Assembly: GCF_001613545.1 (NCBI RefSeq)
Contig: NZ_BDCO01000002.1
Coordinates: 1,922,001 to 1,986,000, forward strand
Direction: 5' to 3'
DNA: 64,000 nt
Origin: Terrimicrobium sacchariphilum
Lineage (GTDB): Bacteria; Verrucomicrobiota; Verrucomicrobiia; Chthoniobacterales; Terrimicrobiaceae
The position numbers and the translations under genes were made by a program. How positions within the stretch are numbered: position 1 is the first letter of the stretch; every line of letters begins with the position of its first letter. Of the stretch, positions 1 through 64,000 are shown in pieces. The notes beneath the pieces were generated by a model, which made no database searches, was not told the origin of the DNA, and saw only the letters and a list, made by a program, of their open reading frames with translations.

Positions 1-342
1 TTTTTGTATCCCGGAGCCGTCGGCATGGCAAGTGCCCTTGCTCACGGGAGAATCGTCCCTGCGAATTTGCGTGCCACGCTGGAACGACAGACTGGCATGT
101 ATGCTGTGGTCAAAAAAGTCACCGGAGACCAGGCCCGCCAGGTGGTTTCCGATTTGTGTTGCGGACCAACACCGTGCTTGCGGCGAAAACTATGGGGTAT
201 CGAGCCGACTGATCCTTCGCTTGATGTCGTGAGCGGCGCTCCTTCTGAGGGGCTGCCGTTGCTTTGTCCTGAAGCGTGCAACCTCTTCGTGGCCGCGGGG
301 CGCAAGATCGTTAAAGGTGAGCGGGGTGCGGCGGCGGAGTAA
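1..342 (+). CDS. Cys-rich protein, possible DR2241-type 4Fe-4S domain (5' truncated)
   Basis: The frame is open to the window edge, so only the C-terminal 113 or so codons are present. What remains contains a CC-x3-P-C-L-R segment and, near the end, CPEACN. This Cys spacing is reminiscent of the Fe-S domain that accompanies CbiX in the Deinococcus DR2241 protein. A double CbiX-domain gene lies at 20199-21017 without such a domain, which makes the idea attractive but unproven. The gene converges on the histidine kinase, whose stop lies 20 bp beyond. The family assignment is from memory of motif spacing only. Confidence 0.45.
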   Translation, partial: FLYPGAVGMASALAHGRIVPANLRATLERQTGMYAVVKKVTGDQARQVVSDLCCGPTPCLRRKLWGIEPTDPSLDVVSGAPSEGLPLLCPEACNLFVAAGRKIVKGERGAAAE

Positions 343-361
343 CCTCCGGCCTGGCGGAATT

Positions 362-3300
362 TTAAGAACGTTTGGCGGCAAGCCGGATGATCGCTTCGGT
401 AAGGATGCGATTCAGGCTTTCTCCTGTAAAGGGTTTGCCGAGGAACAAGTCCATGCCCGCCTCGGTGCAGCTCTGCCGGTCAGCCTCTGAGACTCCTGCC
501 GTGAGGGCGACGATCACGGCTGGTGGGATCTGCCTCTCCCTTTCGAGCTGGCGAACATTGCGGGTCGCCTCCAGGCCATCCATCTCGGGCATGCTGACAT
601 CCATGAAAATGATGTCCCGATGGACACTCTTTACCAATGCGACGCACTCGGCACCATTGTTAGCGACGCCGATGGTGGCTGCGGTCTTTTCAAGCATTCT
701 GCGCAGGAGCTTTTGATTGAGCGGATTATCTTCTGTGATGAGGATTTGCATCCCTTTGGTCTGCTCCGCCATGTTGGAGTCAGAGTGCCGGGATGAATCG
801 TCGGCATGAGGGTTTTCTTGGACCGTTTGCACTGAGATACGTGCGATGAAAGTTGACCCCTTGTTCTCTGCGCTTCGGACTTCGACGCTGCCACCCATCA
901 GTTCGCAGAGGCTGCGTACGATGGTGAGCCCAAGTCCCGTGCCTCCATATTTGCGAGACAGGGAGGAGTCTGCCTGGGTGAATGGCTGAAAGAGCCTGCG
1001 CTGTTGGGCGAGGGATATGCCGATGCCAGTGTCGGTCACTGAGAAAACGAGCTCGCAGGTTCGCTGCGAAGGATTGTGAGAAGCATGGACACTGAGGCCG
1101 ACATGACCGTGATCGGTGAATTTCAACGCGTTTCCGATCAGGTTTCCCAGGATCTGGTTGATGCGCAGGGAGTCGGCGAGGACAGTCTCTGGCAACGACG
1201 TGTCAATGTCGCTGTGAAAATCCAGCCCGTGCTGTCTGGCCTCTAGCTCCGCTCCTCGGCAGATGCTCTCGAGGTGCCGGCGTAGATTGATCGGACGGAT
1301 CTCCAGGATCAGTCGACCCGCCTCGATACGAGACACATCGAGGACATCTGAGACCAATGCCAGGAGAAGACGGCTGCTCTGCTCCACGCTTCCAACGATT
1401 TCCTTTTGATCGGTTGAAAGATTCGTCTGCTTGAGGAGTGAGATGAAGCCGATCACGCCATGGAGTGGGGTGCGGATTTCATGGCTCATCGTGGCGAGGA
1501 AATCGCTCTTGGCTTTGTTGGCGCGTTCAGCCGCCTCTTTGGAGGCACGGAGCTGGGCATCTATCGCCTTGCGCAGAACGAGCGAACGGGCGACCGAGAT
1601 GCACACTTTCTTGCCGGAAAGAGAGGCGAGACTCGCATGCATCTCTACGGGGATCTTGGACGCATCCACCGACACGAGTTGAGTTTCATAAGTTGCGGAG
1701 CCTGTGGTCAGCACCTCGGCAGAGATCTGGCTGCTGCGATAGGAGGGCGAGTCTTCGAGGCTGCTTATCCGTCGTTGGAGCAACTGATCTCGCGATAAGC
1801 CGAGCAGGCGGCAGGCAGCAGAGTTTACATAGGAAAGATAGCCGGGCTGCCCGTCCTCGTCGAAGCCATGGACAAAAATCGGATCCCCGATCGCTTCAAA
1901 GATCGATCGATCATTGGCCTGCGCTTCGCTCAGGATACGAGCGGTCCGTTTGCTCTCGTCGATGTCCAGTACCTGGGACACGAAGTATTTTGGCCGTCTG
2001 TCATCGTCCCGGATGATGGAGGCATTGAGCAGCGCCCACACGATGTGACTGTCTTTGCGCACGTAGCGCTTTTCCATCTGGTAACTGGTGATCTCTCCGG
2101 CGATGAGTTTCCGGACATGTTCCAGATCGAGCTCCAGATCTTCTGGAAAGGTGATATCCTGGAAGGAGAGGTCAGTCAGTTCCTGAGCGGAATATCCCAG
2201 GAAGGTTCGCAGGGCGGAGTTTGTTTCGCGCCAACGTCCATCGAGTTCCACGATGGCCATTCCCACCGGAGAATGTTCCATGGCTTCCCGAAAGCGGGTT
2301 TCGCTTTCTTTCAACCGCGCCGAGTATATGCGTTCCGAAGCCATCAGGCGGTTGATCGAGGCCGCGAGCCGGGAAAACTCATCATTACCAGTCACCACAA
2401 GCTCTCGGGCGCCTGGTTGGGAAAGCTCCTGAATCTCGTTGTCCAGTTGAGCAAGGCGGCGAAGGACTGACCATTCGAAGATTAGGAGCGGAAGGACGAC
2501 AATGATAATGCCGCCGATAGCTCCCCAGAACAGGATGCGATTGCGAGCCGTTAAGGCTGATTCCAGAACCTCGACCGGGATGTCGACATCCAAGGCCGCC
2601 ACCATTTTGCCATCGAGCGTAGGCAGATAAAAAGTGACGGTGTCTTTCGCCTCGTCATGGCGGACAACTCGGATAGGCAGGCCGCCCATTTTGGTCGAGA
2701 GGACATGATGTTCGCGACTTGCGACATGTAACTCGGAGTCCTTGAGCAACTGGAGATTCCGAATGCGGATGCCGATCAGATCAAATGTCTGGTTCAGCCA
2801 CCCGATATCAAACCAGCGTCCGAGAACGACCCATTCAGGAGTCGGACCTTTCCGATCTATCTGCATGACAGGGGCCGCAGTCAGTAGCAGCAGCCGACCG
2901 TCATCCGAGATAATGCCCAACCTCGGACGATCAGATAGGATATCACTCGATGTGATGGTGTCGACGGCGACAGGGGAGAGCAGGGCGGAGCGGTTTGCTT
3001 CAGCCTTGAGCCAGCGAGTCGAGAGGAGTTTTTTGTTCGAGTCGAAGCAGATGACGACATCCTCACCTGTCGCGTTTTGGCCGAAGTCAAAGTGGTTGGA
3101 CAGATAGTCAGGATCGGACCCTCCAAGATATCCATAGGTCTTGGTCCACTCGGCGTATTTGCTGATGAGGAGAAGCTCCAGCTCTCCGATATGACGAAAC
3201 TGGATGGCAATACGTTCGATCTCCCCTTGGCGTAGCGATGACTCAATCGAGTCGAAGGTCGAGTGAAGTTGGTAAGACGTCAGCGCACTGCCGAGGAAAA

Positions 3301-3421
3301 CCAAAGCCAAGAGGATACCGCCTGCGAGCAGGAGGGTCTTTGTCCGTAAGGACTGCCGGAACCTGACTTTTGATTTAGCCAAGACGGTGTATACATAAAG
3401 CAATCCGTCAGGAAATTTCAC
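362..3421 (-). CDS. CHASE4-PAS-PAS hybrid sensor histidine kinase with receiver domain
   Basis: Membrane sensor kinase of 1019 residues. Order: transmembrane helix about 29-49; periplasmic CHASE4-like domain about 55-290 (EWTKTYGYLGGSDPDY); second helix about 296-318; HAMP-like linker to about 365; two PAS domains (about 375-490 and 505-615); HisKA with the phosphoacceptor His in MSHEIRTPLHGV (about residue 647); HATPase with N and G boxes (GNLIGNALKF, DTGIGI, GGTGLGL); C-terminal receiver with IIFMDVSMPEMDG supplying the phospho-Asp. It lies downstream of the arg operon on the same strand but behind a strong hairpin. The longest frame uses GTG at 3421, which coincides with the foot of that hairpin; a TTG 13 codons further in (MAKSKVRF) could be the real start. 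No separate response regulator is adjacent. Confidence 0.9.
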   Translation of the reverse strand: MKFPDGLLYVYTVLAKSKVRFRQSLRTKTLLLAGGILLALVFLGSALTSYQLHSTFDSIESSLRQGEIERIAIQFRHIGELELLLISKYAEWTKTYGYLGGSDPDYLSNHFDFGQNATGEDVVICFDSNKKLLSTRWLKAEANRSALLSPVAVDTITSSDILSDRPRLGIISDDGRLLLLTAAPVMQIDRKGPTPEWVVLGRWFDIGWLNQTFDLIGIRIRNLQLLKDSELHVASREHHVLSTKMGGLPIRVVRHDEAKDTVTFYLPTLDGKMVAALDVDIPVEVLESALTARNRILFWGAIGGIIIVVLPLLIFEWSVLRRLAQLDNEIQELSQPGARELVVTGNDEFSRLAASINRLMASERIYSARLKESETRFREAMEHSPVGMAIVELDGRWRETNSALRTFLGYSAQELTDLSFQDITFPEDLELDLEHVRKLIAGEITSYQMEKRYVRKDSHIVWALLNASIIRDDDRRPKYFVSQVLDIDESKRTARILSEAQANDRSIFEAIGDPIFVHGFDEDGQPGYLSYVNSAACRLLGLSRDQLLQRRISSLEDSPSYRSSQISAEVLTTGSATYETQLVSVDASKIPVEMHASLASLSGKKVCISVARSLVLRKAIDAQLRASKEAAERANKAKSDFLATMSHEIRTPLHGVIGFISLLKQTNLSTDQKEIVGSVEQSSRLLLALVSDVLDVSRIEAGRLILEIRPINLRRHLESICRGAELEARQHGLDFHSDIDTSLPETVLADSLRINQILGNLIGNALKFTDHGHVGLSVHASHNPSQRTCELVFSVTDTGIGISLAQQRRLFQPFTQADSSLSRKYGGTGLGLTIVRSLCELMGGSVEVRSAENKGSTFIARISVQTVQENPHADDSSRHSDSNMAEQTKGMQILITEDNPLNQKLLRRMLEKTAATIGVANNGAECVALVKSVHRDIIFMDVSMPEMDGLEATRNVRQLERERQIPPAVIVALTAGVSEADRQSCTEAGMDLFLGKPFTGESLNRILTEAIIRLAAKRS

Positions 3422-3456
3422 GCAAAAAGAGGAATTAACGCGATCCTCTTTTTGCG
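3421..3456 (-). terminator. 13-bp perfect inverted repeat after argB
   Basis: Perfect arms CGCAAAAAGAGGA (3421-3433) and TCCTCTTTTTGCG (3444-3456) with a 10-nt loop. It sits 16 bp downstream of the argB stop and reads as a terminator or attenuator of argCJB, although no clean U-tract follows. Its end touches the GTG start of the downstream kinase. Confidence 0.6.
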
Positions 3457-3472
3457 CGGCGGGAAAGGGAAC

Positions 3473-4354
3473 CTAGCGGGTGAGTTCAGTACCGATGCCG
3501 TCCGAAGTGAAAATCTCCAGCAGGAGGCAGTGATGAATGTGGCCGCCGATCATGTGCACTTTGCCTACTCCGTTGCTCAAAGCCGCGGCAGCAGATTGGA
3601 CCTTGGGAATCATCCCGCCATCGATGACCTTTTGTTTGATGAGGGTCTCGATCTGGGTGGCTTGAATCGAGGGAATGAGCGAGTCTTTGTCGCTCGGGTC
3701 ACGCATGATCCCCGGCACGTCGCTTACATAAATCAACTTGGCCGCCTGGAGCGCGGTAGCGAGCGCGGCCGCGGCGATGTCAGCATTGATGTTAAGCACG
3801 ATGCCGTCGGCATCTGCTCCGATCGGGCTGATGACAGGGACGATTTCCTGGTGGATGCAGTCGCTTACGGCTGCGGGATTGATCTTTGCCGCCTCACCGA
3901 CAAAGCCGATGTCGATCTCCTCGCCGGAGTCAATGCGTTGAGGCCCCATCTTTCTGGCCACGAAGACGTCCTTTCCGGAAAATCCCCTGGCCTTGCCGCC
4001 GTACTGATTGATGACGTCGACGATGTGCGGATTGATCACGCCGTCGAGGGTTTGCTCGACGATCGTGATCGACTGGGCATCGGTCACGCGGAGGCCGTTG
4101 ATAAACTGGGCCTTCAAGCCGGCTTCGCGCATGCGGGCCGTGATGGCCTTGCCGCCACCGTGAACGAGCACGGGGTTGATGCCAACGGCCTCGAGAAACA
4201 CGACGTCGCGGAGGAAACGCTCAACGATCTGCTCCTCCTCCATGGCGGCGCCGCCGTATTTGATGACAAAGGTCTGGCCGCGGAATTTCTGGATGAACGG
4301 GAGCGCCTCAATCAGCGTCTCGGAACGGGCCTCAGGTGAAAGCAAACTGCTCAT
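3473..4354 (-). CDS. argB: Acetylglutamate kinase
   Basis: Cytoplasmic kinase that phosphorylates N-acetyl-L-glutamate, the second step of arginine synthesis. 293 residues, normal for the family. Visible motifs: FVIKYGGAAM near the N-terminus, LVHGGGKAI for substrate/ATP binding, GFSGKD, VISPIG, NINADIAAAALA, and GMIPKV with the GG-x-HIH C-terminal portion. The frame is open further upstream, but that extension overlaps argJ and is Arg-rich, so ATG at 4354 (MSSLLSPEAR) is chosen, 8 bp after the argJ stop. Last gene of argC-argJ-argB. Confidence 0.95.
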   Translation of the reverse strand: MSSLLSPEARSETLIEALPFIQKFRGQTFVIKYGGAAMEEEQIVERFLRDVVFLEAVGINPVLVHGGGKAITARMREAGLKAQFINGLRVTDAQSITIVEQTLDGVINPHIVDVINQYGGKARGFSGKDVFVARKMGPQRIDSGEEIDIGFVGEAAKINPAAVSDCIHQEIVPVISPIGADADGIVLNINADIAAAALATALQAAKLIYVSDVPGIMRDPSDKDSLIPSIQATQIETLIKQKVIDGGMIPKVQSAAAALSNGVGKVHMIGGHIHHCLLLEIFTSDGIGTELTR

Positions 4355-4362
4355 GGATGGAT

Positions 4363-5544
4363 TTACTCTCCGAGATTCAGGCGGACGTATTCCTCGGTCA
4401 AGTCGGTCGTCCACACGGTGTGGGAAAACTTGCCGAGCCCGAGGTCGACGCCGATGCGGAATTCCTTCCTGGCCGCCACGGCCTGCACCTTTTTCCATGG
4501 CGTATCGGTGACGAGGCCGCCGCGCACGAGTGGGAGATCTTCGTAGTCGATGGAGACCTTTTCCTCCACAAGCTTCGCACCCGAGTAGCCCATGGCGTCC
4601 ATGATGCGGCCCCAGTTCGGGTCACCACCTGCCCAGGCGCATTTGACCAGGGTGGAGTTGGCAATGGCTTCGGCAGCTTTGCGGGCATCTTCCTTGGAGG
4701 CTGCGCCGGTAAGGGCGATCTCGACAAATTTGGTCACGCCTTCGCCATCCTTGACGATCATGCGAGCCAGGGTTTGCGCCACTGCGTCAAAAGCCTCGCG
4801 CAAGAGGGCGAGGGGAGGGCGCACCTTGGATGCGCCATTGGCCAGGGCGATCACGGTGTCGTTGGTGCTCATGTCACCGTCGATGGTGATGCGGTTGAAG
4901 GAATCTTCCACAGCGCCGCCGAGGACCTTTTTGAGATCAGCCTGCGAGACCTTTGCGTCCGTGGTGATCACGCTCAGCATGGTGGCCATGTTGGGGTCGA
5001 TCATGCCCGCGCCCTTGGCGATACCGCCGACATGGAAGACGCCCTTCGGCGTCTCGACGCGGACGGCGATTTCCTTCGGGAAAGTATCGCTGGTCATGAT
5101 GGCCTTGGCGCATTTCAGGCTGGCCGTGTTGGAGAGCTTAATACGGGGAATCGCCTCCTCGATGCGGTCGATCGGCATGCGGACACCGATGCGGCCGGTG
5201 GAGCAGACGAGGACCTCCTCACCAGCCACACCGAGGACCAGCCCGGCGCTCACCGTCATGCGGCGGGCGTCCTTGAGGCCATCGGGTCCGGTGCAGGCAT
5301 TGGCATTGCCGCTGTTCAGCACGACGGCGCGGGCTTCGCCGGAGGAGATGTGCTCCATGGAGACACGCACGGGAGCGGCCTTGACGAGGTTGGTCGTGAA
5401 CGTCCCGGCGGCTACGGCGGGTAGCTCGGAGTATACCACGGCGAGATCCTCGCGCGGTGCCTTGGGGTTCTTGATTCCAGCCGATGTGCTTCCGCACAGG
5501 AAACCTGCCGCGGCTGTGACGCCGCCACGAATTTGTTCGATCAT
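4363..5544 (-). CDS. argJ: Bifunctional glutamate N-acetyltransferase / N-acetylglutamate synthase
   Basis: Transfers acetyl between N-acetylornithine and glutamate, and may also acetylate glutamate from acetyl-CoA, closing the cyclic arginine pathway. 393 residues from the chosen start. The autocleavage/nucleophile region is visible as KGAGMIDPNMATMLSV; the Thr of MATML starts the beta subunit in this family. Other family blocks are VLNSGNANACTG and ITIDGDMSTNDT. ATG at 5544 overlaps the argC stop in an ATGA arrangement, which implies translational coupling; an open extension of 15 codons upstream is unlikely to be used. Confidence 0.95.
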   Translation of the reverse strand: MIEQIRGGVTAAAGFLCGSTSAGIKNPKAPREDLAVVYSELPAVAAGTFTTNLVKAAPVRVSMEHISSGEARAVVLNSGNANACTGPDGLKDARRMTVSAGLVLGVAGEEVLVCSTGRIGVRMPIDRIEEAIPRIKLSNTASLKCAKAIMTSDTFPKEIAVRVETPKGVFHVGGIAKGAGMIDPNMATMLSVITTDAKVSQADLKKVLGGAVEDSFNRITIDGDMSTNDTVIALANGASKVRPPLALLREAFDAVAQTLARMIVKDGEGVTKFVEIALTGAASKEDARKAAEAIANSTLVKCAWAGGDPNWGRIMDAMGYSGAKLVEEKVSIDYEDLPLVRGGLVTDTPWKKVQAVAARKEFRIGVDLGLGKFSHTVWTTDLTEEYVRLNLGE

Positions 5545-6569
5545 AAAAGTCCTTGGGTCTCGGGAAAGCCTGCCATGAGGTTGAAACACTGCACGGCTTG
5601 TCCCGCCGCGCCTTTTACCAGATTGTCCTCGGCGCTGAGAAGGATCAGTCGTCCCGTCCGCTCATCGAGCCGTGCGGCGATGTCGCAGTAGTTTGTGCCG
5701 ACCACGTTTTTCGTATCGGGCAACGTGTCGCCGAATCGGACAAACGGCTCGTTGGCGTAGGCTTGTGTGAGGGTTTCCTTGATGGCGGCAAGGGATACGC
5801 CCTCCTTCGGTTTCGCGAAGGTGGTAGTGTGGATGCCCCGGGTCATGGGAGCGAGATGGGGGACAAAGGTGATGACCACCTTTTCGCCCGCTGCGAAAGT
5901 GAGTTCCTGCTCGATCTCGGAAAGGTGCCGATGCTTGGGCAGACCATAGGCGCGCAGACTCTCGTTGCACTCCGCATAGAGATAGGCGACATCGGCCTTC
6001 CTGCCCGCGCCGCTCACGCCGCTGGCGCTGGAGACGGCAATACTGTCGGTCACGATCTGACCCGCCCGGAGGAGGGGAACCAACGGCAGCAGGATGCTCG
6101 TCGGATAACAACCCGCCGAGGCGACCAGTGTGGCCGCCTTGATTTTCTCGCGCCAGATTTCCGGGATGCCATAAGCCGCATGGGCCAGCAACTCCGGAGC
6201 AGCATGCGCCTCACCGTAGAACTCCTGGAAAACATCCGCCTCCCGCAGCCGGAAGTCCGCGCTCAGGTCGACGATTTTCAGCCCGGCATTGAGCAGGGGC
6301 AGGGCAAACTCCGCCGCGAGGCCGTGCGGCAGGGCGAGAAAGGCGTACTTGGCACCCGTCTTGATGACGTCATCAGCCGTGGCGTTGGAAAACGCGAGGT
6401 CTCGGATGGCGGGATGACCTTTCAGGCGGGGCAGGATGCTGCCCACCGGCTTGCCGGCATGCTGCCGGGAGGTTACCCCTGCGATCCGCACGCCACCATG
6501 CCGGGCCAGGAGCGAACAAAGCTCCTCTCCCGAGTATCCATTGGCGCCAACTATTGCTACGTCAGTCAT
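5541..6569 (-). CDS. argC: N-acetyl-gamma-glutamyl-phosphate reductase
   Basis: NADPH-dependent reduction of N-acetylglutamyl phosphate to the semialdehyde. 342 residues. N-terminal Rossmann motif VAIVGANGYSGEEL (about 4-17), VDLSADFRL, the catalytic Cys in ASAGCYPTS, and SGVSGAGRKA, all typical of the ArgC family. First gene of the argC-argJ-argB operon on the minus strand, ending in an ATGA overlap with argJ. The operon promoter must lie between 6570 and the tRNA-Pro gene. I see no obvious arginine operator there, but that was judged by eye only. Confidence 0.95.
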   Translation of the reverse strand: MTDVAIVGANGYSGEELCSLLARHGGVRIAGVTSRQHAGKPVGSILPRLKGHPAIRDLAFSNATADDVIKTGAKYAFLALPHGLAAEFALPLLNAGLKIVDLSADFRLREADVFQEFYGEAHAAPELLAHAAYGIPEIWREKIKAATLVASAGCYPTSILLPLVPLLRAGQIVTDSIAVSSASGVSGAGRKADVAYLYAECNESLRAYGLPKHRHLSEIEQELTFAAGEKVVITFVPHLAPMTRGIHTTTFAKPKEGVSLAAIKETLTQAYANEPFVRFGDTLPDTKNVVGTNYCDIAARLDERTGRLILLSAEDNLVKGAAGQAVQCFNLMAGFPETQGLL

Positions 6570-6663
6570 TCTCGCTGAGCGTATCGACCGCCAATCTTTT
6601 TCAAAGCGGAAATCTTATCTCTTGAAACCTGCACGCACTTTGAGCATCTTCTCCCTTCCGTTA

Positions 6664-6740
6664 CGGGCCGTGGCTCAGCTTGGTAGAGCGCTTGAATGGG
6701 GTTCAAGAGGTCGTGGGTTCGAATCCCGCCGGCCCGACCA
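6664..6740 (+). tRNA. tRNA-Pro(GGG)
   Basis: Cloverleaf with acceptor CGGGCCG/CGGCCCG, anticodon stem CTTGA/TCAAG around loop ATGGGGT (anticodon GGG), T-arm with GTTCGAATCC, discriminator A and encoded CCA at 6738-6740. A first base of C is usual for tRNA-Pro. Confidence 0.95.
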
Positions 6741-7037
6741 CTTCGAAGATCACACTTGATCATTATCTCGAAGGGAAGGGGATGTAACGGCATAGATTCC
6801 GGTGGAATCGGTGGATTTCCGAATGCGGATAAAATTCACGGCGTTTGCGCCTGTTCTCGTTCCCGGCTGATGGAATTTCCCAAGGGCGCTTGAGGATTAT
6901 AGGTTGTTTTTCTGTCCGAATGAATCGGTTTTGCTTTGAAAATGAGCAATCTGTGGGTGGTTTTTCTCAAATTCGGAGCAGATCGGGCATGGTTTTGAGG
7001 TAGAATGAAGGGCAGTTAACTTCGCAGAAATACCCTT
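6741..7037. other. Intergenic stretch with no recognised gene
   Basis: About 300 bp between tRNA-Pro and the aldolase-like gene. Short frames here lack coding character. It presumably carries the promoter of the downstream gene, but I could not pick convincing -35/-10 boxes. Confidence 0.5.
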
Positions 7038-8333
7038 ATGTCATTCGCTCTCCTTCATCCCCGAGACCAGATCGTAGCCACCATGGACCGTATTTACGCC
7101 CACGACATGACGACCACGTCGGGAGGCAACATCTCCGTAAAGGACGAGAACGGCGATGTGTGGATCACCCCGGCCCGTGTCGACAAGGGCAGCCTGCGCC
7201 GTCAGGATGTCGTTCGCATTCGCCCCGATGGCTCGAAGGACGGCATTCACCCGCCATCGTCAGAGTTTCCTTTTCACCTGGCGATCTACGAGGCCCGGCC
7301 TGATGTGAAGGCGGTGATTCACGCGCATCCGGGGGCGCTGGTGAGTTTCAGTATGTGCGGTAAGGTTCCGGACACGCGTGTATTCCCTGAATCCTTCAAC
7401 CTTTGTGGGGAGGTCGCCTTTGCCCCCTACGCCCTGCCGGGAAGCAAGAAGCTGGGCGAGCGCATTGCCGAGCAATTTGCGAAAGAGGCTCAGCCGACCT
7501 GCGTGGTGCTGGAGAATCATGGCGTCGTTGTCGCTGGAGACGATCTCGGCGATGCTTTTCGCCGCTTTGAAACCCTGGAGTTCACCGCCCAGGCGCTGGT
7601 GCATGCCAACCAGCTCGGCAGTGTGAAGTATCTCGACACGGCCATGCTGGAAAAGGCTCACGAGTCGCAGCATCAGGGGCTGGACGAGTATGACCCGTTC
7701 CGCCCGACGAGCGTGGGCAAGGAGGCGCGCAAGGACATCGTGGATTTCGTGCACCGTGCTTACGAACACCGGTTGATGAACAGCGGGTGGGGGAGCTTCT
7801 CCGCTCGCGTGGATGAGGATGCCTTTATCATTACCCCGCAGCACGTGGATCGGCGTGAACTCGATCTCGCGGATCTCGTCGTGGTACGGGATGGCCGCCG
7901 AGCCGCTGGGCAACTGCCCAGCCGCGTCGCGCGTCTGCACCGCGCCATCTACCAGGCGCACCCGGAGGTGAATGCCATCGTGAATGCCCTGCCGGTGCAC
8001 GGCGCGGCTTTCAGCGCGAGCGAGTTCCCTCTCGATAGCCGCACGATCCCGGAGAGCTACCTCTTCCTCAAGGATGTGCCAAAGATCGCCTTCGATGATG
8101 TCTACGGCGACGGTGAGGCTGTGGCTTCCGTGTTGAGTGTGAAGAATCCTGTCGCTCTTCTGGAGAGCAACGGTGTGATGGTGGCGGGCCGCACGGCACT
8201 TGATGCCTTTGATCGCCTGGAGGTGCTTGAATCGACGGCAGCGGCGATCATTCGCAGTCGAGCTCTCGGCGCGATCAAACCGATGCCGGACAGCGTGATC
8301 GAGGAACTCCTCGCCGCCTTCCCCGGGGTGTAG
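7038..8333 (+). CDS. Tandem class II aldolase/adducin-domain protein
   Basis: 431 residues, twice the usual size, because two class II aldolase domains are fused. The first (about 8-195) has GGNIS (29-33), E76, the zinc-ligand motif HAHP (95-98) and ENHG (159-162), so it looks competent for sugar-phosphate aldol cleavage of the fuculose/rhamnulose-phosphate type. The second (about 230-425) keeps the fold (SGWGSFSAR, QAHPEVNAIV, LESNGVMVAG) but has NALP in place of HAHP and ESNG in place of ENHG, so the metal site is lost. The substrate cannot be told. Monocistronic, ending at a strong terminator. No good Shine-Dalgarno is seen before ATG 7038. Confidence 0.85.
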   Translation: MSFALLHPRDQIVATMDRIYAHDMTTTSGGNISVKDENGDVWITPARVDKGSLRRQDVVRIRPDGSKDGIHPPSSEFPFHLAIYEARPDVKAVIHAHPGALVSFSMCGKVPDTRVFPESFNLCGEVAFAPYALPGSKKLGERIAEQFAKEAQPTCVVLENHGVVVAGDDLGDAFRRFETLEFTAQALVHANQLGSVKYLDTAMLEKAHESQHQGLDEYDPFRPTSVGKEARKDIVDFVHRAYEHRLMNSGWGSFSARVDEDAFIITPQHVDRRELDLADLVVVRDGRRAAGQLPSRVARLHRAIYQAHPEVNAIVNALPVHGAAFSASEFPLDSRTIPESYLFLKDVPKIAFDDVYGDGEAVASVLSVKNPVALLESNGVMVAGRTALDAFDRLEVLESTAAAIIRSRALGAIKPMPDSVIEELLAAFPGV

Positions 8334-8360
8334 TCAGTACAGGTTTCCCCTGAAAAGAGC

Positions 8361-8390
8361 AGCGGCTGGACTCGTCAAAGTCCAGCCGCT
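8361..8390. terminator. Shared terminator between convergent genes
   Basis: 12-bp perfect stem AGCGGCTGGACT (8361-8372) / AGTCCAGCCGCT (8379-8390) with a 6-nt loop. It is flanked by an A-rich side and a T-rich side, so it can serve both the aldolase gene and the convergent cNMP-binding gene. Confidence 0.85.
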
Positions 8391-8424
8391 CTTGCTTTCT
8401 GGGCGGGGAAACTGACCTGGAGGG

Positions 8425-8904
8425 TCAGACCACCTCGCAGATGTTGAGGAGGCGTGACCGCGTGGCCTGAAGGCGTTCGGTTACGAGAGTGCCCACACGC
8501 ATGGCGAGTTGGTAGCCAAAAGCCGGATCGGCGTCGGCCAACTGGCGCAGACGGGCGGCATCGAAGACGATGCAGCGGGTTGGCTCCACGGCGCGAGCGG
8601 TGAAGTGCCACTTGTGAGGAGGGAAGAACCAGGACCAGCCGAGCGGCTCTCCGGCCCCGACGTGCTGGACCGAAATCACACCCTCGCCGGGGACGAAGGG
8701 CGTTTCAATGGTCACGCGGCCTTCAATGATAAGATAGAAGTAGTCGGCATTCTGCCCCTTGGAGAACATCTTCTCCTTGGCGCGGAAATCCTGATACGTG
8801 GCATGTTCCTCGAGGATCGGGAAAAACTGCGAAGGCAGATTCTTCCAGAATGGATGCTGGGTCAACACGGTCGACATGGTTTGAATCGGGGAGAGAATAC
8901 TCAT
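8425..8904 (-). CDS. Cyclic nucleotide-binding (CNB) domain protein
   Basis: 159 residues, a single CNB domain: FWKNLPSQFFPILEE, KGQNADYFYLIIEGRV, an Gly-rich turn GAGEPLGW, a phosphate-cassette-like segment, and a C-terminal helix LVTERLQATRSRLL. There is no DNA-binding helix-turn-helix after it, so it is not a full Crp-type regulator; a stand-alone sensor or protein-interaction role is likelier. Start ATG 8904 (MSILSP) is preferred, with AAGGAG upstream; a later ATG at 8877 is possible. The open extension to 8955 looks non-coding. Confidence 0.8.
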   Translation of the reverse strand: MSILSPIQTMSTVLTQHPFWKNLPSQFFPILEEHATYQDFRAKEKMFSKGQNADYFYLIIEGRVTIETPFVPGEGVISVQHVGAGEPLGWSWFFPPHKWHFTARAVEPTRCIVFDAARLRQLADADPAFGYQLAMRVGTLVTERLQATRSRLLNICEVV

Positions 8905-9103
8905 GGAGAAACAATGCTCCTTCTTGTAACCCTCAGCTTCTCCCGGATTGTCCAAGACTGGCTCCCGTTTGCTCTTGTTGCTGGGAGAGTCTCAATAACC
9001 GGCGGATTTTAGCTTTTCAGATCGTAAAAATGATTCCCTTAGGGGCGCTTCCGCCTTGTTTCTTTGCCAAGGGAGTGACATCGTTCTTTTGGAATCTCTT
9101 CCC

Positions 9104-10570
9104 ATGACATCCTCCCCTACTCCGAGTCGGCGTACACAACCCATCGTATACTTCATTGGTTTCACTGCGGCGCTGGCCGGCCTTTTATTTGGCCTCGACG
9201 TCGGCGTCATCTCTGGAGCCGAAGGGTTCATCAAAAAGGACTTCGACCTGACTGATCGACTCATCGAGTTCATCGTCAGTTCGCTTCTCTGGGGTGCCGC
9301 GGTCGGCGCTCTCGGCAGCGGCATCCTCTCGAGTCACCTGGGCCGTCGCAAGACGATCCTTATCAGCGCCGTCATCTTTATCATCGGATCTTTGCTTTGT
9401 GCTTATGCACCGAATGAGCACGTTCTCATCGGCGCCCGGTTCCTGCTTGGCCTGGCTGTCGGTGTAGCCTCCTTTACAGCGCCTCTGTACCTTTCGGAGA
9501 TTTCTCCGCAGATCGTGCGGGGATCGATGATCTCGATGTATCAGCTTATGATTACCATCGGTATCGTCCTCGCCTTCCTAAGCAATACGTGGCTGGCGAC
9601 CTATGCTACTTTTGACGGGGTGACCGGAGGTCACTGGAGGGTGATGCTGGGCGTCATCGCCATCCCGGCAGCTGTGATGTTTGCCGGTGTGTATTTCCTG
9701 CCGGAGAGTCCTCGCTGGCTGTTTCTCAAGGGCTTTCAGGAAAAGGCGAAGGATGTCTTTCGCAAGATGAAGCTCGACGAGGCGGAGATTGCCGCGGAAG
9801 TACAGGAGATCGAGGACAGCGTGAAGGTGAAGCAGAATGGCTTCCAGCTTTTCATGCAAAATGGCAACTTTCGCCGGGCCATCGCGCTTGGCGTGGGATT
9901 GCAGATCATCCAGCAGCTCACTGGCATCAACGTGATCATGTACTACGCGCCCCGCATCTTTGGCATGGCGGGCTTTGAGAGTACGAATGAGCAGATGTGG
10001 GGCACAGTGATCGTGGGCGTCACAAACGTCCTCGCGACCTTCATCGCCATCGCCTTTGTCGATCGGCTCGGCCGCAAGCCGATCATGTACGCCGGTTTTG
10101 TCACGATGGGTGTGGCCCTGCTGACCGTGGGAGGACTCTTCGCGATTGGCGGGCAGTCTCATACGGCTCCGAACGCTGCAGGCGTCATGGAAACCGTCAC
10201 CGTGTTGACAAATCCCGATCTCGCGTATCCGGCGATCTTTGCCCTTCTGGTTTTCATCGTGGGCTTCGCCATGAGTGCCGGGCCGATCATCTGGGTGCTT
10301 TGCTCCGAGATTTATCCGCTGGCTGGTCGCGACCTCGGTGTCACCTTCAGCACGGGTACGAACTGGATCGTCAACGCCATCGTTGGCATGACCTTCCTGA
10401 CGCTCATCAACAACTTTGGGCCGGGCAATACCTTCCTGCTCTACGGTGGAATGAACGTCCTGTTCATCATCTTCTTCCTGTTCTTTGTGCCGGAAACCAA
10501 GGGAGTGTCGCTTGAGAAGATCGAGCGCAACCTCCTCTCGGGTCTGCCGCTCCGCAAGATAGGTCGCTAG
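9104..10570 (+). CDS. MFS sugar porter (XylE/GalP/AraE-like)
   Basis: 488-residue integral membrane transporter with 12 predicted helices. Sugar-porter signatures are present: GLDVGVISGAE in helix 1, GRRKT in the first cytoplasmic loop, PESPRWL before the central loop, QQLTGINVIMYYAP in helix 7, DRLGRKP, and PETKG near the C-terminus. Likely sugar-proton symport; the exact sugar is not readable. Start ATG 9104 (MTSSPTPSRR) is used because it precedes the first helix by about 12 residues; the frame is open 16 codons further. Monocistronic with its own terminator. Confidence 0.9.
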   Translation: MTSSPTPSRRTQPIVYFIGFTAALAGLLFGLDVGVISGAEGFIKKDFDLTDRLIEFIVSSLLWGAAVGALGSGILSSHLGRRKTILISAVIFIIGSLLCAYAPNEHVLIGARFLLGLAVGVASFTAPLYLSEISPQIVRGSMISMYQLMITIGIVLAFLSNTWLATYATFDGVTGGHWRVMLGVIAIPAAVMFAGVYFLPESPRWLFLKGFQEKAKDVFRKMKLDEAEIAAEVQEIEDSVKVKQNGFQLFMQNGNFRRAIALGVGLQIIQQLTGINVIMYYAPRIFGMAGFESTNEQMWGTVIVGVTNVLATFIAIAFVDRLGRKPIMYAGFVTMGVALLTVGGLFAIGGQSHTAPNAAGVMETVTVLTNPDLAYPAIFALLVFIVGFAMSAGPIIWVLCSEIYPLAGRDLGVTFSTGTNWIVNAIVGMTFLTLINNFGPGNTFLLYGGMNVLFIIFFLFFVPETKGVSLEKIERNLLSGLPLRKIGR

Positions 10571-10589
10571 ACCCCGGGAGTGTATTTTT

Positions 10590-10628
10590 ACGGGCCGATG
10601 GAGCGATCTGTCGGCCCGTTTCTTTTTT
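10590..10628 (+). terminator. Intrinsic terminator after the MFS gene
   Basis: Stem ACGGGCCGA (10590-10598) / TCGGCCCGT (10611-10619) followed by a T-rich tract to 10628. Confidence 0.85.
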
Positions 10629-10699
10629 GTCGGGAGGGGAAGTTACGAGTTCCTGTAGATTCCCCTTTTCCTTCCCCGCGACCTCGGCATTCTGGAGTG

Positions 10700-12508
10700 G
10701 TGCCCCGCATTGCCGAAGAATCCATCCAGCGTGTTGCCGAGACGTGTGACATCGTCGAGGTCATCGGTTCGTATTTTCCGCTGAAGCGCGCGGGCACGAG
10801 CTATCGGGCGATCTGCCCGTTTCACAAGGAGAAGACGCCATCTTTTCATGTAAACCCGCAGAGACAGACCTTTCACTGTTTTGGCTGCGGGGCGGGGGGC
10901 AATGTGTTCCGATTTGTCATGGATTACGAGCACATCGACTTTCCGAGTGCCGTGCGGCGTCTGGCCCAGCGGGCGGGAGTTCCGATCGTGGAGGAGGCCG
11001 GCGGGCCGGAGGATGATCGACGTGCCGATTTGCGGAAGCGTCTGCTGGGCATGCATGCGGATGCAGCCGCGTGGTTTCATCATCATCTCTTGAAGACACC
11101 CGCGGCGCAGGTCGCCCGGGATTACCTGAAATCTCGCGGGATCAATGGCGAGATCGCAAAATCCTGGCAGCTCGGGTTTGCCCCCGACTCCTGGGACGCC
11201 TTGCTCTATTTCCTGAAGGAAAAGCGCTACTCGACGGAGGAGATTGCGCAGAGCGGTCTGGTTTCCAGCAGGGAGGACGAAAGCGGTGAGAGCGATGGAC
11301 ATTTTTACGCGCGCTTTCGCGGGCGGGTCATGTTCCCGATCTACAGCGACTATGGCGAGGTGATCGGCTTCAGCGGGCGCGTTCTCGATGCGGAGGCAAA
11401 AACCGCCAAGTACGTGAATTCCCCGGAGACCCCGCTTTTTATCAAGGGCAAGGTGCTTTACGGCCTGCACAAGACCAAGCGCGCCTTGATCGAGGCTGGT
11501 TCAGCCATTGTTTGCGAGGGCCAGATCGACCTGATCAGTGCGTACGAAAGTGGCGTCCAGAATGTTATCGCGCCGCAGGGAACGGCCTTTACTCCCGATC
11601 AGGCGCGACTGCTTCGCCGTTTCGTCGAGAGCGTGACGCTGTGCTTCGACTCCGACCGGGCCGGGCAGGAGGCCGTGACCCGGTCGCTTCCGGCGTTGTT
11701 GGATTGCGGCATGGATGTGCGCGTGGCCCGATTGCCTGCCGGGGAGGATCCCGACTCAATGATTCGCAAGCTGGGGGCTGGAGCGTTTCAAACCGCCATT
11801 GGCGGGGCGCTGAACTACTTTGACCACGCCCTTGAGCGGATGGCGGAGAGCGGAGCCATGCTCGATCCGGCCAAGATCACCGCTGCCGCACGCAAGTTGG
11901 GTCCTTTTGTCGCCATGATCTCCGACCCGGTATTGCGGGAATCCACCGCCCGGAAGATCTGCAGCCGGATTGGAATCACGGAGGCGGCGTTTTCCTCCCA
12001 TATGAAAAACGCCCCGGCGTCGCAATCTACCCCTGAGGCTTCGCCTGAGGCCACGGTGGCGCGTCCTCGCGAGATGGCCGAGGGCGTGCGCATGCTCGCC
12101 CGGCTGTCTTTGGCGTCTCCCGATATCCGGGCCTGGCTGAAAGGCCAGACCACGCCGCCACTCCGGGAATTGGGAGAGGGGGGGGACATCTTGGAAAAGA
12201 TCGTATTTGCGTCGCAGGATATCGAAAATCCAGCGAGTCGGGCGGTCTTTACCGCCCAGTTGAATGCGTCGGAAGAGGCGACGATTAACACGCTCGACCT
12301 GGATCGCCTTCCCGAGAATCCCATGGATCTCGTGCGTAGCGGATGGGTGGGGCTGGCCTCTCATTCCCTCGTGGCGAAGCGCGAGGCGACCAAGATTCGC
12401 CTCCGGGAGGCGGGTCTGGGTTTGGAGGATCAAATCCGGCTCCAAGGCCTTATTGCAGAACTCAGTAAACAAATCCTTGACCTGCAAAGCTGTCTGTCGG
12501 ACGGTTAA
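10700..12508 (+). CDS. dnaG: DNA primase
   Basis: Synthesises RNA primers at the replication fork with DnaB. 602 residues from GTG 10700 ([10 protein letters not shown], matching the usual DnaG N-terminus). Zinc-binding domain ligands C39, H42, C60, C63 ([22 protein letters not shown]); catalytic core with SGRVLD; TOPRIM with [12 protein letters not shown] and the acidic motif [11 protein letters not shown]; helical C-terminal DnaB-interaction domain. The adjacent GTG at 10697 is an alternative. It is followed by rpoD, the classic macromolecular synthesis operon order (the rpsU member is absent here). Confidence 0.95.
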
Positions 12509-12545
12509 CGGCTCGTCCCGAAGCATCGAAGAACGACTGGCCGCG

Positions 12546-14414
<1,869 letters not shown>

Positions 14415-14428
14415 GGGATAGAAGTTTT

Positions 14429-14468
14429 AAAAGGGGCCTTGGTGATCCAAGGCCCCTTTTCTTTTTTT
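14429..14468 (+). terminator. Intrinsic terminator of dnaG-rpoD
   Basis: 14-bp perfect stem AAAAGGGGCCTTGG (14429-14442) / CCAAGGCCCCTTTT (14447-14460), TGAT loop, then C and seven T. Confidence 0.95.
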
Positions 14469-14542
14469 ACAAAAACGGTGCGATTCCGGTGTTGTTGAAA
14501 GCTCTCGAGCCGGGTAAAAGTCGCCCAGATTTGTTCCACCCT

Positions 14543-14869
14543 ATGATCACTACGACCACTTTTGACATCGATGGCTATCGCATTGCGGAGTACAAGGGCC
14601 TCGTCCGCGGCATCACCGTTCGTACTCCGACCATTGCTCAAGGGTTCGTTGGTGGTCTGAAGAGCATCATCGGCGGCAAGATCGGCGCTTATATCGAGAT
14701 GTGTGAGCAGGCCCGTCAGCACGCATATGATGAACTGGTGGCTCACGCTGCCCAAGTTGGAGCCAATGCGGTCGTGGGTGTCCGCTATGAGTCCTCCGAG
14801 GTTGGAACTCAAGGAGGAGCTACCGAGGTGCTTTGCTACGGCACGGCCGTGGTGATTGTTCCCAAATAG
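14543..14869 (+). CDS. YbjQ/UPF0145 family protein
   Basis: 108 residues, normal size for the YbjQ (heavy-metal-binding domain, DUF74) family of homopentameric cytoplasmic proteins of unknown function. Family blocks: GYRIAEYKGLVRGITVRTP, MCEQARQHAYDEL, GANAVVGVRYE and the C-terminal CYGTAVVI. Start ATG 14543 gives the standard N-terminus; the open extension back to 14408 crosses the rpoD terminator and is rejected. Confidence 0.85.
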   Translation: MITTTTFDIDGYRIAEYKGLVRGITVRTPTIAQGFVGGLKSIIGGKIGAYIEMCEQARQHAYDELVAHAAQVGANAVVGVRYESSEVGTQGGATEVLCYGTAVVIVPK

Positions 14870-14903
14870 CGACGGGATTGCCGGGCGCTTTTTCCTCGCG
14901 CTT

Positions 14904-14931
14904 CCCGGGGGATTGTGGGCAATCTCCCGGG
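14904..14931 (+). promoter_or_regulatory. 12-bp hairpin ending 3 nt before the pfkB-family start codon
   Basis: CCCGGGGGATTG (14904-14915) pairs with CAATCTCCCGGG (14920-14931), with one G-U pair and a TGGG loop. No U-tract follows; only CTT separates it from ATG 14935. The position suits control of translation initiation or a read-through attenuator. Confidence 0.55.
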
Positions 14932-14934
14932 CTT

Positions 14935-15846
14935 ATGTCCGTTCTGATCGTTGGTTCGATAGCGCTTGATGACATCAAGACTCCTGTGGAGGAACACGCC
15001 AATCTCCTCGGCGGTTCCGCGTCCTATTCCGCCGTGGCGGCGAGCTTCTCCAGCCCGGTAAATCTTGTCGGCATTGTCGGTGAAGACTTCCCGGCCGAGC
15101 ATGTGGAGCTTTTTGAAAAGCGGTCCATCGATCTCGCCGGTCTCCAGCGCGTCCCTGGCCAGACTTTCCGCTGGTCGGGCGAGTACCTTTGGGATCTCAA
15201 CACCCGCGAAACCCGCTCTGTGGCGCTCAATGTCTTTGAGCACTTCACGCCGACACTCCCGGATTCCTACAAGGAAACTCCGATCATCCTGCTCGCCAAC
15301 ATCGCGCCGGACCTCCAGCACCATGTCCTCGATCAGGTGAAGCTCCCGCGCTTCGTTATCGCCGACACGATGGATCTCTGGATCAACATCGCCAAGGAGC
15401 GCCTGATCGAGCTCCTTTCGCGTGTCCATATGCTGATCCTCAATGACGGCGAGGCTCGCCAGCTCACCGGTCTCACCAGCCTGATCAAGGCCGGACGCAA
15501 GCTTCAGGAGCTCGGACCTCGCTATGTCGCTGTGAAGAAAGGTGAGCATGGCTGCCTGCTCTTCGGTGATGACGGCCAGTTCTTCAGCTGTCCGGCCTTT
15601 CCGCTGGAAGACATCCACGATCCCACCGGCGCGGGCGACACCTTTGCCGGCGGTCTCGCGGGTTATCTTGCGAAATCGGGCGAGACGGAAATCACCTTCT
15701 CGCAAATCAAGCAGGCCGTGGTACACGGCAGTGTGCTCGCGAGCTTCAATGTCGAGGCCTTCAGCCTGGAGCGTCTGAAAACGCTTACCCACGAGCAGAT
15801 CGCCGAGCGCAAAGCGCTCTTCCATCGCATTTCGTCGCTCGACTAA
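14935..15846 (+). CDS. PfkB-family carbohydrate/nucleoside kinase
   Basis: 303 residues, ribokinase fold. N-terminal VLIVGSIALDDIKTP, GGSASYSAVAA (Gly-rich substrate motif), LNDGEARQLTG, and the C-terminal PfkB signature DPTGAGDTFAGGLAGYLA with the catalytic Asp in GAGD. Phosphoryl acceptor unknown; adenosine kinase-like and sugar kinase-like members both have this pattern. ATG 14935 gives the normal start, directly behind a hairpin; no free Shine-Dalgarno is obvious, the purine-rich GGGGG being inside the stem. Terminated at 15873-15908. Confidence 0.88.
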   Translation: MSVLIVGSIALDDIKTPVEEHANLLGGSASYSAVAASFSSPVNLVGIVGEDFPAEHVELFEKRSIDLAGLQRVPGQTFRWSGEYLWDLNTRETRSVALNVFEHFTPTLPDSYKETPIILLANIAPDLQHHVLDQVKLPRFVIADTMDLWINIAKERLIELLSRVHMLILNDGEARQLTGLTSLIKAGRKLQELGPRYVAVKKGEHGCLLFGDDGQFFSCPAFPLEDIHDPTGAGDTFAGGLAGYLAKSGETEITFSQIKQAVVHGSVLASFNVEAFSLERLKTLTHEQIAERKALFHRISSLD

Positions 15847-15872
15847 ACGAGTAGCGGAGCTTGTTCTTTCTG

Positions 15873-15908
15873 CGCGGGAATCGAGACAACGATTCCCGCG
15901 TTTTTTTT
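15873..15908 (+). terminator. Intrinsic terminator of the PfkB gene
   Basis: 11-bp perfect stem CGCGGGAATCG (15873-15883) / CGATTCCCGCG (15890-15900) followed by eight T. Confidence 0.95.
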
Positions 15909-16017
15909 GTATAGAGCGAAAGAGGCGCAAGGCACTGTCCTTGCCTATATTGATCCAGACATCGCTCACAAGCCCCAGGTGTTTTCCTGGCGGGAGAGAG
16001 CGTGGGATATGGGAAAC

Positions 16018-16105
16018 TGGCGGATGGGCAGGGATTCGAACCCTGGGTACCTTGCGGTACACACGCTTTCCAAGCGTGCGCAATCGACCACTCTGCCACC
16101 CATCC
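16018..16105 (-). tRNA. tRNA-Ser(GGA)
   Basis: On the minus strand: acceptor GGATGGG/CCCATCC, anticodon stem CACGC/GCGTG with loop TTGGAAA (anticodon GGA), a long variable arm as in class II tRNAs, T-loop TTCGAAT, discriminator G and encoded CCA. 88 nt. Confidence 0.95.
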
Positions 16106-16274
16106 TTTACAGGGGAGGGGTTTGTATACCTCAGGCGGCGCGACTTGGCAACTGTGTGTACACCCCGTGAGGCGGTTTTTTTGTAATTTTCTGCCCGGCC
16201 TCAGATTTTCCAGGCCAATCTATGATTGGCTTATTACCGGATGAGCGGTAATATCCTCATAGAGGACTCGGCAT

Positions 16275-16799
16275 ATGAAAGATCCCATTTACCCCCTGTC
16301 GACCTGGAAGCCTGAAAAAGAAGGAAACTTCAATATTGAGGACAGCGACGATGTGCTCGGCATCGCTCGCCAACTGATCGACGGAAATCACCCCGGCATT
16401 CTCACCACGGTGGACGAGCACGGCGTACCACGTGCCCGCTGGATGGCGACGACGTCGTTTGAAAACTTTCCAGAGATCTACACTCTCACCGCACCGAAGA
16501 GTCGTAAGCTCCGGCATATCGAGAAGAATCCTTACGTAAACTGGATGTTCTCGAGCTCCGATCTGAGCCTTATTCTCAATCTGACTGGCAAAGCCGATGT
16601 GGTTGTCGATACGACGCTAATCAAGAAGATCTGGCGGTCGATCGAGGACAAGACGCACGCATATTTCCTAAACAACTTCACGGAGCGGCCCGGTGTGACT
16701 GTGGTACGTACGGTGGTGGAGTACATTGAGTGCTGCATCCCGCAATCCAGCCTGCGCTGGCAGGTGAGCGTAAAAGACCTCGCGCAGCAGGAAGCCTAG
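16275..16799 (+). CDS. Pyridoxamine 5'-phosphate oxidase-like FMN-binding protein
   Basis: 174 residues with the split-barrel pattern of general-stress/PNPOx-like proteins: HPGILTTVDEHGVPRARWM (strands 1-2), a middle segment TAPKSRKLRHIEKNPYVNWMF, and LILNLTGKADVV. Such proteins bind FMN or F420, but the reaction cannot be assigned. ATG 16275 chosen; no strong ribosome site. Closed by a terminator at 16821. Confidence 0.75.
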   Translation: MKDPIYPLSTWKPEKEGNFNIEDSDDVLGIARQLIDGNHPGILTTVDEHGVPRARWMATTSFENFPEIYTLTAPKSRKLRHIEKNPYVNWMFSSSDLSLILNLTGKADVVVDTTLIKKIWRSIEDKTHAYFLNNFTERPGVTVVRTVVEYIECCIPQSSLRWQVSVKDLAQQEA

Positions 16800-16820
16800 A
16801 TCCCCGCCGAGATTTAAAAA

Positions 16821-16857
16821 AAAAGGCCCGCCCTTCGTCGGAAGGTGCGGGCCTTTT
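16821..16857. terminator. Terminator between convergent genes
   Basis: AAAAGGCCCGCCCTTC (16821-16836) pairs with GAAGGTGCGGGCCTTTT (16841-16857) around GTCG, with one bulged T. A-tract on one side and T-tract on the other make it bidirectional. Confidence 0.85.
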
Positions 16858-16879
16858 GTTTGAAAGCCTTTTCGCAGGT

Positions 16880-18544
16880 TTATTCGAAGACGAGCAGAAT
16901 GACCTGCACGATGATGATGCGGCAGATCATCGTGATGGGATAAACCGTGGCGTAGGAGATCACCGGCGTATCGCTCCTGGTCATCGAGGTGGCGAAGGAA
17001 AGAGCCGGAGGATCGGTCATGCTGCCGCTCACGAGGCCGCAGATGCGGACGAAATTCATCTTGAGAACGATCGAGGCAAAGAGACCTACGACGAAGAGCG
17101 GGACAAAAGTGATGATCGCTCCGCAGCCCATCCAAACGAGGCCGGCACCGTCCATGAGCGTCTCGATAAATCGTCCACCAGCCTTGAGGCCGACCGCTGC
17201 GAGGAAAAGGGTGATGCCGAGATCCTTGAGCGCGTTGTTGGCGGCGGCGGGCATGGTCCATGACATGCGCCCGATGCAGCCGAAATGGCCGAAGATCAAA
17301 GCGGTGACGAGGGACCCGCCTGCGAGACCCAGCTTGATCGGGGAGGGAACGCCGGGCACAGGCACCGGAATCATCCCGATCAAGACGCCGATGGTGATGC
17401 CGATGAAGACGGGCACGAGGTTCAGGTGGTTGAGCGCCTCCTTGGAGTTGCCGATAACACGCTCCACCACGGCGAGATTTTCCTCATGACCGACGGCCTG
17501 GATCACGTCGCCGAACTGGAGCTTCAGGAGAGGATGGGCGACGATTTCGATGTCTTGGCGCTGGACGCGCGTGATGGTGACGTCGTCGCCGTATTCAAGG
17601 CGGAGCTCGCCCAAAGTCTTGCCCGAAAGATCCTCACGGGTGACCACCATGCGGCGGAAAACCACGGGTCCGGGCATGCTCATGAGATCGGCTTCGGACT
17701 TCCGGCCCGCTGCTGACACAAAGCCATCCAGCTTCTCCGGAGTGCCCACGGCAAGGACCACGGCGCCAGGGTGAATGGTTGTGCCGGGTGTGACGACGGT
17801 CGGCGATACTTGGCCGGGGAGAAGGATGCGCGAGATGGTGATCTGGTACTGAAGCGAGATCTTCTCCGCGCTGACGCCCTCAGCGGGGAGCGCGGTGATC
17901 TCGACATTCCGGCGCTCCAGGGCAGCTGCGAGTTTGTCCTGCTCGGTGACCTCGGCAATGTCGTCGTCGAGGTTCACCCGGCGGAGTGCCCGGAGAATCA
18001 TCATTACCAGGATGATGCCGATAATGCCGAAGGGATAACACACGGCATAGCCGAGTGTCGGCAGGGTCGCCCGGTCGCCCACGATAGCAAGAGTCTTGAG
18101 CGTCTCCTGGGTGGCCCCGAGTGATGGCGTATTGGTGGTTGCGCCTGAGAAAATGCCCACCGCAGCGACAATGTCGATGCCAAGCACCTTACTGATCAGG
18201 ACCGCGATGGCGGCTCCCGAAAGGACGATGGTGACCGCCAGGATGTTGAGCACCAGTCCCCTTTTGCGGAGGGAGCGAAAGAAGCCGGGCCCCACCTTGA
18301 TCCCAATGGCGTAGACAAAGAGCACCAGCCCGAAGTCTCGAACGAACTCGAGGATGTGGGCGTTGGGTGTGGCTCCAAAGTGACCCAGGATAAGGCTGGA
18401 AAACAGGACGCCAGCGATGCCCATACTCAAACCTTTGAACCGGATGTTTCCGATCAGGATACCGATAAAGCAGGCTACGCTCAGGGCGAGAATGGTGAAA
18501 GGGACAGGATGGGAGGTCGAGAAGTGACTGATCCAGGAACTCAT
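16880..18544 (-). CDS. AspT/YidE/YbjL-type antiporter with TrkA-C domains
   Basis: 554-residue inner-membrane transporter of the aspartate:alanine exchanger family. N-terminal membrane duplication unit (about 15-190) with SGATTNTPSLGATQE, two central cytoplasmic TrkA-C (RCK_C) domains (about 220-370), then a second membrane unit (about 380-554) with SGSMTDPPALSFA, the matching copy of the first motif. The pseudo-symmetric GS(A/M)T-x-(T/D)-P motifs are the family hallmark. Substrate unknown. ATG 18544. The nearest divergent gene is the PocR-AraC regulator, which could control it. Confidence 0.88.
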   Translation of the reverse strand: MSSWISHFSTSHPVPFTILALSVACFIGILIGNIRFKGLSMGIAGVLFSSLILGHFGATPNAHILEFVRDFGLVLFVYAIGIKVGPGFFRSLRKRGLVLNILAVTIVLSGAAIAVLISKVLGIDIVAAVGIFSGATTNTPSLGATQETLKTLAIVGDRATLPTLGYAVCYPFGIIGIILVMMILRALRRVNLDDDIAEVTEQDKLAAALERRNVEITALPAEGVSAEKISLQYQITISRILLPGQVSPTVVTPGTTIHPGAVVLAVGTPEKLDGFVSAAGRKSEADLMSMPGPVVFRRMVVTREDLSGKTLGELRLEYGDDVTITRVQRQDIEIVAHPLLKLQFGDVIQAVGHEENLAVVERVIGNSKEALNHLNLVPVFIGITIGVLIGMIPVPVPGVPSPIKLGLAGGSLVTALIFGHFGCIGRMSWTMPAAANNALKDLGITLFLAAVGLKAGGRFIETLMDGAGLVWMGCGAIITFVPLFVVGLFASIVLKMNFVRICGLVSGSMTDPPALSFATSMTRSDTPVISYATVYPITMICRIIIVQVILLVFE

Positions 18545-18697
18545 TGGGGGAGATTGAGTGGCAGGGGGTTAAGGGGTCGGAGCGTTCTCACGCTACAGGG
18601 GGAATGCCGTTTTTTTCTCCACGTGGATTGGCGCTTGTCAGCCATGCCTTGCCCTTCGCCGCTTGATCCGTAACGAAACGGGAGGTAGATTTCCGGG

Positions 18698-19579
18698 ATG
18701 CTGCCGTCTCAGGAAGTCTTGCAAAAGCTCAGTAGGTCCAAGATCTACCGGGATTATGAGCGTGCTTTTAGTGAGGCGACGGATCTTCCTCTCGCTCTGA
18801 GAGCTCGCGATGGGTGGAAGTTTTTCCTGCACGGGAAGCCGAAAGAGAACCCGTTTTGCGCTCTGCTGGCCGATTCGAGCAAGGCGTGTGCGCAGTGCCT
18901 GCAGAGCCAGGATCTGATCTGTGATCCGACAGGAGAAGAGAGCCGCACGGTAAAGTGCTTTGCCGGTTTATACGATACCGCCGTGCCGATTCGCGTGGGC
19001 GACAAGGTGGTCGGGTATTTGCAGACGGGTCAGATCGCCATGCAGGAGCCGAACAGTGGCAAGTTCAAGAAGATCACCGAGCAGTTGATCAAGTGGGGGT
19101 CCGATGTGGACCTCGGCAAGCTCCACGAGGCCTACTATCACTCCCGCGTCCTGAAAAAGACGCAATATGAATCGATGATCCGCTTGCTGGAGATCTTTGC
19201 TAATCATCTCTCGGAAGTGGCCAACCAGCTCGTCCTGATCGAGGAGGAGAAGGAGCCGCCGATGGTTCGCCGGGCGAGGAGCTATATCAACGACAACCAT
19301 TCGGATCCCCTGACGCTGACAAAACTGGCGGAGACGCTGCATGTCTCCACGTTTTACTTCTGCAAGATGTTCAAGAAGGCCACCGGGATGACGTTTACAG
19401 ACTACCTTGGACGTGTCCGCATCGAGAAGGCCAAGGCGCTTCTGCTCCACGCCGATCTCCGGATCAGCGAAATCGCTTATCAGGTCGGGTTTCAGTCACT
19501 GACGCATTTTAATCGTCAATTCCGCGTCCTTACGGGCCAGTCACCTACGGAGTTCCGCAAGTCTGCCCAGGAAGTCTAG
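18698..19579 (+). CDS. AraC-family regulator with PocR sensory domain
   Basis: 293 residues. N-terminal PocR domain (about 15-175) with a Cys-rich segment (NPFCALL, SKACAQCLQSQ) and KCFAGLYDTAVPI; C-terminal AraC DNA-binding domain (about 190-290) with two HTH motifs (TLTKLAETLHVSTFYFCKMF and ISEIAYQVGFQSLTHFNRQF). PocR domains bind small ligands such as hydrocarbon derivatives; here Cys ligands might hold a metal or redox sensor. Divergent from the antiporter gene across a 150-bp gap, a reasonable but unproven target. Confidence 0.88.
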   Translation: MLPSQEVLQKLSRSKIYRDYERAFSEATDLPLALRARDGWKFFLHGKPKENPFCALLADSSKACAQCLQSQDLICDPTGEESRTVKCFAGLYDTAVPIRVGDKVVGYLQTGQIAMQEPNSGKFKKITEQLIKWGSDVDLGKLHEAYYHSRVLKKTQYESMIRLLEIFANHLSEVANQLVLIEEEKEPPMVRRARSYINDNHSDPLTLTKLAETLHVSTFYFCKMFKKATGMTFTDYLGRVRIEKAKALLLHADLRISEIAYQVGFQSLTHFNRQFRVLTGQSPTEFRKSAQEV

Positions 19580-20181
19580 GGAGCTGCTGGCGCGAGTGAT
19601 TGCAATGCTCCGGCGCCAGTCGAGACGGCTGGTGCGATAACAGAACCAGCAGCGCCAGCTCCGGGTACGCCGCCGAGTGTGGTGCCGGGGCCGGAAAAGA
19701 GACTTTGTACGGGAGCCAGGAAGTCGGTGTTCTCCGATCCGGGTTTGGGGGATTCGGGGGATTTCTTTTTATCCGCCAGGCTCTTCTCATAAGCATCGAT
19801 GAGCGGTTGGAAGGCCGCAATCTCGCCGAGCCGAATCTCGATCTCGCCCGATTTCTCCTTGTTTTGGGATCGATTCTCCTCGAGAGCGGCTTTTCGTTCC
19901 GACCAGAGGCGTCCGTCCTGACTTCGGTCCTTGGTCCTTGTGAATTTCTCAAAGTCCGCCTGGGAGAGCAGCGCGATCGGGATCTTCTGCAATCCCGTCT
20001 CGCTTGAGATGCGTATGGTGTAGTCGTCGGTGATTTCGACGATTCCGAGGATCTTCCCGCCATCGAGTTTGGTCACCTCCTGTGGCTTGGCTTTTTCGTC
20101 CTGAGCCCACACCGGCAGAGACAGGCTGGCAAGGATGGCGCAAAGAAGAAGTAGCCTGACCATGAGAGGCAAGATATTCAA
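19576..20181 (-). CDS. Secreted hypothetical protein
   Basis: 201 residues. N-terminal signal peptide MVRLLLLCAILASLSLPVWAQ with likely cleavage after VWA. The mature part begins with a short strand-rich segment, then is charged (helical, about 90-140) and ends Gly/Ala/Pro-rich. No known family recognised. An internal ATG at 20163 gives a more typical signal peptide. The last 4 bp overlap the convergent AraC gene. Confidence 0.6.
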   Translation of the reverse strand: MNILPLMVRLLLLCAILASLSLPVWAQDEKAKPQEVTKLDGGKILGIVEITDDYTIRISSETGLQKIPIALLSQADFEKFTRTKDRSQDGRLWSERKAALEENRSQNKEKSGEIEIRLGEIAAFQPLIDAYEKSLADKKKSPESPKPGSENTDFLAPVQSLFSGPGTTLGGVPGAGAAGSVIAPAVSTGAGALQSLAPAAP

Positions 20182-20198
20182 CAGCCCGCCCGACTCAA

Positions 20199-21017
20199 TC
20201 AGTCATTCTCCTCATACCACGCTTTCACCTGATCGAGGATCACCTCGGCGATCAGCGGCTCAGTGCCGATGGCGCTCGCGTAATAGAGTTGTTTACCATG
20301 GAGGTGGTAGGGATTGCGTCGGAAAACCTCAGCCTGACTCGCGGCTACGCCGCCCTCCTTTTCGATGCCGAGCAGGACGGGAATATCCTCATAGCTATGC
20401 AGGCCATCGGAGATGAAAAAAGGGACCACGACCACATTGGGCGCGCTGGCAAGGTTGGCCCACTCGGAGATGAGCGGAGCCTCCTCCATATAGGAAGAGA
20501 TCACCTCGGCATACTCGCCGAGCGCCGAGATCATGCGGACCTGGTCCTTGGCGGCCTTGGCGGAGTTGTCGTTGAGGTTCGTCCCGTGACCGACGATGAA
20601 GAGGCTGGTTTCTGCTGGCCGCACCCCCGGCGCAACCTCTCGAGCCCGATGGAGCAGGGCATCTGTCATATGCGGATGGCTGCCGACCGGCTGGCAGTAC
20701 CGAATGACCTTGCCATTGCGCTCCGTGACCGGGCCGACGAGGCCGAATTCACGAGGGATCACCGTCTGGGTGAAGTATCCCTCGCTGATGAAGTTGGGCA
20801 CGATAAAAACCTCGTCGCTCTCCACCATCCAGAGTACCTCCCGCATGGAGGGTTCCTCCTTCCAGTAGCAGGTGTGCACCTCGCGAAAGATGCCTCTTTC
20901 GGCAATGGCGCGGGCGTGGTCGTAGGTCGGCGCGCTGGAGTCGGGGTTCAGCGTGGAACCATGGCCAACGATCACGAGAGCGGAATCGCTCAGGGCAGGT
21001 AGTGTGGAGGCGGACAT
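20199..21017 (-). CDS. CbiX/SirB-type chelatase-like protein with two domains
   Basis: 272 residues made of two CbiX-like halves: ALVIVGHGSTLNPDS at residues 13-27 and LFIVGHGTNLND at about 139-150. The His of each VGHG is the presumptive metal-handling residue of sirohydrochlorin cobalto/ferrochelatases. The arrangement resembles the Deinococcus DR2241 protein without its Fe-S domain. A role in sirohaem, cobalamin or another tetrapyrrole is likely, but there are no pathway neighbours. 15 bp from the MbfA-like gene upstream on the same strand, so probably co-transcribed, suggesting iron handling. Confidence 0.82.
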   Translation of the reverse strand: MSASTLPALSDSALVIVGHGSTLNPDSSAPTYDHARAIAERGIFREVHTCYWKEEPSMREVLWMVESDEVFIVPNFISEGYFTQTVIPREFGLVGPVTERNGKVIRYCQPVGSHPHMTDALLHRAREVAPGVRPAETSLFIVGHGTNLNDNSAKAAKDQVRMISALGEYAEVISSYMEEAPLISEWANLASAPNVVVVPFFISDGLHSYEDIPVLLGIEKEGGVAASQAEVFRRNPYHLHGKQLYYASAIGTEPLIAEVILDQVKAWYEEND

Positions 21018-21032
21018 GAAGGACGATACGCT

Positions 21033-21995
21033 CTATCCGGCCGAACCGATGAGAATTCCGGTGATAAATACCAGCACGCCGCCCACGACCACCTGAAAAG
21101 CGGCCTGCATGAGCGGAGTATCCATGTATTTATGGCGGATCCACGAGATGGCGGCGAGTTCCACTGCCACCACGAGAATGGCGACGAACGTGGCCAGCCG
21201 GAAGTCCTCGATAAGGAAGGGCAGGGTATGCCCGATGCCGCCCATGGTCGTCATCAGTCCGCACACGGCGCCCCGGATGTACGGGCGGCCACGTCCGCTC
21301 AGCACGCCGTCATCCGAGAGAGCCTCGGCGAAGCCCATGCTGATGCCTGCTCCCAAGGAAGCTGCCATGCCGACGATAAAAGCGTCTTTACTCTGCCCCG
21401 TGGCGAAAGCGGCGGCGAAGACCGGCGCGAGCGTGGAAACCGAGCCATCCATGAGGCCAGCCAGACCCGGCTGAATGACCTGAAGGACGAAGGCGCGGCG
21501 ATTCGTGGCTTCCTCCTCCTTGAGCGCGCCGGAGGCGGAAAGCTCGTTGGTCAGCTTGACTGCCAGGTCCTCGTGATCCTGCTCGGCGCTAGCCAGATCA
21601 TCGAGGAGGCGGCGGACGTCGAGGTTCGTCGTGCGCTTGGCGGCGGTTTGGTAAAAATTGAGCGACTCGTGCTCCATGAGCTCTACCTCGCGGCGGACTT
21701 GATTCACGGTGAGCACTTTATTGAGCCAGATCGGCTTTCGCTTGATAAATCCTTTGACCGCATCGCGTTGTACGAATGGAATGTGGTCGCCGTAGGCCTT
21801 CTTGAACATCTCCATCAGGCGGCGGGCATGGACGATCTCCTCCTGTTGCATAGTGGTCAGGAGCTTCGCTGTGTCGGGATAGCTGGTCTTGAGCCGATCC
21901 GCAAAGTCCCCGTAGATGCGTGAGTCGTCCTCCTCCAGCGAGATCGCCAGGGCCAGGATCTCCTGTTCCGTCAGTTCCGAAAAATTCCTCGCCAT
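21033..21995 (-). CDS. MbfA-like rubrerythrin-VIT1 fusion (membrane-bound ferritin)
   Basis: 320 residues. N-terminal four-helix diiron domain (about 1-150) with Glu/His ligand motifs [33 protein letters not shown] and [10 protein letters not shown]-terminal VIT1/CCC1 membrane domain (about 170-320) with [14 protein letters not shown] and [14 protein letters not shown]. Such fusions (MbfA) export iron in Agrobacterium and Bradyrhizobium. ATG 21995 is preferred over the open extension to 22100, which has no family character. Followed at 15 bp by the CbiX-like gene. Confidence 0.88.
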
Positions 21996-22244
21996 GCAGA
22001 CCCTGTTGAATCCTTTTTTTTCTTTTCGCTCCAGCCTATTTTTGAGGGCGAATTTTTGTTTTAAGTGTCTGTTGGAAAGGGGGTTGCATGGAAGTAACAA
22101 ATTTTTGAACGCCCGCGTTTCTTTTTTGAACGTCTGAGCGGCTGCCGTGTCAAATAGTTAAGTGAGTTAAGTAATGCGAAGGACCAAAAAAACCGAACCA
22201 AAACCCTTGGACCCAGCGTTACTTACAATAGAGGACCAAATACC

Positions 22245-23090
22245 ATGGCTGTAGAAGACAACGAGACCGGCTTTCAGCTTTATTTGCGCGAAATCGCCCA
22301 GTTTCCGCTGCTCACCCCTGAGCAGGAGGTCAAACTCGCGCGCCGGATCAAAAAGGGCGACCAGCAAGCCCGTGCCGAGATGGTGCGTTCGAATCTTCGC
22401 CTCGTCGTGAAGATCGCGCGCGACTACGCGAATCTGGGCCTGCCGCTACTCGATTTAATTTCCGAAGGCAACATCGGCCTGATGAAGGCGGTGGAGCGCT
22501 TCGACCCGAAGAAAGGTGGAAAACTCAGCACGTACGCCGCCTGGTGGATCAAGCAGTCGATCAAGCGCGCCTTGGCGAACCAGAGCAAGACGATCCGTCT
22601 GCCGGTTCACCTCGTCGACAAGATCGGCAAGATGCGCCGTGTCGCGATGCAGATGACTGAGGAACTCGGTCGCGAACCGACCGATGACGAACTCGCGGAA
22701 GAGATCGGCCTTTCCTCGTCCAAGATCACGCAGCTCAAGAGCGCGGCGGTGAGACCCGCTTCGCTTGACCAGCCGATCGGCGACGATGATTCGACGGAAT
22801 TTGGCGAAATCGTGGGCGATGAGGAAGCGGACGATCCGTTCGAGACCCTGCGCGACAAGGATATGCGCGAAGAGGTGGGTGAACTGCTCGACGTCCTCGA
22901 CGACCGCGAACGCAAGATCATCAACTCCCGCTTCGGGCTCGACGGCCAGAAGCCGAAGACGCTGGAAGAAGTGGGAGAGAAGTTTGGAGTGACCCGCGAG
23001 CGCATCCGGCAGCTGCAGAACATCGCGCTGCACAAGCTGCGCCGCGCGCTCAGCAAGAAGGAGCGCCCGAAGGTCGAGGCTCTTGTGTGA
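22245..23090 (+). CDS. Second sigma-70 factor (group 2, no region 1.1)
   Basis: 281 residues: region 1.2 (NETGFQLYLREIAQFPLLTPEQEVKLARRI), region 2 (NLRLVVKIARDYANLGLPLLDLISEGNIG, STYAAWWIKQSIKRAL), region 3 (IGKMRRVAMQM, DDELAEEIGL), region 4 ([20 protein letters not shown]). It lacks the acidic region 1.1 and the N-terminal extension of the RpoD at 12546, so it is an alternative primary-like factor (RpoS/SigB-group role possible). The 250 bp upstream contain two TTGAAC boxes (22105 and 22126) but no clear -10. Strong terminator behind. Confidence 0.93.
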   Translation: MAVEDNETGFQLYLREIAQFPLLTPEQEVKLARRIKKGDQQARAEMVRSNLRLVVKIARDYANLGLPLLDLISEGNIGLMKAVERFDPKKGGKLSTYAAWWIKQSIKRALANQSKTIRLPVHLVDKIGKMRRVAMQMTEELGREPTDDELAEEIGLSSSKITQLKSAAVRPASLDQPIGDDDSTEFGEIVGDEEADDPFETLRDKDMREEVGELLDVLDDRERKIINSRFGLDGQKPKTLEEVGEKFGVTRERIRQLQNIALHKLRRALSKKERPKVEALV

Positions 23091-23124
23091 GTTTTTGGTG
23101 TAAAGTTGGTTGGTGATGAGAGAG

Positions 23125-23158
23125 GCGGGGCCGTGTCAAAAGCGGCCCCGCTTTTTTT
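23125..23158 (+). terminator. Intrinsic terminator of the sigma gene
   Basis: 9-bp perfect stem GCGGGGCCG (23125-23133) / CGGCCCCGC (23143-23151) followed by seven T. Confidence 0.93.
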
Positions 23159-23192
23159 GTCTCCAGATCCCGGCTAGAAGCGTAAACGGGAT

Positions 23193-24602
23193 ATGAAGCG
23201 AACTCTCCACTGGTTTCGGCGCGATCTGCGCCTGCACGACAATACGGCCCTGCGCCAGGCGGTGGATTCGGCAGAAGAGGTGATACCCGTCTATGTCATC
23301 TCCGAGTGGAAGGGAGAGCATCGCTGGACGGGGCCGAATCGGCAGGAGTTTCTCTGCCAGTCGCTCGCAGAGTTGGCGGAGCGGATCGAACAAGCGGGCG
23401 GGAGGCTGATTTTCCGCCAGGGAAATGCGGTGCGGGAACTCGCTCTGCTTGTGAAGGAGACGAAGGCGGAGGCCGTTTATTTCAACCGTGATCCCGATCC
23501 ATTTGGCCGGGAGGTGGAAGAGGAACTGGTCCGCGTCGGAGCGGCGCAGGGTTTCGAAGTGAGGGCCTGCAAGGATGCGTGTCTCCACGAGCGGGACGAG
23601 GTGCTAACGGGATCTTCGGAGCCGTACCGGGTTTTCACACCATATTCCCGAGCGTGGGCGAAGCTGCCGAAAGACAAGCCTGTTGCGAGAGTGTCAAAGT
23701 TGCGAACTCCTGGGGGCATTCGCAGCGAGTCCGTACCCACGCTGGAGACATGGCGTATAGCGCTGGATGCGCAGGTGATTGCGGGAGGTGAGGATGCGGC
23801 GCGTAAACGCATGGCGGCCCTTGTCGCTTCCGGTCTTGCATCGTACGGGGCAGTGCGCGACCGGCTCGACCTGTCGGGCACCTCCCGACTCTCGCAGGAT
23901 CTGCGGTATGGACTGATCTCCATTCGCGAGCTTTTCGGGAGGTGCCGGGAGAAGATGGAGACACTCCCGGCGACGCAGCGGGACAACGCTGCAAAGTATG
24001 TCGGCGAATTGATCTGGCGGGAGTTTTACCAGCAAATCCTCTGGCATTATCCGGAAGTGCTGGAGGATTCGTTTAATCCGAAGTTTCGCGGTATGCGTTG
24101 GAAAAGCGATCCTGCGGCCTTTGACCGGTGGTGTGCAGGCGAGACAGGGTTTCCCGTGGTGGATGCGGCCATGCGGCAGCTGGCGCAGACGGGCTTCATG
24201 CACAATCGTGCCCGCATGATCACGGCGATGTTTCTGACCAAGGACCTGCACATCGACTGGCGCGAGGGGGAGGCGTATTTCATGCGGCAGCTCACGGACG
24301 GCGAGATCGCCAGCAACAATGGTGGCTGGCAATGGAGCGCGGGAACAGGAGCAGATGCCGCACCGTATTTCCGCATCCAGAATCCCTGGACGCAGTCAGC
24401 ACGCTTTGACCCCGATGCGGCCTATATCAAGCAATGGGTGCCCGAACTCCGCGATCTACCTGCTGAGAAGCTGCACGTGGCGCCTGCATCCGGCCTCCCC
24501 ATCGCGCTCGGCTATCCCGCGCCCATGATCGATCATGCGACGGAGCGGGAGTGGACACTTCAGATGTTTGCGAAGCACCAGGGCGCTACAGCGCTGCGCT
24601 GA
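23193..24602 (+). CDS. phr: Deoxyribodipyrimidine photo-lyase (class I)
   Basis: 469 residues. N-terminal alpha/beta photolyase domain (MKRTLHWFRRDLRLHDNTAL) that binds the antenna cofactor; C-terminal helical FAD domain with WREFYQQILWHYPEV, the signature GFMHNRARMITAMFLTKDL, ASNNGGWQWSAGTGADAAPY and PYFRIQNPWTQS. Repairs UV cyclobutane dimers using blue light. ATG 23193, no strong Shine-Dalgarno. The 3' end overlaps the convergent aminotransferase gene by 17 bp. Confidence 0.93.
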   Translation: MKRTLHWFRRDLRLHDNTALRQAVDSAEEVIPVYVISEWKGEHRWTGPNRQEFLCQSLAELAERIEQAGGRLIFRQGNAVRELALLVKETKAEAVYFNRDPDPFGREVEEELVRVGAAQGFEVRACKDACLHERDEVLTGSSEPYRVFTPYSRAWAKLPKDKPVARVSKLRTPGGIRSESVPTLETWRIALDAQVIAGGEDAARKRMAALVASGLASYGAVRDRLDLSGTSRLSQDLRYGLISIRELFGRCREKMETLPATQRDNAAKYVGELIWREFYQQILWHYPEVLEDSFNPKFRGMRWKSDPAAFDRWCAGETGFPVVDAAMRQLAQTGFMHNRARMITAMFLTKDLHIDWREGEAYFMRQLTDGEIASNNGGWQWSAGTGADAAPYFRIQNPWTQSARFDPDAAYIKQWVPELRDLPAEKLHVAPASGLPIALGYPAPMIDHATEREWTLQMFAKHQGATALR

Positions 24603-25740
24603 GCACCTCAAGTACGCGGTCCATCTCGGCCCGAGTATTGTAGAAGTGCGGGCTGAAGCGCAGCCACTCGCCGGAGTTGCGCTCCATGCGCAGGGACGCG
24701 GTAATACGATTCTTCTCCAGTGCCAAGAAAAGCTCCGCTCCCTGAACTTTTTCGTGCCTTGCGGTAAGGATGCCGCTGCGCATCGGCTCGGAGGCCGGAG
24801 GCGAGAGAAATTCAAAACCGAGTTGCGTCAGGCCAGCCTCCAGATAATCGCGCACGTCGAGGATCAGGCGTGAAACGGTTTCCGCGCCGACCTCCTCCAG
24901 CATCTTCAGGCTGGCGTGCATGCCATACATACCGGTGGCATTGAGCACCCCAGGTTCATAGCGCTGGGCGGTCTCGGGAAAGCTGAGATCAGGCTGGGTG
25001 AGGAAATTGGGCGAGCGGACATTCCACGCGCCGAGGAGCGTGGGCTGGCAGATCGCGAAGTTGCGCTTCGCGACATAAACGATGCCGATGGCCATGGGCC
25101 CGAGCATCCACTTGTGGGCGTCGGCGCTCAGGAAATCGACGTGCTCCACGGGGGTCGGGAAGGCTCCAATGGTCTGGATACCGTCGACGGAAAACAGGAT
25201 GCCGCGGGCGTGGAGCATCTGGCCGATGGCGTTGATGTCGATGCGCCAGCCGGTGAGGAAATGACAGGATGCGAGGGCGACGAGCTTGGTACGCTCGGTG
25301 AGAGCGTTTTCCACATCGGCGATGGTGATATGGCCCGGGCGGTCGGGCTGGACAAAGCGAACGACGACACCTTTTTCGCGGAGCGCGGTCCACGGGTAGA
25401 CGTTGGAAGGGTAGTCGTCCTGGTAGCAGACGAGTTCGTCTCCGGCTTCCCATTTCAAGCCATTGGCAAACAGGCTGAGCCCGAGCGAGGTCGGGCCGAG
25501 TAGCGCGATCTCGGACTTGTCCGCGCCGATGGTGCGGGCGCAGAGGGCGCGGCAGGCATCGATGTCGCGCAGGACCTCGCCAAATTCCTGGTGATTCTGG
25601 CAGCTCGCATGCACGTGTGCGATCATGGCATCCGCCGCACAGCGGGGCAGGGCGGTCACGCCGCCGTGGCCGAGGAAAATCTGGTGGCGGGCGACGGGGA
25701 AGAAATCCTGACGCTCGGCTTCGCTGGCGAAGATGCTCAC
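24586..25740 (-). CDS. PLP-dependent class V aminotransferase (cysteine desulfurase-like)
   Basis: 384 residues, fold type I. The PLP Lys lies in SADAHKWMLGPMAIG; VDGIQTIGAFP supplies the Asp that contacts the pyridine N; LGHGGVTALP is at the N-terminus. It belongs to the selenocysteine lyase/isopenicillin N epimerase-like branch. A catalytic Cys loop of true cysteine desulfurases is not evident, so the substrate is open. ATG 25740 overlaps the stop of the RelE-like gene upstream (4 bp), implying coupled translation. Confidence 0.85.
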   Translation of the reverse strand: MSIFASEAERQDFFPVARHQIFLGHGGVTALPRCAADAMIAHVHASCQNHQEFGEVLRDIDACRALCARTIGADKSEIALLGPTSLGLSLFANGLKWEAGDELVCYQDDYPSNVYPWTALREKGVVVRFVQPDRPGHITIADVENALTERTKLVALASCHFLTGWRIDINAIGQMLHARGILFSVDGIQTIGAFPTPVEHVDFLSADAHKWMLGPMAIGIVYVAKRNFAICQPTLLGAWNVRSPNFLTQPDLSFPETAQRYEPGVLNATGMYGMHASLKMLEEVGAETVSRLILDVRDYLEAGLTQLGFEFLSPPASEPMRSGILTARHEKVQGAELFLALEKNRITASLRMERNSGEWLRFSPHFYNTRAEMDRVLEVLSAAL

Positions 25741-26096
25741 GCTTTTTTCTCCGCCTCCTCGATGAGCTTCCAGAATTCCTTCGCTTCGCCCAGTTGGGCG
25801 TCCTCTTCATCCACGGGGAGGTTTGAGCGATAGAGAAAGTCGCGGATCGTGTTCTTGTGGAGCACGCGGTGGATCAGGATGCCGTCGGGGTGTTTCTCGA
25901 AATAAATCCGGTAGTCAGTCGCACGGTAGCGGTGGAGACTGCGTCCGTCGCGGCGCACCTTGCCGAAGCGACTGCGGTCGAGATCCTCGAGATCGCTCGG
26001 GAGGAAGTGAAACTCCGCCAGCAGGTCGAGCTGCAGCTCCTTTGGGAGGGCTGCCATCTCGGCGGCGCTGATCGAGTTGAAAATTACCTGAAACAC
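25737..26096 (-). CDS. RelE/ParE-superfamily-like small protein
   Basis: 119 residues from GTG 26096 (MFQVIFNSISAAEMAALPKE). The pattern VIFNS-x-AAEMAALPKEL, a basic middle segment (FGKVRRDGRSLHRYRATDYRIYFE) and ILIHRVLHKNTIRDF matches RelE-like mRNA interferase folds. No antitoxin gene is adjacent; the partner position is taken by the aminotransferase, with a 4-bp overlap. It may therefore be a domesticated RelE-like protein rather than a toxin. The frame is open to 26225, but that extension lacks family character. Confidence 0.65.
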   Translation of the reverse strand: MFQVIFNSISAAEMAALPKELQLDLLAEFHFLPSDLEDLDRSRFGKVRRDGRSLHRYRATDYRIYFEKHPDGILIHRVLHKNTIRDFLYRSNLPVDEEDAQLGEAKEFWKLIEEAEKKA

Positions 26097-26136
26097 CCGG
26101 CGATGATACGTCGGTTTCGGCGCAACTTTGCAAGTC

Positions 26137-26817
26137 CTATTGCAATCCCGGGATGCGCGCATAGCCGATGAACCGGCTCTTGCTGCCGGGTTTGGGCAGG
26201 CGGAAGTCAAAGACACTGACGCCATCGCGGCGCTTGTCCCGATATCGCCGGCCGTCGCTAGAGCCGACCATCAACGGTAGGCCGTCGGATTTTGCCTTGC
26301 CGAGGTAAAACATGGCGTGGGTGGCCGGAAGGTCTTTTCCAGCGTTGTACGTACCATTCCAGAAGAGCAGGTCGCCGGGTTTGAGATCGGCAAACTCGGG
26401 CGCGGAGAGGTCGGTGCCGGTCACGGGGTGAAAGGTGCCCGCCTTGCGCGCCCATTCGTATTGCGCGGCGGAGGAGCGAGGGGGTTCCTTGATGCCGTTC
26501 TGCCGCAGCACGTAGTACACCGCGCCGGAGCAGTCCATTCCCTTCTGCGCGGGATCGGCTGATCCGTAAAGATAGCCGAGGTTCTGTCGAGTGAGCGTGA
26601 GAGCGGACTCGATCAGCTTTTGAATGTTGGGAGGATAGGTTTCAAAGTCCGCGATCTCGGAGGAGTTGATGCTCGAGACCGCTGCCGGAACGTACTTTGT
26701 GCTCTGCTGGGCCGGACTCTCCGGAGCAAGCAGAAAGAGCGCTACGAAAACCGTCGCAAGACCAGCCGATAAATACCGTCGAGCGGAATGGCGAGGAGCA
26801 GGAGAATTAACGCCCAG
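26137..26817 (-). CDS. NlpC/P60-family secreted cell-wall peptidase (start uncertain)
   Basis: C-terminal NlpC/P60 domain with the catalytic Cys in GMDCSGAVYYVLRQNG, a later His in ATHAMFYLG and a GDLLFWNG block. Preceded by a hydrophobic stretch LATVFVALFLLA and SPAQ, a signal peptide. No ATG, GTG or TTG lies just before that signal sequence; CTG at 26817 would give a sensible n-region, otherwise the nearest ATG is 26916 inside the upstream gene. The 5' part overlaps the end of the upstream membrane-protein gene. Likely cuts peptidoglycan peptides or is a lipoprotein-like remodelling enzyme. Confidence 0.75.
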   Translation of the reverse strand: MGVNSPAPRHSARRYLSAGLATVFVALFLLAPESPAQQSTKYVPAAVSSINSSEIADFETYPPNIQKLIESALTLTRQNLGYLYGSADPAQKGMDCSGAVYYVLRQNGIKEPPRSSAAQYEWARKAGTFHPVTGTDLSAPEFADLKPGDLLFWNGTYNAGKDLPATHAMFYLGKAKSDGLPLMVGSSDGRRYRDKRRDGVSVFDFRLPKPGSKSRFIGYARIPGLQ

Positions 26818-28280
26818 AGCGGAGTGAAGTAGCGGTGCAGCTCCACGCCCAGCAGGAAAACGGCCAGTCCATAGCCCCACAGGGCGATGGACCACACCCC
26901 GATGGTGTTCCGCCATGGGCTGAAGAGCGACAGGATCGTGCCGAGAACCACCCACCAGCCGAGAAGGCTCGGTCGGGATTCCAGCATGGTCGAGGGCTTG
27001 CCCCTCGGGCGATAAATCAGGTCGCCCGCACGTTGATAGGCGTCGGAATAGGCGACCAGGAAACGGGCTCCGGCAAAATCGGGATGAGGATTGATCCATG
27101 TGCGTACGGTCGAGTACGGCGGCATTGGCTCATCCTTGGGAATCCCCAGGGCGATGCGCAGCATGCTCGGCGTGTTTCTCTTCGATCCATACTGTTTTTC
27201 GAATTTCTCATCGTAATAGGATGTCTCAAAGCGATCCGTGTCGAAATCTGTCTGGTTCGCGGAACCGGCGAGGCGGGTGAGCGCGATGTAAAGGAAGAGG
27301 TGCGGGCTGGAGGTGAGAGCCTCCTTGGACAGTTCATGGTAGAGCTTGTTCAGCCCCTTGTCGTCTTCCTTGGCCAGCTTTTGCCAGAGAGGATACTCCG
27401 GGTGGTCCTCCGGGCTCCGGAGGAAGTCGTGCACGTCCATTTCGGTGCGGTGGTAGTCATCCAGCTCGGCGCGGGTCTTTTGTACCCAGTCCTTGATCTC
27501 GGCCTTGTACTCGGCATGGAGAGGAGTATCGAGCCGGGTGAGGGGGAAGTTGGAGGTGTAAAGCAGCCAGGAACTCTGATCCTCGTCGCCGATGGTGAGA
27601 CTGACGAGAAAGAGAGCGGCGATGGCGGCCCACTGCGGCCACCTCAGAACCCGCCAGCCCAGTACAAGCAGGATGCCAATAGCCAGCCCCGGCCAGAGAA
27701 ATTTTCCGGACGGCTTGGTGAGCAGGAACATGGCGAAGGGCACGAAGAAACACCACCAGAGCCGGCGAGCGCGGACCGGATCTTTTTGCGAGGTCCAGGC
27801 GACCCATCCGGCCATGATCCAGACCGTGTAGTTAAAGGTCAGCGTATCCGCGAGCAACTCGTGCTCATACCAGATCAGCACGGGCATTCCCGCATAGAGC
27901 ACGGTGACCGGAATGATCCACCATTTCCAACCCGTGAAGACCCTGCGGACGATGTAGGCGAGCGGGAGCACGGTCAGCAGCCCGATAGCGGCTTGTATCC
28001 AACTCAGCCATCGCAGCGTCCCGCCCGGCAGGAGCGAAATGGGCAGCATGAAAATCGGGTAAAGATACCGTCGCTTTTCGTTGATGCTGAAATACCACTC
28101 CGTCATCACGCCATTGGTGAAGCCCATGAAGGAACGCGAGTCGGCATTCCAGAACGCCAGCGGCGAATAATAGAGCAGGATCAACCGCAGCGCTGCCCCA
28201 AAGAGCAGGGCCGGGATGCAGAAAATGATCGCGTCGCGCACCAGCGGATGGCGCGCCAGCCAGTCGTGAAGGCGATTCAT
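26742..28280 (-). CDS. Polytopic membrane protein, GT-C-like
   Basis: 512 residues, about 11 hydrophobic helices with a large extracytoplasmic loop (about 245-415). The first loop has FWNADSRSFMGF, an acidic motif at the position where GT-C glycosyltransferases (PMT/ArnT type) carry their catalytic Asp. Basic short loops and a LLTKPSGKFLWP segment also fit. It could be a lipid-linked sugar transferase of the envelope, but no family is securely recognised. Its start is one base upstream of the DAHP synthase stop; it precedes the NlpC/P60 gene, with overlap. Confidence 0.6.
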   Translation of the reverse strand: MNRLHDWLARHPLVRDAIIFCIPALLFGAALRLILLYYSPLAFWNADSRSFMGFTNGVMTEWYFSINEKRRYLYPIFMLPISLLPGGTLRWLSWIQAAIGLLTVLPLAYIVRRVFTGWKWWIIPVTVLYAGMPVLIWYEHELLADTLTFNYTVWIMAGWVAWTSQKDPVRARRLWWCFFVPFAMFLLTKPSGKFLWPGLAIGILLVLGWRVLRWPQWAAIAALFLVSLTIGDEDQSSWLLYTSNFPLTRLDTPLHAEYKAEIKDWVQKTRAELDDYHRTEMDVHDFLRSPEDHPEYPLWQKLAKEDDKGLNKLYHELSKEALTSSPHLFLYIALTRLAGSANQTDFDTDRFETSYYDEKFEKQYGSKRNTPSMLRIALGIPKDEPMPPYSTVRTWINPHPDFAGARFLVAYSDAYQRAGDLIYRPRGKPSTMLESRPSLLGWWVVLGTILSLFSPWRNTIGVWSIALWGYGLAVFLLGVELHRYFTPLWALILLLLAIPLDGIYRLVLRRFS

Positions 28281-29300
28281 CTAGGCGGCGGATTTATTGA
28301 CCGCCTGGAGGAAGGGCTGGATGGAGGCTACGAGTTTCTGGAATCCGGCGAAATCCACCTGCTGCTGGCCATCGCTGAGCGCCTCGGCAGGGTTCGGATG
28401 CACCTCGATGAGGAGACCGTCCGCGCCCATGGCGACGGCGCCGATGCAGAGCGAGATTACGAGATCGGCGCGCCCGCACCCCTGGCTCGGATCGATGACG
28501 ACCGGGAGGTGGCTTTCCTTCTTGGCGATCGCCACGGCGGCGAGGTCGAGGGTGTTGCGAGTGTAGGTTTCAAAGGTGCGGATGCCCCGCTCGCAGAGAA
28601 AGACATTCGGGTTGCCGTGGGCGAGCAGGTACTCGGCGGCGAGGAGCCACTCCTCGATGCGCTCGCTCATGCCGCGCTTCAGCAGGACGGCCTTGCCGCT
28701 TTTGGCCGCCTCGATGAGGAGTTGGTAATTCTGCGCATTGCGGGCGCCGATTTGCAGGATGTCGGCGGTTTCCGCGACGTGCTCCACATCGCGCTCGCTC
28801 AGGACCTCGGTGATGATCTTCAGGCCGGTTTCCTTACGGGCGAGGGCGAGGAGTCGCAGACCTTCCTTGCCGAGGCCCTGGAATTCGTAGGGAGAGGTGC
28901 GTGGCTTGTAAGCCCCACCGCGCAGGATGGTCGCACCCGCCGCCTTAACGGCGTGGGCGGTCTTCATGAGTTGCTCCTCGCTTTCCACGGAACAGGGACC
29001 GGCCATGAGGCCAAATTTCCCGCCGCCGACCTCTACCCCATCGACATTGATGACTGTATCGGCCGGATGGGATTCACGGCTGGCCAGCTTGTAACGCTTC
29101 TGGACGCGCAGGACGCTCTCGACCTGGGGAAAGGCGGTGAGGGACTCCAGGTTGGCGTGGGTGCGCTCGTCCCCGATGGCGGCGATCACGGTCTGCGTCG
29201 CTCCATGAATGGGTGCGGGCGTGTACCCGAGCACCTCGACCTCGTGAAGCACCTGGTCGATTTGTTCCTTGCTGGCGTGGGGTCGAAGAACGATGATCAT
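28281..29300 (-). CDS. aroF: 3-deoxy-7-phosphoheptulonate synthase, type I-beta
   Basis: First enzyme of the shikimate pathway: phosphoenolpyruvate plus erythrose 4-phosphate to DAHP. 339 residues with an N-terminal ferredoxin-like regulatory domain (about 1-75, MIIVLRPHASKEQIDQV) followed by the TIM-barrel core: GPCSVES, GGAYKPRTSPYEFQGLG, GARNAQNYQLL, LLKRGM, DPSQGCGR and LIEVHPNPAEALSDGQQ. The N-terminal domain is the feedback element in Thermotoga-type enzymes. ATG 29300. Possibly co-transcribed with the membrane protein that follows directly. Confidence 0.95.
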   Translation of the reverse strand: MIIVLRPHASKEQIDQVLHEVEVLGYTPAPIHGATQTVIAAIGDERTHANLESLTAFPQVESVLRVQKRYKLASRESHPADTVINVDGVEVGGGKFGLMAGPCSVESEEQLMKTAHAVKAAGATILRGGAYKPRTSPYEFQGLGKEGLRLLALARKETGLKIITEVLSERDVEHVAETADILQIGARNAQNYQLLIEAAKSGKAVLLKRGMSERIEEWLLAAEYLLAHGNPNVFLCERGIRTFETYTRNTLDLAAVAIAKKESHLPVVIDPSQGCGRADLVISLCIGAVAMGADGLLIEVHPNPAEALSDGQQQVDFAGFQKLVASIQPFLQAVNKSAA

Positions 29301-29371
29301 GGTTTCCAGTAATTGAGGGATTCAGCGTCTAAAGGCAGATGAGGGAAGATGTTTGAGCAACTCGGTACGCC

Positions 29372-30394
29372 ATGAAAGATAAAGAGAAAGCAGACCTGAT
29401 AAAAAGCCTCATTTCCGATGTTGCCCAAGGCCGCCAGGCCGAGTTGCTCGAGGAGATGGTAGAGACCGTCCTGCGTTTCGGACGCGACGGAGCCGGCATC
29501 GCCGACCTGAAGCTCTACAGCCGGGCCGTGCGCGAACTGCGCTACGCCACCAGTGTTTTCAGCAAATATCACGGCATCCGCAAGGTGGCTGTCTTCGGCA
29601 GCGCCCGGACGAAACGCGAGAGCCAGGAGTATCAACTGGCCCGCGAGTTTGCCCGGCGCATTGTCCAGCATGGATACATGATCATTACCGGGGGCGGAGA
29701 TGGCATCATGGGTGCCGCTCAGGAGGGGGCTGGTGCGGAGAAGAGCTTTGGGCTGAATATCCGACTGCCCTTCGAGCAGCGGGCCAATGAGGTGATCGAT
29801 GGCGATCCGAAGCTGATCAATTTTCGCTACTTTTTTACCCGCAAGCTGCATTTCGTGAAGGAAACCCACGCCTTTGTGCTTTTCCCTGGAGGATTCGGCA
29901 CGCATGACGAGGGCTTTGAGGTGCTGACCCTCATGCAAACGGGCAAGAGTGCGATCGTTCCCATCGTCTTTGTCGATCGCCCAAATGGCCACTACTGGGA
30001 GACATGGCGGAGGTTTGTCTCGCTGGATTTGCTTCAGCAGGGGCTCATCTCACCCTCGGACCTGAATCTCTTCAAGATCACCCACAGTATCGAGGAAGCC
30101 GAGGCGGAGATTCTCCAGTTTTACAAGAACTTCCACTCCTACCGCTGGGTGCGGCAGGCCATGGTCATCCGCATCCGGCAGCGTCTCTCAGACACCGCTC
30201 TGGACGCGCTTAATCGCGACTTTGCCTCTCTGCTCGTCGATGGCACGATCACGCAGGGTCCGGCCTTGCCAGAGGAGGCGGCCGAGGTGCAACTGGCCGA
30301 TCTGCCCCGCATCGTACTCACGCCGACCAAGCACGACTTTGGCGGCATCCGAGCGCTGATCGATGCGATCAACGCTGCGGAAACGCAGGAGTAG
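29372..30394 (+). CDS. LOG-family (TIGR00730-type) Rossmann protein
   Basis: 340 residues, longer than typical LOG proteins (about 190) because of N- and C-terminal extensions. KVAVFGSART (71-80), TGGGDGIMGA (106-115) and the family signature PGGFGTHDE (172-180) identify a lysine decarboxylase-like/cytokinin riboside 5'-monophosphate phosphoribohydrolase fold. The Arg/Glu pattern suggests activity on nucleotide 5'-monophosphates. The long C-terminal domain (about 230-340) has no known function. Divergent from aroF. Confidence 0.85.
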   Translation: MKDKEKADLIKSLISDVAQGRQAELLEEMVETVLRFGRDGAGIADLKLYSRAVRELRYATSVFSKYHGIRKVAVFGSARTKRESQEYQLAREFARRIVQHGYMIITGGGDGIMGAAQEGAGAEKSFGLNIRLPFEQRANEVIDGDPKLINFRYFFTRKLHFVKETHAFVLFPGGFGTHDEGFEVLTLMQTGKSAIVPIVFVDRPNGHYWETWRRFVSLDLLQQGLISPSDLNLFKITHSIEEAEAEILQFYKNFHSYRWVRQAMVIRIRQRLSDTALDALNRDFASLLVDGTITQGPALPEEAAEVQLADLPRIVLTPTKHDFGGIRALIDAINAAETQE

Positions 30395-30406
30395 GTTTTC
30401 TTCCGG

Positions 30407-30952
30407 TCAGGCCGAGGCTTTGGGAGCACCAAATCCGAGGCCGAGGAGCGAGACGCCGGAGAAGATCGAGTTGATCCCGTAAAAGGTGCCGATCACCCAA
30501 CCCGTATTCGCGGGCCACTGGAAGTAGATCATCACGCCGAGGACTAATGCGATCACACCGGAAAAAACAAAGAATCCCCAACCGCCGTGACCGCGCAGCC
30601 GGAAGGCGCTGATCGTGGTGACGATGCCTTCCAGGATCAGAAAGACGGCGAAGATCAGCGTGATGACCTTCATTCCCGAGGCGGCGCAAAGCAGCAGGGC
30701 AACGCCCACGCCGATACGAATGAGCGCGGCGATGCCATTAAGGATCCGGTGATCAGGCTTTTTGCCCGAAATGGCCAGGCCGAGGGAAACGAAGCCGCTC
30801 ACCAGGCAGAAAATACCGATGACCTGGGTGACGATGAGCGAAAAGAAATATGGGAAGCTGATCGCAAGGAAGCCGAGGACGAGGGAGAGAATGCCCGAGA
30901 AAATCAGCCAGCTTTTGCTGTGCCCGTGGTGGGAAGGATTTGCGATGCTCAT
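30407..30952 (-). CDS. HdeD-like (DUF308) membrane protein
   Basis: 181 residues with six transmembrane helices in a repeated pattern, each pair containing a small-residue Gly-rich helix (LIFSGILSLVLGFLAI, GIAALIRIGVGVALLL, VFSGVIALVLGVMIYF). HdeD proteins aid acid resistance in enterics. ATG 30952. Convergent with the LOG gene. Confidence 0.82.
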   Translation of the reverse strand: MSIANPSHHGHSKSWLIFSGILSLVLGFLAISFPYFFSLIVTQVIGIFCLVSGFVSLGLAISGKKPDHRILNGIAALIRIGVGVALLLCAASGMKVITLIFAVFLILEGIVTTISAFRLRGHGGWGFFVFSGVIALVLGVMIYFQWPANTGWVIGTFYGINSIFSGVSLLGLGFGAPKASA

Positions 30953-30997
30953 CGGTGCGGACTCTAGTCGGATTTCCTGGATGTTCGCCAGCCGGAA

Positions 30998-31732
30998 TTA
31001 CCGTGGTTTCATCGCGGTAAGGCTCAGGAATTCCCTTCCATCCGTCCGGTGCTTGTCAGGAAAATTTTCAAAGCAGAAATACTCCAGGGATTCGATTTCA
31101 AAGCCGGCCTCGCGCACGGCTCGCCCGAGGATATCCTTATCAAAGAGGTGGATCATATCCGGAAGCCTGTCCCGCCATTCCGGGGAGGCGACTTCCTTGG
31201 GATTGAGGACTCCGGGCCATCGATCGCCTCGGGCTTTCCGAGCGTGGAACTCATCCCAGTACTTTCGGTAATAGCTCAGACTTGGCGTGATCGTGATGGC
31301 GAAAAGCTGTCCTCCGGGAATCAACCACCGATAGATCCTGCCGAGGGCCTCCTCCAATCTTGGACCATCGAGAAAATGCAGGACCTGGCCCCCGAGCACT
31401 CCAGCCACGGAGGCATCGAGCAGGCTGAGTTCCTCCGGGAAACGGGCAGGCATCACAACGAGGCGCTTTTGCTCCTCGGCTCCGGCGGATTGCTGGAGGA
31501 TGGCCAGTTCCGTTGGAGAGAGATCGACCGCCACGACCGTGGCGCCATTTTTCAGGGCTGGCAAGGTAGCATTGCCATAGGCAGCTCCGATGTCCAGCAG
31601 CGGCCGCGTGGCCGATTTCGACAATGCCACAAATTCCCGGGCGGCCGGGCCGAGCTCCCGGGTCATGATACCCATGTTGTCGTCGGTCGGGATAAGCCCT
31701 TGTTCCAACTCTTCAGGCCACAGCGATTCCAT
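30998..31732 (-). CDS. Class I SAM-dependent methyltransferase
   Basis: 244 residues. SAM motif I LLDIGAAYGNATLP (about 45-58), acidic end of strand 2 VVAVDLSPTEL, motif post-II VLGGQVLHFL and IPGGQLFAITIT. The substrate is unknown; the C-terminal half is specific and shows no obvious relatives by eye. ATG 31732. Monocistronic, upstream of tRNA-Asn on the other strand. Confidence 0.85.
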   Translation of the reverse strand: MESLWPEELEQGLIPTDDNMGIMTRELGPAAREFVALSKSATRPLLDIGAAYGNATLPALKNGATVVAVDLSPTELAILQQSAGAEEQKRLVVMPARFPEELSLLDASVAGVLGGQVLHFLDGPRLEEALGRIYRWLIPGGQLFAITITPSLSYYRKYWDEFHARKARGDRWPGVLNPKEVASPEWRDRLPDMIHLFDKDILGRAVREAGFEIESLEYFCFENFPDKHRTDGREFLSLTAMKPR

Positions 31733-31874
31733 CGGCCTTCGGTATCGGAAAAACTTCCCGATGAAAATAGCCGGGAGGGAAAAGAGTCTTTTCCTCGTGG
31801 CTGACGAGAATCTTGCAAAAAAGCTTGCATGAAGGGGTTGGAAAGCGTTTCTTTACCCGCTCTCGAAAACGAAT

Positions 31875-31949
31875 TCCTGAGTAGCTCAGTGGTAGAGCGG
31901 TCGGCTGTTAACCGATTGGTCGTAGGTTCGAATCCTACCTCAGGAGCCA
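31875..31949 (+). tRNA. tRNA-Asn(GTT), integration site of the prophage
   Basis: Acceptor TCCTGAG/CTCAGGA, anticodon loop CTGTTAA (anticodon GTT), T-loop TTCGAAT, discriminator G and encoded CCA (31947-31949). The integrase gene starts 145 bp downstream in the same direction, the usual layout for integration into the 3' end of a tRNA gene. Confidence 0.95.
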
Positions 31950-32094
31950 TTCCAAGAACCCTGTTAAATACAGGCTTTTCACACTTGAAGGCTGATGAAT
32001 AAAGGCTCTGCGGAGAGCAATTGCATTTCGATACAATGCGAAGCGCGGCTTTCCGCTGTCAAAAACGCCGACTTTCTGCGACTTTCCGCAATAG

Positions 32095-33108
32095 ATGAAA
32101 GGGCGTCCGAAAAAGACAGCGATCGAGCCGCGATTCAATGAAACCCGCCAGCGGTGGCAGGTCGAGTTGCCTGCTTCTTGGGCTGGGAAACGGAAGATCG
32201 CCTTTTTTCCAGATGAAATGTCCGCTTGGGACTGGCTCTCTGATCGTCAGAAGGAACGCACCCGAGGGCTGGATATTTCAACGGAGCGCAAATCTGGTGC
32301 GCGATCAGTTTCAAGGCTGGTGGATTTGTACCTTGAGACCCGAAAGGACAAGTCCGGGTATAATACGACCCGGAACCACCTCGAAAAGCTCCGGTCGGAG
32401 TTTGGCGGGCTACCGATCGACGATATTTCACCCTTGAAGGCTCGGCGCTGGATAGAGGGCATTCCTCTGGCTCCTCGGACGCGCTGGGGGATTTACTCTT
32501 CATGCAGATCCTTTGCGGCCTGGGCAGGCCGGTATGAGTTCGCCGCTGGGAATCCGTTCGCCGTCATGGAGGAACCAGAGAAAGGGGAGCCTCCAAAGGT
32601 GATTTTGACCGTGGCGCAAATGAAGGCGCTCCTCGCTGCGGAGATGCCCGTCTATATGCGCTCATGGATCGTTCTCGGGGGATTTGCCGGGATACGCACT
32701 GAGGAACTTCTGCGTATGACGTGGAATGCGGTCAACCTGGAGGAGAAGGAAATCCATGTTTCCCGGGAGGCGATCAAGCGGACCAGGGGAGGAATGCGTG
32801 AGCGGTACGTGTCGATGCTCCCGGCGGTGATTCGCCATAGCCCGCAGGGCCAGAGCGGGAAAATCATCCCGGTTGCCAGGACTACGTTTCACTACCACGC
32901 CAAGAGGATTGCGAAGGCTGTTTTCAACATCGAAGACGGCTGGCCGCACAACTGCTTGCGCCATTCCTTTGCCAGCTACCATCTCGCCATGTGGGAAGAT
33001 TCGGGGAAGACGGCTCACCAGATGGGACACACGTCGCCAAACATGGTGCATCAAAACTACGCCCGGGCGGTGAAGAAAAAGGAAGCCACAGAGTGGTGGG
33101 CGCTATGA
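32095..33108 (+). CDS. int: Phage tyrosine integrase
   Basis: 337 residues. N-terminal arm and core-binding domains (about 45-160), then the catalytic domain with Arg in FAGIRTEELLRM, HNCLRHSFASYHL (His-x-x-Arg), QMGHTSPNM (His) and the Tyr nucleophile in VHQNYARAV. Site-specific recombination at tRNA-Asn. ATG 32095 lacks a strong Shine-Dalgarno. It overlaps the next small gene by 4 bp. Confidence 0.95.
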   Translation: MKGRPKKTAIEPRFNETRQRWQVELPASWAGKRKIAFFPDEMSAWDWLSDRQKERTRGLDISTERKSGARSVSRLVDLYLETRKDKSGYNTTRNHLEKLRSEFGGLPIDDISPLKARRWIEGIPLAPRTRWGIYSSCRSFAAWAGRYEFAAGNPFAVMEEPEKGEPPKVILTVAQMKALLAAEMPVYMRSWIVLGGFAGIRTEELLRMTWNAVNLEEKEIHVSREAIKRTRGGMRERYVSMLPAVIRHSPQGQSGKIIPVARTTFHYHAKRIAKAVFNIEDGWPHNCLRHSFASYHLAMWEDSGKTAHQMGHTSPNMVHQNYARAVKKKEATEWWAL

Positions 33109-33239
33109 AACTGTTCTCAATCGAAAAGCGAGCCATGGAGGCGCTTTCGGTGATCCTGTCTCCGCTGATCCTGCTATGTCTTATCGGGAAATTGCTCTGG
33201 TCTGCCGTGATGTGGATATGGGATAGGGTAAGGCGATGA
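33105..33239 (+). CDS. Small membrane protein
   Basis: 44 residues from ATG 33105, which overlaps the integrase stop (ATGA). One central transmembrane helix (VILSPLILLCLIGKLLW) with a basic C-terminal tail. Function unknown; it sits in the lysogenic-control end of the prophage. Confidence 0.55.
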   Translation: MKLFSIEKRAMEALSVILSPLILLCLIGKLLWSAVMWIWDRVRR

Positions 33240-33595
33240 GCGGTAATAAAAATTCAAATCCGTGGCCGGTAATAATCGGATTCGGATATCTGTTCTCGTT
33301 CCCATTTGCATGGGCGATTTCAGATAAATTGAAACTGGATGGCGCAGGATTCGTTTTTATTGTAATTATATCCCCTGTGTTCGTGGCGCTGGCTATCGCT
33401 GGAATAATTGGCGCTGTCGTCTATTCCGTAAAGTTGCTCGCACTTTGGAGTGATGAAGTTGAATCGGTGATGAAAGACCGCAATAAGGCAATCGCCGAAA
33501 GGGATTCAAAAAAAACCATTTACCTATGGTTGGTATTGGCGGTTCTAGTTATTCCAGTAGTGCTGTTTGTTGTTTTGATGTTTGCTGCGGACTGA
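33236..33595 (+). CDS. Three-helix membrane protein
   Basis: 119 residues, ATG 33236 overlapping the previous stop. Helices about 11-30, 38-70 and 96-116, with a charged cytoplasmic segment between the second and third (DEVESVMKDRNKAIAERDSKK). Lower GC than neighbours, as is common for prophage accessory genes. A superinfection-exclusion role is possible but not shown. Confidence 0.6.
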   Translation: MSGNKNSNPWPVIIGFGYLFSFPFAWAISDKLKLDGAGFVFIVIISPVFVALAIAGIIGAVVYSVKLLALWSDEVESVMKDRNKAIAERDSKKTIYLWLVLAVLVIPVVLFVVLMFAAD

Positions 33596-33596
33596 A

Positions 33597-33696
33597 ACTT
33601 ATTCACCGTTGCGCAACGATATGTGAATAAGTATTTTACGTACGTAAATGTACGTCGGACATCGCATGTCCGATGCCCCCCGTTAGCGTGGGGCGC
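33597..33696. promoter_or_regulatory. Palindrome-dense control region
   Basis: Contains ACTTATTCAC (33597-33606) / GTGAATAAGT (33623-33632) enclosing the palindrome CGTTGCGCAACG (33607-33618); the 14-mer palindrome TTTACGTACGTAAA (33635-33648); and CGGACAT/ATGTCCG (33656-33672). A possible promoter is TTGCGC (33609) with a 17-bp spacer to TATTTT (33632). Looks like an operator cluster before the early genes. Confidence 0.6.
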
Positions 33697-33852
33697 ATGA
33701 AGAGAGAAGTGCGAATCCCGGCGGCGCTGAAGCTGGCAGCGCGAGTGATGAAAATTGATGAGGCGACTCTAGCGGAATACCTCCTCGAATGCGTGACAGG
33801 TGCCCAGGCGTACCAGATCGCAAAAGCCATCAAGGTGGGAGGTTGGAAGTGA
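33697..33852 (+). CDS. Small RHH-like protein 1
   Basis: 51 residues from ATG 33697. Pattern of a ribbon-helix-helix DNA-binding unit: a strand (EVRIP), helix (ALKLAARVMKI), turn, helix (TLAEYLLECVTGAQ). First of four consecutive small genes with this pattern. GTG of the next gene overlaps its stop. Family assignment is by pattern only. Confidence 0.45.
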   Translation: MKREVRIPAALKLAARVMKIDEATLAEYLLECVTGAQAYQIAKAIKVGGWK

Positions 33853-34064
33853 AGAGGGTATATATAAAGGTTCCCGATGGGATCGAGGAATGGGGTGAGA
33901 AAAATGGCGTCTCAAGCGAGGCCGCGATTCAGGCCATCCTTGAATGGTTTATTACCCCGTACCGGTTGACACGCAATTCGGGGTGTGTTACACCATGCGC
34001 GTCATGCCAAACCAGAGATCAAAAGGGAAAACGCACTTCACGGCGTCAACGGAAAACGAATTAA
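33849..34064 (+). CDS. Small RHH-like protein 2
   Basis: 71 residues from GTG 33849 (MKRVYIKVPDGIEEWGEKNG). The N-terminal 45 residues fit strand-helix-helix (VYIKV, SEAAIQAILEWFI). The C-terminal part is unlike it (C-x3-C, Arg/Lys-rich) and overlaps the promoter, operator and start of the next gene in another frame, so the gene may end functionally within about residue 48. Confidence 0.42.
   Translation: MKRVYIKVPDGIEEWGEKNGVSSEAAIQAILEWFITPYRLTRNSGCVTPCASCQTRDQKGKRTSRRQRKTN
33966..33994 (+). promoter_or_regulatory. Promoter -35 and operator copy 1
   Basis: TTGACA at 33966-33971 and palindrome GGTGTGTTACACC at 33982-33994 (one mismatch from the other two copies). TTGACA lies 38 bp before ATG 34004, the same distance as at the next RHH gene. 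Confidence 0.6.
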
Positions 34065-34234
34065 AGGCGGCAATCGAGAAGTATGCTCGCGACAATAATC
34101 TTGATCGGAATACTGCCATTCGGCTCTTGCTGTGGCAGTCCGCCGAAAAAGAGGGGATCGCTGTTGCTCCAGAGGAATTCCATAAAGAGGTTTCCGAAAC
34201 GAAGCTCAAAAACAAAGCAAAGAAGAGGAAGTAA
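34004..34234 (+). CDS. Small RHH-like protein 3
   Basis: 76 residues from ATG 34004 (MPNQRSKGK); ATG 33995 is an alternative start. Strand KTHFTAS, helix ENELKAAIEKYARDNN, helix DRNTAIRLLLWQSAEKEG, then a Lys-rich tail. This is a good ribbon-helix-helix match (Arc/MetJ/CopG class). No Shine-Dalgarno; promoter spacing suggests a leaderless transcript from 34004. Confidence 0.6.
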   Translation: MPNQRSKGKTHFTASTENELKAAIEKYARDNNLDRNTAIRLLLWQSAEKEGIAVAPEEFHKEVSETKLKNKAKKRK

Positions 34235-34243
34235 AATTCCTTG

Positions 34244-34262
34244 TTGACAGGTGTGTCACACC
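34244..34262 (+). promoter_or_regulatory. Promoter -35 and operator copy 2
   Basis: TTGACA (34244-34249) directly followed by the perfect 13-bp palindrome GGTGTGTCACACC (34250-34262). The palindrome fills the promoter spacer, so a bound repressor would block RNA polymerase. TTGACA is 38 bp before ATG 34282. Confidence 0.65.
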
Positions 34263-34281
34263 TAATGCATTCTCTCACCGC

Positions 34282-34485
34282 ATGAGCCAAGTACGATTCA
34301 CAGCCAGTATTGAGAATCCGTTGGCGGCAGCTATTGACGTGTTCAAAGTTCGTGATCGCAGACGCACCCGAAACGCGGCGCTAAATGAACTGCTGTACCG
34401 CCACCCCGAACTGCAAAAAATTTTGTCGGAAGGTGTGACACACCCGAAGGCGAAACGCAAACCCGCGAAAGGAGCAGCGAAATGA
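34282..34485 (+). CDS. Small RHH-like protein 4
   Basis: 67 residues. Strand SQVRFTAS, helix ENPLAAAIDVFKVRD, helix TRNAALNELLYRH, and a basic C-terminal tail. Similar in layout to protein 3. The third palindrome copy lies in its 3' coding part. It overlaps the following HTH gene by 4 bp. Confidence 0.6.
   Translation: MSQVRFTASIENPLAAAIDVFKVRDRRRTRNAALNELLYRHPELQKILSEGVTHPKAKRKPAKGAAK
34432..34444. promoter_or_regulatory. Operator copy 3
   Basis: Perfect palindrome GGTGTGACACACC inside the end of RHH gene 4 and 38 bp upstream of the next gene, differing from copy 2 only at the central base. Confidence 0.55.
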
Positions 34486-34700
34486 AACTTCGCGAGTCCG
34501 CCGAGAAGTTCGGTCAGCGCGTCGGCTTGAGCACCTACACGGTCCGCAAGATGTGCCACAATAACAAGCTGATCGCCCGCAAGGTTGGTAGGAGTTGGCA
34601 GATCGACGTGGAAGCTAGCGAGAATGGTCTTTCTCTCATCAGTGGAAACACACCGGAGAAGGCAATAACGAAACGGCGCATTACGGATGGGAAGAAATGA
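34482..34700 (+). CDS. MerR/excisionase-like HTH protein
   Basis: 72 residues. Helix-turn-helix of excisionase type: SAEKFGQRVGLSTYTVRKMCHNNKLIARKVG followed by a SWQIDVEA wing, as in Xis/DNA-binding protein families. Could be the directionality factor of the integrase or another early regulator. ATG 34482 overlaps the previous stop. Confidence 0.65.
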   Translation: MKLRESAEKFGQRVGLSTYTVRKMCHNNKLIARKVGRSWQIDVEASENGLSLISGNTPEKAITKRRITDGKK

Positions 34701-34927
34701 GCGCGACAACCCAATCCCAGGCCGACGCGATCTTGGCGTACCTTCGCGCTAAGGGGCGGATTACACCGATGGAGGCGCTGCGTAAGTTCGGATCGTTCCG
34801 TCTTGGAGCGCGGATTTACGACCTTAAGCGCCGTGGCTTTATGATCCATACAAAGCTTATCGAGAGGCGCGGAAAGCGGTTCGCGCAGTACGAGATGAGC
34901 AACGACCAGCCGGATCACGCGAAATGA
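34697..34927 (+). CDS. Winged-helix DNA-binding protein
   Basis: 76 residues: QADAILAYLRAKGRITPMEALRKFG, LGARIYDLKRRGFMI, then a beta wing (LIERRGKRFAQYEM). This is the helix-turn-helix/wing layout of a small phage family often found in early regions. It overlaps both neighbours by 4 bp. Confidence 0.7.
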   Translation: MSATTQSQADAILAYLRAKGRITPMEALRKFGSFRLGARIYDLKRRGFMIHTKLIERRGKRFAQYEMSNDQPDHAK

Positions 34928-35109
34928 CGACAATTCGACAAGGTAGCCGGTGGGTCCAATCTGAAACCAAGCTGATCCATTACGTTACGATGGTTGAGGA
35001 TGGCGAGGTTGTTACGTTCTCCGATCCGTCCCGCTATTCGACTGGATACACGTGGCGAGGAACTACGACGGAGTTTCTCAACCAATTCAAACCGGAGGGA
35101 TCGAAATGA
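34924..35109 (+). CDS. Phage hypothetical protein
   Basis: 61 residues, strand-rich (IRQGSRWVQ, IHYVTMVEDGEVVTFSD) with a C-terminal helix ending FLNQFKPEG. No function recognised; the pattern suggests a small SH3-like barrel. It overlaps both neighbours. Confidence 0.6.
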   Translation: MTTIRQGSRWVQSETKLIHYVTMVEDGEVVTFSDPSRYSTGYTWRGTTTEFLNQFKPEGSK

Positions 35110-35255
35110 AAGAGTTGCTGATACAGATTGCATGGGCCTTCGTGACAGTGTGGGCGATTAGCGCAATGGGAATTATGCTGTTTTCGTTCTGGCTGACGGT
35201 TGAGGAGATCAAGCGCAGGATCGAAGTGCGGTTCGGCAAGGAGGACGAGCGATGA
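35106..35255 (+). CDS. Small membrane protein
   Basis: 49 residues from ATG 35106 (ATGA overlap). N-terminal transmembrane helix (LIQIAWAFVTVWAISAMGIMLFSFWL), then a charged tail EEIKRRIEVRFGKEDER. Function unknown. Confidence 0.55.
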   Translation: MKELLIQIAWAFVTVWAISAMGIMLFSFWLTVEEIKRRIEVRFGKEDER

Positions 35256-35407
35256 TCGAGATTCCAACATGGTATCCGGTGGCTGGGCTGGTGCTGACTA
35301 TCGGCTGGAGCGCGGTATGTTTCGCCGCCGGATTCTGCAAGGGCCTGAAGCGCGGCAACCAGATCACGCAACGCAAGCGCCGTTTCGGAAGCGCGGAGGA
35401 CTATTGA
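35252..35407 (+). CDS. Small membrane protein
   Basis: 51 residues: MIEIPTWYPVAGLV, one transmembrane helix, then a basic tail (KRGNQITQRKRR). ATG 35252 overlaps the preceding stop. Paired with the previous small membrane gene; a possible two-component early membrane function, not identified. Confidence 0.5.
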   Translation: MIEIPTWYPVAGLVLTIGWSAVCFAAGFCKGLKRGNQITQRKRRFGSAEDY

Positions 35408-35408
35408 G

Positions 35409-35732
35409 ATGCCTACTGTACTTGAAATGCAAAAGTTCGCCGAGCGATTCAGTTCGGACGAGTGGAAGTTTTTAACGACAAATCAGCGATTCCTTGCTGC
35501 TGTTTCGCAGGATATTCAAACGGCCTGGATTTTGGCGATTGGATTGCTTGCGAAGTATTATAGCGCAGAGACACGATTCAAGAGCCATCTTGCAAGGTTG
35601 ATTAATGTATATCTATCAGCCGGGTTATCACGAGATTTCATCCTGAACGAACTTGATGATGCGGCGTTTCAGATCGAGTTGATCACGGGGCGCGAAGATG
35701 ACGACTTCGGCGAAGAGCTTGGAGTTTTTTAA
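35409..35732 (+). CDS. Phage hypothetical protein
   Basis: 107 residues, all-helical by pattern, ending in an acidic DDDFGEELGVF tail. Somewhat lower GC than neighbours. No family recognised. Its stop overlaps the next start by one base. Confidence 0.6.
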   Translation: MPTVLEMQKFAERFSSDEWKFLTTNQRFLAAVSQDIQTAWILAIGLLAKYYSAETRFKSHLARLINVYLSAGLSRDFILNELDDAAFQIELITGREDDDFGEELGVF

Positions 35733-36052
35733 TGCTTCCGCTGACGATCATCCATAAGGAGCCGAACGGGCGTGAGCATGAGGTCCTTTGCGACCTGAGC
35801 CGAGACGGCGACGAGATCGCGGCAAGATCGTTGGAGAACGTCTACGGCTGGGAATGGAATGCGAAGCTCGAAGGATGGGACCGGACGCGCGAGCCGATAA
35901 TCACGGAATGGCAGCGGATGGAGCTTTCGGACGCCGACTACGGACGAGCCGAGCGAGCCTTTAACGAACAGAGCCTGTTTATGGCGCTACAGAACCGCGA
36001 CTTCCTCAAGCGGACTGCGGCAGGAGGACGAGAGCGCCAGGAGAACAACTAA
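35732..36052 (+). CDS. Phage hypothetical protein
   Basis: 106 residues; Trp-rich middle (YGWEWNAKLEGWDR) and basic C-terminus. No function recognised. It ends a chain of coupled early genes, 6 bp before the folded RNA locus. Confidence 0.6.
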   Translation: MLPLTIIHKEPNGREHEVLCDLSRDGDEIAARSLENVYGWEWNAKLEGWDRTREPIITEWQRMELSDADYGRAERAFNEQSLFMALQNRDFLKRTAAGGRERQENN

Positions 36053-36058
36053 CACTTT

Positions 36059-36163
36059 GCGAGCGGCGGCGTGGAAGGCCACGCAGGCAAGAAAAGATCG
36101 GGTGTGACTAGCTAGCCCGTGACGCCTCCTAGTTAAGCAGGTTTCGAGTCCGGCCCGCTCGCA
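36059..36163 (+). ncRNA. tRNA-like folded RNA locus
   Basis: An 8-bp closing stem GCGAGCGG (36059-36066) / CCGCTCGC (36155-36162) with A and CC following, as in an acceptor end. Inside are a perfect hairpin GCGTGG-AAGG-CCACGC (36069-36084), a CGGG/CCCG stem (36099-36119) and GTTTCGAGTCC resembling a T-arm. About 105 nt, longer than a normal tRNA and with a poor T-stem, so not callable as a standard tRNA. It sits between coupled coding blocks. Confidence 0.4.
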
Positions 36164-36182
36164 CCTTTTCAACATCAAAACA

Positions 36183-37049
36183 ATGAGCACAACCAACGAA
36201 CTCGCCTTGTCGCAGGAGAACGCGGTAGCCGCGCCTGCATCTAACCCTTTCGGAACCGCAATCGCTCATCGCGAATCGCAAACTACGCTTGGCGATGTTG
36301 AGCAGTCACGAGCTATTGCCGAGGTTCAATCGGCTATGGTGATCGCTAAGCGGTTTCCGCGTGACCAGAAAACCGCATTTGATGCGATCATGAACGCCTG
36401 CGACCGTCCGACGCTGGCAAACTCGGCCCTGTATTCTTACTCTCGCGGAGGGTCTGACATCACTGGGCCTTCCATCAGGCTTGCCGAAGCTTTGGCGCAG
36501 AACTGGGGGAACATTCAATTTGGAATCCGTGAGCTTGAGCAACGCGGTGGGGAATCGACCGTCGAGGCGTTCGCGTGGGACATCGAGACGAACACCCGGC
36601 AAGTGAAGGTGTTTCAGGTCAAGCACGAGCGCCACACGAGGCAAGGGGTGAAGCGTCTAACAGATCCTCGCGACATCTATGAACTCGCGGCAAATCAAGG
36701 TGCTCGTCGTCTCCGCGCCTGCATCCTCGGTGTGATCCCTGGGGACGTGACTGAGGCGGCGGTTGCTCGGTGCGAACAGACCATGAGCGCCAATGCGGAT
36801 TGCAGCCCGGCGGCGATGAAAAAGATGGTCGATGCGTTCGGCGAGTACAAAGTCACAAAGGAGCAAATCGAGAAACGAATCCAGCGCCGTCTTGAGGCAA
36901 TCCAGCCCGCGCAGGTCGTCCAGTTGAAGAAGATCTATGCGTCGATCCGCGACGGCATGAGCACGGCAGCGGATTGGTTTGAGATTGCCAAACCATCAGC
37001 GGTGGCAACGGAAAATCCGATCAATCCTTTCCCCGAGACGAAGGAATGA
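36183..37049 (+). CDS. Putative phage recombination (ssDNA-annealing) protein
   Basis: 288 residues. Central conserved-looking block AMVIAKRFPRDQKTAFDAIMN, ALYSYSRGGSDITGPSIRLAEALAQNWGNI, and REDIYEL-like DPRDIYELAANQGARRLRAC. A related block occurs in phage proteins encoded next to YqaJ exonucleases, which is the case here (overlap of 4 bp), followed by an SSB-like protein. Annealing protein is inferred from context rather than from a catalytic motif. Confidence 0.6.
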   Translation: MSTTNELALSQENAVAAPASNPFGTAIAHRESQTTLGDVEQSRAIAEVQSAMVIAKRFPRDQKTAFDAIMNACDRPTLANSALYSYSRGGSDITGPSIRLAEALAQNWGNIQFGIRELEQRGGESTVEAFAWDIETNTRQVKVFQVKHERHTRQGVKRLTDPRDIYELAANQGARRLRACILGVIPGDVTEAAVARCEQTMSANADCSPAAMKKMVDAFGEYKVTKEQIEKRIQRRLEAIQPAQVVQLKKIYASIRDGMSTAADWFEIAKPSAVATENPINPFPETKE

Positions 37050-37675
37050 CGATTTACGACCAGATCGAGCAGGGCAGCGACGAGTGGAAAGAGTTGCGCA
37101 AAGGCAAGCCTACCGCGTCGAGCTTCTCAAAGATCATCACGGCGGCGAAGGGCGAGCTTTCGAAGTCGGTTGATGGCTACATTAACAAGCTCATCGCGGA
37201 ATGCTTTTGCCCCGAGTGGGAGGACTGGCAGGGGAACTTTTTCACCGAGCGCGGGAAGGCTTACGAAGACGAGGCGCGAGAAGCGTTCCGCCAGTTTTCC
37301 GGACACGACGTGCGTAAGGTTGGGTTTTGTCTGTCTAACGATGGCGTAAGCGGGTGCTCGCCTGACTCGCTTATCTATTGCGACGGCAACCCGGTTGCAG
37401 GGCTGGAAATCAAATGCCCAGCCCCGGAAACCCATGTGGGTTACATCCGCGCCGGGGTGCTGCCAGACGATTATAAGCAGCAGGTGCATGGATCGCTGGC
37501 GGTGACTGGCCTGTCAGAGTGGCACTTTTGGAGCTACTTCCCCGGAACTCAACCTTTCCACGTTGTTGTAAGACCGGACGAGTACACGGCCAAACTCGCC
37601 GCCGCGCTGGAGAAATTTGTCGAGCTTTACAAGGCCGAGTACAGCGCCGCGCTCCCGAAGATCATTAAGAACTAA
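37046..37675 (+). CDS. YqaJ/lambda-exonuclease family recombinase
   Basis: 209 residues, PD-(D/E)XK exonuclease. TASSFSKII at the N-terminus, ERGKAYEDEAREAF (Glu about 69), GVSGCSPDSLIY (Asp 107), GLEIKCPAPETH (Glu 121-x-Lys 123) and YKQQVHGSLAVTG. Expected to process double-strand ends 5' to 3' for the partner annealing protein just upstream. Confidence 0.9.
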   Translation: MTIYDQIEQGSDEWKELRKGKPTASSFSKIITAAKGELSKSVDGYINKLIAECFCPEWEDWQGNFFTERGKAYEDEAREAFRQFSGHDVRKVGFCLSNDGVSGCSPDSLIYCDGNPVAGLEIKCPAPETHVGYIRAGVLPDDYKQQVHGSLAVTGLSEWHFWSYFPGTQPFHVVVRPDEYTAKLAAALEKFVELYKAEYSAALPKIIKN

Positions 37676-37680
37676 ATTTT

Positions 37681-37962
37681 ATGGCATCCACAAGAACACA
37701 CGAAGTAAAAGCCACGGTCGGCGAGTATACCGACCAGAGCGGCGCGAAGAAGAAACGGTACATCACGGTTGGAGCCGCCTTCACGGACGACCAGGGGCGA
37801 GTGTCTATCAAACTCGAATCCGTTCCGGTCAGCCCTGAGTGGTCTGGATGGCTTTCGCTCTACCCGGTTGAGCGCAACGGCAACGGCCAGCAGCGCCAAT
37901 CCCCGCCGCGCACACCTAAGCCCGCCCCGCTGGATGATGACGAAGACGACATTCCTTTTTGA
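37681..37962 (+). CDS. SSB-like protein with acidic DDIPF tail
   Basis: 93 residues. The body is strand-rich (THEVKATVGEY, KKRYITVGAAFTD, RVSIKLESVPV) like a small OB-fold. It ends in DDDEDDIPF, the classic C-terminal tip through which SSB recruits partner enzymes. Third gene of the recombination cassette. Other reading: a phage OB-fold protein that mimics SSB tails. No Shine-Dalgarno of note. Confidence 0.65.
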   Translation: MASTRTHEVKATVGEYTDQSGAKKKRYITVGAAFTDDQGRVSIKLESVPVSPEWSGWLSLYPVERNGNGQQRQSPPRTPKPAPLDDDEDDIPF

Positions 37963-37965
37963 CCT

Positions 37966-38223
37966 ATGAGCACTGCAATAACACTCACGACAACAGAACT
38001 GGAATCCTATCGCACTTTCTTCATTGGAAGAACCGACATCGACGGGCTTTTGATTATTCGAGGTATCGACGCGGAACTCTACGAAAGGAACGCAACACGC
38101 TCAGAGCAAGAAAAAATGGAGGAGGAAATTAGGCGAAACCGTGAGTTTAACCAAATGAAAGAAAGGCTCGCGGAAGCAAATGAGCGTCTCGAAGAGATCA
38201 GCGATCTCGCGAACAAGGTCTAA
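37966..38223 (+). CDS. Coiled-coil phage protein
   Basis: 85 residues; the C-terminal half is a long charged coiled coil (SEQEKMEEEIRRNREFNQMK). No known family. Confidence 0.55.
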   Translation: MSTAITLTTTELESYRTFFIGRTDIDGLLIIRGIDAELYERNATRSEQEKMEEEIRRNREFNQMKERLAEANERLEEISDLANKV

Positions 38224-38245
38224 ACCCAAAGACGACCGGAGCGAA

Positions 38246-38395
38246 ATGGAGCGAGACCTAATCAACCTGTACGGGAGCGACGCAAAGGCAATGAACGCGC
38301 TGGACGGCATTGTGTCTGACGAGGCCGTGACGCTACGGGACGTTGCAGACTGCGACCTCGTGCGGGCCTGGAACTGGAGCAGATCGAAACTGTGA
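38246..38395 (+). CDS. Small phage protein
   Basis: 49 residues from ATG 38246 with GGAG upstream; an open extension overlapping the previous gene is rejected. Helical (MERDLINLYGSDAKAMNALDG), acidic. Its stop overlaps the methyltransferase start by 4 bp. Confidence 0.55.
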   Translation: MERDLINLYGSDAKAMNALDGIVSDEAVTLRDVADCDLVRAWNWSRSKL

Positions 38396-39267
38396 ACTAT
38401 TACAATGAGTTTGACCCTAAAGCAGCCGCTTGGCTCCGAGAGCTTATTTCAGCAAGACTTATTCCCTTTGGCGACGTTGACGAGCGATCTATCTGCGACG
38501 TTCGGCCCGAAGACTTGCGAGGATACACTCAGTGCCACTTCTTCGCCGGGATTGGCGGATGGAGCCGAGCCTTGCAACTTGCAGGATGGCCAGAAGATCG
38601 TCCTGTATGGACCGGGAGCTGTCCATGCCAGCCATTCAGCGCCGCTGGAAAGCAACTCGGGACAGCAGACGCGCGGCATCTCTGGCCCGTCTTCTTCCGA
38701 CTCATCGCCGAGTTCCGACCTACAACGTGCTTTGGCGAACAGGTTGCGAGCCGCCTTGGACGTGAATGGCTCGCCGGAGTACGTGCTGACCTGGAAGGAG
38801 TGGCCTATGAAGTCGGGTCCGCCGATTTGTGCGCTGCGGGCGTCAGTGCGCCGCACATCCGCCAGCGTCTTTGGTGGGTGGCTTACTCCAAAAGGATCGG
38901 ATGCTCAAGGAGGGTGGCAGGGGAAGGATTTGCGGACGACTCCGGGAGGAGGACTCAGAAAGTTGATAGATCAAGCGATGATTGCCGGCTGGCTTACTCC
39001 ATCAGCGAACGAGGATGCGGCGGGGAATTGGGGAACTGGAATGCAGGCGATGCTGGGAAGTCAAGTGAAGTTGGTTTCTGGGACAACGCAATCTGGCACC
39101 AATGCCGAGACGGGAAAGCGCGGCGGATTAGTCCTCAACCCGAGATTTTCCCTCTGGCTCATGGGCTACCCGGAAGAGTGGGCGTCCTGCGGGGAAGCGG
39201 CAATGCAATCGTTCCGCAAGAGGCCGCGGTCTTCATCAAATCGGCAGCGGAAGCAATCGGAGGATAG
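38392..39267 (+). CDS. DNA (cytosine-5)-methyltransferase, phage type
   Basis: 291 residues, frame starting with GTG at 38392. SAM motif I FFAGIGGWSRAL (about 50-61), catalytic motif IV GSCPCQPFSAAG (Cys 79 in PCQ), motif VI-like CFGEQVAS (Glu 116), motif VIII APHIRQRLWWVA, and motif X RGSGNAIVPQEAA near the C-terminus. Shorter than classic m5C enzymes (about 320-400), with a reduced target-recognition region. It could protect phage DNA from host restriction. The whole length is overlapped by a second long frame (38405-39283). Confidence 0.88.
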   Translation: MNYYNEFDPKAAAWLRELISARLIPFGDVDERSICDVRPEDLRGYTQCHFFAGIGGWSRALQLAGWPEDRPVWTGSCPCQPFSAAGKQLGTADARHLWPVFFRLIAEFRPTTCFGEQVASRLGREWLAGVRADLEGVAYEVGSADLCAAGVSAPHIRQRLWWVAYSKRIGCSRRVAGEGFADDSGRRTQKVDRSSDDCRLAYSISERGCGGELGNWNAGDAGKSSEVGFWDNAIWHQCRDGKARRISPQPEIFPLAHGLPGRVGVLRGSGNAIVPQEAAVFIKSAAEAIGG

Positions 39268-39283
39268 CAATGGGGTGGCCTAA
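38405..39283 (+). CDS. Long overlapping frame inside the cytosine methyltransferase gene
   Basis: 292 residues in the +1 frame relative to the methyltransferase, with no stop through its entire length. It contains blocks that I recall from phage hypothetical proteins: GLADGAEPCNLQDGQK (49-64), YVLTWKEWPMKSGPPICALR (126-145), GGWLTP (157-162) and LNPRFSLWLMGYPEEW (244-259). Either both frames are translated, or these recurring blocks are an echo of conserved methyltransferase DNA read out of frame in many annotations. I cannot decide between these. ATG 38405 has no clear Shine-Dalgarno. Confidence 0.4.
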   Translation: MSLTLKQPLGSESLFQQDLFPLATLTSDLSATFGPKTCEDTLSATSSPGLADGAEPCNLQDGQKIVLYGPGAVHASHSAPLESNSGQQTRGISGPSSSDSSPSSDLQRALANRLRAALDVNGSPEYVLTWKEWPMKSGPPICALRASVRRTSASVFGGWLTPKGSDAQGGWQGKDLRTTPGGGLRKLIDQAMIAGWLTPSANEDAAGNWGTGMQAMLGSQVKLVSGTTQSGTNAETGKRGGLVLNPRFSLWLMGYPEEWASCGEAAMQSFRKRPRSSSNRQRKQSEDSNGVA

Positions 39284-39794
39284 AGAGGTGCTGCAAATGC
39301 CGTTGGTTCTGGATGCTTGCTGCGGATCGCGCATGTTCTGGTTCAATCCGGCTGATGATCGGGCGGTGTTTGTCGATAAGCGCCGGGAGACTCATCACTT
39401 AAAGGACGCTTCGAGCAAGTGGGGCGGTCGAACGCTGGTTGTTGATCCTGACATCCAAGCTGACTTCACTGCACTACCGTTTGACTCTGAGAGTTTCGCG
39501 CTGGTCGTCTTTGATCCTCCGCACCTTCACCGGATTGGGAAAACTAGTTGGATGGCCCGGAAATATGGAAAGCTTGAGGGGGAATGGCGCGAGGCCCTGC
39601 GCAAAGGATTTGCGGAGTGCTTCCGAGTTCTCAAACCTGATGGAACGCTGATTTTCAAATGGAACGAACATCAGGTTCCAGTTTCGCAAATCTTGGCGCT
39701 TACACCGGAGCGGCCGCTTTTCGGAAACCGATGCGGTAAGCAGCAAAAGTCACACTGGATCGTTTTTATGAAAGGAGCCGAATCCAATGGGTAA
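39270..39794 (+). CDS. SAM-dependent methyltransferase with DPPH motif
   Basis: 174 residues, Rossmann-like. VLDACCGSRMFWF (motif I, about 13-25), DADIQADF-like strand 2 acidic segment, VVFDPPHLHRIG (catalytic DPPH, as in N6-adenine/N4-cytosine amino-methyltransferases), and VLKPDGTLIFKW. The target is unknown; phage DNA modification is likely given the m5C methyltransferase upstream. Overlaps the alternative frame of the previous locus by 14 bp and the next gene by 8 bp. Confidence 0.8.
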   Translation: MGWPKEVLQMPLVLDACCGSRMFWFNPADDRAVFVDKRRETHHLKDASSKWGGRTLVVDPDIQADFTALPFDSESFALVVFDPPHLHRIGKTSWMARKYGKLEGEWREALRKGFAECFRVLKPDGTLIFKWNEHQVPVSQILALTPERPLFGNRCGKQQKSHWIVFMKGAESNG

Positions 39795-40215
39795 CTACCC
39801 GTCAATATTGCACATGCAGAACGTGGCAAAGTGCTTGTCAGAAAAAGACCGGAAGGCGCTGAAAGTCCAGACTCGGGAGGAGGCTGAGCTTGCGTACGTG
39901 GCGAAGAGCGAGAAGGAACTGCAACGCAAGATAGAATCTCTCCTTAACCGTCGCGGCTATCGTCCTATCCGGCAGCGGATGGACCGAAAAAGCAACATAG
40001 CGGAGGGGATGCCTGACATTCAATTCTCGTGCTACGGGCAAGCGGTCTACTGGGAAATCAAGCTCCCTGGACGAAATCCCGACCCAGCGCAGAAAGAGCA
40101 GATCGCAGCGCTACTTACCGCCCCGAACTCCGCAGAGGTTCGCGTAATCCGGTCCTACCAAGAAGCCTTCAACCACCTTCAAGAACTCGAACGAAAGTAC
40201 AAACCGAAACAATGA
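39787..40215 (+). CDS. VRR-NUC nuclease
   Basis: 142 residues. The N-terminal half is helical and charged; the C-terminal half is the VRR-NUC core with EGMPDIQF (Asp 77) and VYWEIKLPG (Glu 90-x-Lys 92), the PD-(D/E)XK catalytic set. Phage members act on branched or replication-fork DNA. Overlaps both neighbours. Confidence 0.82.
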   Translation: MGNYPSILHMQNVAKCLSEKDRKALKVQTREEAELAYVAKSEKELQRKIESLLNRRGYRPIRQRMDRKSNIAEGMPDIQFSCYGQAVYWEIKLPGRNPDPAQKEQIAALLTAPNSAEVRVIRSYQEAFNHLQELERKYKPKQ

Positions 40216-40409
40216 ACGAAATCACCGATAAGCTTGCGCCATGCCCGTTCTGCGGGTGGCACAATATCAGAATCAATCCTCACCGGGTTGGCGGATACGT
40301 CCGAACGGGAACACGCTACCAGACCGTTTGCAGCCGTTGCAAATCACGCGGCCCCATCAAGGGAACGGAACAAGAGGCTGAAGAGGCCTGGAACAATCGA
40401 GTGAAATGA
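40212..40409 (+). CDS. Lar-like C4 zinc protein
   Basis: 65 residues from ATG 40212. CPFCG...CSRCKSRGP gives a four-Cys zinc finger and AEEAWNNR a C-terminal helix, the layout of Lar restriction-alleviation proteins that modulate type I restriction in Rac prophage. Overlaps neighbours by 4 bp each. Confidence 0.75.
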   Translation: MNEITDKLAPCPFCGWHNIRINPHRVGGYVRTGTRYQTVCSRCKSRGPIKGTEQEAEEAWNNRVK

Positions 40410-40720
40410 GACGCCGACCCCGATCCTGGCGTGAACACCCTATGATGTGGGTGATTGGCTGTATCGACGCCTACGGAGCAATTGTCGCCTCGCCCAGCAG
40501 AGAGGGCAGAACGCATCGACCGGAGGAGTCTCGAGGGAAACGCTGGCGCTGGTGTGTCTGGTCGCAGGAACTCGTGACTCTCGGGCCTCGAACGATTGAC
40601 GAACTAAATAACCCCGATTCGCGCACTCTAACATCCGAAGAAGGATTCGCCGTGTGGGAGTGGCTGCGGAAGCGTGGCTACACAGACGACCGAACGATGC
40701 CAAAAACAACTGTTGAATAG
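40406..40720 (+). CDS. Phage hypothetical protein
   Basis: 104 residues, Arg/Trp-rich (RGKRWRWCVWSQEL), with a C-terminal FAVWEWLRKRGY helix. No function recognised. Confidence 0.55.
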   Translation: MRRRPRSWREHPMMWVIGCIDAYGAIVASPSREGRTHRPEESRGKRWRWCVWSQELVTLGPRTIDELNNPDSRTLTSEEGFAVWEWLRKRGYTDDRTMPKTTVE

Positions 40721-40723
40721 CAT

Positions 40724-41701
40724 ATGAAAATCCAATACCTGAACCCCGAGAACGCGCCGACTCCGCCCGATGGCTGGCGATGGAAGACCGCGCTGTGCAA
40801 GCCTGAGACGATCAATGATTGGCGCGTGTGGAGAGATAACTTTAGCTATTATTGCGATAGATTCCGCTACGATGGGTCAGTCTTTGAATGGACGTACATC
40901 ACGCAAGCCGACCTCCCCGCGGATTACTATTTCGACTTCGACGGCACTGGGCTGAACTTTGACGACCCGTTCTACCGTCGCGGGGTCATGTGGGCCGCCA
41001 AAGAAGGGAAGACGATTCAAGTGCTTCACCATGATGGAAGTCCATGGGAAAACTGCTCTCCTAGTTGGAATTGGAAGTATCATTCATACCGCATCCACCC
41101 GCGCCACGCTGCCGACTACGGGCTGGAAGTTCCGGGCGACAAGGAGCCGACCATTCCGGCCAACCTGCCGCCGTTCCCTCCGTCGCCTAAGCCTGGGCAT
41201 CACTTGGAGTATCGGACGCCTGCACAGGCCAAGGGGAAACTAGGAATATGGTATTGCTTTGGGGGTGGACTCAAAGACTGGACAGAATGCGGTCGTCTGT
41301 CGTCTCCGTTGAATGGAAATGAACCGCACTACGCCGAGCTAGTCCCCGACACTCCGACCGAGCAGCTAAAAAATGAAAGTCAAATTATGAACCAAATAAC
41401 CCTAAAATTACTCCTCGAATCAATCCACGAAAGCACAGCTCTTTCGACTCCCGAAGAACTCAAAAAAGCATGCGTGCTCATTGAACGGGTGCAAGGAATG
41501 AATAGTGCCGAGCGCGACGTTATTCGCGCAACCTTCAGGAAAGGCCCGCTTTTTGATGGGGACGTTCCAAGCAAATCTGGTCGAGATTCCTTATTGTCAG
41601 ACGGGTTTGTTGCGAAAGTCGTTGTGAAAGGCGAGGACGGCTACAACGCGTGCACCTACAAGGGCCGCAAAGCTTACCGACTCATTGAGGCTGGAGCATG
41701 A
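40724..41701 (+). CDS. Phage hypothetical protein
   Basis: 325 residues. The N-terminal two thirds is aromatic-rich (DGWRWKTALCKPE, YHSYRIHPRHAADYGL) with repeated short blocks typical of phage accessory proteins; the C-terminal 95 residues look like a separate helical domain (LLLESIHESTAL, SAERDVIRATF). Possibly a fusion. No catalytic motif seen. Confidence 0.6.
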   Translation: MKIQYLNPENAPTPPDGWRWKTALCKPETINDWRVWRDNFSYYCDRFRYDGSVFEWTYITQADLPADYYFDFDGTGLNFDDPFYRRGVMWAAKEGKTIQVLHHDGSPWENCSPSWNWKYHSYRIHPRHAADYGLEVPGDKEPTIPANLPPFPPSPKPGHHLEYRTPAQAKGKLGIWYCFGGGLKDWTECGRLSSPLNGNEPHYAELVPDTPTEQLKNESQIMNQITLKLLLESIHESTALSTPEELKKACVLIERVQGMNSAERDVIRATFRKGPLFDGDVPSKSGRDSLLSDGFVAKVVVKGEDGYNACTYKGRKAYRLIEAGA

Positions 41702-42048
41702 GTGCTGAAATAACCAACCAGCCCGACCTCGACTCCCCGGACTACTGGCGCGGCAAGCAGGATGAGGTGCGGATGCAGTGGGCGCAGAATCCAGCGATAG
41801 CGCGGGAGTATTGGGAATCTGCGGATAACTCATGGAAATGCCTAGAGCACACGAATTGGTACGATTTCGCCATCTACCGTCCCCGCCCGGTCGCCCTGAC
41901 GGATGAGCAGCGGGACGAGCGGGATTTCAAGGAGTGGTTCGGGAAGATTTCCGAAACTAGTAACCAGAGAACACATCATGAAATGCGGTATGCGTGGCTA
42001 GCTTCCCGCAAGGCCCTCCGCGAGCAGCAGAAGGGAGGCGCGAAGTGA
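41698..42048 (+). CDS. Phage hypothetical protein
   Basis: 116 residues; acidic N-terminus, WRGKQDEVRMQW and a C-terminal AWLASRKALREQQK helix. Its IYRPRPVAL block resembles the RIHPRHAADY region of the preceding protein, so the two may share a short domain. ATGA overlap upstream, GTGA overlap downstream. Confidence 0.55.
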   Translation: MSAEITNQPDLDSPDYWRGKQDEVRMQWAQNPAIAREYWESADNSWKCLEHTNWYDFAIYRPRPVALTDEQRDERDFKEWFGKISETSNQRTHHEMRYAWLASRKALREQQKGGAK

Positions 42049-42350
42049 GCGCGGAGTACATTCCAGCAGGCCCATACGAGTTCGGTCTTTTGACCGGAGA
42101 AGTATGGCAGGTAAGCACAGGAGCGCCATTGGCAACCGTCCATGGCATTGCATTGGACGACCCGCGATGCGTTTCGGTCGGAAAACTCTTCGCAGCCGCG
42201 CCGGAGCTTCTTGCTGCGCTGAAAGAGTTGCTGATGGTCCGCGAGTGGGCCGATGAAACCGGATACGTGCAGGATGTCGGGTTCGTTGACGTAGAGTCCA
42301 TCCACGAAAAGGCCCGAGCAGCCATCGCCAAGGCGGAGGGCGGGAGATGA
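42045..42350 (+). CDS. Phage hypothetical protein
   Basis: 101 residues from GTG 42045, chosen because it overlaps the previous stop. VSVGKLFAAAPELLAALKELL and KARAAIAKAEG are hallmarks of small phage/prophage proteins with an AAPELLAALK block. Function unknown. Confidence 0.6.
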   Translation: MSAEYIPAGPYEFGLLTGEVWQVSTGAPLATVHGIALDDPRCVSVGKLFAAAPELLAALKELLMVREWADETGYVQDVGFVDVESIHEKARAAIAKAEGGR

Positions 42351-42784
42351 AAATCGAACGAGACAGGTTCTATCGGACGCGTGACGGGCGTAAGGCGCTC
42401 TGCGTGTATAATCAAAAGGAAGGGGAATATCCATGCGTAATAGTGGCAGCATCGGGCCAATGGAGTGCAACTGAGAAAGGATCATATTATTCAGACGATT
42501 CCGAATCTGATCTCGACATAGTATCACAATGGGTTGAACCCCTCGACCTTGACCATTCCGCCCTCCCGGCTTGGGCGAATAAGTTCGTTACAATGGATGC
42601 AGATTACCGATGGACATGCTCCGATTCCAAGCCTGAACGTCGTAATCGCGGATGGGACTCTACTAACTACGCAATGTGGATTCCGCCAGAGCACAATCCC
42701 AAAGGATTTGACGGAGAATGGAAGGATTCCCTGCACGAATGGAATGGGAGCGAATGGGTCCGAGTGAAAGGAGAAGAAGCATGA
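42347..42784 (+). CDS. Phage hypothetical protein
   Basis: 145 residues; FYRTRDGRKALCVYN at the N-terminus, a middle LPAWANKFVTMDADY and a Trp-rich C-terminus. No family recognised; the Trp/Asp-rich style matches neighbouring accessory genes. Confidence 0.55.
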   Translation: MKIERDRFYRTRDGRKALCVYNQKEGEYPCVIVAASGQWSATEKGSYYSDDSESDLDIVSQWVEPLDLDHSALPAWANKFVTMDADYRWTCSDSKPERRNRGWDSTNYAMWIPPEHNPKGFDGEWKDSLHEWNGSEWVRVKGEEA

Positions 42785-43461
42785 AAGAGACATCCTACGC
42801 ATTCCCGGCCCCGATAGCAGACGCGATGATCCGGGCGCTTCTGGAGGGGCGCAAGAGCCAGATAAGGGTTCCGGTGAACAACCGAAAGTGGATGCAGGTT
42901 TACGATGGAATTGACTACGCAAACGGAGCCGATTTCATGGGTCCTGGAATCTACCATCCGACCGTCATCAAGCGGGGGATCGAACAGCCCGGACCGGAGA
43001 TGTTCGGAATCTACTCCAGCGATGGTGAATGGGGGATTCCCAGCCCGCTCGGAGCGCCAGGGGACCGCGTTCGGTTCAGGGAGGCGTGGGGAAAGACATA
43101 CGAGCCGATTCATTGGGATGGGGGGTGCGCGACCAATGACGGAACGGTCCGTTACAGGGCTGACTACGTTCCGGTAGGTGCAATCATCGGACCGAAGCCA
43201 GAGAAATGGCGCTCGTCCCACACGATGCCGCGCCACCTGAGCCGCATCTCCCGCGAGATCGTATCCGTCCGCGTCGAGAGGGTGCAGGAGATCAGCAATA
43301 AAGACGCGAAAGCAGAGGGAGCGGTCCTTTCTGAAAGGATCAAGAATCTCCAATGCTGGCATGCATCTTACCGAGCCGGATTCGCGTCGCTGTGGAATCG
43401 AGCTTACCTGCCCGAATCGTGGTGCGAAAACCCGCTCGTCTGGGTCTATGAGGTGAAGTAA
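42781..43461 (+). CDS. ASCH-like phage protein
   Basis: 226 residues from ATG 42781 (4-bp overlap). N-terminal PAPIADAMIRALLEGRKSQIR, middle GDRVRFREAWGKTYE, then HTMPRHLSRISREIVSVRVERVQEIS and the C-terminal LWNRAYLPESWCENPLVWVYEVK. This order matches ASCH-fold phage proteins (RNA-binding-like PUA-related barrel) often called morphogenetic. The function in phage is not known. Confidence 0.7.
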   Translation: MKETSYAFPAPIADAMIRALLEGRKSQIRVPVNNRKWMQVYDGIDYANGADFMGPGIYHPTVIKRGIEQPGPEMFGIYSSDGEWGIPSPLGAPGDRVRFREAWGKTYEPIHWDGGCATNDGTVRYRADYVPVGAIIGPKPEKWRSSHTMPRHLSRISREIVSVRVERVQEISNKDAKAEGAVLSERIKNLQCWHASYRAGFASLWNRAYLPESWCENPLVWVYEVK

Positions 43462-44246
43462 TGGCCTGGATCGAATCACACCAGCAGCTAGCACGTCATC
43501 CGAAAACCGTTCGGCTCGCGGCAAAGCTCAGGATCAATAAGGCTCAAGCTATCGGCCACCTACACCTTCTGTGGTGGTGGACTCTTGACTATGCCCCCGG
43601 TGGGGACTTGTCGGTGTTCACTTCTCACGAGATCAGTGCGGCGGCGGAGTGGCAAAGAGACCCTAACGGATTTCTGGTAGCTTTAAAGGAAGCCGGATGG
43701 ATAGACGATGATATGCAAATCCATGACTGGCATGATTATGCAGGAAAACTCGTAGATGAAAGAGAGCGCGATAAAGCGCGAAAACGGGCTTCACGTAAAA
43801 GAGAATGTCCAGCGGATGTCCTGCGGACGTCCGGCGGACATCCGTCGGACGTCCAACCACCGTCCGGGCGTACCCAACCCAACCCAACCCAACCCAACAA
43901 TACAGTAGCTATCAGCGACGACGAAAACTCGGTTGATGAAATCTGGCGGTCTCACGATTGGGGCGGAATGACGCAGGAGCAGGCATTCGGCCAGCTTGAG
44001 CATCTATTCCCCGGGATTGATGTCATCGGAGAATACCACGCATTTAAAGCGAGGTTAGCCAAGGAAGGCCGGAAACCATCGTGGAAGCCCTTCATAGGCT
44101 GGCTACGGAAAGCAACTCCTGTGGTGAAGCTGTCGAAGCCGAAACGTGGAGCCGCGATCATGGATGAAGCAGAGCCAGTATCGGAGGAGGAGCAGTTGCG
44201 ACTTGCTGAGGAACTGAGAAGAGCACGGGAGGCGGCGAATCTATGA
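43461..44246 (+). CDS. Putative phage replication-initiation/organiser protein
   Basis: 261 residues. N-terminal winged-helix-like domain (about 1-95: MAWIESHQQLARHPKTVRLA, AIGHLHLLWWWTLDYA, VALKEAGWIDDDMQIHDW), a basic linker, a low-complexity TQPNPTQPNN linker encoded by a (CCCAA)5 repeat, and a C-terminal domain (about 160-230: WGGMTQEQAFGQLEHLFPG). This is the layout of phage replisome organisers. No helicase loader motif seen. Confidence 0.65.
   Translation: MAWIESHQQLARHPKTVRLAAKLRINKAQAIGHLHLLWWWTLDYAPGGDLSVFTSHEISAAAEWQRDPNGFLVALKEAGWIDDDMQIHDWHDYAGKLVDERERDKARKRASRKRECPADVLRTSGGHPSDVQPPSGRTQPNPTQPNNTVAISDDENSVDEIWRSHDWGGMTQEQAFGQLEHLFPGIDVIGEYHAFKARLAKEGRKPSWKPFIGWLRKATPVVKLSKPKRGAAIMDEAEPVSEEEQLRLAEELRRAREAANL
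43873..43897 (+). repeat. (CCCAA)5 tandem repeat in a coding region
   Basis: Five perfect copies of CCCAA encode the Pro/Thr/Asn/Gln linker of the replication-like protein. The unit is not a multiple of three, so a gain or loss would shift the frame. Confidence 0.9.
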
Positions 44247-44536
44247 CCATAACCATCGACTACGAGACGGAGGAGGAGCTTCCCGGCAAGCTGGCGACGG
44301 TTCTGGAGCGGTTCGGGTGGATCGTTTTGCCACCGAATCCGCCGTATGTGACGCCTGGGGAGTACCGGAAGCGGTTCGGAGTTTCTTCGGGGGCGCTATC
44401 AACCGCCCTTGCCGATCCGTGCGTCCCGTCCTTCGCGTCGATCACCGGGCCTAGCGGTCGAATTAACAAGCTGCTGCCGAACACAGCTTTAGACCGCTGG
44501 CTAGCGGCCCGGTTCGGAAAGAGGAAGAGTTTATGA
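44243..44536 (+). CDS. Phage HTH-like hypothetical protein
   Basis: 97 residues. The middle VTPGEYRKRFGVSSGALSTALADP looks like an HTH (recognition helix around SSGALSTAL). The C-terminus is basic (LDRWLAARFGKRK). Could be a transcription or packaging regulator. Confidence 0.55.
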   Translation: MTITIDYETEEELPGKLATVLERFGWIVLPPNPPYVTPGEYRKRFGVSSGALSTALADPCVPSFASITGPSGRINKLLPNTALDRWLAARFGKRKSL

Positions 44537-44790
44537 CACCACCAATTGAAGGAATGAAAGTCAGGCCATACGGGGAGGACTACATGGTCGGAGCGTTTTT
44601 TGGAATTGTTTCGTTTTGCCTCAGCAATGATGGAGCAAGGGGGGCATTCAAAAAAGCTACAGGACGCGACCTTGATAAAAGCAGATCGCCAATAGAGGTA
44701 CAGATCGATCAAGCAACTGGATACGATCGGGACACCCTAGCTCTATTCGCTGATTGGGTCGCTGAAACCGAATGGGGGATCGAGGAATGA
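44533..44790 (+). CDS. Phage hypothetical protein
   Basis: 85 residues; GDD-type acidic C-terminus. No motif recognised. Overlaps both neighbours. Confidence 0.55.
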   Translation: MTPPIEGMKVRPYGEDYMVGAFFGIVSFCLSNDGARGAFKKATGRDLDKSRSPIEVQIDQATGYDRDTLALFADWVAETEWGIEE

Positions 44791-45158
44791 TCCGATTCCA
44801 GATCCAGACCAACCACGCCGGAGAGCCGCAGCTATGCCGGATCGTATCGGGCCGAGGCGACGCCGCAAACTGCCGCGAGATCATCGCGACCGGCGACGAG
44901 CTACAGGAGATTTTGACACTACTAACCAACAACGAAAGAAACGATATGAAAGTGACAATTATCAAACCCGTGCGCTGCTGCCGATGCAGAAACTTGCACG
45001 GAGAGAATGACCGAGTAAGGAAGAAACGCCGTGATGGATGGTTTCAGTCAATCTGTCCCCGATGTGGAGGAATTGATTATCATCCTGTCAATGCAGATGG
45101 AAATAACTGCAAATCTGGAGATAAACAGGCTGAGACGCTTGTGAAGGAGGCCCGATGA
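44787..45158 (+). CDS. Zinc-ribbon-like phage protein
   Basis: 123 residues from ATG 44787 (ATGA overlap). N-terminal half strand-rich; middle CCRCRNLHGEN and ICPRCGG supply two Cys pairs for a zinc ribbon. Function unknown. Confidence 0.6.
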   Translation: MIRFQIQTNHAGEPQLCRIVSGRGDAANCREIIATGDELQEILTLLTNNERNDMKVTIIKPVRCCRCRNLHGENDRVRKKRRDGWFQSICPRCGGIDYHPVNADGNNCKSGDKQAETLVKEAR

Positions 45159-45538
45159 GCGACCCGACCGAACAACCCGCCCCCGTCGTCTCGGAGAGGC
45201 ACAGGGAGGTGGCGAAGGAGATAATTGGCGAGTGGGATTCTATTATGCGGTATCCATGCCTAAATGATCGCGAAAGTGAGGCCGACGAAGCCGCAGCGAC
45301 CGTCCTCGCCCGAGCCTTCCCGCTCCAGGTGCCGACGACCGACAGGCCGACTCAACCAGGAGTTTTCTGGTACAGGAACAGGCCCGAAGAACATTGGGAG
45401 CTTGTGCATGTGAAACGCCTCATGAATGCGCTTTGTGCTTATACTGATGGATGTTCCCTTGCATGGGTTGACGACATGACCGGCGAATGGCTGCGCATCC
45501 CGACGCCGGACGAGCTGGCCGGAAAGGAGCAGGCGTGA
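45155..45538 (+). CDS. Phage hypothetical protein
   Basis: 127 residues: acidic Glu/Ala N-terminal helix, then FWYRNRPEEHWELVHVKRL and a C-terminal DMTGEWLRIPTPDEL, resembling the Trp-rich accessory proteins encoded nearby. Function unknown. Confidence 0.55.
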   Translation: MSDPTEQPAPVVSERHREVAKEIIGEWDSIMRYPCLNDRESEADEAAATVLARAFPLQVPTTDRPTQPGVFWYRNRPEEHWELVHVKRLMNALCAYTDGCSLAWVDDMTGEWLRIPTPDELAGKEQA

Positions 45539-45705
45539 GTGGATTAACCTTTGCCAAACTGGTTGAGGCCAAAAGGATATTGGATGCGTCTTTACCGAAA
45601 CCAAAAGGCGACGACCTTTTATACATTATGACAGATCGAGGTCCGGTCATGATGAGCCGGGACGAACTTGCGAAGTTTACAAAAACAAGAAAGGAGCAGC
45701 CATGA
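45535..45705 (+). CDS. Phage hypothetical protein
   Basis: 56 residues from GTG 45535 overlapping the previous stop. Helical N-terminus (FAKLVEAKRILDASL). No function recognised. Confidence 0.5.
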   Translation: MSGLTFAKLVEAKRILDASLPKPKGDDLLYIMTDRGPVMMSRDELAKFTKTRKEQP

Positions 45706-46022
45706 GCGCCCACGAGAGAGCGGCTGAGGAGATTGCTGACGAATTCTATCGAGTCGGAAACTCCAGAAGCGAGGAGATAGACGCCGTGCAGAATGTCCTG
45801 CAACGCCACTTCCCGGACTGGCAGGACATCAGCTCCGCGCCGAGGGATGGGACCGTGTTTGATGTCACTGTAAAGGAAAGCGGAGAGCGTAGGGCTGATT
45901 ACTGTTGGTGGGATATGGGCCGTTGCTTCAAGCCAACCAATCCAAGGGGAGGCCGATGCTTTGACGAATGGGAACTATCCCACTGGAAGCCAATCGGCCC
46001 GCTGCCGGGGAGGGTTGGATGA
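45702..46022 (+). CDS. Phage hypothetical protein
   Basis: 106 residues; contains WQDISSAPRDGTVFDVTV and WELSHWKPIGPLPG, a block found in many phage accessory proteins (DUF551-like). Function unknown. Confidence 0.65.
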   Translation: MSAHERAAEEIADEFYRVGNSRSEEIDAVQNVLQRHFPDWQDISSAPRDGTVFDVTVKESGERRADYCWWDMGRCFKPTNPRGGRCFDEWELSHWKPIGPLPGRVG

Positions 46023-46405
46023 ACCGCAGCTTAGGCCGCTTCAAACTCGGATTCGAGAAGGTTGAATTGCGCATTCGATCAGGCGAGGGCGGGTCAGCCG
46101 CTCTTTGCCCGGTCAATGGCGCATCTGGTCGAATCACGATCGGTATTGAAACGGATCTCTGGGAGGAGGTTTACAGCGTTCTTCTCCATGAGGCTATGGA
46201 GTACGCCTTACATCGCAACGGTTGCAGCTACTCTCCATCCTGCGACTTCACCAACAACCCTGGGGCGCGAACCTTCGTTGTCGATCATCAGAAATTTGAC
46301 CTTTCCTGCCGAATGGCCGGAGAATTCATCACCGAATGCTACTCGCTCCTACTGCTCGCTTGGAAGAAACACACGAAACAGGTCCAATCCCGCACGCTCC
46401 GCTAG
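46019..46405 (+). CDS. Phage hypothetical protein with HEAME motif
   Basis: 128 residues from ATG 46019 (ATGA overlap). VYSVLLHEAMEYALHRNG contains HEAME, like a zincin helix in which the second His is replaced by Glu, so metal binding is doubtful. It ends the early/middle gene chain before the late promoter. Confidence 0.6.
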   Translation: MNRSLGRFKLGFEKVELRIRSGEGGSAALCPVNGASGRITIGIETDLWEEVYSVLLHEAMEYALHRNGCSYSPSCDFTNNPGARTFVVDHQKFDLSCRMAGEFITECYSLLLLAWKKHTKQVQSRTLR

Positions 46406-46423
46406 CGCTTCGCTAAATAATGT

Positions 46424-46463
46424 GCTGGAAAACAGCCTGTCAAGCGTGTATTGACTAGGCCAT
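46424..46463 (+). promoter_or_regulatory. Late-operon promoter-like element 1
   Basis: GCTGGA (46424-46429), 17-bp spacer, then TGTATTGACTAGGCC ending just before ATG 46464. The same two blocks at the same spacing precede ATG 59124. Transcription from such a TATTGA -10 would start at or next to the ATG. Confidence 0.55.
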
Positions 46464-46910
46464 ATGGGCAGGCCGTCGAAATTCACTCCAGAAATAGCCG
46501 CAAGTATCTGTGAGGCAATTGCATCCACGCCGCGCGGACTTGATTACATTTGCGGCACAAATGAAGAGTTTCCATCAGCAAAGACCGTTCACGCTTGGCT
46601 CAATGAGCATGAGGACTTTCGTAAGAGTTACGTGCTCGCGCGGGAAAGGCAGGCGGATTTACTTTTCGATGAGTGCCTAGAGATCGCTGATAATGCGGCT
46701 CAAGACACGATTCTCCTTGAAAAGAACGGTTGTGAGATCGAATTGCCTGATAAAGAATGGATTCTCCGTTCCAAACTGCGCGTTGATACTCGTATGAGGA
46801 TGGCTGGTAAACTGGCACCCAAGAAGTACGGCGACAAGCAGGAGGTGACGCACCAGCCAGGGGACGGATTCACGGAGTTTTTGACGCAGATCAGGAACCC
46901 GGGCGCATGA
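46464..46910 (+). CDS. terS: Terminase small subunit (Sf6/P22-like)
   Basis: 148 residues. MGRPSKFTPEIAASICEAIAS, SAKTVHAWLNEHEDFRKSYVLARERQ and LRVDTRMRMAGKLAPKKYGDK are the usual blocks of Sf6 gp1-like small terminases, which recognise pac DNA through an N-terminal HTH. No Shine-Dalgarno. It overlaps the large subunit by 4 bp. Confidence 0.9.
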   Translation: MGRPSKFTPEIAASICEAIASTPRGLDYICGTNEEFPSAKTVHAWLNEHEDFRKSYVLARERQADLLFDECLEIADNAAQDTILLEKNGCEIELPDKEWILRSKLRVDTRMRMAGKLAPKKYGDKQEVTHQPGDGFTEFLTQIRNPGA

Positions 46911-48490
46911 TTGAGAACCTTAAGGACAAGCTCTGGCGTCTCCAAAACCTTTACAGCATCAAAGACGCCGAGACCGGGCAGGTCCGTAAGTTCGTTCCTC
47001 GCCCGGAACAGATGGAGATTTTCCGGGCGCTGCTTGCAGGACATCGCAAGATCATCATTCTCAAGGCTCGCCGCCTCGGCATGAGTACCGCGATCGACGT
47101 TTTCGCGGCGGATGAGGCAATATTCAACGCTGGGCGGCAAATCAGCATCGTCGATCAGAACCAGGACGACGCGAGCAAGAAGCTGCAAAACATCGTCAAG
47201 GTGGCGTATTCCTCGCTCCCCGCGGCGATCCGGGAGCGCATCGTTGTTACCCGCGACAATGATGGTTCGTGGCAGGTGCAATCCAAGGCGGGAGACGCAT
47301 CCAGCGCTATCTACGCGGGAAAGAATGCTCGAGGCGGAACCAACCAGCTTTTGCATATTTCGGAATGGGGCGTAATCCAGGCCGACGACCCGAAACGCTC
47401 CGAAGAAATTCTTACCGGTGCTTTGCCATCGGCTGAGCATGGTGTGACGATCATCGAAACCACGTGGAAGGGCGGGCGCAAAGGACACCTTTGGAACCTC
47501 GTTAAGCAGGCGCAGTCCATACAAGAGGAACAGCGCACCTTGGGAGATTGGCGCGTGTTCTTCTTTCCGTGGTTCAACGACCCTACCTATGCGGCCAGCG
47601 GTCCAGCGGTGACAGATTCGGAATTGCTCAAGTATTTCGCTGAGAAGGAGGCGGAAACAGGGCACACGTTCACGCCTGCACAACGTCTTTGGTATCAGCA
47701 GAGGCGCAACACGCTCGGGGCGTTCATGTACCGCGAGTTTCCCACCACGTTTGACGAGTGCTTCCGAGCGCCGATCGATGGGGCGATCTATGCCGGGTTG
47801 ATCGATAAGGCCCGTGCCGAGGGGCGGATTTGCACTTTCCCGGTGGATGGTGCCGGTCTGGTTCACACCTTTTGGGACTTGGGAAGCCCTCTCAATACCG
47901 TCGTGTGGTACGTGCAGTTTGTCGGGCGCGAGATTCGTGTCCTCGATGTCGACATGTCAACCGATGAGGCACCAATCGACCTGACTCCAACGGAGCGGGT
48001 AGCGAGGATAAAAGCCAAGGGATACCCGCTCGGGAACCACTATTTGCCGCACGATGCAGCATTGACGGAGCGCAGCGGGAGGACATTCCAGACCGAACTG
48101 GCATCGCTCGGCCTGGGAAACATCAAGATCATACCACGCACCGTGGATGTCTGGATCGGAATCAATCATTTGCGACAGATCTTTCCTCGGATGGCTTTCC
48201 GTCTTCCAGCGTGTGAGCTTGGGATTGACGCGCTGACCAACTATCACACCCGCAGCGAGAGCGGAACAGGCAGGGCGTCTGACGATCCGGTACACGATTG
48301 GTCGAGTCATGCATCGGACGCTTTGCGCATGATGGCGGAGGCGGATATGCATGGAATGCTCGACGCGGGCGGGTATAAGCCTCGGTCGTCGCTGGTTGTC
48401 AAACGGGGCGGTGAATCATCAAGGCATGTCGATCCCGTAGACGCCTATTTCGAGCCGCAGCGCCGCAGGCTGGTCGTGAAACGCCGATGA
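46907..48490 (+). CDS. terL: Terminase large subunit
   Basis: 527 residues. ATPase domain with Walker A KARRLGMST (53-61), Walker B-like LLHISEWG (148-155) and coupling motif IIETTWKGG; C-terminal RNase H-like nuclease with HTFWDLGS and HDWSSHASDALRMM supplying acidic metal ligands. Packages the genome into procapsids with the portal. Confidence 0.93.
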   Translation: MIENLKDKLWRLQNLYSIKDAETGQVRKFVPRPEQMEIFRALLAGHRKIIILKARRLGMSTAIDVFAADEAIFNAGRQISIVDQNQDDASKKLQNIVKVAYSSLPAAIRERIVVTRDNDGSWQVQSKAGDASSAIYAGKNARGGTNQLLHISEWGVIQADDPKRSEEILTGALPSAEHGVTIIETTWKGGRKGHLWNLVKQAQSIQEEQRTLGDWRVFFFPWFNDPTYAASGPAVTDSELLKYFAEKEAETGHTFTPAQRLWYQQRRNTLGAFMYREFPTTFDECFRAPIDGAIYAGLIDKARAEGRICTFPVDGAGLVHTFWDLGSPLNTVVWYVQFVGREIRVLDVDMSTDEAPIDLTPTERVARIKAKGYPLGNHYLPHDAALTERSGRTFQTELASLGLGNIKIIPRTVDVWIGINHLRQIFPRMAFRLPACELGIDALTNYHTRSESGTGRASDDPVHDWSSHASDALRMMAEADMHGMLDAGGYKPRSSLVVKRGGESSRHVDPVDAYFEPQRRRLVVKRR

Positions 48491-48867
48491 GTCCGGTTGA
48501 TACCATCAGGGCCATGTATCGGGCGCAGCCGACGCGCTGGGCGTTCGCTGAGGAACTTGACGGGTATCTAAGCCACGGGTGGGTTATCAACTCGCCGGAA
48601 TGCTTCCTTATGGGGCGTGAGGTCCGGCGCGATGGAACGCATGAACAGATCACGGACCCGTGGTTTATTTTCGATAAGCCTGACGCATGGTTCGTTGCGG
48701 CTTATGCAGGGAAAGTCAATACAGCCTTGACTCTGATCCCGTTTAGGCATAGGTGGGTTGGATGGGAGCGCGGTTTAAAGTCCGGGCTTCGATTTCACGA
48801 CTTCGACACCTTCCAAAAGACATGCGAATCAATGACCCGCTCAAAAACCCGCTCGCCTTTGAGGTGA
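48487..48867 (+). CDS. Phage hypothetical protein
   Basis: 126 residues; aromatic-rich (DAWFVAAYAGKVNTAL, HRWVGWERGLKSG) and ending in a basic tail. A short acyl-transferase/acetyl-like core is conceivable, but no motif is firm. Its 3' end overlaps the next gene by 46 bp in another frame. Confidence 0.6.
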   Translation: MSPVDTIRAMYRAQPTRWAFAEELDGYLSHGWVINSPECFLMGREVRRDGTHEQITDPWFIFDKPDAWFVAAYAGKVNTALTLIPFRHRWVGWERGLKSGLRFHDFDTFQKTCESMTRSKTRSPLR

Positions 48868-49142
48868 TTTCGTTTTTTTCCTCGCCGAAAGTTTCGGTTA
48901 AGCAGCCCAGCCAGAAGGCTGCCAAGATTCCAGCCGCGCCAAATATCGTGATCCCCGACCCTCCGGCGGCTACTCCGGTTGCCCCTCCACCCAGCGCCAC
49001 GAACGCCGAGGTACAGCAGGCCGCAAGCGACCAGCGCCAGCAGGCCGCAAGCCGAAAGGGAGTACGGGCAACGCTGATCGCTGGTGAAACAGGCGGATTC
49101 ACTCCGGCAACCCCTAGCGCAAAGAAATCACTCTTGGGCTAA
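48822..49142 (+). CDS. Pro/Ala-rich phage protein between terminase and portal
   Basis: 106 residues from ATG 48822; a longer open frame exists but lacks family pattern. Pro/Ala-rich middle, then RQQAASRKGVRATLIAGETGG and AKKSLLG, the ending commonly seen in small genes between terL and the portal of short-tailed phages. Its stop overlaps the portal ATG by one base. Confidence 0.65.
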   Translation: MRINDPLKNPLAFEVISFFSSPKVSVKQPSQKAAKIPAAPNIVIPDPPAATPVAPPPSATNAEVQQAASDQRQQAASRKGVRATLIAGETGGFTPATPSAKKSLLG

Positions 49143-50827
49143 TGGCGCAGAACCTTTCAGATGCAAGGCCGATTTTGGCCCGTTGGGAGTCCATGAAGGG
49201 AAAGCGGTCAACGTGGGATTCCTACTGGCAGCGCATCGCGGATTACGTCATGCCGCGGAAAGCCCAGATCACTATCAAAAAAATCGGCCCGGACCATCTC
49301 TCAAACGATCTCTTTGACACAACGGCGGTATATGCAAACCAAACGTTGGCAAACGGGATGCTGGCCTACATGACGCCTGCTGATGGGAAATGGTTCTCGT
49401 TCTCTCCTCCGGCGTCAAAGGATACTGACGATGAGGTTTCGCAGTGGCTCCAAAAATGCACGGAGATCGTGCAGCGCAGCTTGGCGAACTCAAATTTCTA
49501 CTCTGAAATCCATGAGCTTTACTTTGACGATGGCGCTTTTGGAACCGGGGCGCTGATTGCGCTTCCAGGCAAGGCGTCGGCAATAAACTTCCAAGCTCTT
49601 CCGATTGGAACATATTGCATCTCAGAGGATGACGAAAAGCTCGTAGATACTCTTTTCCGGGAGTTAAAGCTCACCGCTGGTCGAGCCGCTGAAAAGTTCG
49701 GAGAAGAGAACCTTTCTGATAAACTGCGAAAGGAACTTGCCAAGGAGAGGGAGACTGGAAAGGGATGCGATACAGAGCATTGCTTTCTCCATGCGATATA
49801 TCCAAGGCCGGAATCCGAAAGGGAACGAGGCAAGGCGGACGGGAAAAACAAACCATTCGCATCGGTGTACATCGACGTTGAAAACCGTCATGTGATTTCG
49901 GTCGGCGGATTCGATGAGAAGCCATTCTTTGCGACCCGTCATTTGCGTTGGGGGCAAGAGGTATGGGGCATCTCGCCGAGCTGGATGGCGCTACCGGAGG
50001 CCAAGCAGTTGAATTACCTCGTCAAGAGCATGGACGCTCTGGCTGAGATCAAGGCTTTTCCGCGCATCCTTGCTCCTGGGGATATGGAGGGGGAGATGGA
50101 CCTCGACGCATCAGGAGTGACGTTCTTTGACCCGTCGAATCCGAATTCAAAACCTCAACAGTGGGCTGATGCCGGGGATTACAATATCGGGCTGGAGCGG
50201 GAGAAGCGGAAGCAGGAGGCGATTGAGAGAGCGTATCACGTTCCGCTATTCAACATGTTCGCGCAGATCGAACGCCAGATGACGGCTCGAGAGGTGGCGG
50301 AGCGGAGCGCTGAGAAACTGAATCAGTTCACACCGGCTTTCACCCGCAAAACGACCGAGCTACTTTCCCCACTGCTTCGTTGCGTGTTCAATATTCACCT
50401 TCGCGGAGGGTATTTCCCGCCACCTCCTAATGGAATGGTGACGAAAGACGCAGCCGGAGAGGCGGTATTGAGCGAGCCGGAAATCTCATACAATTCCCGC
50501 GTTGCCCTGGCGATCAAGGCTCAGGCCAATATTGCGGCAGGAAGAACACTGGAGGGTAGTCTGATGCTGGCTCAGGCGCGGCCTGAGGTTCTCGACCATT
50601 ACGACTTTGACCGGATCACGCGCGAAAGTGCGCGGAATGACGGTCTTCCTGCTGACTGGCTTTTGCCTTCCGAAAAGGTTGACGAGATGCGGAACGCCCG
50701 AGCGCAGGCACAGCAGGCAGCGCAGGCCCAGCAAAGCGCACTGCTCGCCGCCGAGGTTGCGTCAAAGGCCGGTAACATCAAACCGGACAGCGCACTCGCT
50801 CAAGCCGTCCAACAGCAAGCCGCATGA
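49142..50827 (+). CDS. Portal protein (podovirus head-tail connector)
   Basis: 561 residues, like epsilon15/BPP-1-type connectors. RWESMKGKRSTWDSYWQRIADYVMP at the N-terminus, DTTAVYANQTLANGML, VSGVGGF-like VISVGGFDEKPFF, GRGPSW-like WGISPSWMALPEAKQLNYL, and a helical C-terminus rich in Gln/Ala. Forms the dodecameric ring for DNA entry. Confidence 0.92.
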   Translation: MAQNLSDARPILARWESMKGKRSTWDSYWQRIADYVMPRKAQITIKKIGPDHLSNDLFDTTAVYANQTLANGMLAYMTPADGKWFSFSPPASKDTDDEVSQWLQKCTEIVQRSLANSNFYSEIHELYFDDGAFGTGALIALPGKASAINFQALPIGTYCISEDDEKLVDTLFRELKLTAGRAAEKFGEENLSDKLRKELAKERETGKGCDTEHCFLHAIYPRPESERERGKADGKNKPFASVYIDVENRHVISVGGFDEKPFFATRHLRWGQEVWGISPSWMALPEAKQLNYLVKSMDALAEIKAFPRILAPGDMEGEMDLDASGVTFFDPSNPNSKPQQWADAGDYNIGLEREKRKQEAIERAYHVPLFNMFAQIERQMTAREVAERSAEKLNQFTPAFTRKTTELLSPLLRCVFNIHLRGGYFPPPPNGMVTKDAAGEAVLSEPEISYNSRVALAIKAQANIAAGRTLEGSLMLAQARPEVLDHYDFDRITRESARNDGLPADWLLPSEKVDEMRNARAQAQQAAQAQQSALLAAEVASKAGNIKPDSALAQAVQQQAA

Positions 50828-51138
50828 ACGAGGCCACCCAAAAGCGACAGACCGAGAACGCCAAGGAGCGGCAGCGCCTAATCAATGCGGCCAAGCGGGT
50901 TTTTGCATCCGAGGACGGGCAGCGCGTATTGGCGCATCTCGAGACGACTTTCCGCGTAAACGAGCGCGTTTTCACTCCGGTGCGATCCGGTCCGGACCTG
51001 TATGCGTATGACGCAATTACAGCGGCTCTTACGGATGGAGGCCGAGCAGTTATTATTGAAATCAAAAGGCTTTTGGACGCTCCCTCGCAGGGAGATGCCA
51101 ATATCGAGGAGCCAACCCTGAAAGTAACAAAGCAATGA
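50824..51138 (+). CDS. Bbp19-like phage protein
   Basis: 104 residues. FASEDGQRVLAHLETTF and YDAITAALTDGGRAVIIEI match the Bbp19-like domain of Bordetella phage BPP-1, located, as here, between portal and scaffold. Function unknown. Confidence 0.7.
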   Translation: MNEATQKRQTENAKERQRLINAAKRVFASEDGQRVLAHLETTFRVNERVFTPVRSGPDLYAYDAITAALTDGGRAVIIEIKRLLDAPSQGDANIEEPTLKVTKQ

Positions 51139-51917
51139 GCATTGAAATCAAAGACGGTGCCGTTCTGAAGGACGGCGAGAACGTTGGATCAATCGGACCG
51201 GACGGAAAATTCGTCCCGGTCGATGGCCTGCAATGGAAGCGCCGAGAGGCAATCGAAAAGTTCCTCGCCGACGAGGCCGGGAAGCCGCCTGCCGAGAAGC
51301 CGCCAGAGGAAATCCACCAGGAAGCCGCAAACGGCAAAACACAAGAGGTTCCGGGAACGCAAATGCATCGGCTTTCGATTCCAGATCAGCCGGAGCGCGA
51401 GGTCTTTGGCTTCACGCACGTCGACTCGAAAGGGAAAGAGCACTTGATTGCAGTCGAGAAAGACACTCTCATCGTTGACGGTGATATTATCGGACATTTC
51501 ACGGTGGCCGATGACGGGAAAATCGCGCTCATCGGATGGTCTGAAGAAGAGGATGCTCGCAACCTCGAAATGAATATTCGAAAGCTCAAAGAGAAATGGG
51601 GCGATTCGTTCGAGGAAAAGCGCGATCGTGCGCGAAGCGTTGCAGAAGTCGCGGGATTCGACCTGAACACTTCTGACGCACTTCGAGACGCGGGCTTCGT
51701 GATCGGCCTCGAGTCGCTCTATGACCGGATATTCCCGGCTGCCGCTCTTCCCTTGCGGGATGGAGTAAAGTCGGGGGAGGTGTTCGATTCAAAATCACCC
51801 GAGCCGATCAAAGATCCTCAGTTCGGCGACCTGACCCCAGAATGGGTTGAATGGTTCCGCGCGAATCATTCCTCCGAGGAGTTTGCGGCCAAGTACCATC
51901 ACAGGGGGGTGTACTAA
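51135..51917 (+). CDS. Phage hypothetical protein
   Basis: 260 residues. N-terminal half acidic and Pro/Glu-rich, then strand-rich DTLIVDGDIIGHFTVADDGKIALIGW and two helices. Placed before scaffold in the morphogenesis block; perhaps a scaffold-like or capsid assembly helper. No motif. Confidence 0.55.
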   Translation: MSIEIKDGAVLKDGENVGSIGPDGKFVPVDGLQWKRREAIEKFLADEAGKPPAEKPPEEIHQEAANGKTQEVPGTQMHRLSIPDQPEREVFGFTHVDSKGKEHLIAVEKDTLIVDGDIIGHFTVADDGKIALIGWSEEEDARNLEMNIRKLKEKWGDSFEEKRDRARSVAEVAGFDLNTSDALRDAGFVIGLESLYDRIFPAAALPLRDGVKSGEVFDSKSPEPIKDPQFGDLTPEWVEWFRANHSSEEFAAKYHHRGVY

Positions 51918-51920
51918 GCC

Positions 51921-52814
51921 ATGAAGATCAAGCACAGCATGATGTTTTTCGAGGGCGAGACGGCAACGGCGGGCGGTGGCGGTGGCGCAGCAACCACGAC
52001 GGAAACAGGCGGAGGCTCGCTCATTTCTGATGGAAGCGCAGGTCAGCAGCAGACCGAAGCTACGCCATGGGTAGGAGCGGACGGCGCATTCTCGGAAGGG
52101 TGGACAAATCGCCTTCCCGAAGACCTCGGCGATTATCGCGCCAGCCTAGGCAAGTTCAAGAACGTTGGCGACATGGCAAAGTCGTACCGCGAACTTGAGA
52201 CGAAGCTCGGCGTCAAGGGCACATTCATTCCCGGCAAGGACGCCAAGCCCGAGGAGGTGGCAGCGTACCGCAAGGCCGTTGGAATCCCTGACGAGCCGAC
52301 CAAGTACAACATCAAGCCCGAGCAGCTTCCCGATGGGTTCACGTGGCCCGCTGACGAGGCAATCAAGCCAATCCTTGAGGTTGCGCACCGGCACAACATT
52401 CCCGAGGCGGCGCTCCGCGAGCTGATCGGTGCGAACATCGGCGCTCAGGCGGCGGCATCGGCGGAACTCGCCAAGGCGCAGCTTGAGGAAGGAAAGGCGC
52501 AGCTTCAGCGCGAATGGGGCGACAAGTTCGGTGCCAACATCCAGCGGGCGGCGGCGGCGGCAAAGCTGGCCGGAGTCGATCCGAACTCGGTTGGCTTCAC
52601 TGATCCAGAAGTTGTAAAAGCCGTCGTTGCGCTGGCGGCGAAGATCAGTGACGATCAGTTTGTCACGAGCGGCGGAACCGGCAGCGGATCGAAGGGCGGC
52701 GTTGCTGAAGCTCGGGAGATTCAGACGAACCCCGATCATCCGAAGTACAAGGCATATCAGGAAGGCGATGCGGATACCGTTGCCTACGTGCGCGGACTTC
52801 TGCAACGCGGATGA
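51921..52814 (+). CDS. Scaffold protein
   Basis: 297 residues. Gly/Thr-rich N-terminus, LPEDLGDYRASLGKFKNVGDMAKSYRELETKLG (typical scaffold block), IPDEPTKYNIKPEQLPDGF, and a helical middle and C-terminus with Ala/Lys/Glu bias. Shapes the procapsid before capsid gene expression; located right before the capsid. Confidence 0.85.
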   Translation: MKIKHSMMFFEGETATAGGGGGAATTTETGGGSLISDGSAGQQQTEATPWVGADGAFSEGWTNRLPEDLGDYRASLGKFKNVGDMAKSYRELETKLGVKGTFIPGKDAKPEEVAAYRKAVGIPDEPTKYNIKPEQLPDGFTWPADEAIKPILEVAHRHNIPEAALRELIGANIGAQAAASAELAKAQLEEGKAQLQREWGDKFGANIQRAAAAAKLAGVDPNSVGFTDPEVVKAVVALAAKISDDQFVTSGGTGSGSKGGVAEAREIQTNPDHPKYKAYQEGDADTVAYVRGLLQRG

Positions 52815-52821
52815 TTTCGCG

Positions 52822-52850
52822 TTGACGTATTGGCTGATACCGCATAGTAT
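52822..52850 (+). promoter_or_regulatory. Capsid promoter candidate P1
   Basis: TTGACG (52822-52827), 17-bp spacer, TAGTAT (52845-52850). The core GTTGACGTATTG recurs at 52918. It lies before the terminator at 52876. Confidence 0.5.
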
Positions 52851-52875
52851 TCAGCCTTCATCACTCCTCGACGCG

Positions 52876-52913
52876 GCCCCGGTCGGATTAAAAACCTGAC
52901 CGGGGCTTTTCTT
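52876..52913 (+). terminator. Intrinsic terminator between scaffold and capsid
   Basis: 9-bp perfect stem GCCCCGGTC (52876-52884) / GACCGGGGC (52898-52906) followed by TTTTCTTT. Confidence 0.85.
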
Positions 52914-52918
52914 TGGTG

Positions 52919-52947
52919 TTGACGTATTGACCGATCCATGCTCTAAG
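52919..52947 (+). promoter_or_regulatory. Capsid promoter candidate P2
   Basis: TTGACG (52919-52924), 17-bp spacer, TCTAAG (52942-52947). Near copy of P1 (GTTGACGTATTG), placed just after the terminator, so capsid transcription can start afresh. Confidence 0.5.
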
Positions 52948-53069
52948 CATGGTAGCGGACAACTTCCTTTGAAGCCCGCCCCAAACCCGAAAGCTGGGAC
53001 CTGCCTTGAGCAGATAATCCAGGTGCCGAAGGGGCGCAGTGAACTTCAAAACCTCAAAAGGAGAAAATC

Positions 53070-53978
53070 ATGTCCAACGCACTTACTCAGATTCCGTCCT
53101 ACTATCCAACGGAATTCACAACCAACTGGACTCATAAGGTCCAGCAGATGACCTCCAAGCTCCGCGACCTCGTCACTTTCGACACGGTCAACGGCAAGGA
53201 GAAAGTCACTCAGCGAATCGGAACCGTTACCTTCCAGCGCATCACTGAACGCGCCGGGTCGACTCGAATCACCGATCTTAACCTCGAAAAACGCTGGTTG
53301 CGCATCGCTCCGTACGATGATGCAAAGCTCTTCGACGAGTGGGATGACGAGTTTCTCGGCCAGATCGTGCTCCCAACGAGTCCGCTGATCGAGAGCCAAT
53401 CTCGGGCGTATGCTCGCCTTTGTGATTCGGTTATCATCACGGCAGCGATCGGCGATGCCATCACCGGAGTCGACGGAACGACCTTGACCCCTCTTCCGAG
53501 CGGTCAGCAAGTCGCCGTTGATTACGTGGAAACCGGAAGCACGGCAAACAGCGGTCTGACCATCGCGAAAATGCGCGCCGCAAAGTACATCCTCGACAAC
53601 AACGATGTTGACGATATGGAACAGCGTACGCTCGTCGTCACTGCCCGCCAGTTGCAGAACCTTCTGCGTACCACGGAGGTAACCAGTCACGACTACAACG
53701 ATGTGAAAGCTCTCGTCGACGGCAAGGTCGATACCTTCCTTGGCTTTTACATCAAGCGCGTTTCGTCCACCATCGTCCCGAAGACGGGCAACATTCGTTC
53801 GCTCCCGTTCTTCGTGAAAAGCGGCGTTCGCTTTGCTGACACCGGCAAGCAGACGCTCATGGACATCATCCCGACGCAGTCGCATTCCGTCCAGATTCGC
53901 ACGAAGGGTGCCGTTGGTGCCGTGCGTGACGAAGAGGAAAAGGCTGGCGTCATCTTCTGCGACGAAACCGTCCTGTAA
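53070..53978 (+). CDS. Major capsid protein
   Basis: 302 residues. PTEFTTNWTHKVQQMTSKL, RITERAGSTRITDLNLEKRW and HSVQIRTKGAVGAVRDEEEKAG give the pattern of short-tailed phage HK97-like capsids. Strong Shine-Dalgarno AAAGGAG before ATG 53070, unlike most other genes here, as expected for the most abundant structural protein. It follows the scaffold after a terminator and two promoters. Confidence 0.85.
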   Translation: MSNALTQIPSYYPTEFTTNWTHKVQQMTSKLRDLVTFDTVNGKEKVTQRIGTVTFQRITERAGSTRITDLNLEKRWLRIAPYDDAKLFDEWDDEFLGQIVLPTSPLIESQSRAYARLCDSVIITAAIGDAITGVDGTTLTPLPSGQQVAVDYVETGSTANSGLTIAKMRAAKYILDNNDVDDMEQRTLVVTARQLQNLLRTTEVTSHDYNDVKALVDGKVDTFLGFYIKRVSSTIVPKTGNIRSLPFFVKSGVRFADTGKQTLMDIIPTQSHSVQIRTKGAVGAVRDEEEKAGVIFCDETVL

Positions 53979-54000
53979 TCCAACGAAAGGAACCTGACTT

Positions 54001-54462
54001 ATGGCAACTGTACTTACTGATGTGGCGACCTTCCAGGCCTCCACGAACCCGAAAGATCGTGGCGACGCCAATAAGGTGTCAGCCGAAATCCGAATCGCCG
54101 AAGCCGTTTACACGACCACGGCGGGCTGGTCTGATGGCGACATTATCAATGTCGTCACGCTCCCCATTGGCGCAATCGTGCTTCCCGAGCGTTCTTGGGT
54201 GGCGACCGAAGCGACCGGAGGAACTGGAACGGCAATCTCCAAGATTGGCGATGCCTCCGACGATGACCGCTACTCGTCAACCAGCATCACGCTCACCAGC
54301 GCGGCAACCATTGCGGTGACGGCGGCTTCGTCCACTGGAACCATTGTGCGAACCCCGGTGACGAGCGCGACCAACACTATCAAGGCGACCTGTGCGCTTT
54401 CGAGTAGCACGGTGACGGCGGGCAAGAAAATCCGCTTCTCGATCGCCTACATTCTTCCCTAA
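54001..54462 (+). CDS. Putative capsid decoration/structural protein
   Basis: 153 residues, Ala/Thr/Ser-rich and beta-rich with TSATNTIKATCALSS. The position right after the capsid is typical of head decoration proteins. No firm motif. Confidence 0.6.
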   Translation: MATVLTDVATFQASTNPKDRGDANKVSAEIRIAEAVYTTTAGWSDGDIINVVTLPIGAIVLPERSWVATEATGGTGTAISKIGDASDDDRYSSTSITLTSAATIAVTAASSTGTIVRTPVTSATNTIKATCALSSSTVTAGKKIRFSIAYILP

Positions 54463-54482
54463 TCCGGCTCAGGGTTGATACC

Positions 54483-54520
54483 CCGCCTTCCTGGGTTTCA
54501 TTGTTTTCCCGGGAAGGCGG
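54483..54520 (+). promoter_or_regulatory. 13-bp hairpin between structural genes
   Basis: CCGCCTTCCTGGG (54483-54495) pairs with CCCGGGAAGGCGG (54508-54520), one G-U pair, 12-nt loop, no U-tract. Likely an RNA stability or processing element, or partial attenuator, between high-level head genes and tail genes. Confidence 0.5.
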
Positions 54521-54529
54521 TAATCAGCC

Positions 54530-55123
54530 ATGGCAGCAGATCAGACCACAATTTGCAATCTGGCCTTGGCCCATCTCGGCAAGGCGTCAATTATGTCTCT
54601 GGACGACCGTACGCCGGAGGCCGCGCTATGTAATCGATTCTACGATCAGACGCGGGACGAGGTTTTGCAGTCGCACCCGTGGAACTTTGCCATCAAGCGG
54701 GCGACGCTTTCACTGCTGGCTGATGCTCCTGCCTTTGGCTGGGCGTATCAATACCAGCTACCTTCCGACTGTTTGCGCATTCTGCAACTGAACGGGTATC
54801 AGGTCTATCAGGCGGACGGGCGATTTGATATTGAGGGCGGGCGAATGATGACGAACTGCGACACGGCGCAGGTTCGCTACATTGCCAGGGTGACGGATGG
54901 GACGCTTTTCCCGCCGCTCTTTGTTGAGGCGCTGGCTCTGAAGCTGGCAACCCGACTGGCGAAGCCGATCACCGGGAGCGCGTCGGAGGTTGAGCGCCTG
55001 AAGACCGAATACGAGCGGATTACAAAGCCGCTGGCGATGCGGATGGATGCCGCCGAGGGCAAGCCTCTGGTAAAACTGCCGTGGGCAAACAGCCGGTTTG
55101 TGCGGGCGCGATTCGGAGGATAA
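54530..55123 (+). CDS. Tail tubular protein A-like (T7 gp11-like adaptor)
   Basis: 197 residues. TICNLALAHLGKASIMSLDDR, NRFYDQTRDEVLQSHPWNFAIKRA and YQLPSDCLRILQL are the classic gp11/gp4-type adaptor blocks that join portal and tail nozzle. Confidence 0.88.
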   Translation: MAADQTTICNLALAHLGKASIMSLDDRTPEAALCNRFYDQTRDEVLQSHPWNFAIKRATLSLLADAPAFGWAYQYQLPSDCLRILQLNGYQVYQADGRFDIEGGRMMTNCDTAQVRYIARVTDGTLFPPLFVEALALKLATRLAKPITGSASEVERLKTEYERITKPLAMRMDAAEGKPLVKLPWANSRFVRARFGG

Positions 55124-55126
55124 CCG

Positions 55127-57400
55127 ATGCCGTATCAACTGATCCCGAGCTTCAACGCAGGGGAAATCTCGCCATATCTCGATGCGCGGGCGGATCTGGA
55201 GAAGTACGCCTCCGGGTGCCGCCTGCTGGAGAACTTCATCATCATGCCGTATGGCGGTGTGTTCCGCAGGCCGGGGACTGAATACCTCGGTACGGCAAAG
55301 TACTCGGACAAACGCTGCCGTCTCGTCGGATTCAACTTTTCGACAACGACGCGTTTTGTCCTCGAACTTGGTAATCTCTACATTCGATTTTGGTCAAACG
55401 GGTATCAGGTGACTTCCGGAGGGTCGCCTGTCGAGGTGGTTTCGCCATACCTTGAAAGCGAGCTGCGCGACCTCCAGTACGTGCAGATCAATGACGTGAT
55501 GTACTTCGTTCATCCCGCGCATGAGCCGATGAAGCTTACGCGCGTGACGGATACCAACTGGACATTCGCTTCGGTCGCCTGGGATTGGCCCGCTTTCCTC
55601 GATGAGAATGTCACAGCTACAACAATCACACCGAGCGCGACGACGGGAACAGGAATCACTCTCACGGCCTCGGCTGCTTTGTTTGATTGGGGTCATGTAG
55701 GCGGATATTTCCAGATTGCGCACGCCCGGACGAATGCAGCGGTGGCGCTGACATCGGTGACAGCATCCGGCTCTTCCGGCGGATTGGCCGTGCTGGGAAG
55801 CTGGGATTTCACGACGTACGGAACTTGGGTCGGCGTGATCCAGTTGCAGCGGAGCAAGGATTCCGGCAGCACGTGGGAGACGTTCCGAACTTTTTCCGTT
55901 GCGGGAGATCGGAATATCACAGCCACCGGGAAGGAGACGGGCGAATCTCAACTCCGTATCACCTACACGCACACGAGCGGAACGCTGACGGCCAGACTGG
56001 AGGCCATCGACGCCCGGGAATACGGTGTTGTGAAGATTACCGCGATAACCGACACCACGCACGCAACAGCGGATGTCGTCAATGACCTCGCTGGAACGGG
56101 AGCAACAAAGATTTGGAGCGAGGGCGCATGGTCGGTAAAGAACGGATTCCCGCGCACAGTTGCGCTACATGAGCAGCGGCTTTGGTTCGCTGGAACGAGC
56201 GGTCGGCCTCAGTCGCTATGGGGGAGCATGATTGATGATTTCGAGAACTTCCGCACCTCGGCGCTAGATGACTCGGGATTGTTCTTCACCCTCTCCGCGC
56301 AGGAGTCGAACGTCATCCAATGGTTGCTTTCGCAAAAGTCGCTTCTCATTGGAACCGCTGGAGGAGAGTGGACGCTGGGAAGCACGGACAGCAACGCCGC
56401 AATCACACCAGCGAACGTCAAAGCGTCGCAGGAATCGTCCTACGGGTCGAAATACCTTCGGGCTTTGATCGTCAACGACGTGGTTCTTTTCGTCCAGCGC
56501 CAGGGGCGCAAGGTGCGCGAGTTGCTGTATTCCAACCAGACTGAAAGCATGGTGGCGCAGGATTTGACGCTGCTTTCCGAGCACGTTACCAAAGGGGAAA
56601 TCCTCGAGACGGCTTTTCAGCAGCAGCCGGACGCGATTTACTGGACAATCACCGGGACGGGGCAGCTTGTCGGGTTGACATACGAGCGGCTGCAAAATGT
56701 CGTGGGATGGCATCGTCACACCACGGACGGCACGTTTGAGAGCGTGGCGACGACGTACGGAGCGAACGGAGCCGATGAGGTATGGGTTGCAGTCAAGCGG
56801 ACGGTAAACGGTCAGGATGTGCGGTATATCGAGCGATTCCGCACTGATTTCCGTGAGAGTTTCGAGGCCGAGGACAAGGAAAATTGGTGGTATCTTGACT
56901 CTGCCAAGCGCGTGACGCTTTCTCCGGAGAGCGCGAGCGTCACCGGTCTGGCGCACCTTGAGGGTCGTACGGTCGACATTCTTGCTGATGGCGCAGTGTC
57001 TCCGGCCCGCACGGTATCCAGCGGAGCAATCACTTTGCAGGCTCCGGCTGGAACGGTTCTCGTCGGCCTGCCGTTTGTCTCGACGCTCAAGCCGACGAAG
57101 TTGGAAATGACACAGTACGGAACGCGCGGGAAGACGAAGCGGGTTCACCGGATCAACCTTTCCTTTCACAAGTCCCTGGGCGGCCTGTTCTCGACCAATG
57201 GGAGTGAGTTTTGGGACATCGTCAGCCGGACAACCGCGGACGCCATGGACGACAGCCCGCCCGCATTCACCGGGGACAAGAATCTCGCCACCGGTGCCGA
57301 TCATTCAGCATCGGCTGACATCATCATCCGGCAGGAGCAGCCTTTGCCGCTGACGATCCTTGCCATCACTCCGAAATGGGACGCCTACGATGACAACTGA
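55127..57400 (+). CDS. Tail tubular protein B-like (T7 gp12-like nozzle)
   Basis: 757 residues. SFNAGEISPYLDARADLEKYASG, ENFIIMPYGGVFRRPGTEYLG and YVQINDVMYFVHPAHEPMKL are the family N-terminus; a central beta-rich domain and a C-terminal block WGSMIDDFENFRTSALDDSG follow. Forms the short tail nozzle of podoviruses together with the gp11-like adaptor. Confidence 0.88.
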   Translation: MPYQLIPSFNAGEISPYLDARADLEKYASGCRLLENFIIMPYGGVFRRPGTEYLGTAKYSDKRCRLVGFNFSTTTRFVLELGNLYIRFWSNGYQVTSGGSPVEVVSPYLESELRDLQYVQINDVMYFVHPAHEPMKLTRVTDTNWTFASVAWDWPAFLDENVTATTITPSATTGTGITLTASAALFDWGHVGGYFQIAHARTNAAVALTSVTASGSSGGLAVLGSWDFTTYGTWVGVIQLQRSKDSGSTWETFRTFSVAGDRNITATGKETGESQLRITYTHTSGTLTARLEAIDAREYGVVKITAITDTTHATADVVNDLAGTGATKIWSEGAWSVKNGFPRTVALHEQRLWFAGTSGRPQSLWGSMIDDFENFRTSALDDSGLFFTLSAQESNVIQWLLSQKSLLIGTAGGEWTLGSTDSNAAITPANVKASQESSYGSKYLRALIVNDVVLFVQRQGRKVRELLYSNQTESMVAQDLTLLSEHVTKGEILETAFQQQPDAIYWTITGTGQLVGLTYERLQNVVGWHRHTTDGTFESVATTYGANGADEVWVAVKRTVNGQDVRYIERFRTDFRESFEAEDKENWWYLDSAKRVTLSPESASVTGLAHLEGRTVDILADGAVSPARTVSSGAITLQAPAGTVLVGLPFVSTLKPTKLEMTQYGTRGKTKRVHRINLSFHKSLGGLFSTNGSEFWDIVSRTTADAMDDSPPAFTGDKNLATGADHSASADIIIRQEQPLPLTILAITPKWDAYDDN

Positions 57401-57842
57401 CCTGACCCCATTTGATGGCAGCCCGATCGCATTCGGCGAGATCACCGACGAGATGCTCGATCATATCGAGGATCGTCTCGAGCAGATCGCTCTAAATACA
57501 GGGGTTCCGTTTGAGGCTCCGGTTGATCACGCGTTTGCCGGTGGAATCTACATGCGTACGGTTTTTGTCCCGGCTGGTTCGCTCGTCGTCTCGCATATCC
57601 ACAAAACCGAGCATCATTACGCCGTGCTGATGGGGGAGGTTTCTGTTGCCATCGCTGGCGGCCCGGTCGAACGCTTCGCGGCTCCACGTACCGGAATCAC
57701 TAAGCCGGGAACCAGGAGGCTCGTTTACGCACACCGTGACACCGTCTGGACGACCTATCACGCGACCGAGGAAACGGACGTTGAAAAGATCGCTGAAATG
57801 ATTCTCGAACCACGAAGGAGGAAAACGCCATGTCTTGGGTAG
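57390..57842 (+). CDS. Cupin-fold phage protein
   Basis: 150 residues from ATG 57390, overlapping the tail gene end by 11 bp. RTVFVPAGSLVVSHIHKTEHHYAVLMGEVSVAI is a cupin motif 1 with a possible metal site (His-x-His, Glu). Enzymatic cupins are unusual in phage tail modules; it could be a structural fold or act on host molecules. Confidence 0.7.
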   Translation: MTTDLTPFDGSPIAFGEITDEMLDHIEDRLEQIALNTGVPFEAPVDHAFAGGIYMRTVFVPAGSLVVSHIHKTEHHYAVLMGEVSVAIAGGPVERFAAPRTGITKPGTRRLVYAHRDTVWTTYHATEETDVEKIAEMILEPRRRKTPCLG

Positions 57843-58582
57843 TCACCGGAGCGACCGCAGCCAGCCTTATAGCCACGGGTGTAGGAACGGGCATGAGCTA
57901 CATGGCCGCGCAGGATGAGGCGGCGAATCAAAAAGCGCTGGCAGACATGAATTACGGCATTCAGGCGCGGAACGCGAAGATCAACGCGACCATCGCGAAG
58001 CGTCAGGCGAACCTGAAGAAGACCTATTCGAAAGCAGCGATTGCCGCCAAGGAGGTAAACGCCAAGAACTACGAGATGCAGGCGGGGGCCGTCGAGGCGC
58101 AGGGCCGTGAGCAGGCGCGGCGAATGCGCGAGCAGGGAGCCTCTGTTATGGCGGCAATCCGCTCCGGGTATGCGGCGTCTGGCGTGACATCGGAGGGAAC
58201 GCCGATCATCGCCATGGCCGACACCGCCGGAAAACTGGAATTGGCCGTTCAGGATGCGAAATGGCAGTCCGACACCGAGGCGAACCGATACAAGGACGCT
58301 GCCGCCATGGAGCGGTATAACCAGAATTTCGACCGGGCTGACATCCTCGTTGCCGATTACGAGGCCCAACTCGCCAAGATGGGGCAGCAACTCAACATGG
58401 ACGAGGCGTATTTCAATCGTTCGGCAGGGTATGCGCAGGCGTCGGCCACCAAGACAGCATCTTACGGGACGCTGATTTCTGGGGTAAGCTCGATGGCTAC
58501 GACCACCGCGAATTATGCGGGATCTTCAGCGGGACAGCAGCTTTTCGCAAAGAAAACACCTCAATATACCGGGAGGGTATAA
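57830..58582 (+). CDS. Internal virion protein (T7 gp14-like)
   Basis: 250 residues. Hydrophobic N-terminus (TAASLIATGVGTGMSYMAAQDEA), then a long Ala/Lys/Glu-rich helical region with EAQGREQARRMREQGAS and SGVTSEGTP, as in ejection proteins of short-tailed phages. Overlaps the cupin gene by 13 bp. Confidence 0.75.
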   Translation: MSWVVTGATAASLIATGVGTGMSYMAAQDEAANQKALADMNYGIQARNAKINATIAKRQANLKKTYSKAAIAAKEVNAKNYEMQAGAVEAQGREQARRMREQGASVMAAIRSGYAASGVTSEGTPIIAMADTAGKLELAVQDAKWQSDTEANRYKDAAAMERYNQNFDRADILVADYEAQLAKMGQQLNMDEAYFNRSAGYAQASATKTASYGTLISGVSSMATTTANYAGSSAGQQLFAKKTPQYTGRV

Positions 58583-58584
58583 TG

Positions 58585-59046
58585 CTATCGACTGCCATAA
58601 ATAGCAGTCGTGACAGCTTGGGTATTTGCCATGTTGTTCAACGTCTGAGCGTTTGCCTGAGCATTCGATTGTGCGCTGGACATGATATTATTCACAGCCT
58701 GAGCGTCGGCTGCTCTGCGGGATTGCTCAAGTTGCTGTTGTTGAACAAGAAGTTGCTGGCGTTGAATCGCAAGGCGCTCTTTTTCGATCTTATAGTTAGC
58801 CTGCTCAACGGGAGTCATCGAGGCGATAAGCTTTGCCTCCGCCGCATCTTCCGCTCTTGCATTTCTCCATATCGCCATCATGCGATCGTACTGAGCTTGG
58901 GAAATCTTTCCAAGCTCAAGGCTGCTTTTAAGGTACGCGGGGTGTTGCTCTACGGGGAGAGTGTTCACATAGGCAACGGTCTTTTCATACGAGGACGCAC
59001 ACCCGACCAAAACCAGAGCCAGCCCGAGGAAAAGAAAACGCTTCAT
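58585..59046 (-). CDS. Lipoprotein on the reverse strand (candidate moron)
   Basis: 153 residues from ATG 59046. MKRFLFLGLALVLVGCASS is a lipoprotein signal with lipobox LVGC. The mature part is helical and Gln-rich (RQQLLVQQQQLEQSRR), likely a coiled coil. Every other prophage gene seen here points the other way, and it fits exactly between two late genes, the layout of a moron expressed from its own promoter in the lysogen. A superinfection-exclusion or surface role is possible. Confidence 0.75.
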   Translation of the reverse strand: MKRFLFLGLALVLVGCASSYEKTVAYVNTLPVEQHPAYLKSSLELGKISQAQYDRMMAIWRNARAEDAAEAKLIASMTPVEQANYKIEKERLAIQRQQLLVQQQQLEQSRRAADAQAVNNIMSSAQSNAQANAQTLNNMANTQAVTTAIYGSR

Positions 59047-59083
59047 GGTCGAGGCGGTACGCAACTTTGCGAAGAAAAGCAAG

Positions 59084-59123
59084 GCTGGATTTTTCCTCTC
59101 TCACCCTGTATTGACTAAGCCTT
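59084..59123 (+). promoter_or_regulatory. Late-operon promoter-like element 2
   Basis: GCTGGA (59084-59089), 17-bp spacer, TGTATTGACTAAGCC, ending next to ATG 59124. Same two blocks and spacing as at 46424. It overlaps the 5' region of the reverse-strand lipoprotein. Confidence 0.55.
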
Positions 59124-61097
59124 ATGCCCGTGCGTCTTGCTGAAATCCCGAATGCTCCGCAAGCCGGAGGCCAGCCGATCACCTCGAATGGACCCGGCGC
59201 GGCCCCTGATATTTCCTCGGCGGCGCGGTCGTCGCTCTTGCAATCGAGCGTGGACATCAACGCTTTCAGCGGCCCGGCCCAGGCAGCGCAGAGCGTCGGA
59301 GAGGCCATTGCTGTCGCTGGTCATCGGGTGGGGGCGGCCATGACGGATTTCGCCCAGAAGCGGCAGAACATCCAGGACATGACCGCCGACAACCAGGTGG
59401 ATGCAGAATGGGCGGCGCTGACTGCCGACGTGACGGCGCAGACGCAGGGGAAGCCGGGGGATCAATGGCAGGGAATCTTTGAGAAGGCGTATCAAGAGAA
59501 GGCTCCCAACTTTAACGCTCTGATCGCGACAGCCTCACCCGAGGCGCAGGCGCGAATCCGTGGCATGATGGGGACTCGGTACGCAACGACGCTGGGGCAG
59601 TTCAAAGTGACCGGCCTGCAAAAGGCGCTTTCGGATTCCAAGGACATCAATGATGCGGCGATCGAGAGGGCATTTCAGGCCGGAGACTACGAGACGGTAC
59701 ACACCAAGATCATCGAGGGCGAAAAGAATGGCCTGTACACCCAAGGAGACGCGGAGAAGAAGCGCGTCTACTACGATGGAAGGCAGCAAGACGACCTCCT
59801 GCAAACCGCAGTTTTGACCAATCCCCGGGCGGTTCCCGAGATGGTGAAAAAGGGTGTGTTCGGAGAACTGCCGGACGCCAAAAAGGCCGAGGTAATTTAT
59901 CGGGCTGATCGGGCTGTGAAGATCGACGAGAGCGAGGCGTGGAACGAGGCGCAGAACATGCAGGCCGAGGGAATGACGCTGGACGCCATCAAGAAGACGC
60001 TCGGCGACCGACTGCCGGAGCGCCGCGCCGCGCTCCTTCAGAAACGTGCCATGGCCGTACGCCCGTACGATCCGGCAACCGATGGCCCGATGGTTGCGGA
60101 GATTCAAACGCTGATCCGGGGCTACAACGGCAAGGACGACCCGAAAAACGACCAATACAACCAGATCGACGAACGGATTTCCACGCTGCCGAAGGAGTAC
60201 CAGGACCGCTACCGCACCGAACTCAACCAGAAATGGAACAAGACATGGGTGAACGGCGAGGAAAACCCCATGAAGGACAAGCAGCTCGCGCAATGGGGCA
60301 ACGAGTTTGAGCGGCTCTCGAAGGCCGGGTATCTCGGCCCGACCGGGCGCGACAAGAAGAGCTGGGAAAAGGTCGACGATATGGCGGCTAGTGCGGCCTG
60401 GGGACAGAAGTACCAGGACTTTCAAAACCAGATGGCCGATTGGGCCACAAAAAACCCGCAGGCCAGCCCGGAGGAATGGCGCAAGAAATTCGCCGAGATC
60501 GTCGGGCCGGAGGCGGCGAAGCATAGCACACAGTCTTTCATGCCACAGCCGACGCAGGAATTCGGAGGCGGATGGAATCGCCATGCCTCGGCGGTGAACT
60601 ACGGAATACCTATGTCCCGACCAATCTTTCCCAACGTGCCATCCGTGGCCGACGTGCAGAACAAAGTGGGCGTCAAAGTCCCATCGACCTATTACACGCT
60701 CGGAAAGAGCGTAGGAGGAACCGACGAGACACAGGACACGTGGACGAACAAGGGATACTCCGCAAAAGGAGAGAACCTCACGCCCGGGGTGGTCGCCGTC
60801 AATACCGATAAGTACCCGCTTGGGACGATCTTCCGCGACCCGGCCACGGGAGAGGCATTCATCGCCAGCGACAAGCACGGAAACGCAGATCCCAACGTGA
60901 TCGACTTCTATACACCGCCCAGCCAGTACCAGGCGAAGAAGGAAGACCGGACGTTGCAGGTGGTCGGGAAGGTGGCAGAGAAGGACATTCCGAAAGACGC
61001 CGAGGGCATCCGCTCCCTGCTCGCAAAATACGGAACCGTTCCGCCCGGTGAATCCGCCAAGGAATCCCTTGCGAAATCCAAGCTAGCCAGCAAATGA
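59124..61097 (+). CDS. Internal virion protein with 3D/lytic-like domain
   Basis: 657 residues. N-terminal Ala/Gln-rich helical region typical of ejection proteins; C-terminal block LTPGVVAVNTDKYPLGTIFR, DPATGEAFIASDKHGNADPN and VIDFYTPPSQYQ resembles the 3D (Asp-rich beta-barrel) domain of lytic transglycosylase-like enzymes. Could help DNA ejection through the cell wall. ATG 59124 has no Shine-Dalgarno. Confidence 0.7.
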   Translation: MPVRLAEIPNAPQAGGQPITSNGPGAAPDISSAARSSLLQSSVDINAFSGPAQAAQSVGEAIAVAGHRVGAAMTDFAQKRQNIQDMTADNQVDAEWAALTADVTAQTQGKPGDQWQGIFEKAYQEKAPNFNALIATASPEAQARIRGMMGTRYATTLGQFKVTGLQKALSDSKDINDAAIERAFQAGDYETVHTKIIEGEKNGLYTQGDAEKKRVYYDGRQQDDLLQTAVLTNPRAVPEMVKKGVFGELPDAKKAEVIYRADRAVKIDESEAWNEAQNMQAEGMTLDAIKKTLGDRLPERRAALLQKRAMAVRPYDPATDGPMVAEIQTLIRGYNGKDDPKNDQYNQIDERISTLPKEYQDRYRTELNQKWNKTWVNGEENPMKDKQLAQWGNEFERLSKAGYLGPTGRDKKSWEKVDDMAASAAWGQKYQDFQNQMADWATKNPQASPEEWRKKFAEIVGPEAAKHSTQSFMPQPTQEFGGGWNRHASAVNYGIPMSRPIFPNVPSVADVQNKVGVKVPSTYYTLGKSVGGTDETQDTWTNKGYSAKGENLTPGVVAVNTDKYPLGTIFRDPATGEAFIASDKHGNADPNVIDFYTPPSQYQAKKEDRTLQVVGKVAEKDIPKDAEGIRSLLAKYGTVPPGESAKESLAKSKLASK

Positions 61098-64000
61098 CCA
61101 ATCTCCTTCAGCCCACGACCGCGGCGACCATCGACGACGCGACGGCCACGCGGTACTACAACGAATTCGACTCGATCACGGACCCGGCGCTCAAGCAGCA
61201 GCGAACCGCCGAGCTTCAATCGTGGATCGCATCGAAGCAGCAGGACGCGCAGGACAGCGTCGACACGCATTTCGAGAAGGTTTTCACTGATGACCGCTAT
61301 TTTGAGCAGCTCGCCCAGAACCCGCAGATGCGCGAGGCGGCGAGCCTGAGCGTCGCTCCGGACCTGCTCAAGTACGAATCGGCAAACCGGGCATACTTCA
61401 ACTACATCCGGGGCCGCGACCTGACGGACGAGGAATACCAGATTGACCGCTCTGCCTACCTGAAAAACCGATTCGACAAGACGCACGCCGGAGACGGGGA
61501 GCTTTATCGGATGATCCGGGGAGAGTACGAGATCGGGAAGTCGCTCAATACCGACATCCCGAAAGCGATTGTCGGCGCCATGGCGACCGGGAAGCCGATT
61601 TCCATTCCGGCAATCGTCGACGAGTGGAAGGCTGGAAAGACGATTCCCGGACCGCAGCAGGACGCCATCATGCAGCAGGCAAACCGCACGGCGGCGCAGG
61701 TCTATTTCGCCTCGCAGAAGTTCGGGCCTGAGATTCAGGACGCATACGGGGTTCTGAAGAGCTACACCGAGGGCGGGAAAGGGCTGGAGGACATCACCGC
61801 CCTGGCCGAGCGCCTGCAATCAAAGTCTCTCGAAGAGCGTAAGGCGCTTTATGGATTCCTCGCCCTGGGAGCGGACGCGAACGGGATCGACCGGGGGGCA
61901 TTTGAGCAGGTCGCCAAGAATATCGGAGATTCCCTCTCGCGGAGCGTGGACTTTCTTCCGAAAGGCGCACTGAATGCCCAGCAACGAGAAGTGCTTTTTG
62001 CCATCGACGCGGCAGAAAACGGGCGAATGCTGATCCGCGAGGAAGACGGGAAACCCGTCATGCAGGCCGGGAGCATTTACGAAGGCGCTCCGGGATACCG
62101 CAAGCCCACGGCAGACGAAACGGCGCAGTTCATCGATAAATACCGCAAGGTGCTGCCGGTGATCCAGATTGCGCGGGAGCTTCGTTCCGTGGCGAAAGAT
62201 GGCATTGACCCGATCAAGCCGATCTTGCGGGAAGGCTCGCTCCTCGGTACGGCGGAACGCGGTATGTACGGGCTGGCTGGTAGCGCTGGAACGATGGCAG
62301 CTACGGCGGTTCCCGGCGTGGGAATGGTGCTCAGCTCGCTGGCGCTGGCCGACGAGGAGCTTGACCGCATCCAACTGCAATACCCGAACGTCGATTTCAA
62401 CACGGCGCAGAGCATGGCGCTCGTGAGTGGAACGGCGCAAATGTCGCTAGAAAAGCTGCAACTCGAGTCGCTCGCCGGGCGGCTCCCGATGGTGGGCGCT
62501 TTGTTCAAAAACATGCAGGCAGGCTTTCAAAAGGCCGCGCTTGGCGTCGCGGCATCCGCTGGAGAGCAAAATGTCCAAGAAGGATTGCAGGACATGGTCC
62601 CTGTGCTGGTCGACAATATCACGGCAGCGGTACGGCAGGACATGCCGGAAGCGAACTGGAAGGATGATCTTGGCGAATGGGCGAACCAGAGGCCAGAAAC
62701 GTTCTTCGCGGTGCTTCCGCTGGCGCTTGTTGGCGGCGGACTGGCGAACTTCCGCGATTTCAAGGACGGCGGGCGGTTCATGCTCACGCCGGACATGCTG
62801 AAATATGGCGGATTTTCACAGAGCCAGCGCGATCGGATTCTTGCGGCTACAACGCAGGACGAGGCGCAAGCGGTTTACCGGGAGGAATACGGGAAGCGCA
62901 CGCCCGAAAACATTTCTGCCGGTGTGCAGGCGCTCCAGGCTGACCAGAAGGCGGCACAGGAAGCCCAAAACGACGCCACAAGGCCAACCATGGAGACGTT
63001 CACCAAGCCGGACGGCTCCCGCGTGTGGCGCATCACAGAGCCAGAGAGCGGGCAGACGACGGAGTTTGGAGACCAAGACTCGGCAGATCAGGCGTACGTT
63101 GATGCCGCCCGGCGAGCGGAACAAGTGCGCATGGTTGCGGATCAGCAGGCGGCGCAGTCGGATCAAGCCATCCTCGAATCCGGTCGGAAAGCCAACCCAT
63201 GGGGCGCAATTGACAGCACGCCGGATCAAGGGTTGACTATGACACCGGAAAAGCTTTTCAACTTCACGCCGATTCCCGATGAGCAACTCCCAGCCTCAAC
63301 CCAAAAAGCGCTTAGCGCCCTCAATCAATCCCAACAAAACCGAGGAGCAAAAACGTCGGCAGTTCGCTTCGTTGCACAAAGCTATGGGGGAAACCTGGAT
63401 AACGCCAAACAGGCAGGAAAATCCGCCGAATTCATCAAGCAGTTTGAAAACCTGACCGGCAAGCAGGTTGTCTTTGTAGATTCCAATCAGGAAACGCCCA
63501 CCTTCGCCGGGGCGATGAATAAGGCGAATCCGAACACCATTTTTATCCATGTTCGGGGTAATCGCGATGTTCACGCGCTGATCGGGCATGAATGGGGCCA
63601 CACGGTGGAGCAACAAAACCCGGAGCTTTACCGTGAGATGCAGCGGGCCTTGCTTGGTTACGTCAACGATCCGAAGTCCAGGGCCAAGGCGCTCAAGAGC
63701 TCAACATACACCGATCCCAAGGTGATGACGGTCGAACTCGCCAATAACATCATTGGTGATGCCTTTCTTGATCCGCAGTTCTGGGATTACGTACACGCCG
63801 CCGAGCCAACGCTTTTTGAAAAGCTCGTCGCCTCGGTAAGGGCGTGGTTCAAGGCGGCAATCGAAAAGATCAGCAATTCCGAGTGGGGTACACGGGAATT
63901 CATCTCCGACATCGAGGGAATGCAGCGCACCTTGGCCGAGTATTTCAAACGGGCTACTGAAAACGGCAGGCAATCAGAATTGCCGATGTCTCCTGACTCG
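61094..64000 (+). CDS. Large ejection protein with HEWGH zinc-peptidase motif (3' truncated)
   Basis: At least 969 codons, open to the window edge. Starts at ATG 61094, overlapping the previous stop. Long helical Ala/Gln/Glu-rich body with one hydrophobic segment (about 390-440), then HALIGHEWGHTVEQQ with HEWGH at residues 832-836 (His-Glu-x-x-His zinc-peptidase motif). Huge internal virion proteins with lytic or peptidase domains occur in podoviruses. The rest, beyond 64000, is unknown. Confidence 0.8.
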   Translation, partial: MTNLLQPTTAATIDDATATRYYNEFDSITDPALKQQRTAELQSWIASKQQDAQDSVDTHFEKVFTDDRYFEQLAQNPQMREAASLSVAPDLLKYESANRAYFNYIRGRDLTDEEYQIDRSAYLKNRFDKTHAGDGELYRMIRGEYEIGKSLNTDIPKAIVGAMATGKPISIPAIVDEWKAGKTIPGPQQDAIMQQANRTAAQVYFASQKFGPEIQDAYGVLKSYTEGGKGLEDITALAERLQSKSLEERKALYGFLALGADANGIDRGAFEQVAKNIGDSLSRSVDFLPKGALNAQQREVLFAIDAAENGRMLIREEDGKPVMQAGSIYEGAPGYRKPTADETAQFIDKYRKVLPVIQIARELRSVAKDGIDPIKPILREGSLLGTAERGMYGLAGSAGTMAATAVPGVGMVLSSLALADEELDRIQLQYPNVDFNTAQSMALVSGTAQMSLEKLQLESLAGRLPMVGALFKNMQAGFQKAALGVAASAGEQNVQEGLQDMVPVLVDNITAAVRQDMPEANWKDDLGEWANQRPETFFAVLPLALVGGGLANFRDFKDGGRFMLTPDMLKYGGFSQSQRDRILAATTQDEAQAVYREEYGKRTPENISAGVQALQADQKAAQEAQNDATRPTMETFTKPDGSRVWRITEPESGQTTEFGDQDSADQAYVDAARRAEQVRMVADQQAAQSDQAILESGRKANPWGAIDSTPDQGLTMTPEKLFNFTPIPDEQLPASTQKALSALNQSQQNRGAKTSAVRFVAQSYGGNLDNAKQAGKSAEFIKQFENLTGKQVVFVDSNQETPTFAGAMNKANPNTIFIHVRGNRDVHALIGHEWGHTVEQQNPELYREMQRALLGYVNDPKSRAKALKSSTYTDPKVMTVELANNIIGDAFLDPQFWDYVHAAEPTLFEKLVASVRAWFKAAIEKISNSEWGTREFISDIEGMQRTLAEYFKRATENGRQSELPMSPDS

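Follow-up and report, generated by a model that had tools for sequence, protein, structure and literature searches.

The closest described systems are M.EcoHK31I, a two-polypeptide m5C methyltransferase for YGGCCR, and M.AquI, a split m5C methyltransferase for CYCGRG. A 1995 paper on EcoHK31I is said to have placed the beta polypeptide in an alternative reading frame inside the alpha gene. As described in the accessible part of PMC3404938, the larger subunit of M.EcoHK31I holds motifs I-VIII and X together with the predicted recognition domain, the smaller subunit holds only motif IX, and M.AquI carries motifs I-VIII in one polypeptide and motifs IX-X in its beta. M.EcoHK31I is termed naturally split in an excerpt of PMC3439449, and an excerpt of PMC6174562 gives X82231 as its sequence accession. 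Out-of-frame coding in a phage methylase gene, as in the window analysed here, also appears in the accessible text of PMC11855218 on ShiLan-type hidden HNH insertions, but there the HNH is a mobile and patchily distributed insertion, whereas the frame in our window is conserved. The principle of a two-frame split m5C methyltransferase is already known. Our searches of the open literature, with most subscription papers outside them, returned no description of the overlap in phage methyltransferases; what we did not find described, and report as new, is how widely it occurs in phages, how strong the constraint is when measured, which intermediate forms exist and that the recognition part probably lies in beta. 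The two-frame methyltransferase arrangement is rare but known, and turns out to be common in phages.

The locus studied here lies in a window of 64,000 nucleotides, the whole stretch of DNA that was analysed, and is very probably a dual-coding prophage gene whose products are the two subunits of an m5C DNA methyltransferase, with alpha as the catalytic subunit and beta as the small-domain part. In the ORF list of the window, the methyltransferase ORF, alpha, occupies 38392-39267 on the + strand and encodes 291 amino acids from a GTG start; it was recognised as the catalytic frame from the ORF, Pfam, PHROGs and an AF2 model nearest to M.HhaI. The second ORF, beta, occupies 38405-39283 (+) and encodes 292 amino acids, counted as an open frame from the ATG at 38405. 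It is offset by 13 nt from alpha, which places it in the +1 frame, and was recognised from the ORF, PHROGs, shuffles and wobble constraint. An earlier sequence-only reading of this DNA had described a +1 frame open for 292 codons through the m5C methyltransferase, which these coordinates bear out, and both of the peptide blocks that it quoted are present in the +1 ORF.

Alpha matched PF00145 over residues 73-168 only (E 6e-11) in the Pfam search and phrog_363 (E 1.8e-75) in the PHROGs profile search. The homology search that the sequence-only reading had proposed for the 292-residue frame was productive: beta matched phrog_1008 over residues 46-264 (E 1.2e-22), and tblastn with beta matched 190 of 50,697 phage records, 108 of them at a query coverage of at least 80%. 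Both PHROGs are labelled DNA methyltransferase, and the entries are silent on an overlap or on one shared enzyme. Searches of Pfam and NCBIfam with beta returned zero families at E <= 1. The neighbours of the locus are phage-like, with an exonuclease at 37046-37675 and an endonuclease at 39787-40215. The end of the beta ORF contains the start of a further methyltransferase, which belongs to a different family (39270-39794; phrog_954, E 3.8e-74). No further copy of the alpha/beta locus was found on searching the window's own genome.

Alignment of alpha to a profile of 16 single-chain enzymes covered motifs II-III and IV-VIII over aa 5-164 (Prob 99.3). Motif I, FAGIGGW (aa 51-57; 38542-38562, +), was placed by alignment after a motif II/III-like segment (about aa 5-44), with aa 51-65 matching canonical motif I as a separate, out-of-order and weak piece (E 0.0013, Prob 18). 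Sequence and alignment both identify motif IV, GSCPCQPFS (aa 75-83; 38614-38640, +), and alignment places GEQV (aa 115-118; 38734-38745, +) at the position of motif VI, canonically ENV, and APHIRQRLWW (aa 153-162; 38848-38877, +) as motif VIII. Motif X, GSGNAIVPQ (aa 268-276; 39193-39219, +), was assigned by a weak alignment, in which aa 265-291 matched canonical motif X as a separate piece (E 0.0044, Prob 8). No part of alpha aligned to motif IX or the recognition domain of the 16-enzyme single-chain profile. Motifs I, IV, VI, VIII and X and an AdoMet fold, by which an m5C methyltransferase is known, were found in alpha, with VI as GEQV and I permuted.

The AF2 model of alpha, built with 90 sequences, has a mean pLDDT of 78, with blocks of 75-98 over aa 1-170 and 86-96 over aa 271-290. 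Low-confidence blocks cover aa 171-230 (38902-39081, +; pLDDT 42-50), the expected place of the target-recognition domain, and aa 251-270 (46-52). The nearest PDB chain is M.HhaI (Z 15.8, rmsd 2.8, 169 aligned) and the next is M.HaeIII (Z 13.7), both single-chain enzymes sharing the catalytic fold with the alpha model; unlike them, alpha has motif I behind II-III, and neither motif IX nor a recognition domain was found in it. Because motif IX and the recognition domain are without alignment and the model is poor at aa 171-230 and 251-270, alpha was not counted as a complete enzyme. As modelled, it is an AdoMet-binding catalytic domain without a confidently modelled small domain. The permutation itself, in which FAGIGG stands behind a II/III-like YNExDP...GDVDERS in alpha aa 1-83 (38392-38640) and in relatives, departs from the canonical order I-II-III-IV, and it too was without description in searches aimed at the overlap. 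The usual motif order is kept in other alpha types (L305, L306, L271).

Beta has a conserved core at aa 102-148 (38708-38848, +), with the sequence ...LTWK...PICALRAS... and a helix-strand-strand arrangement; it is kept in what we label A3/A4, and the beta model, with a mean pLDDT of 60, is better over this part (block pLDDT 76-91 over aa 101-150). A structure search of the PDB with this model gave zero matches at E <= 0.001 (best E 0.6, best Z 3.9), and a profile search of PDB sequences with beta gave no match at E <= 1. Further along, sequence, profile comparison and residue conservation mark a motif IX-like block, LNPRFSLWLMGYPEEW (aa 244-259; 39134-39181, +), which resembles motif IX of single-chain enzymes such as RRLTPRECARLMGYPETY (L277). 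Direct comparison of the window-type beta with the canonical motif IX profile was weak (E 0.036 in one comparison, Prob 1.4, 8 columns; reversed control E 0.92). The window-type beta aligns to the beta of a type from Streptomyces and Mycobacterium phages (Prob 96.7, 139 columns), and the C-terminus of that beta matches canonical motifs IX-X in order (E 1.1e-4, Prob 56). In addition, a different alpha, L260, is matched at its motif X end (E 4.3e-4) by the closing positions of phrog_1008 (291-320). Beta thus has a motif IX-like block, and target recognition probably lies in it as well.

Compared by description, the window is like M.EcoHK31I in that motifs I-VIII and X lie in alpha and beta lies in an alternative frame, the latter reportedly so in EcoHK31I. 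The two differ in that the accessible description of M.EcoHK31I puts the predicted recognition domain in its alpha, whereas the window alpha model is without a confidently folded one, and the window beta is a long frame of 292 codons. The window also differs from M.AquI, as far as the available account of that enzyme goes, in having motif X in alpha and not in beta.

Related loci were collected with two search profiles, one from 10 +1 proteins and one from 9 methyltransferases. Viral-contig loci were fetched through the +1 frame (best 80 of 569 relatives) and through methyltransferase motifs alone (best 80 of 596), bacterial-genome loci were fetched through the +1 frame (best 80 of 231), and three scans for other types took the best 80 of 560, 579 and 355 relatives; these best-80 sets under-sample distant relatives. 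ORFs matching both profiles were present at 249 of 249 loci, which are best-scoring rows and not independent, some contigs appearing twice and two being the window itself. The best alpha/beta pair overlaps at the +1 offset in 247 of these best-scoring rows, and the remaining two are one contig fetched twice, where both tandem copies overlap at +1. One viral contig (L031, about 347-3469) carries two tandem dual-frame methyltransferase copies.

Over the window methyltransferase segment, the +1 frame has a single stop, at the very start and upstream of the ATG at 38405, and an open run of 289 codons. One hundred synonymous-codon shuffles of the window gave a mean of 4.17 +1 stops and no stop-free sequence, and the +1 profile score of 332.5 bits compares with a shuffle maximum of 141.0. 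The wider shuffle set held 244 genes including the window, 181 of them non-redundant, with L003, L031, L043, L050, L108 and L215 left out; the locus found by both viral scans (L041) was counted with the +1-frame viral set. At 100 shuffles for each of the 181 non-redundant genes, the gene's own +1 score was reached by 0 of 18,100 plain synonymous shuffles, and likewise by 0 of 18,100 shuffles that kept codon context. The observed scores of the 181 genes had a median of 257.8 bits and a minimum of 113.5, and the highest shuffled scores were 177.1 (plain) and 199.2 (context-keeping). Shuffle tests on two further types gave 0 of 1,950 and 0 of 1,850, a weaker result than the 72-locus analysis below because those loci were chosen through beta.

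The position of stops follows the same boundaries. Among 178 aligned genes, with L154, L239 and L248 additionally left out for this and the wobble table, +1 stops per 1,000 codons numbered 23-82 in alpha codons 1-40, 0-1.1 per ten-codon block in codons 41-270 and 106 in codons 281-290. The set fetched through methyltransferase motifs kept 78 of the 79 loci L091-L169 (L108 out), of which 72 are non-redundant; a residual bias remains in this set, since the loci behind the search alignment had first been seen via the +1 frame, and since those in the set lie closest to the window methyltransferase. In these 72 phage loci, +1 stops were found at 137 of 2,783 positions in alpha codons 1-40, at 0 of 15,853 in codons 41-270 and at 60 of 1,177 in codons 271-288. 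As a control, 16 ordinary single-chain m5C methyltransferases of related genomes contained 4-31 +1 stops, with longest open runs of 42-199 codons, and none scored significantly against the +1 profile (best E 0.84). The +1 frame is a real gene and not an artefact. In L050, L154, L239 and L248, an in-frame stop splits the alpha match while beta stays open; these may be pseudogenes or sequencing errors. The frames apparently swap past mid-gene in L043 and L215, where profile matches to alpha and to beta fall in different parts of a single ORF.

Wobble positions of alpha provide further evidence. Across the 72 loci, the ratio of observed to expected identity at fourfold wobble sites was 1.10 in codons 1-40, 1.25-1.34 in codons 41-100, 2.51 in codons 101-130, 2.27 in codons 131-165 and 1.82 in codons 166-240, and the strongest constraint fell in codons 241-270 (39112-39201, +), at 2.79 against 1.10 in codons 1-40. 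In sequences keeping the codon box, single codons are frozen at GTT for V118 (72/72), CCC for P250 (62/62), CTG for L255 (50/50) and GCT for A256 (65/65), and P9 in the control region uses all four wobble bases (23/16/16/5). A comparable wobble-invariance table around motif IX of two other types was circular, the loci having been parsed by that motif, and is excluded from the evidence. The beta residues over alpha 255-258 and 260 are nearly constant (W 72/72, L 72/72, M 69/72, G 70/72 and P 70/72) while alpha varies there, with H, D, Y or N at 257 and P, S, T or A at 260, through first-base changes that are silent for those beta residues. This fixation of beta residues while alpha varies is evidence of selection on the amino acids of beta, and makes beta more conserved than alpha around alpha 255-260. 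A count of silent changes by column gave 0.996 observed against 0.591 expected, from four usable columns only; the control region offered none. Selection for amino-acid sequence acts on both frames.

Relatives of the locus show how the frames can be arranged. In the Streptomyces phages Euratis (gp33/34) and Samy (gp49/50), the main frame ends just past motif VIII and the +1 frame continues through motifs IX and X, a division over two polypeptides like that of M.AquI in the available description, with IX and X in beta. The annotated alpha/beta overlap is 32 nt in Euratis, none in Samy and 182 nt in Mycobacterium phage Camperdownii (gp76/75); the +1 frame is open further upstream within alpha, where it aligns with other betas. 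Their depositors named both genes methylases or methyltransferases, and Samy gp50, deposited as 'DNA methyltransferase domain protein', is related to phrog_1008. In Mycobacterium phage Rita, gp76 holds motifs I-VIII, beta-like LPTPxxxD repeats, IX and X in one chain, and a 153-codon +1 ORF persists, still with the core of beta. As a sign of artefact, the sequence-only reading had named homologues that exist only as overlaps of methyltransferases. That holds for all 249 loci (best-scoring rows) but not for Euratis, where about 186 codons of the +1 protein extend past the end of the methyltransferase ORF, nor for Rita, where the blocks are in frame with the methyltransferase.

Parsing of the collected loci gave the window type, with IX in +1 and X in alpha, at 184 of 238 loci (52 unparsed, 2 other; contigs partly counted twice). 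Two further types have the same arrangement at 44 and 42 of their best 80 loci, the rest being unparsed. Among the best 80 of the Streptomyces/Mycobacterium-phage type, alpha ends before X, with IX and X in +1, at 35 (38 unparsed), and the others were parsed as one chain (6) or as the same frame with a break (1). Both frames are annotated in Paenibacillus phage Leyra and coliphage K1ind2. The record of Xanthomonas phage FoX4 (L008, 1374-2214; MT161385) lists the +1 frame alone, as a hypothetical protein, and has no entry for the methyltransferase frame, itself open. Komagataeibacter phage phiKX1 (L003, 1374-3020) has an ORF that by eye is HNH-endonuclease-like, in another frame and near the methyltransferase end; the methyltransferase frame stays open over 548 aa despite this HNH-like insertion, which resembles the ShiLan-type hidden HNH insertions. 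A restriction-linked pair of the EcoHK31I kind was also sought, which gave a beta match in 23 of 295 genomes of one family. No restriction enzyme was recognised by eye in the long ORFs of four of these beta loci (L329-L332), and two inspected records, out of four E. coli records with a match, were surrounded by phage genes; neither set of inspected loci supplied an example of such a pair.

Across the region scanned, an ATG is present in the +1 frame of 172 of 181 genes, and 243 of 336 +1 ATGs lie at alpha codons 25-39. A start with a Shine-Dalgarno-like site was found in the +1 frame of 133 of the 181 genes compared with 35 of 181 in the +2 frame, a difference that is modest per start codon (173/734 against 39/266). 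The window departs from this pattern: its beta has only the ATG at 38405 and TTG codons as starts, with a Shine-Dalgarno-like site at none of them.

We propose that one message would give two separate proteins, alpha from the main frame and beta, presumably translated, from the +1 frame. Motifs I-VIII and X and the AdoMet-binding catalytic domain would come from alpha. Beta would supply the small-domain part, comprising motif IX and probably target recognition, and would then read the site; the recognition loops are placed in beta by analogy with the single chain of Rita. The two proteins may combine into a working methylase with a specific target site, with binding between them and a need for beta both expected in such an arrangement. 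Since no restriction enzyme gene was found among the window neighbours scanned with PHROGs, the phage would most likely use the enzyme as an orphan methylase against restriction. The second protein is best read as the other subunit of this methyltransferase: motif IX and a confidently folded small domain were not found in alpha, and in relatives the beta-like blocks occur together with motif X or in one chain with alpha. Against a split enzyme, Rita keeps a +1 ORF with the core of beta though IX and X sit in its methylase chain, and the accessible part of PMC3404938 assigns the predicted recognition domain of M.EcoHK31I to alpha, not beta. Also counting against it are the weak direct match of beta to motif IX, the low-confidence beta model with zero PDB matches at E <= 0.001, the missing Shine-Dalgarno-like site in the window, the short or absent annotated overlap in Euratis and Samy, and the four loci in which the alpha match is split by a stop.

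The sequence-only reading had left a choice between genuine dual coding and a recurrent annotation artefact. Its dual-coding option gains from the shuffles, the stop distribution, the frozen wobble bases and the constancy of beta residues, and the artefact falls away on a criterion which that reading itself had set, since substitutions at wobble positions are shaped by more than the methyltransferase frame. A passive open frame that merely accompanies the codon usage and conserved DNA of the methyltransferase, and is repeatedly misannotated, would fit the presence of a methyltransferase at every one of the 249 first-collected loci (best-scoring rows) and the inconsistent annotation of the +1 frame among records. 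It is nonetheless extremely improbable, and we rejected it on the shuffles (0 of 36,200 in all reaching the gene's own score), the stops and wobble of the 72 loci, the constancy of beta residues and the 16-enzyme control: the frame is stop-free only where beta is conserved, wobble bases are frozen there and not in codons 1-40, and the frame is absent from the 16 single-chain methyltransferases. Hardly any probability attaches, either, to a constraint on the DNA or RNA itself, such as a binding site or RNA structure; the near-invariance of wobble bases across alpha codons 250-260 would agree with it, but beta third positions vary while beta residues are fixed (the formal count covering only four columns), and the constrained stretch is about 170 codons long, with its frame kept open. 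In the columns that could be compared, changes silent in beta were clearly more frequent than changes that replace a beta residue, which is contrary to such a constraint.

Programmed frameshifting, by which both frames would be joined into one polypeptide instead of two proteins, would explain why the DNA runs through motifs I-VIII in the main frame, IX in +1 and X in the main frame again, the order that one chain needs. We regard it as very unlikely, as beta is constrained well upstream of any useful shift site (alpha codons 101-165) and the +1 ATGs and Shine-Dalgarno-like starts described above speak for separate initiation. A greater probability, still a low one, goes to beta being a true overlapping gene whose product acts independently, for instance in anti-restriction or regulation, and is not a methyltransferase subunit. 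No relative of beta was found in PDB sequences, Pfam, NCBIfam or by fold, and the 153-aa +1 ORF of Rita with the beta core remains where IX and X are in the methyltransferase chain, as an independent role would allow; yet alpha is without the part that the IX-like block of beta would supply, motif X lies in the Streptomyces-phage beta, and Rita unites the blocks in one chain. The two-subunit enzyme remains our preferred reading.

On a wider scale, we favour with some reserve the view that the dual-frame split m5C methyltransferase is old and widespread in tailed phages, with at least four types sharing the +1 beta and beta the more constrained frame around motif IX, and that mycobacteriophage single chains show the frames joined (or split), making the origin and direction of the overlap traceable. 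We know of few documented cases in large DNA phages of long same-strand overlaps with both products conserved. In this case the overlap signal is strong and repeated in several lineages, and the forms show how frames can merge or separate. There are also consequences for annotation: in FoX4 only beta is annotated, as hypothetical, and the methyltransferase frame is missed. Where a phage methylase of one of these types is annotated as a single protein, that protein is probably half an enzyme; if that reading is true, recoding the codons of the annotated gene for cloning would abolish the second subunit.
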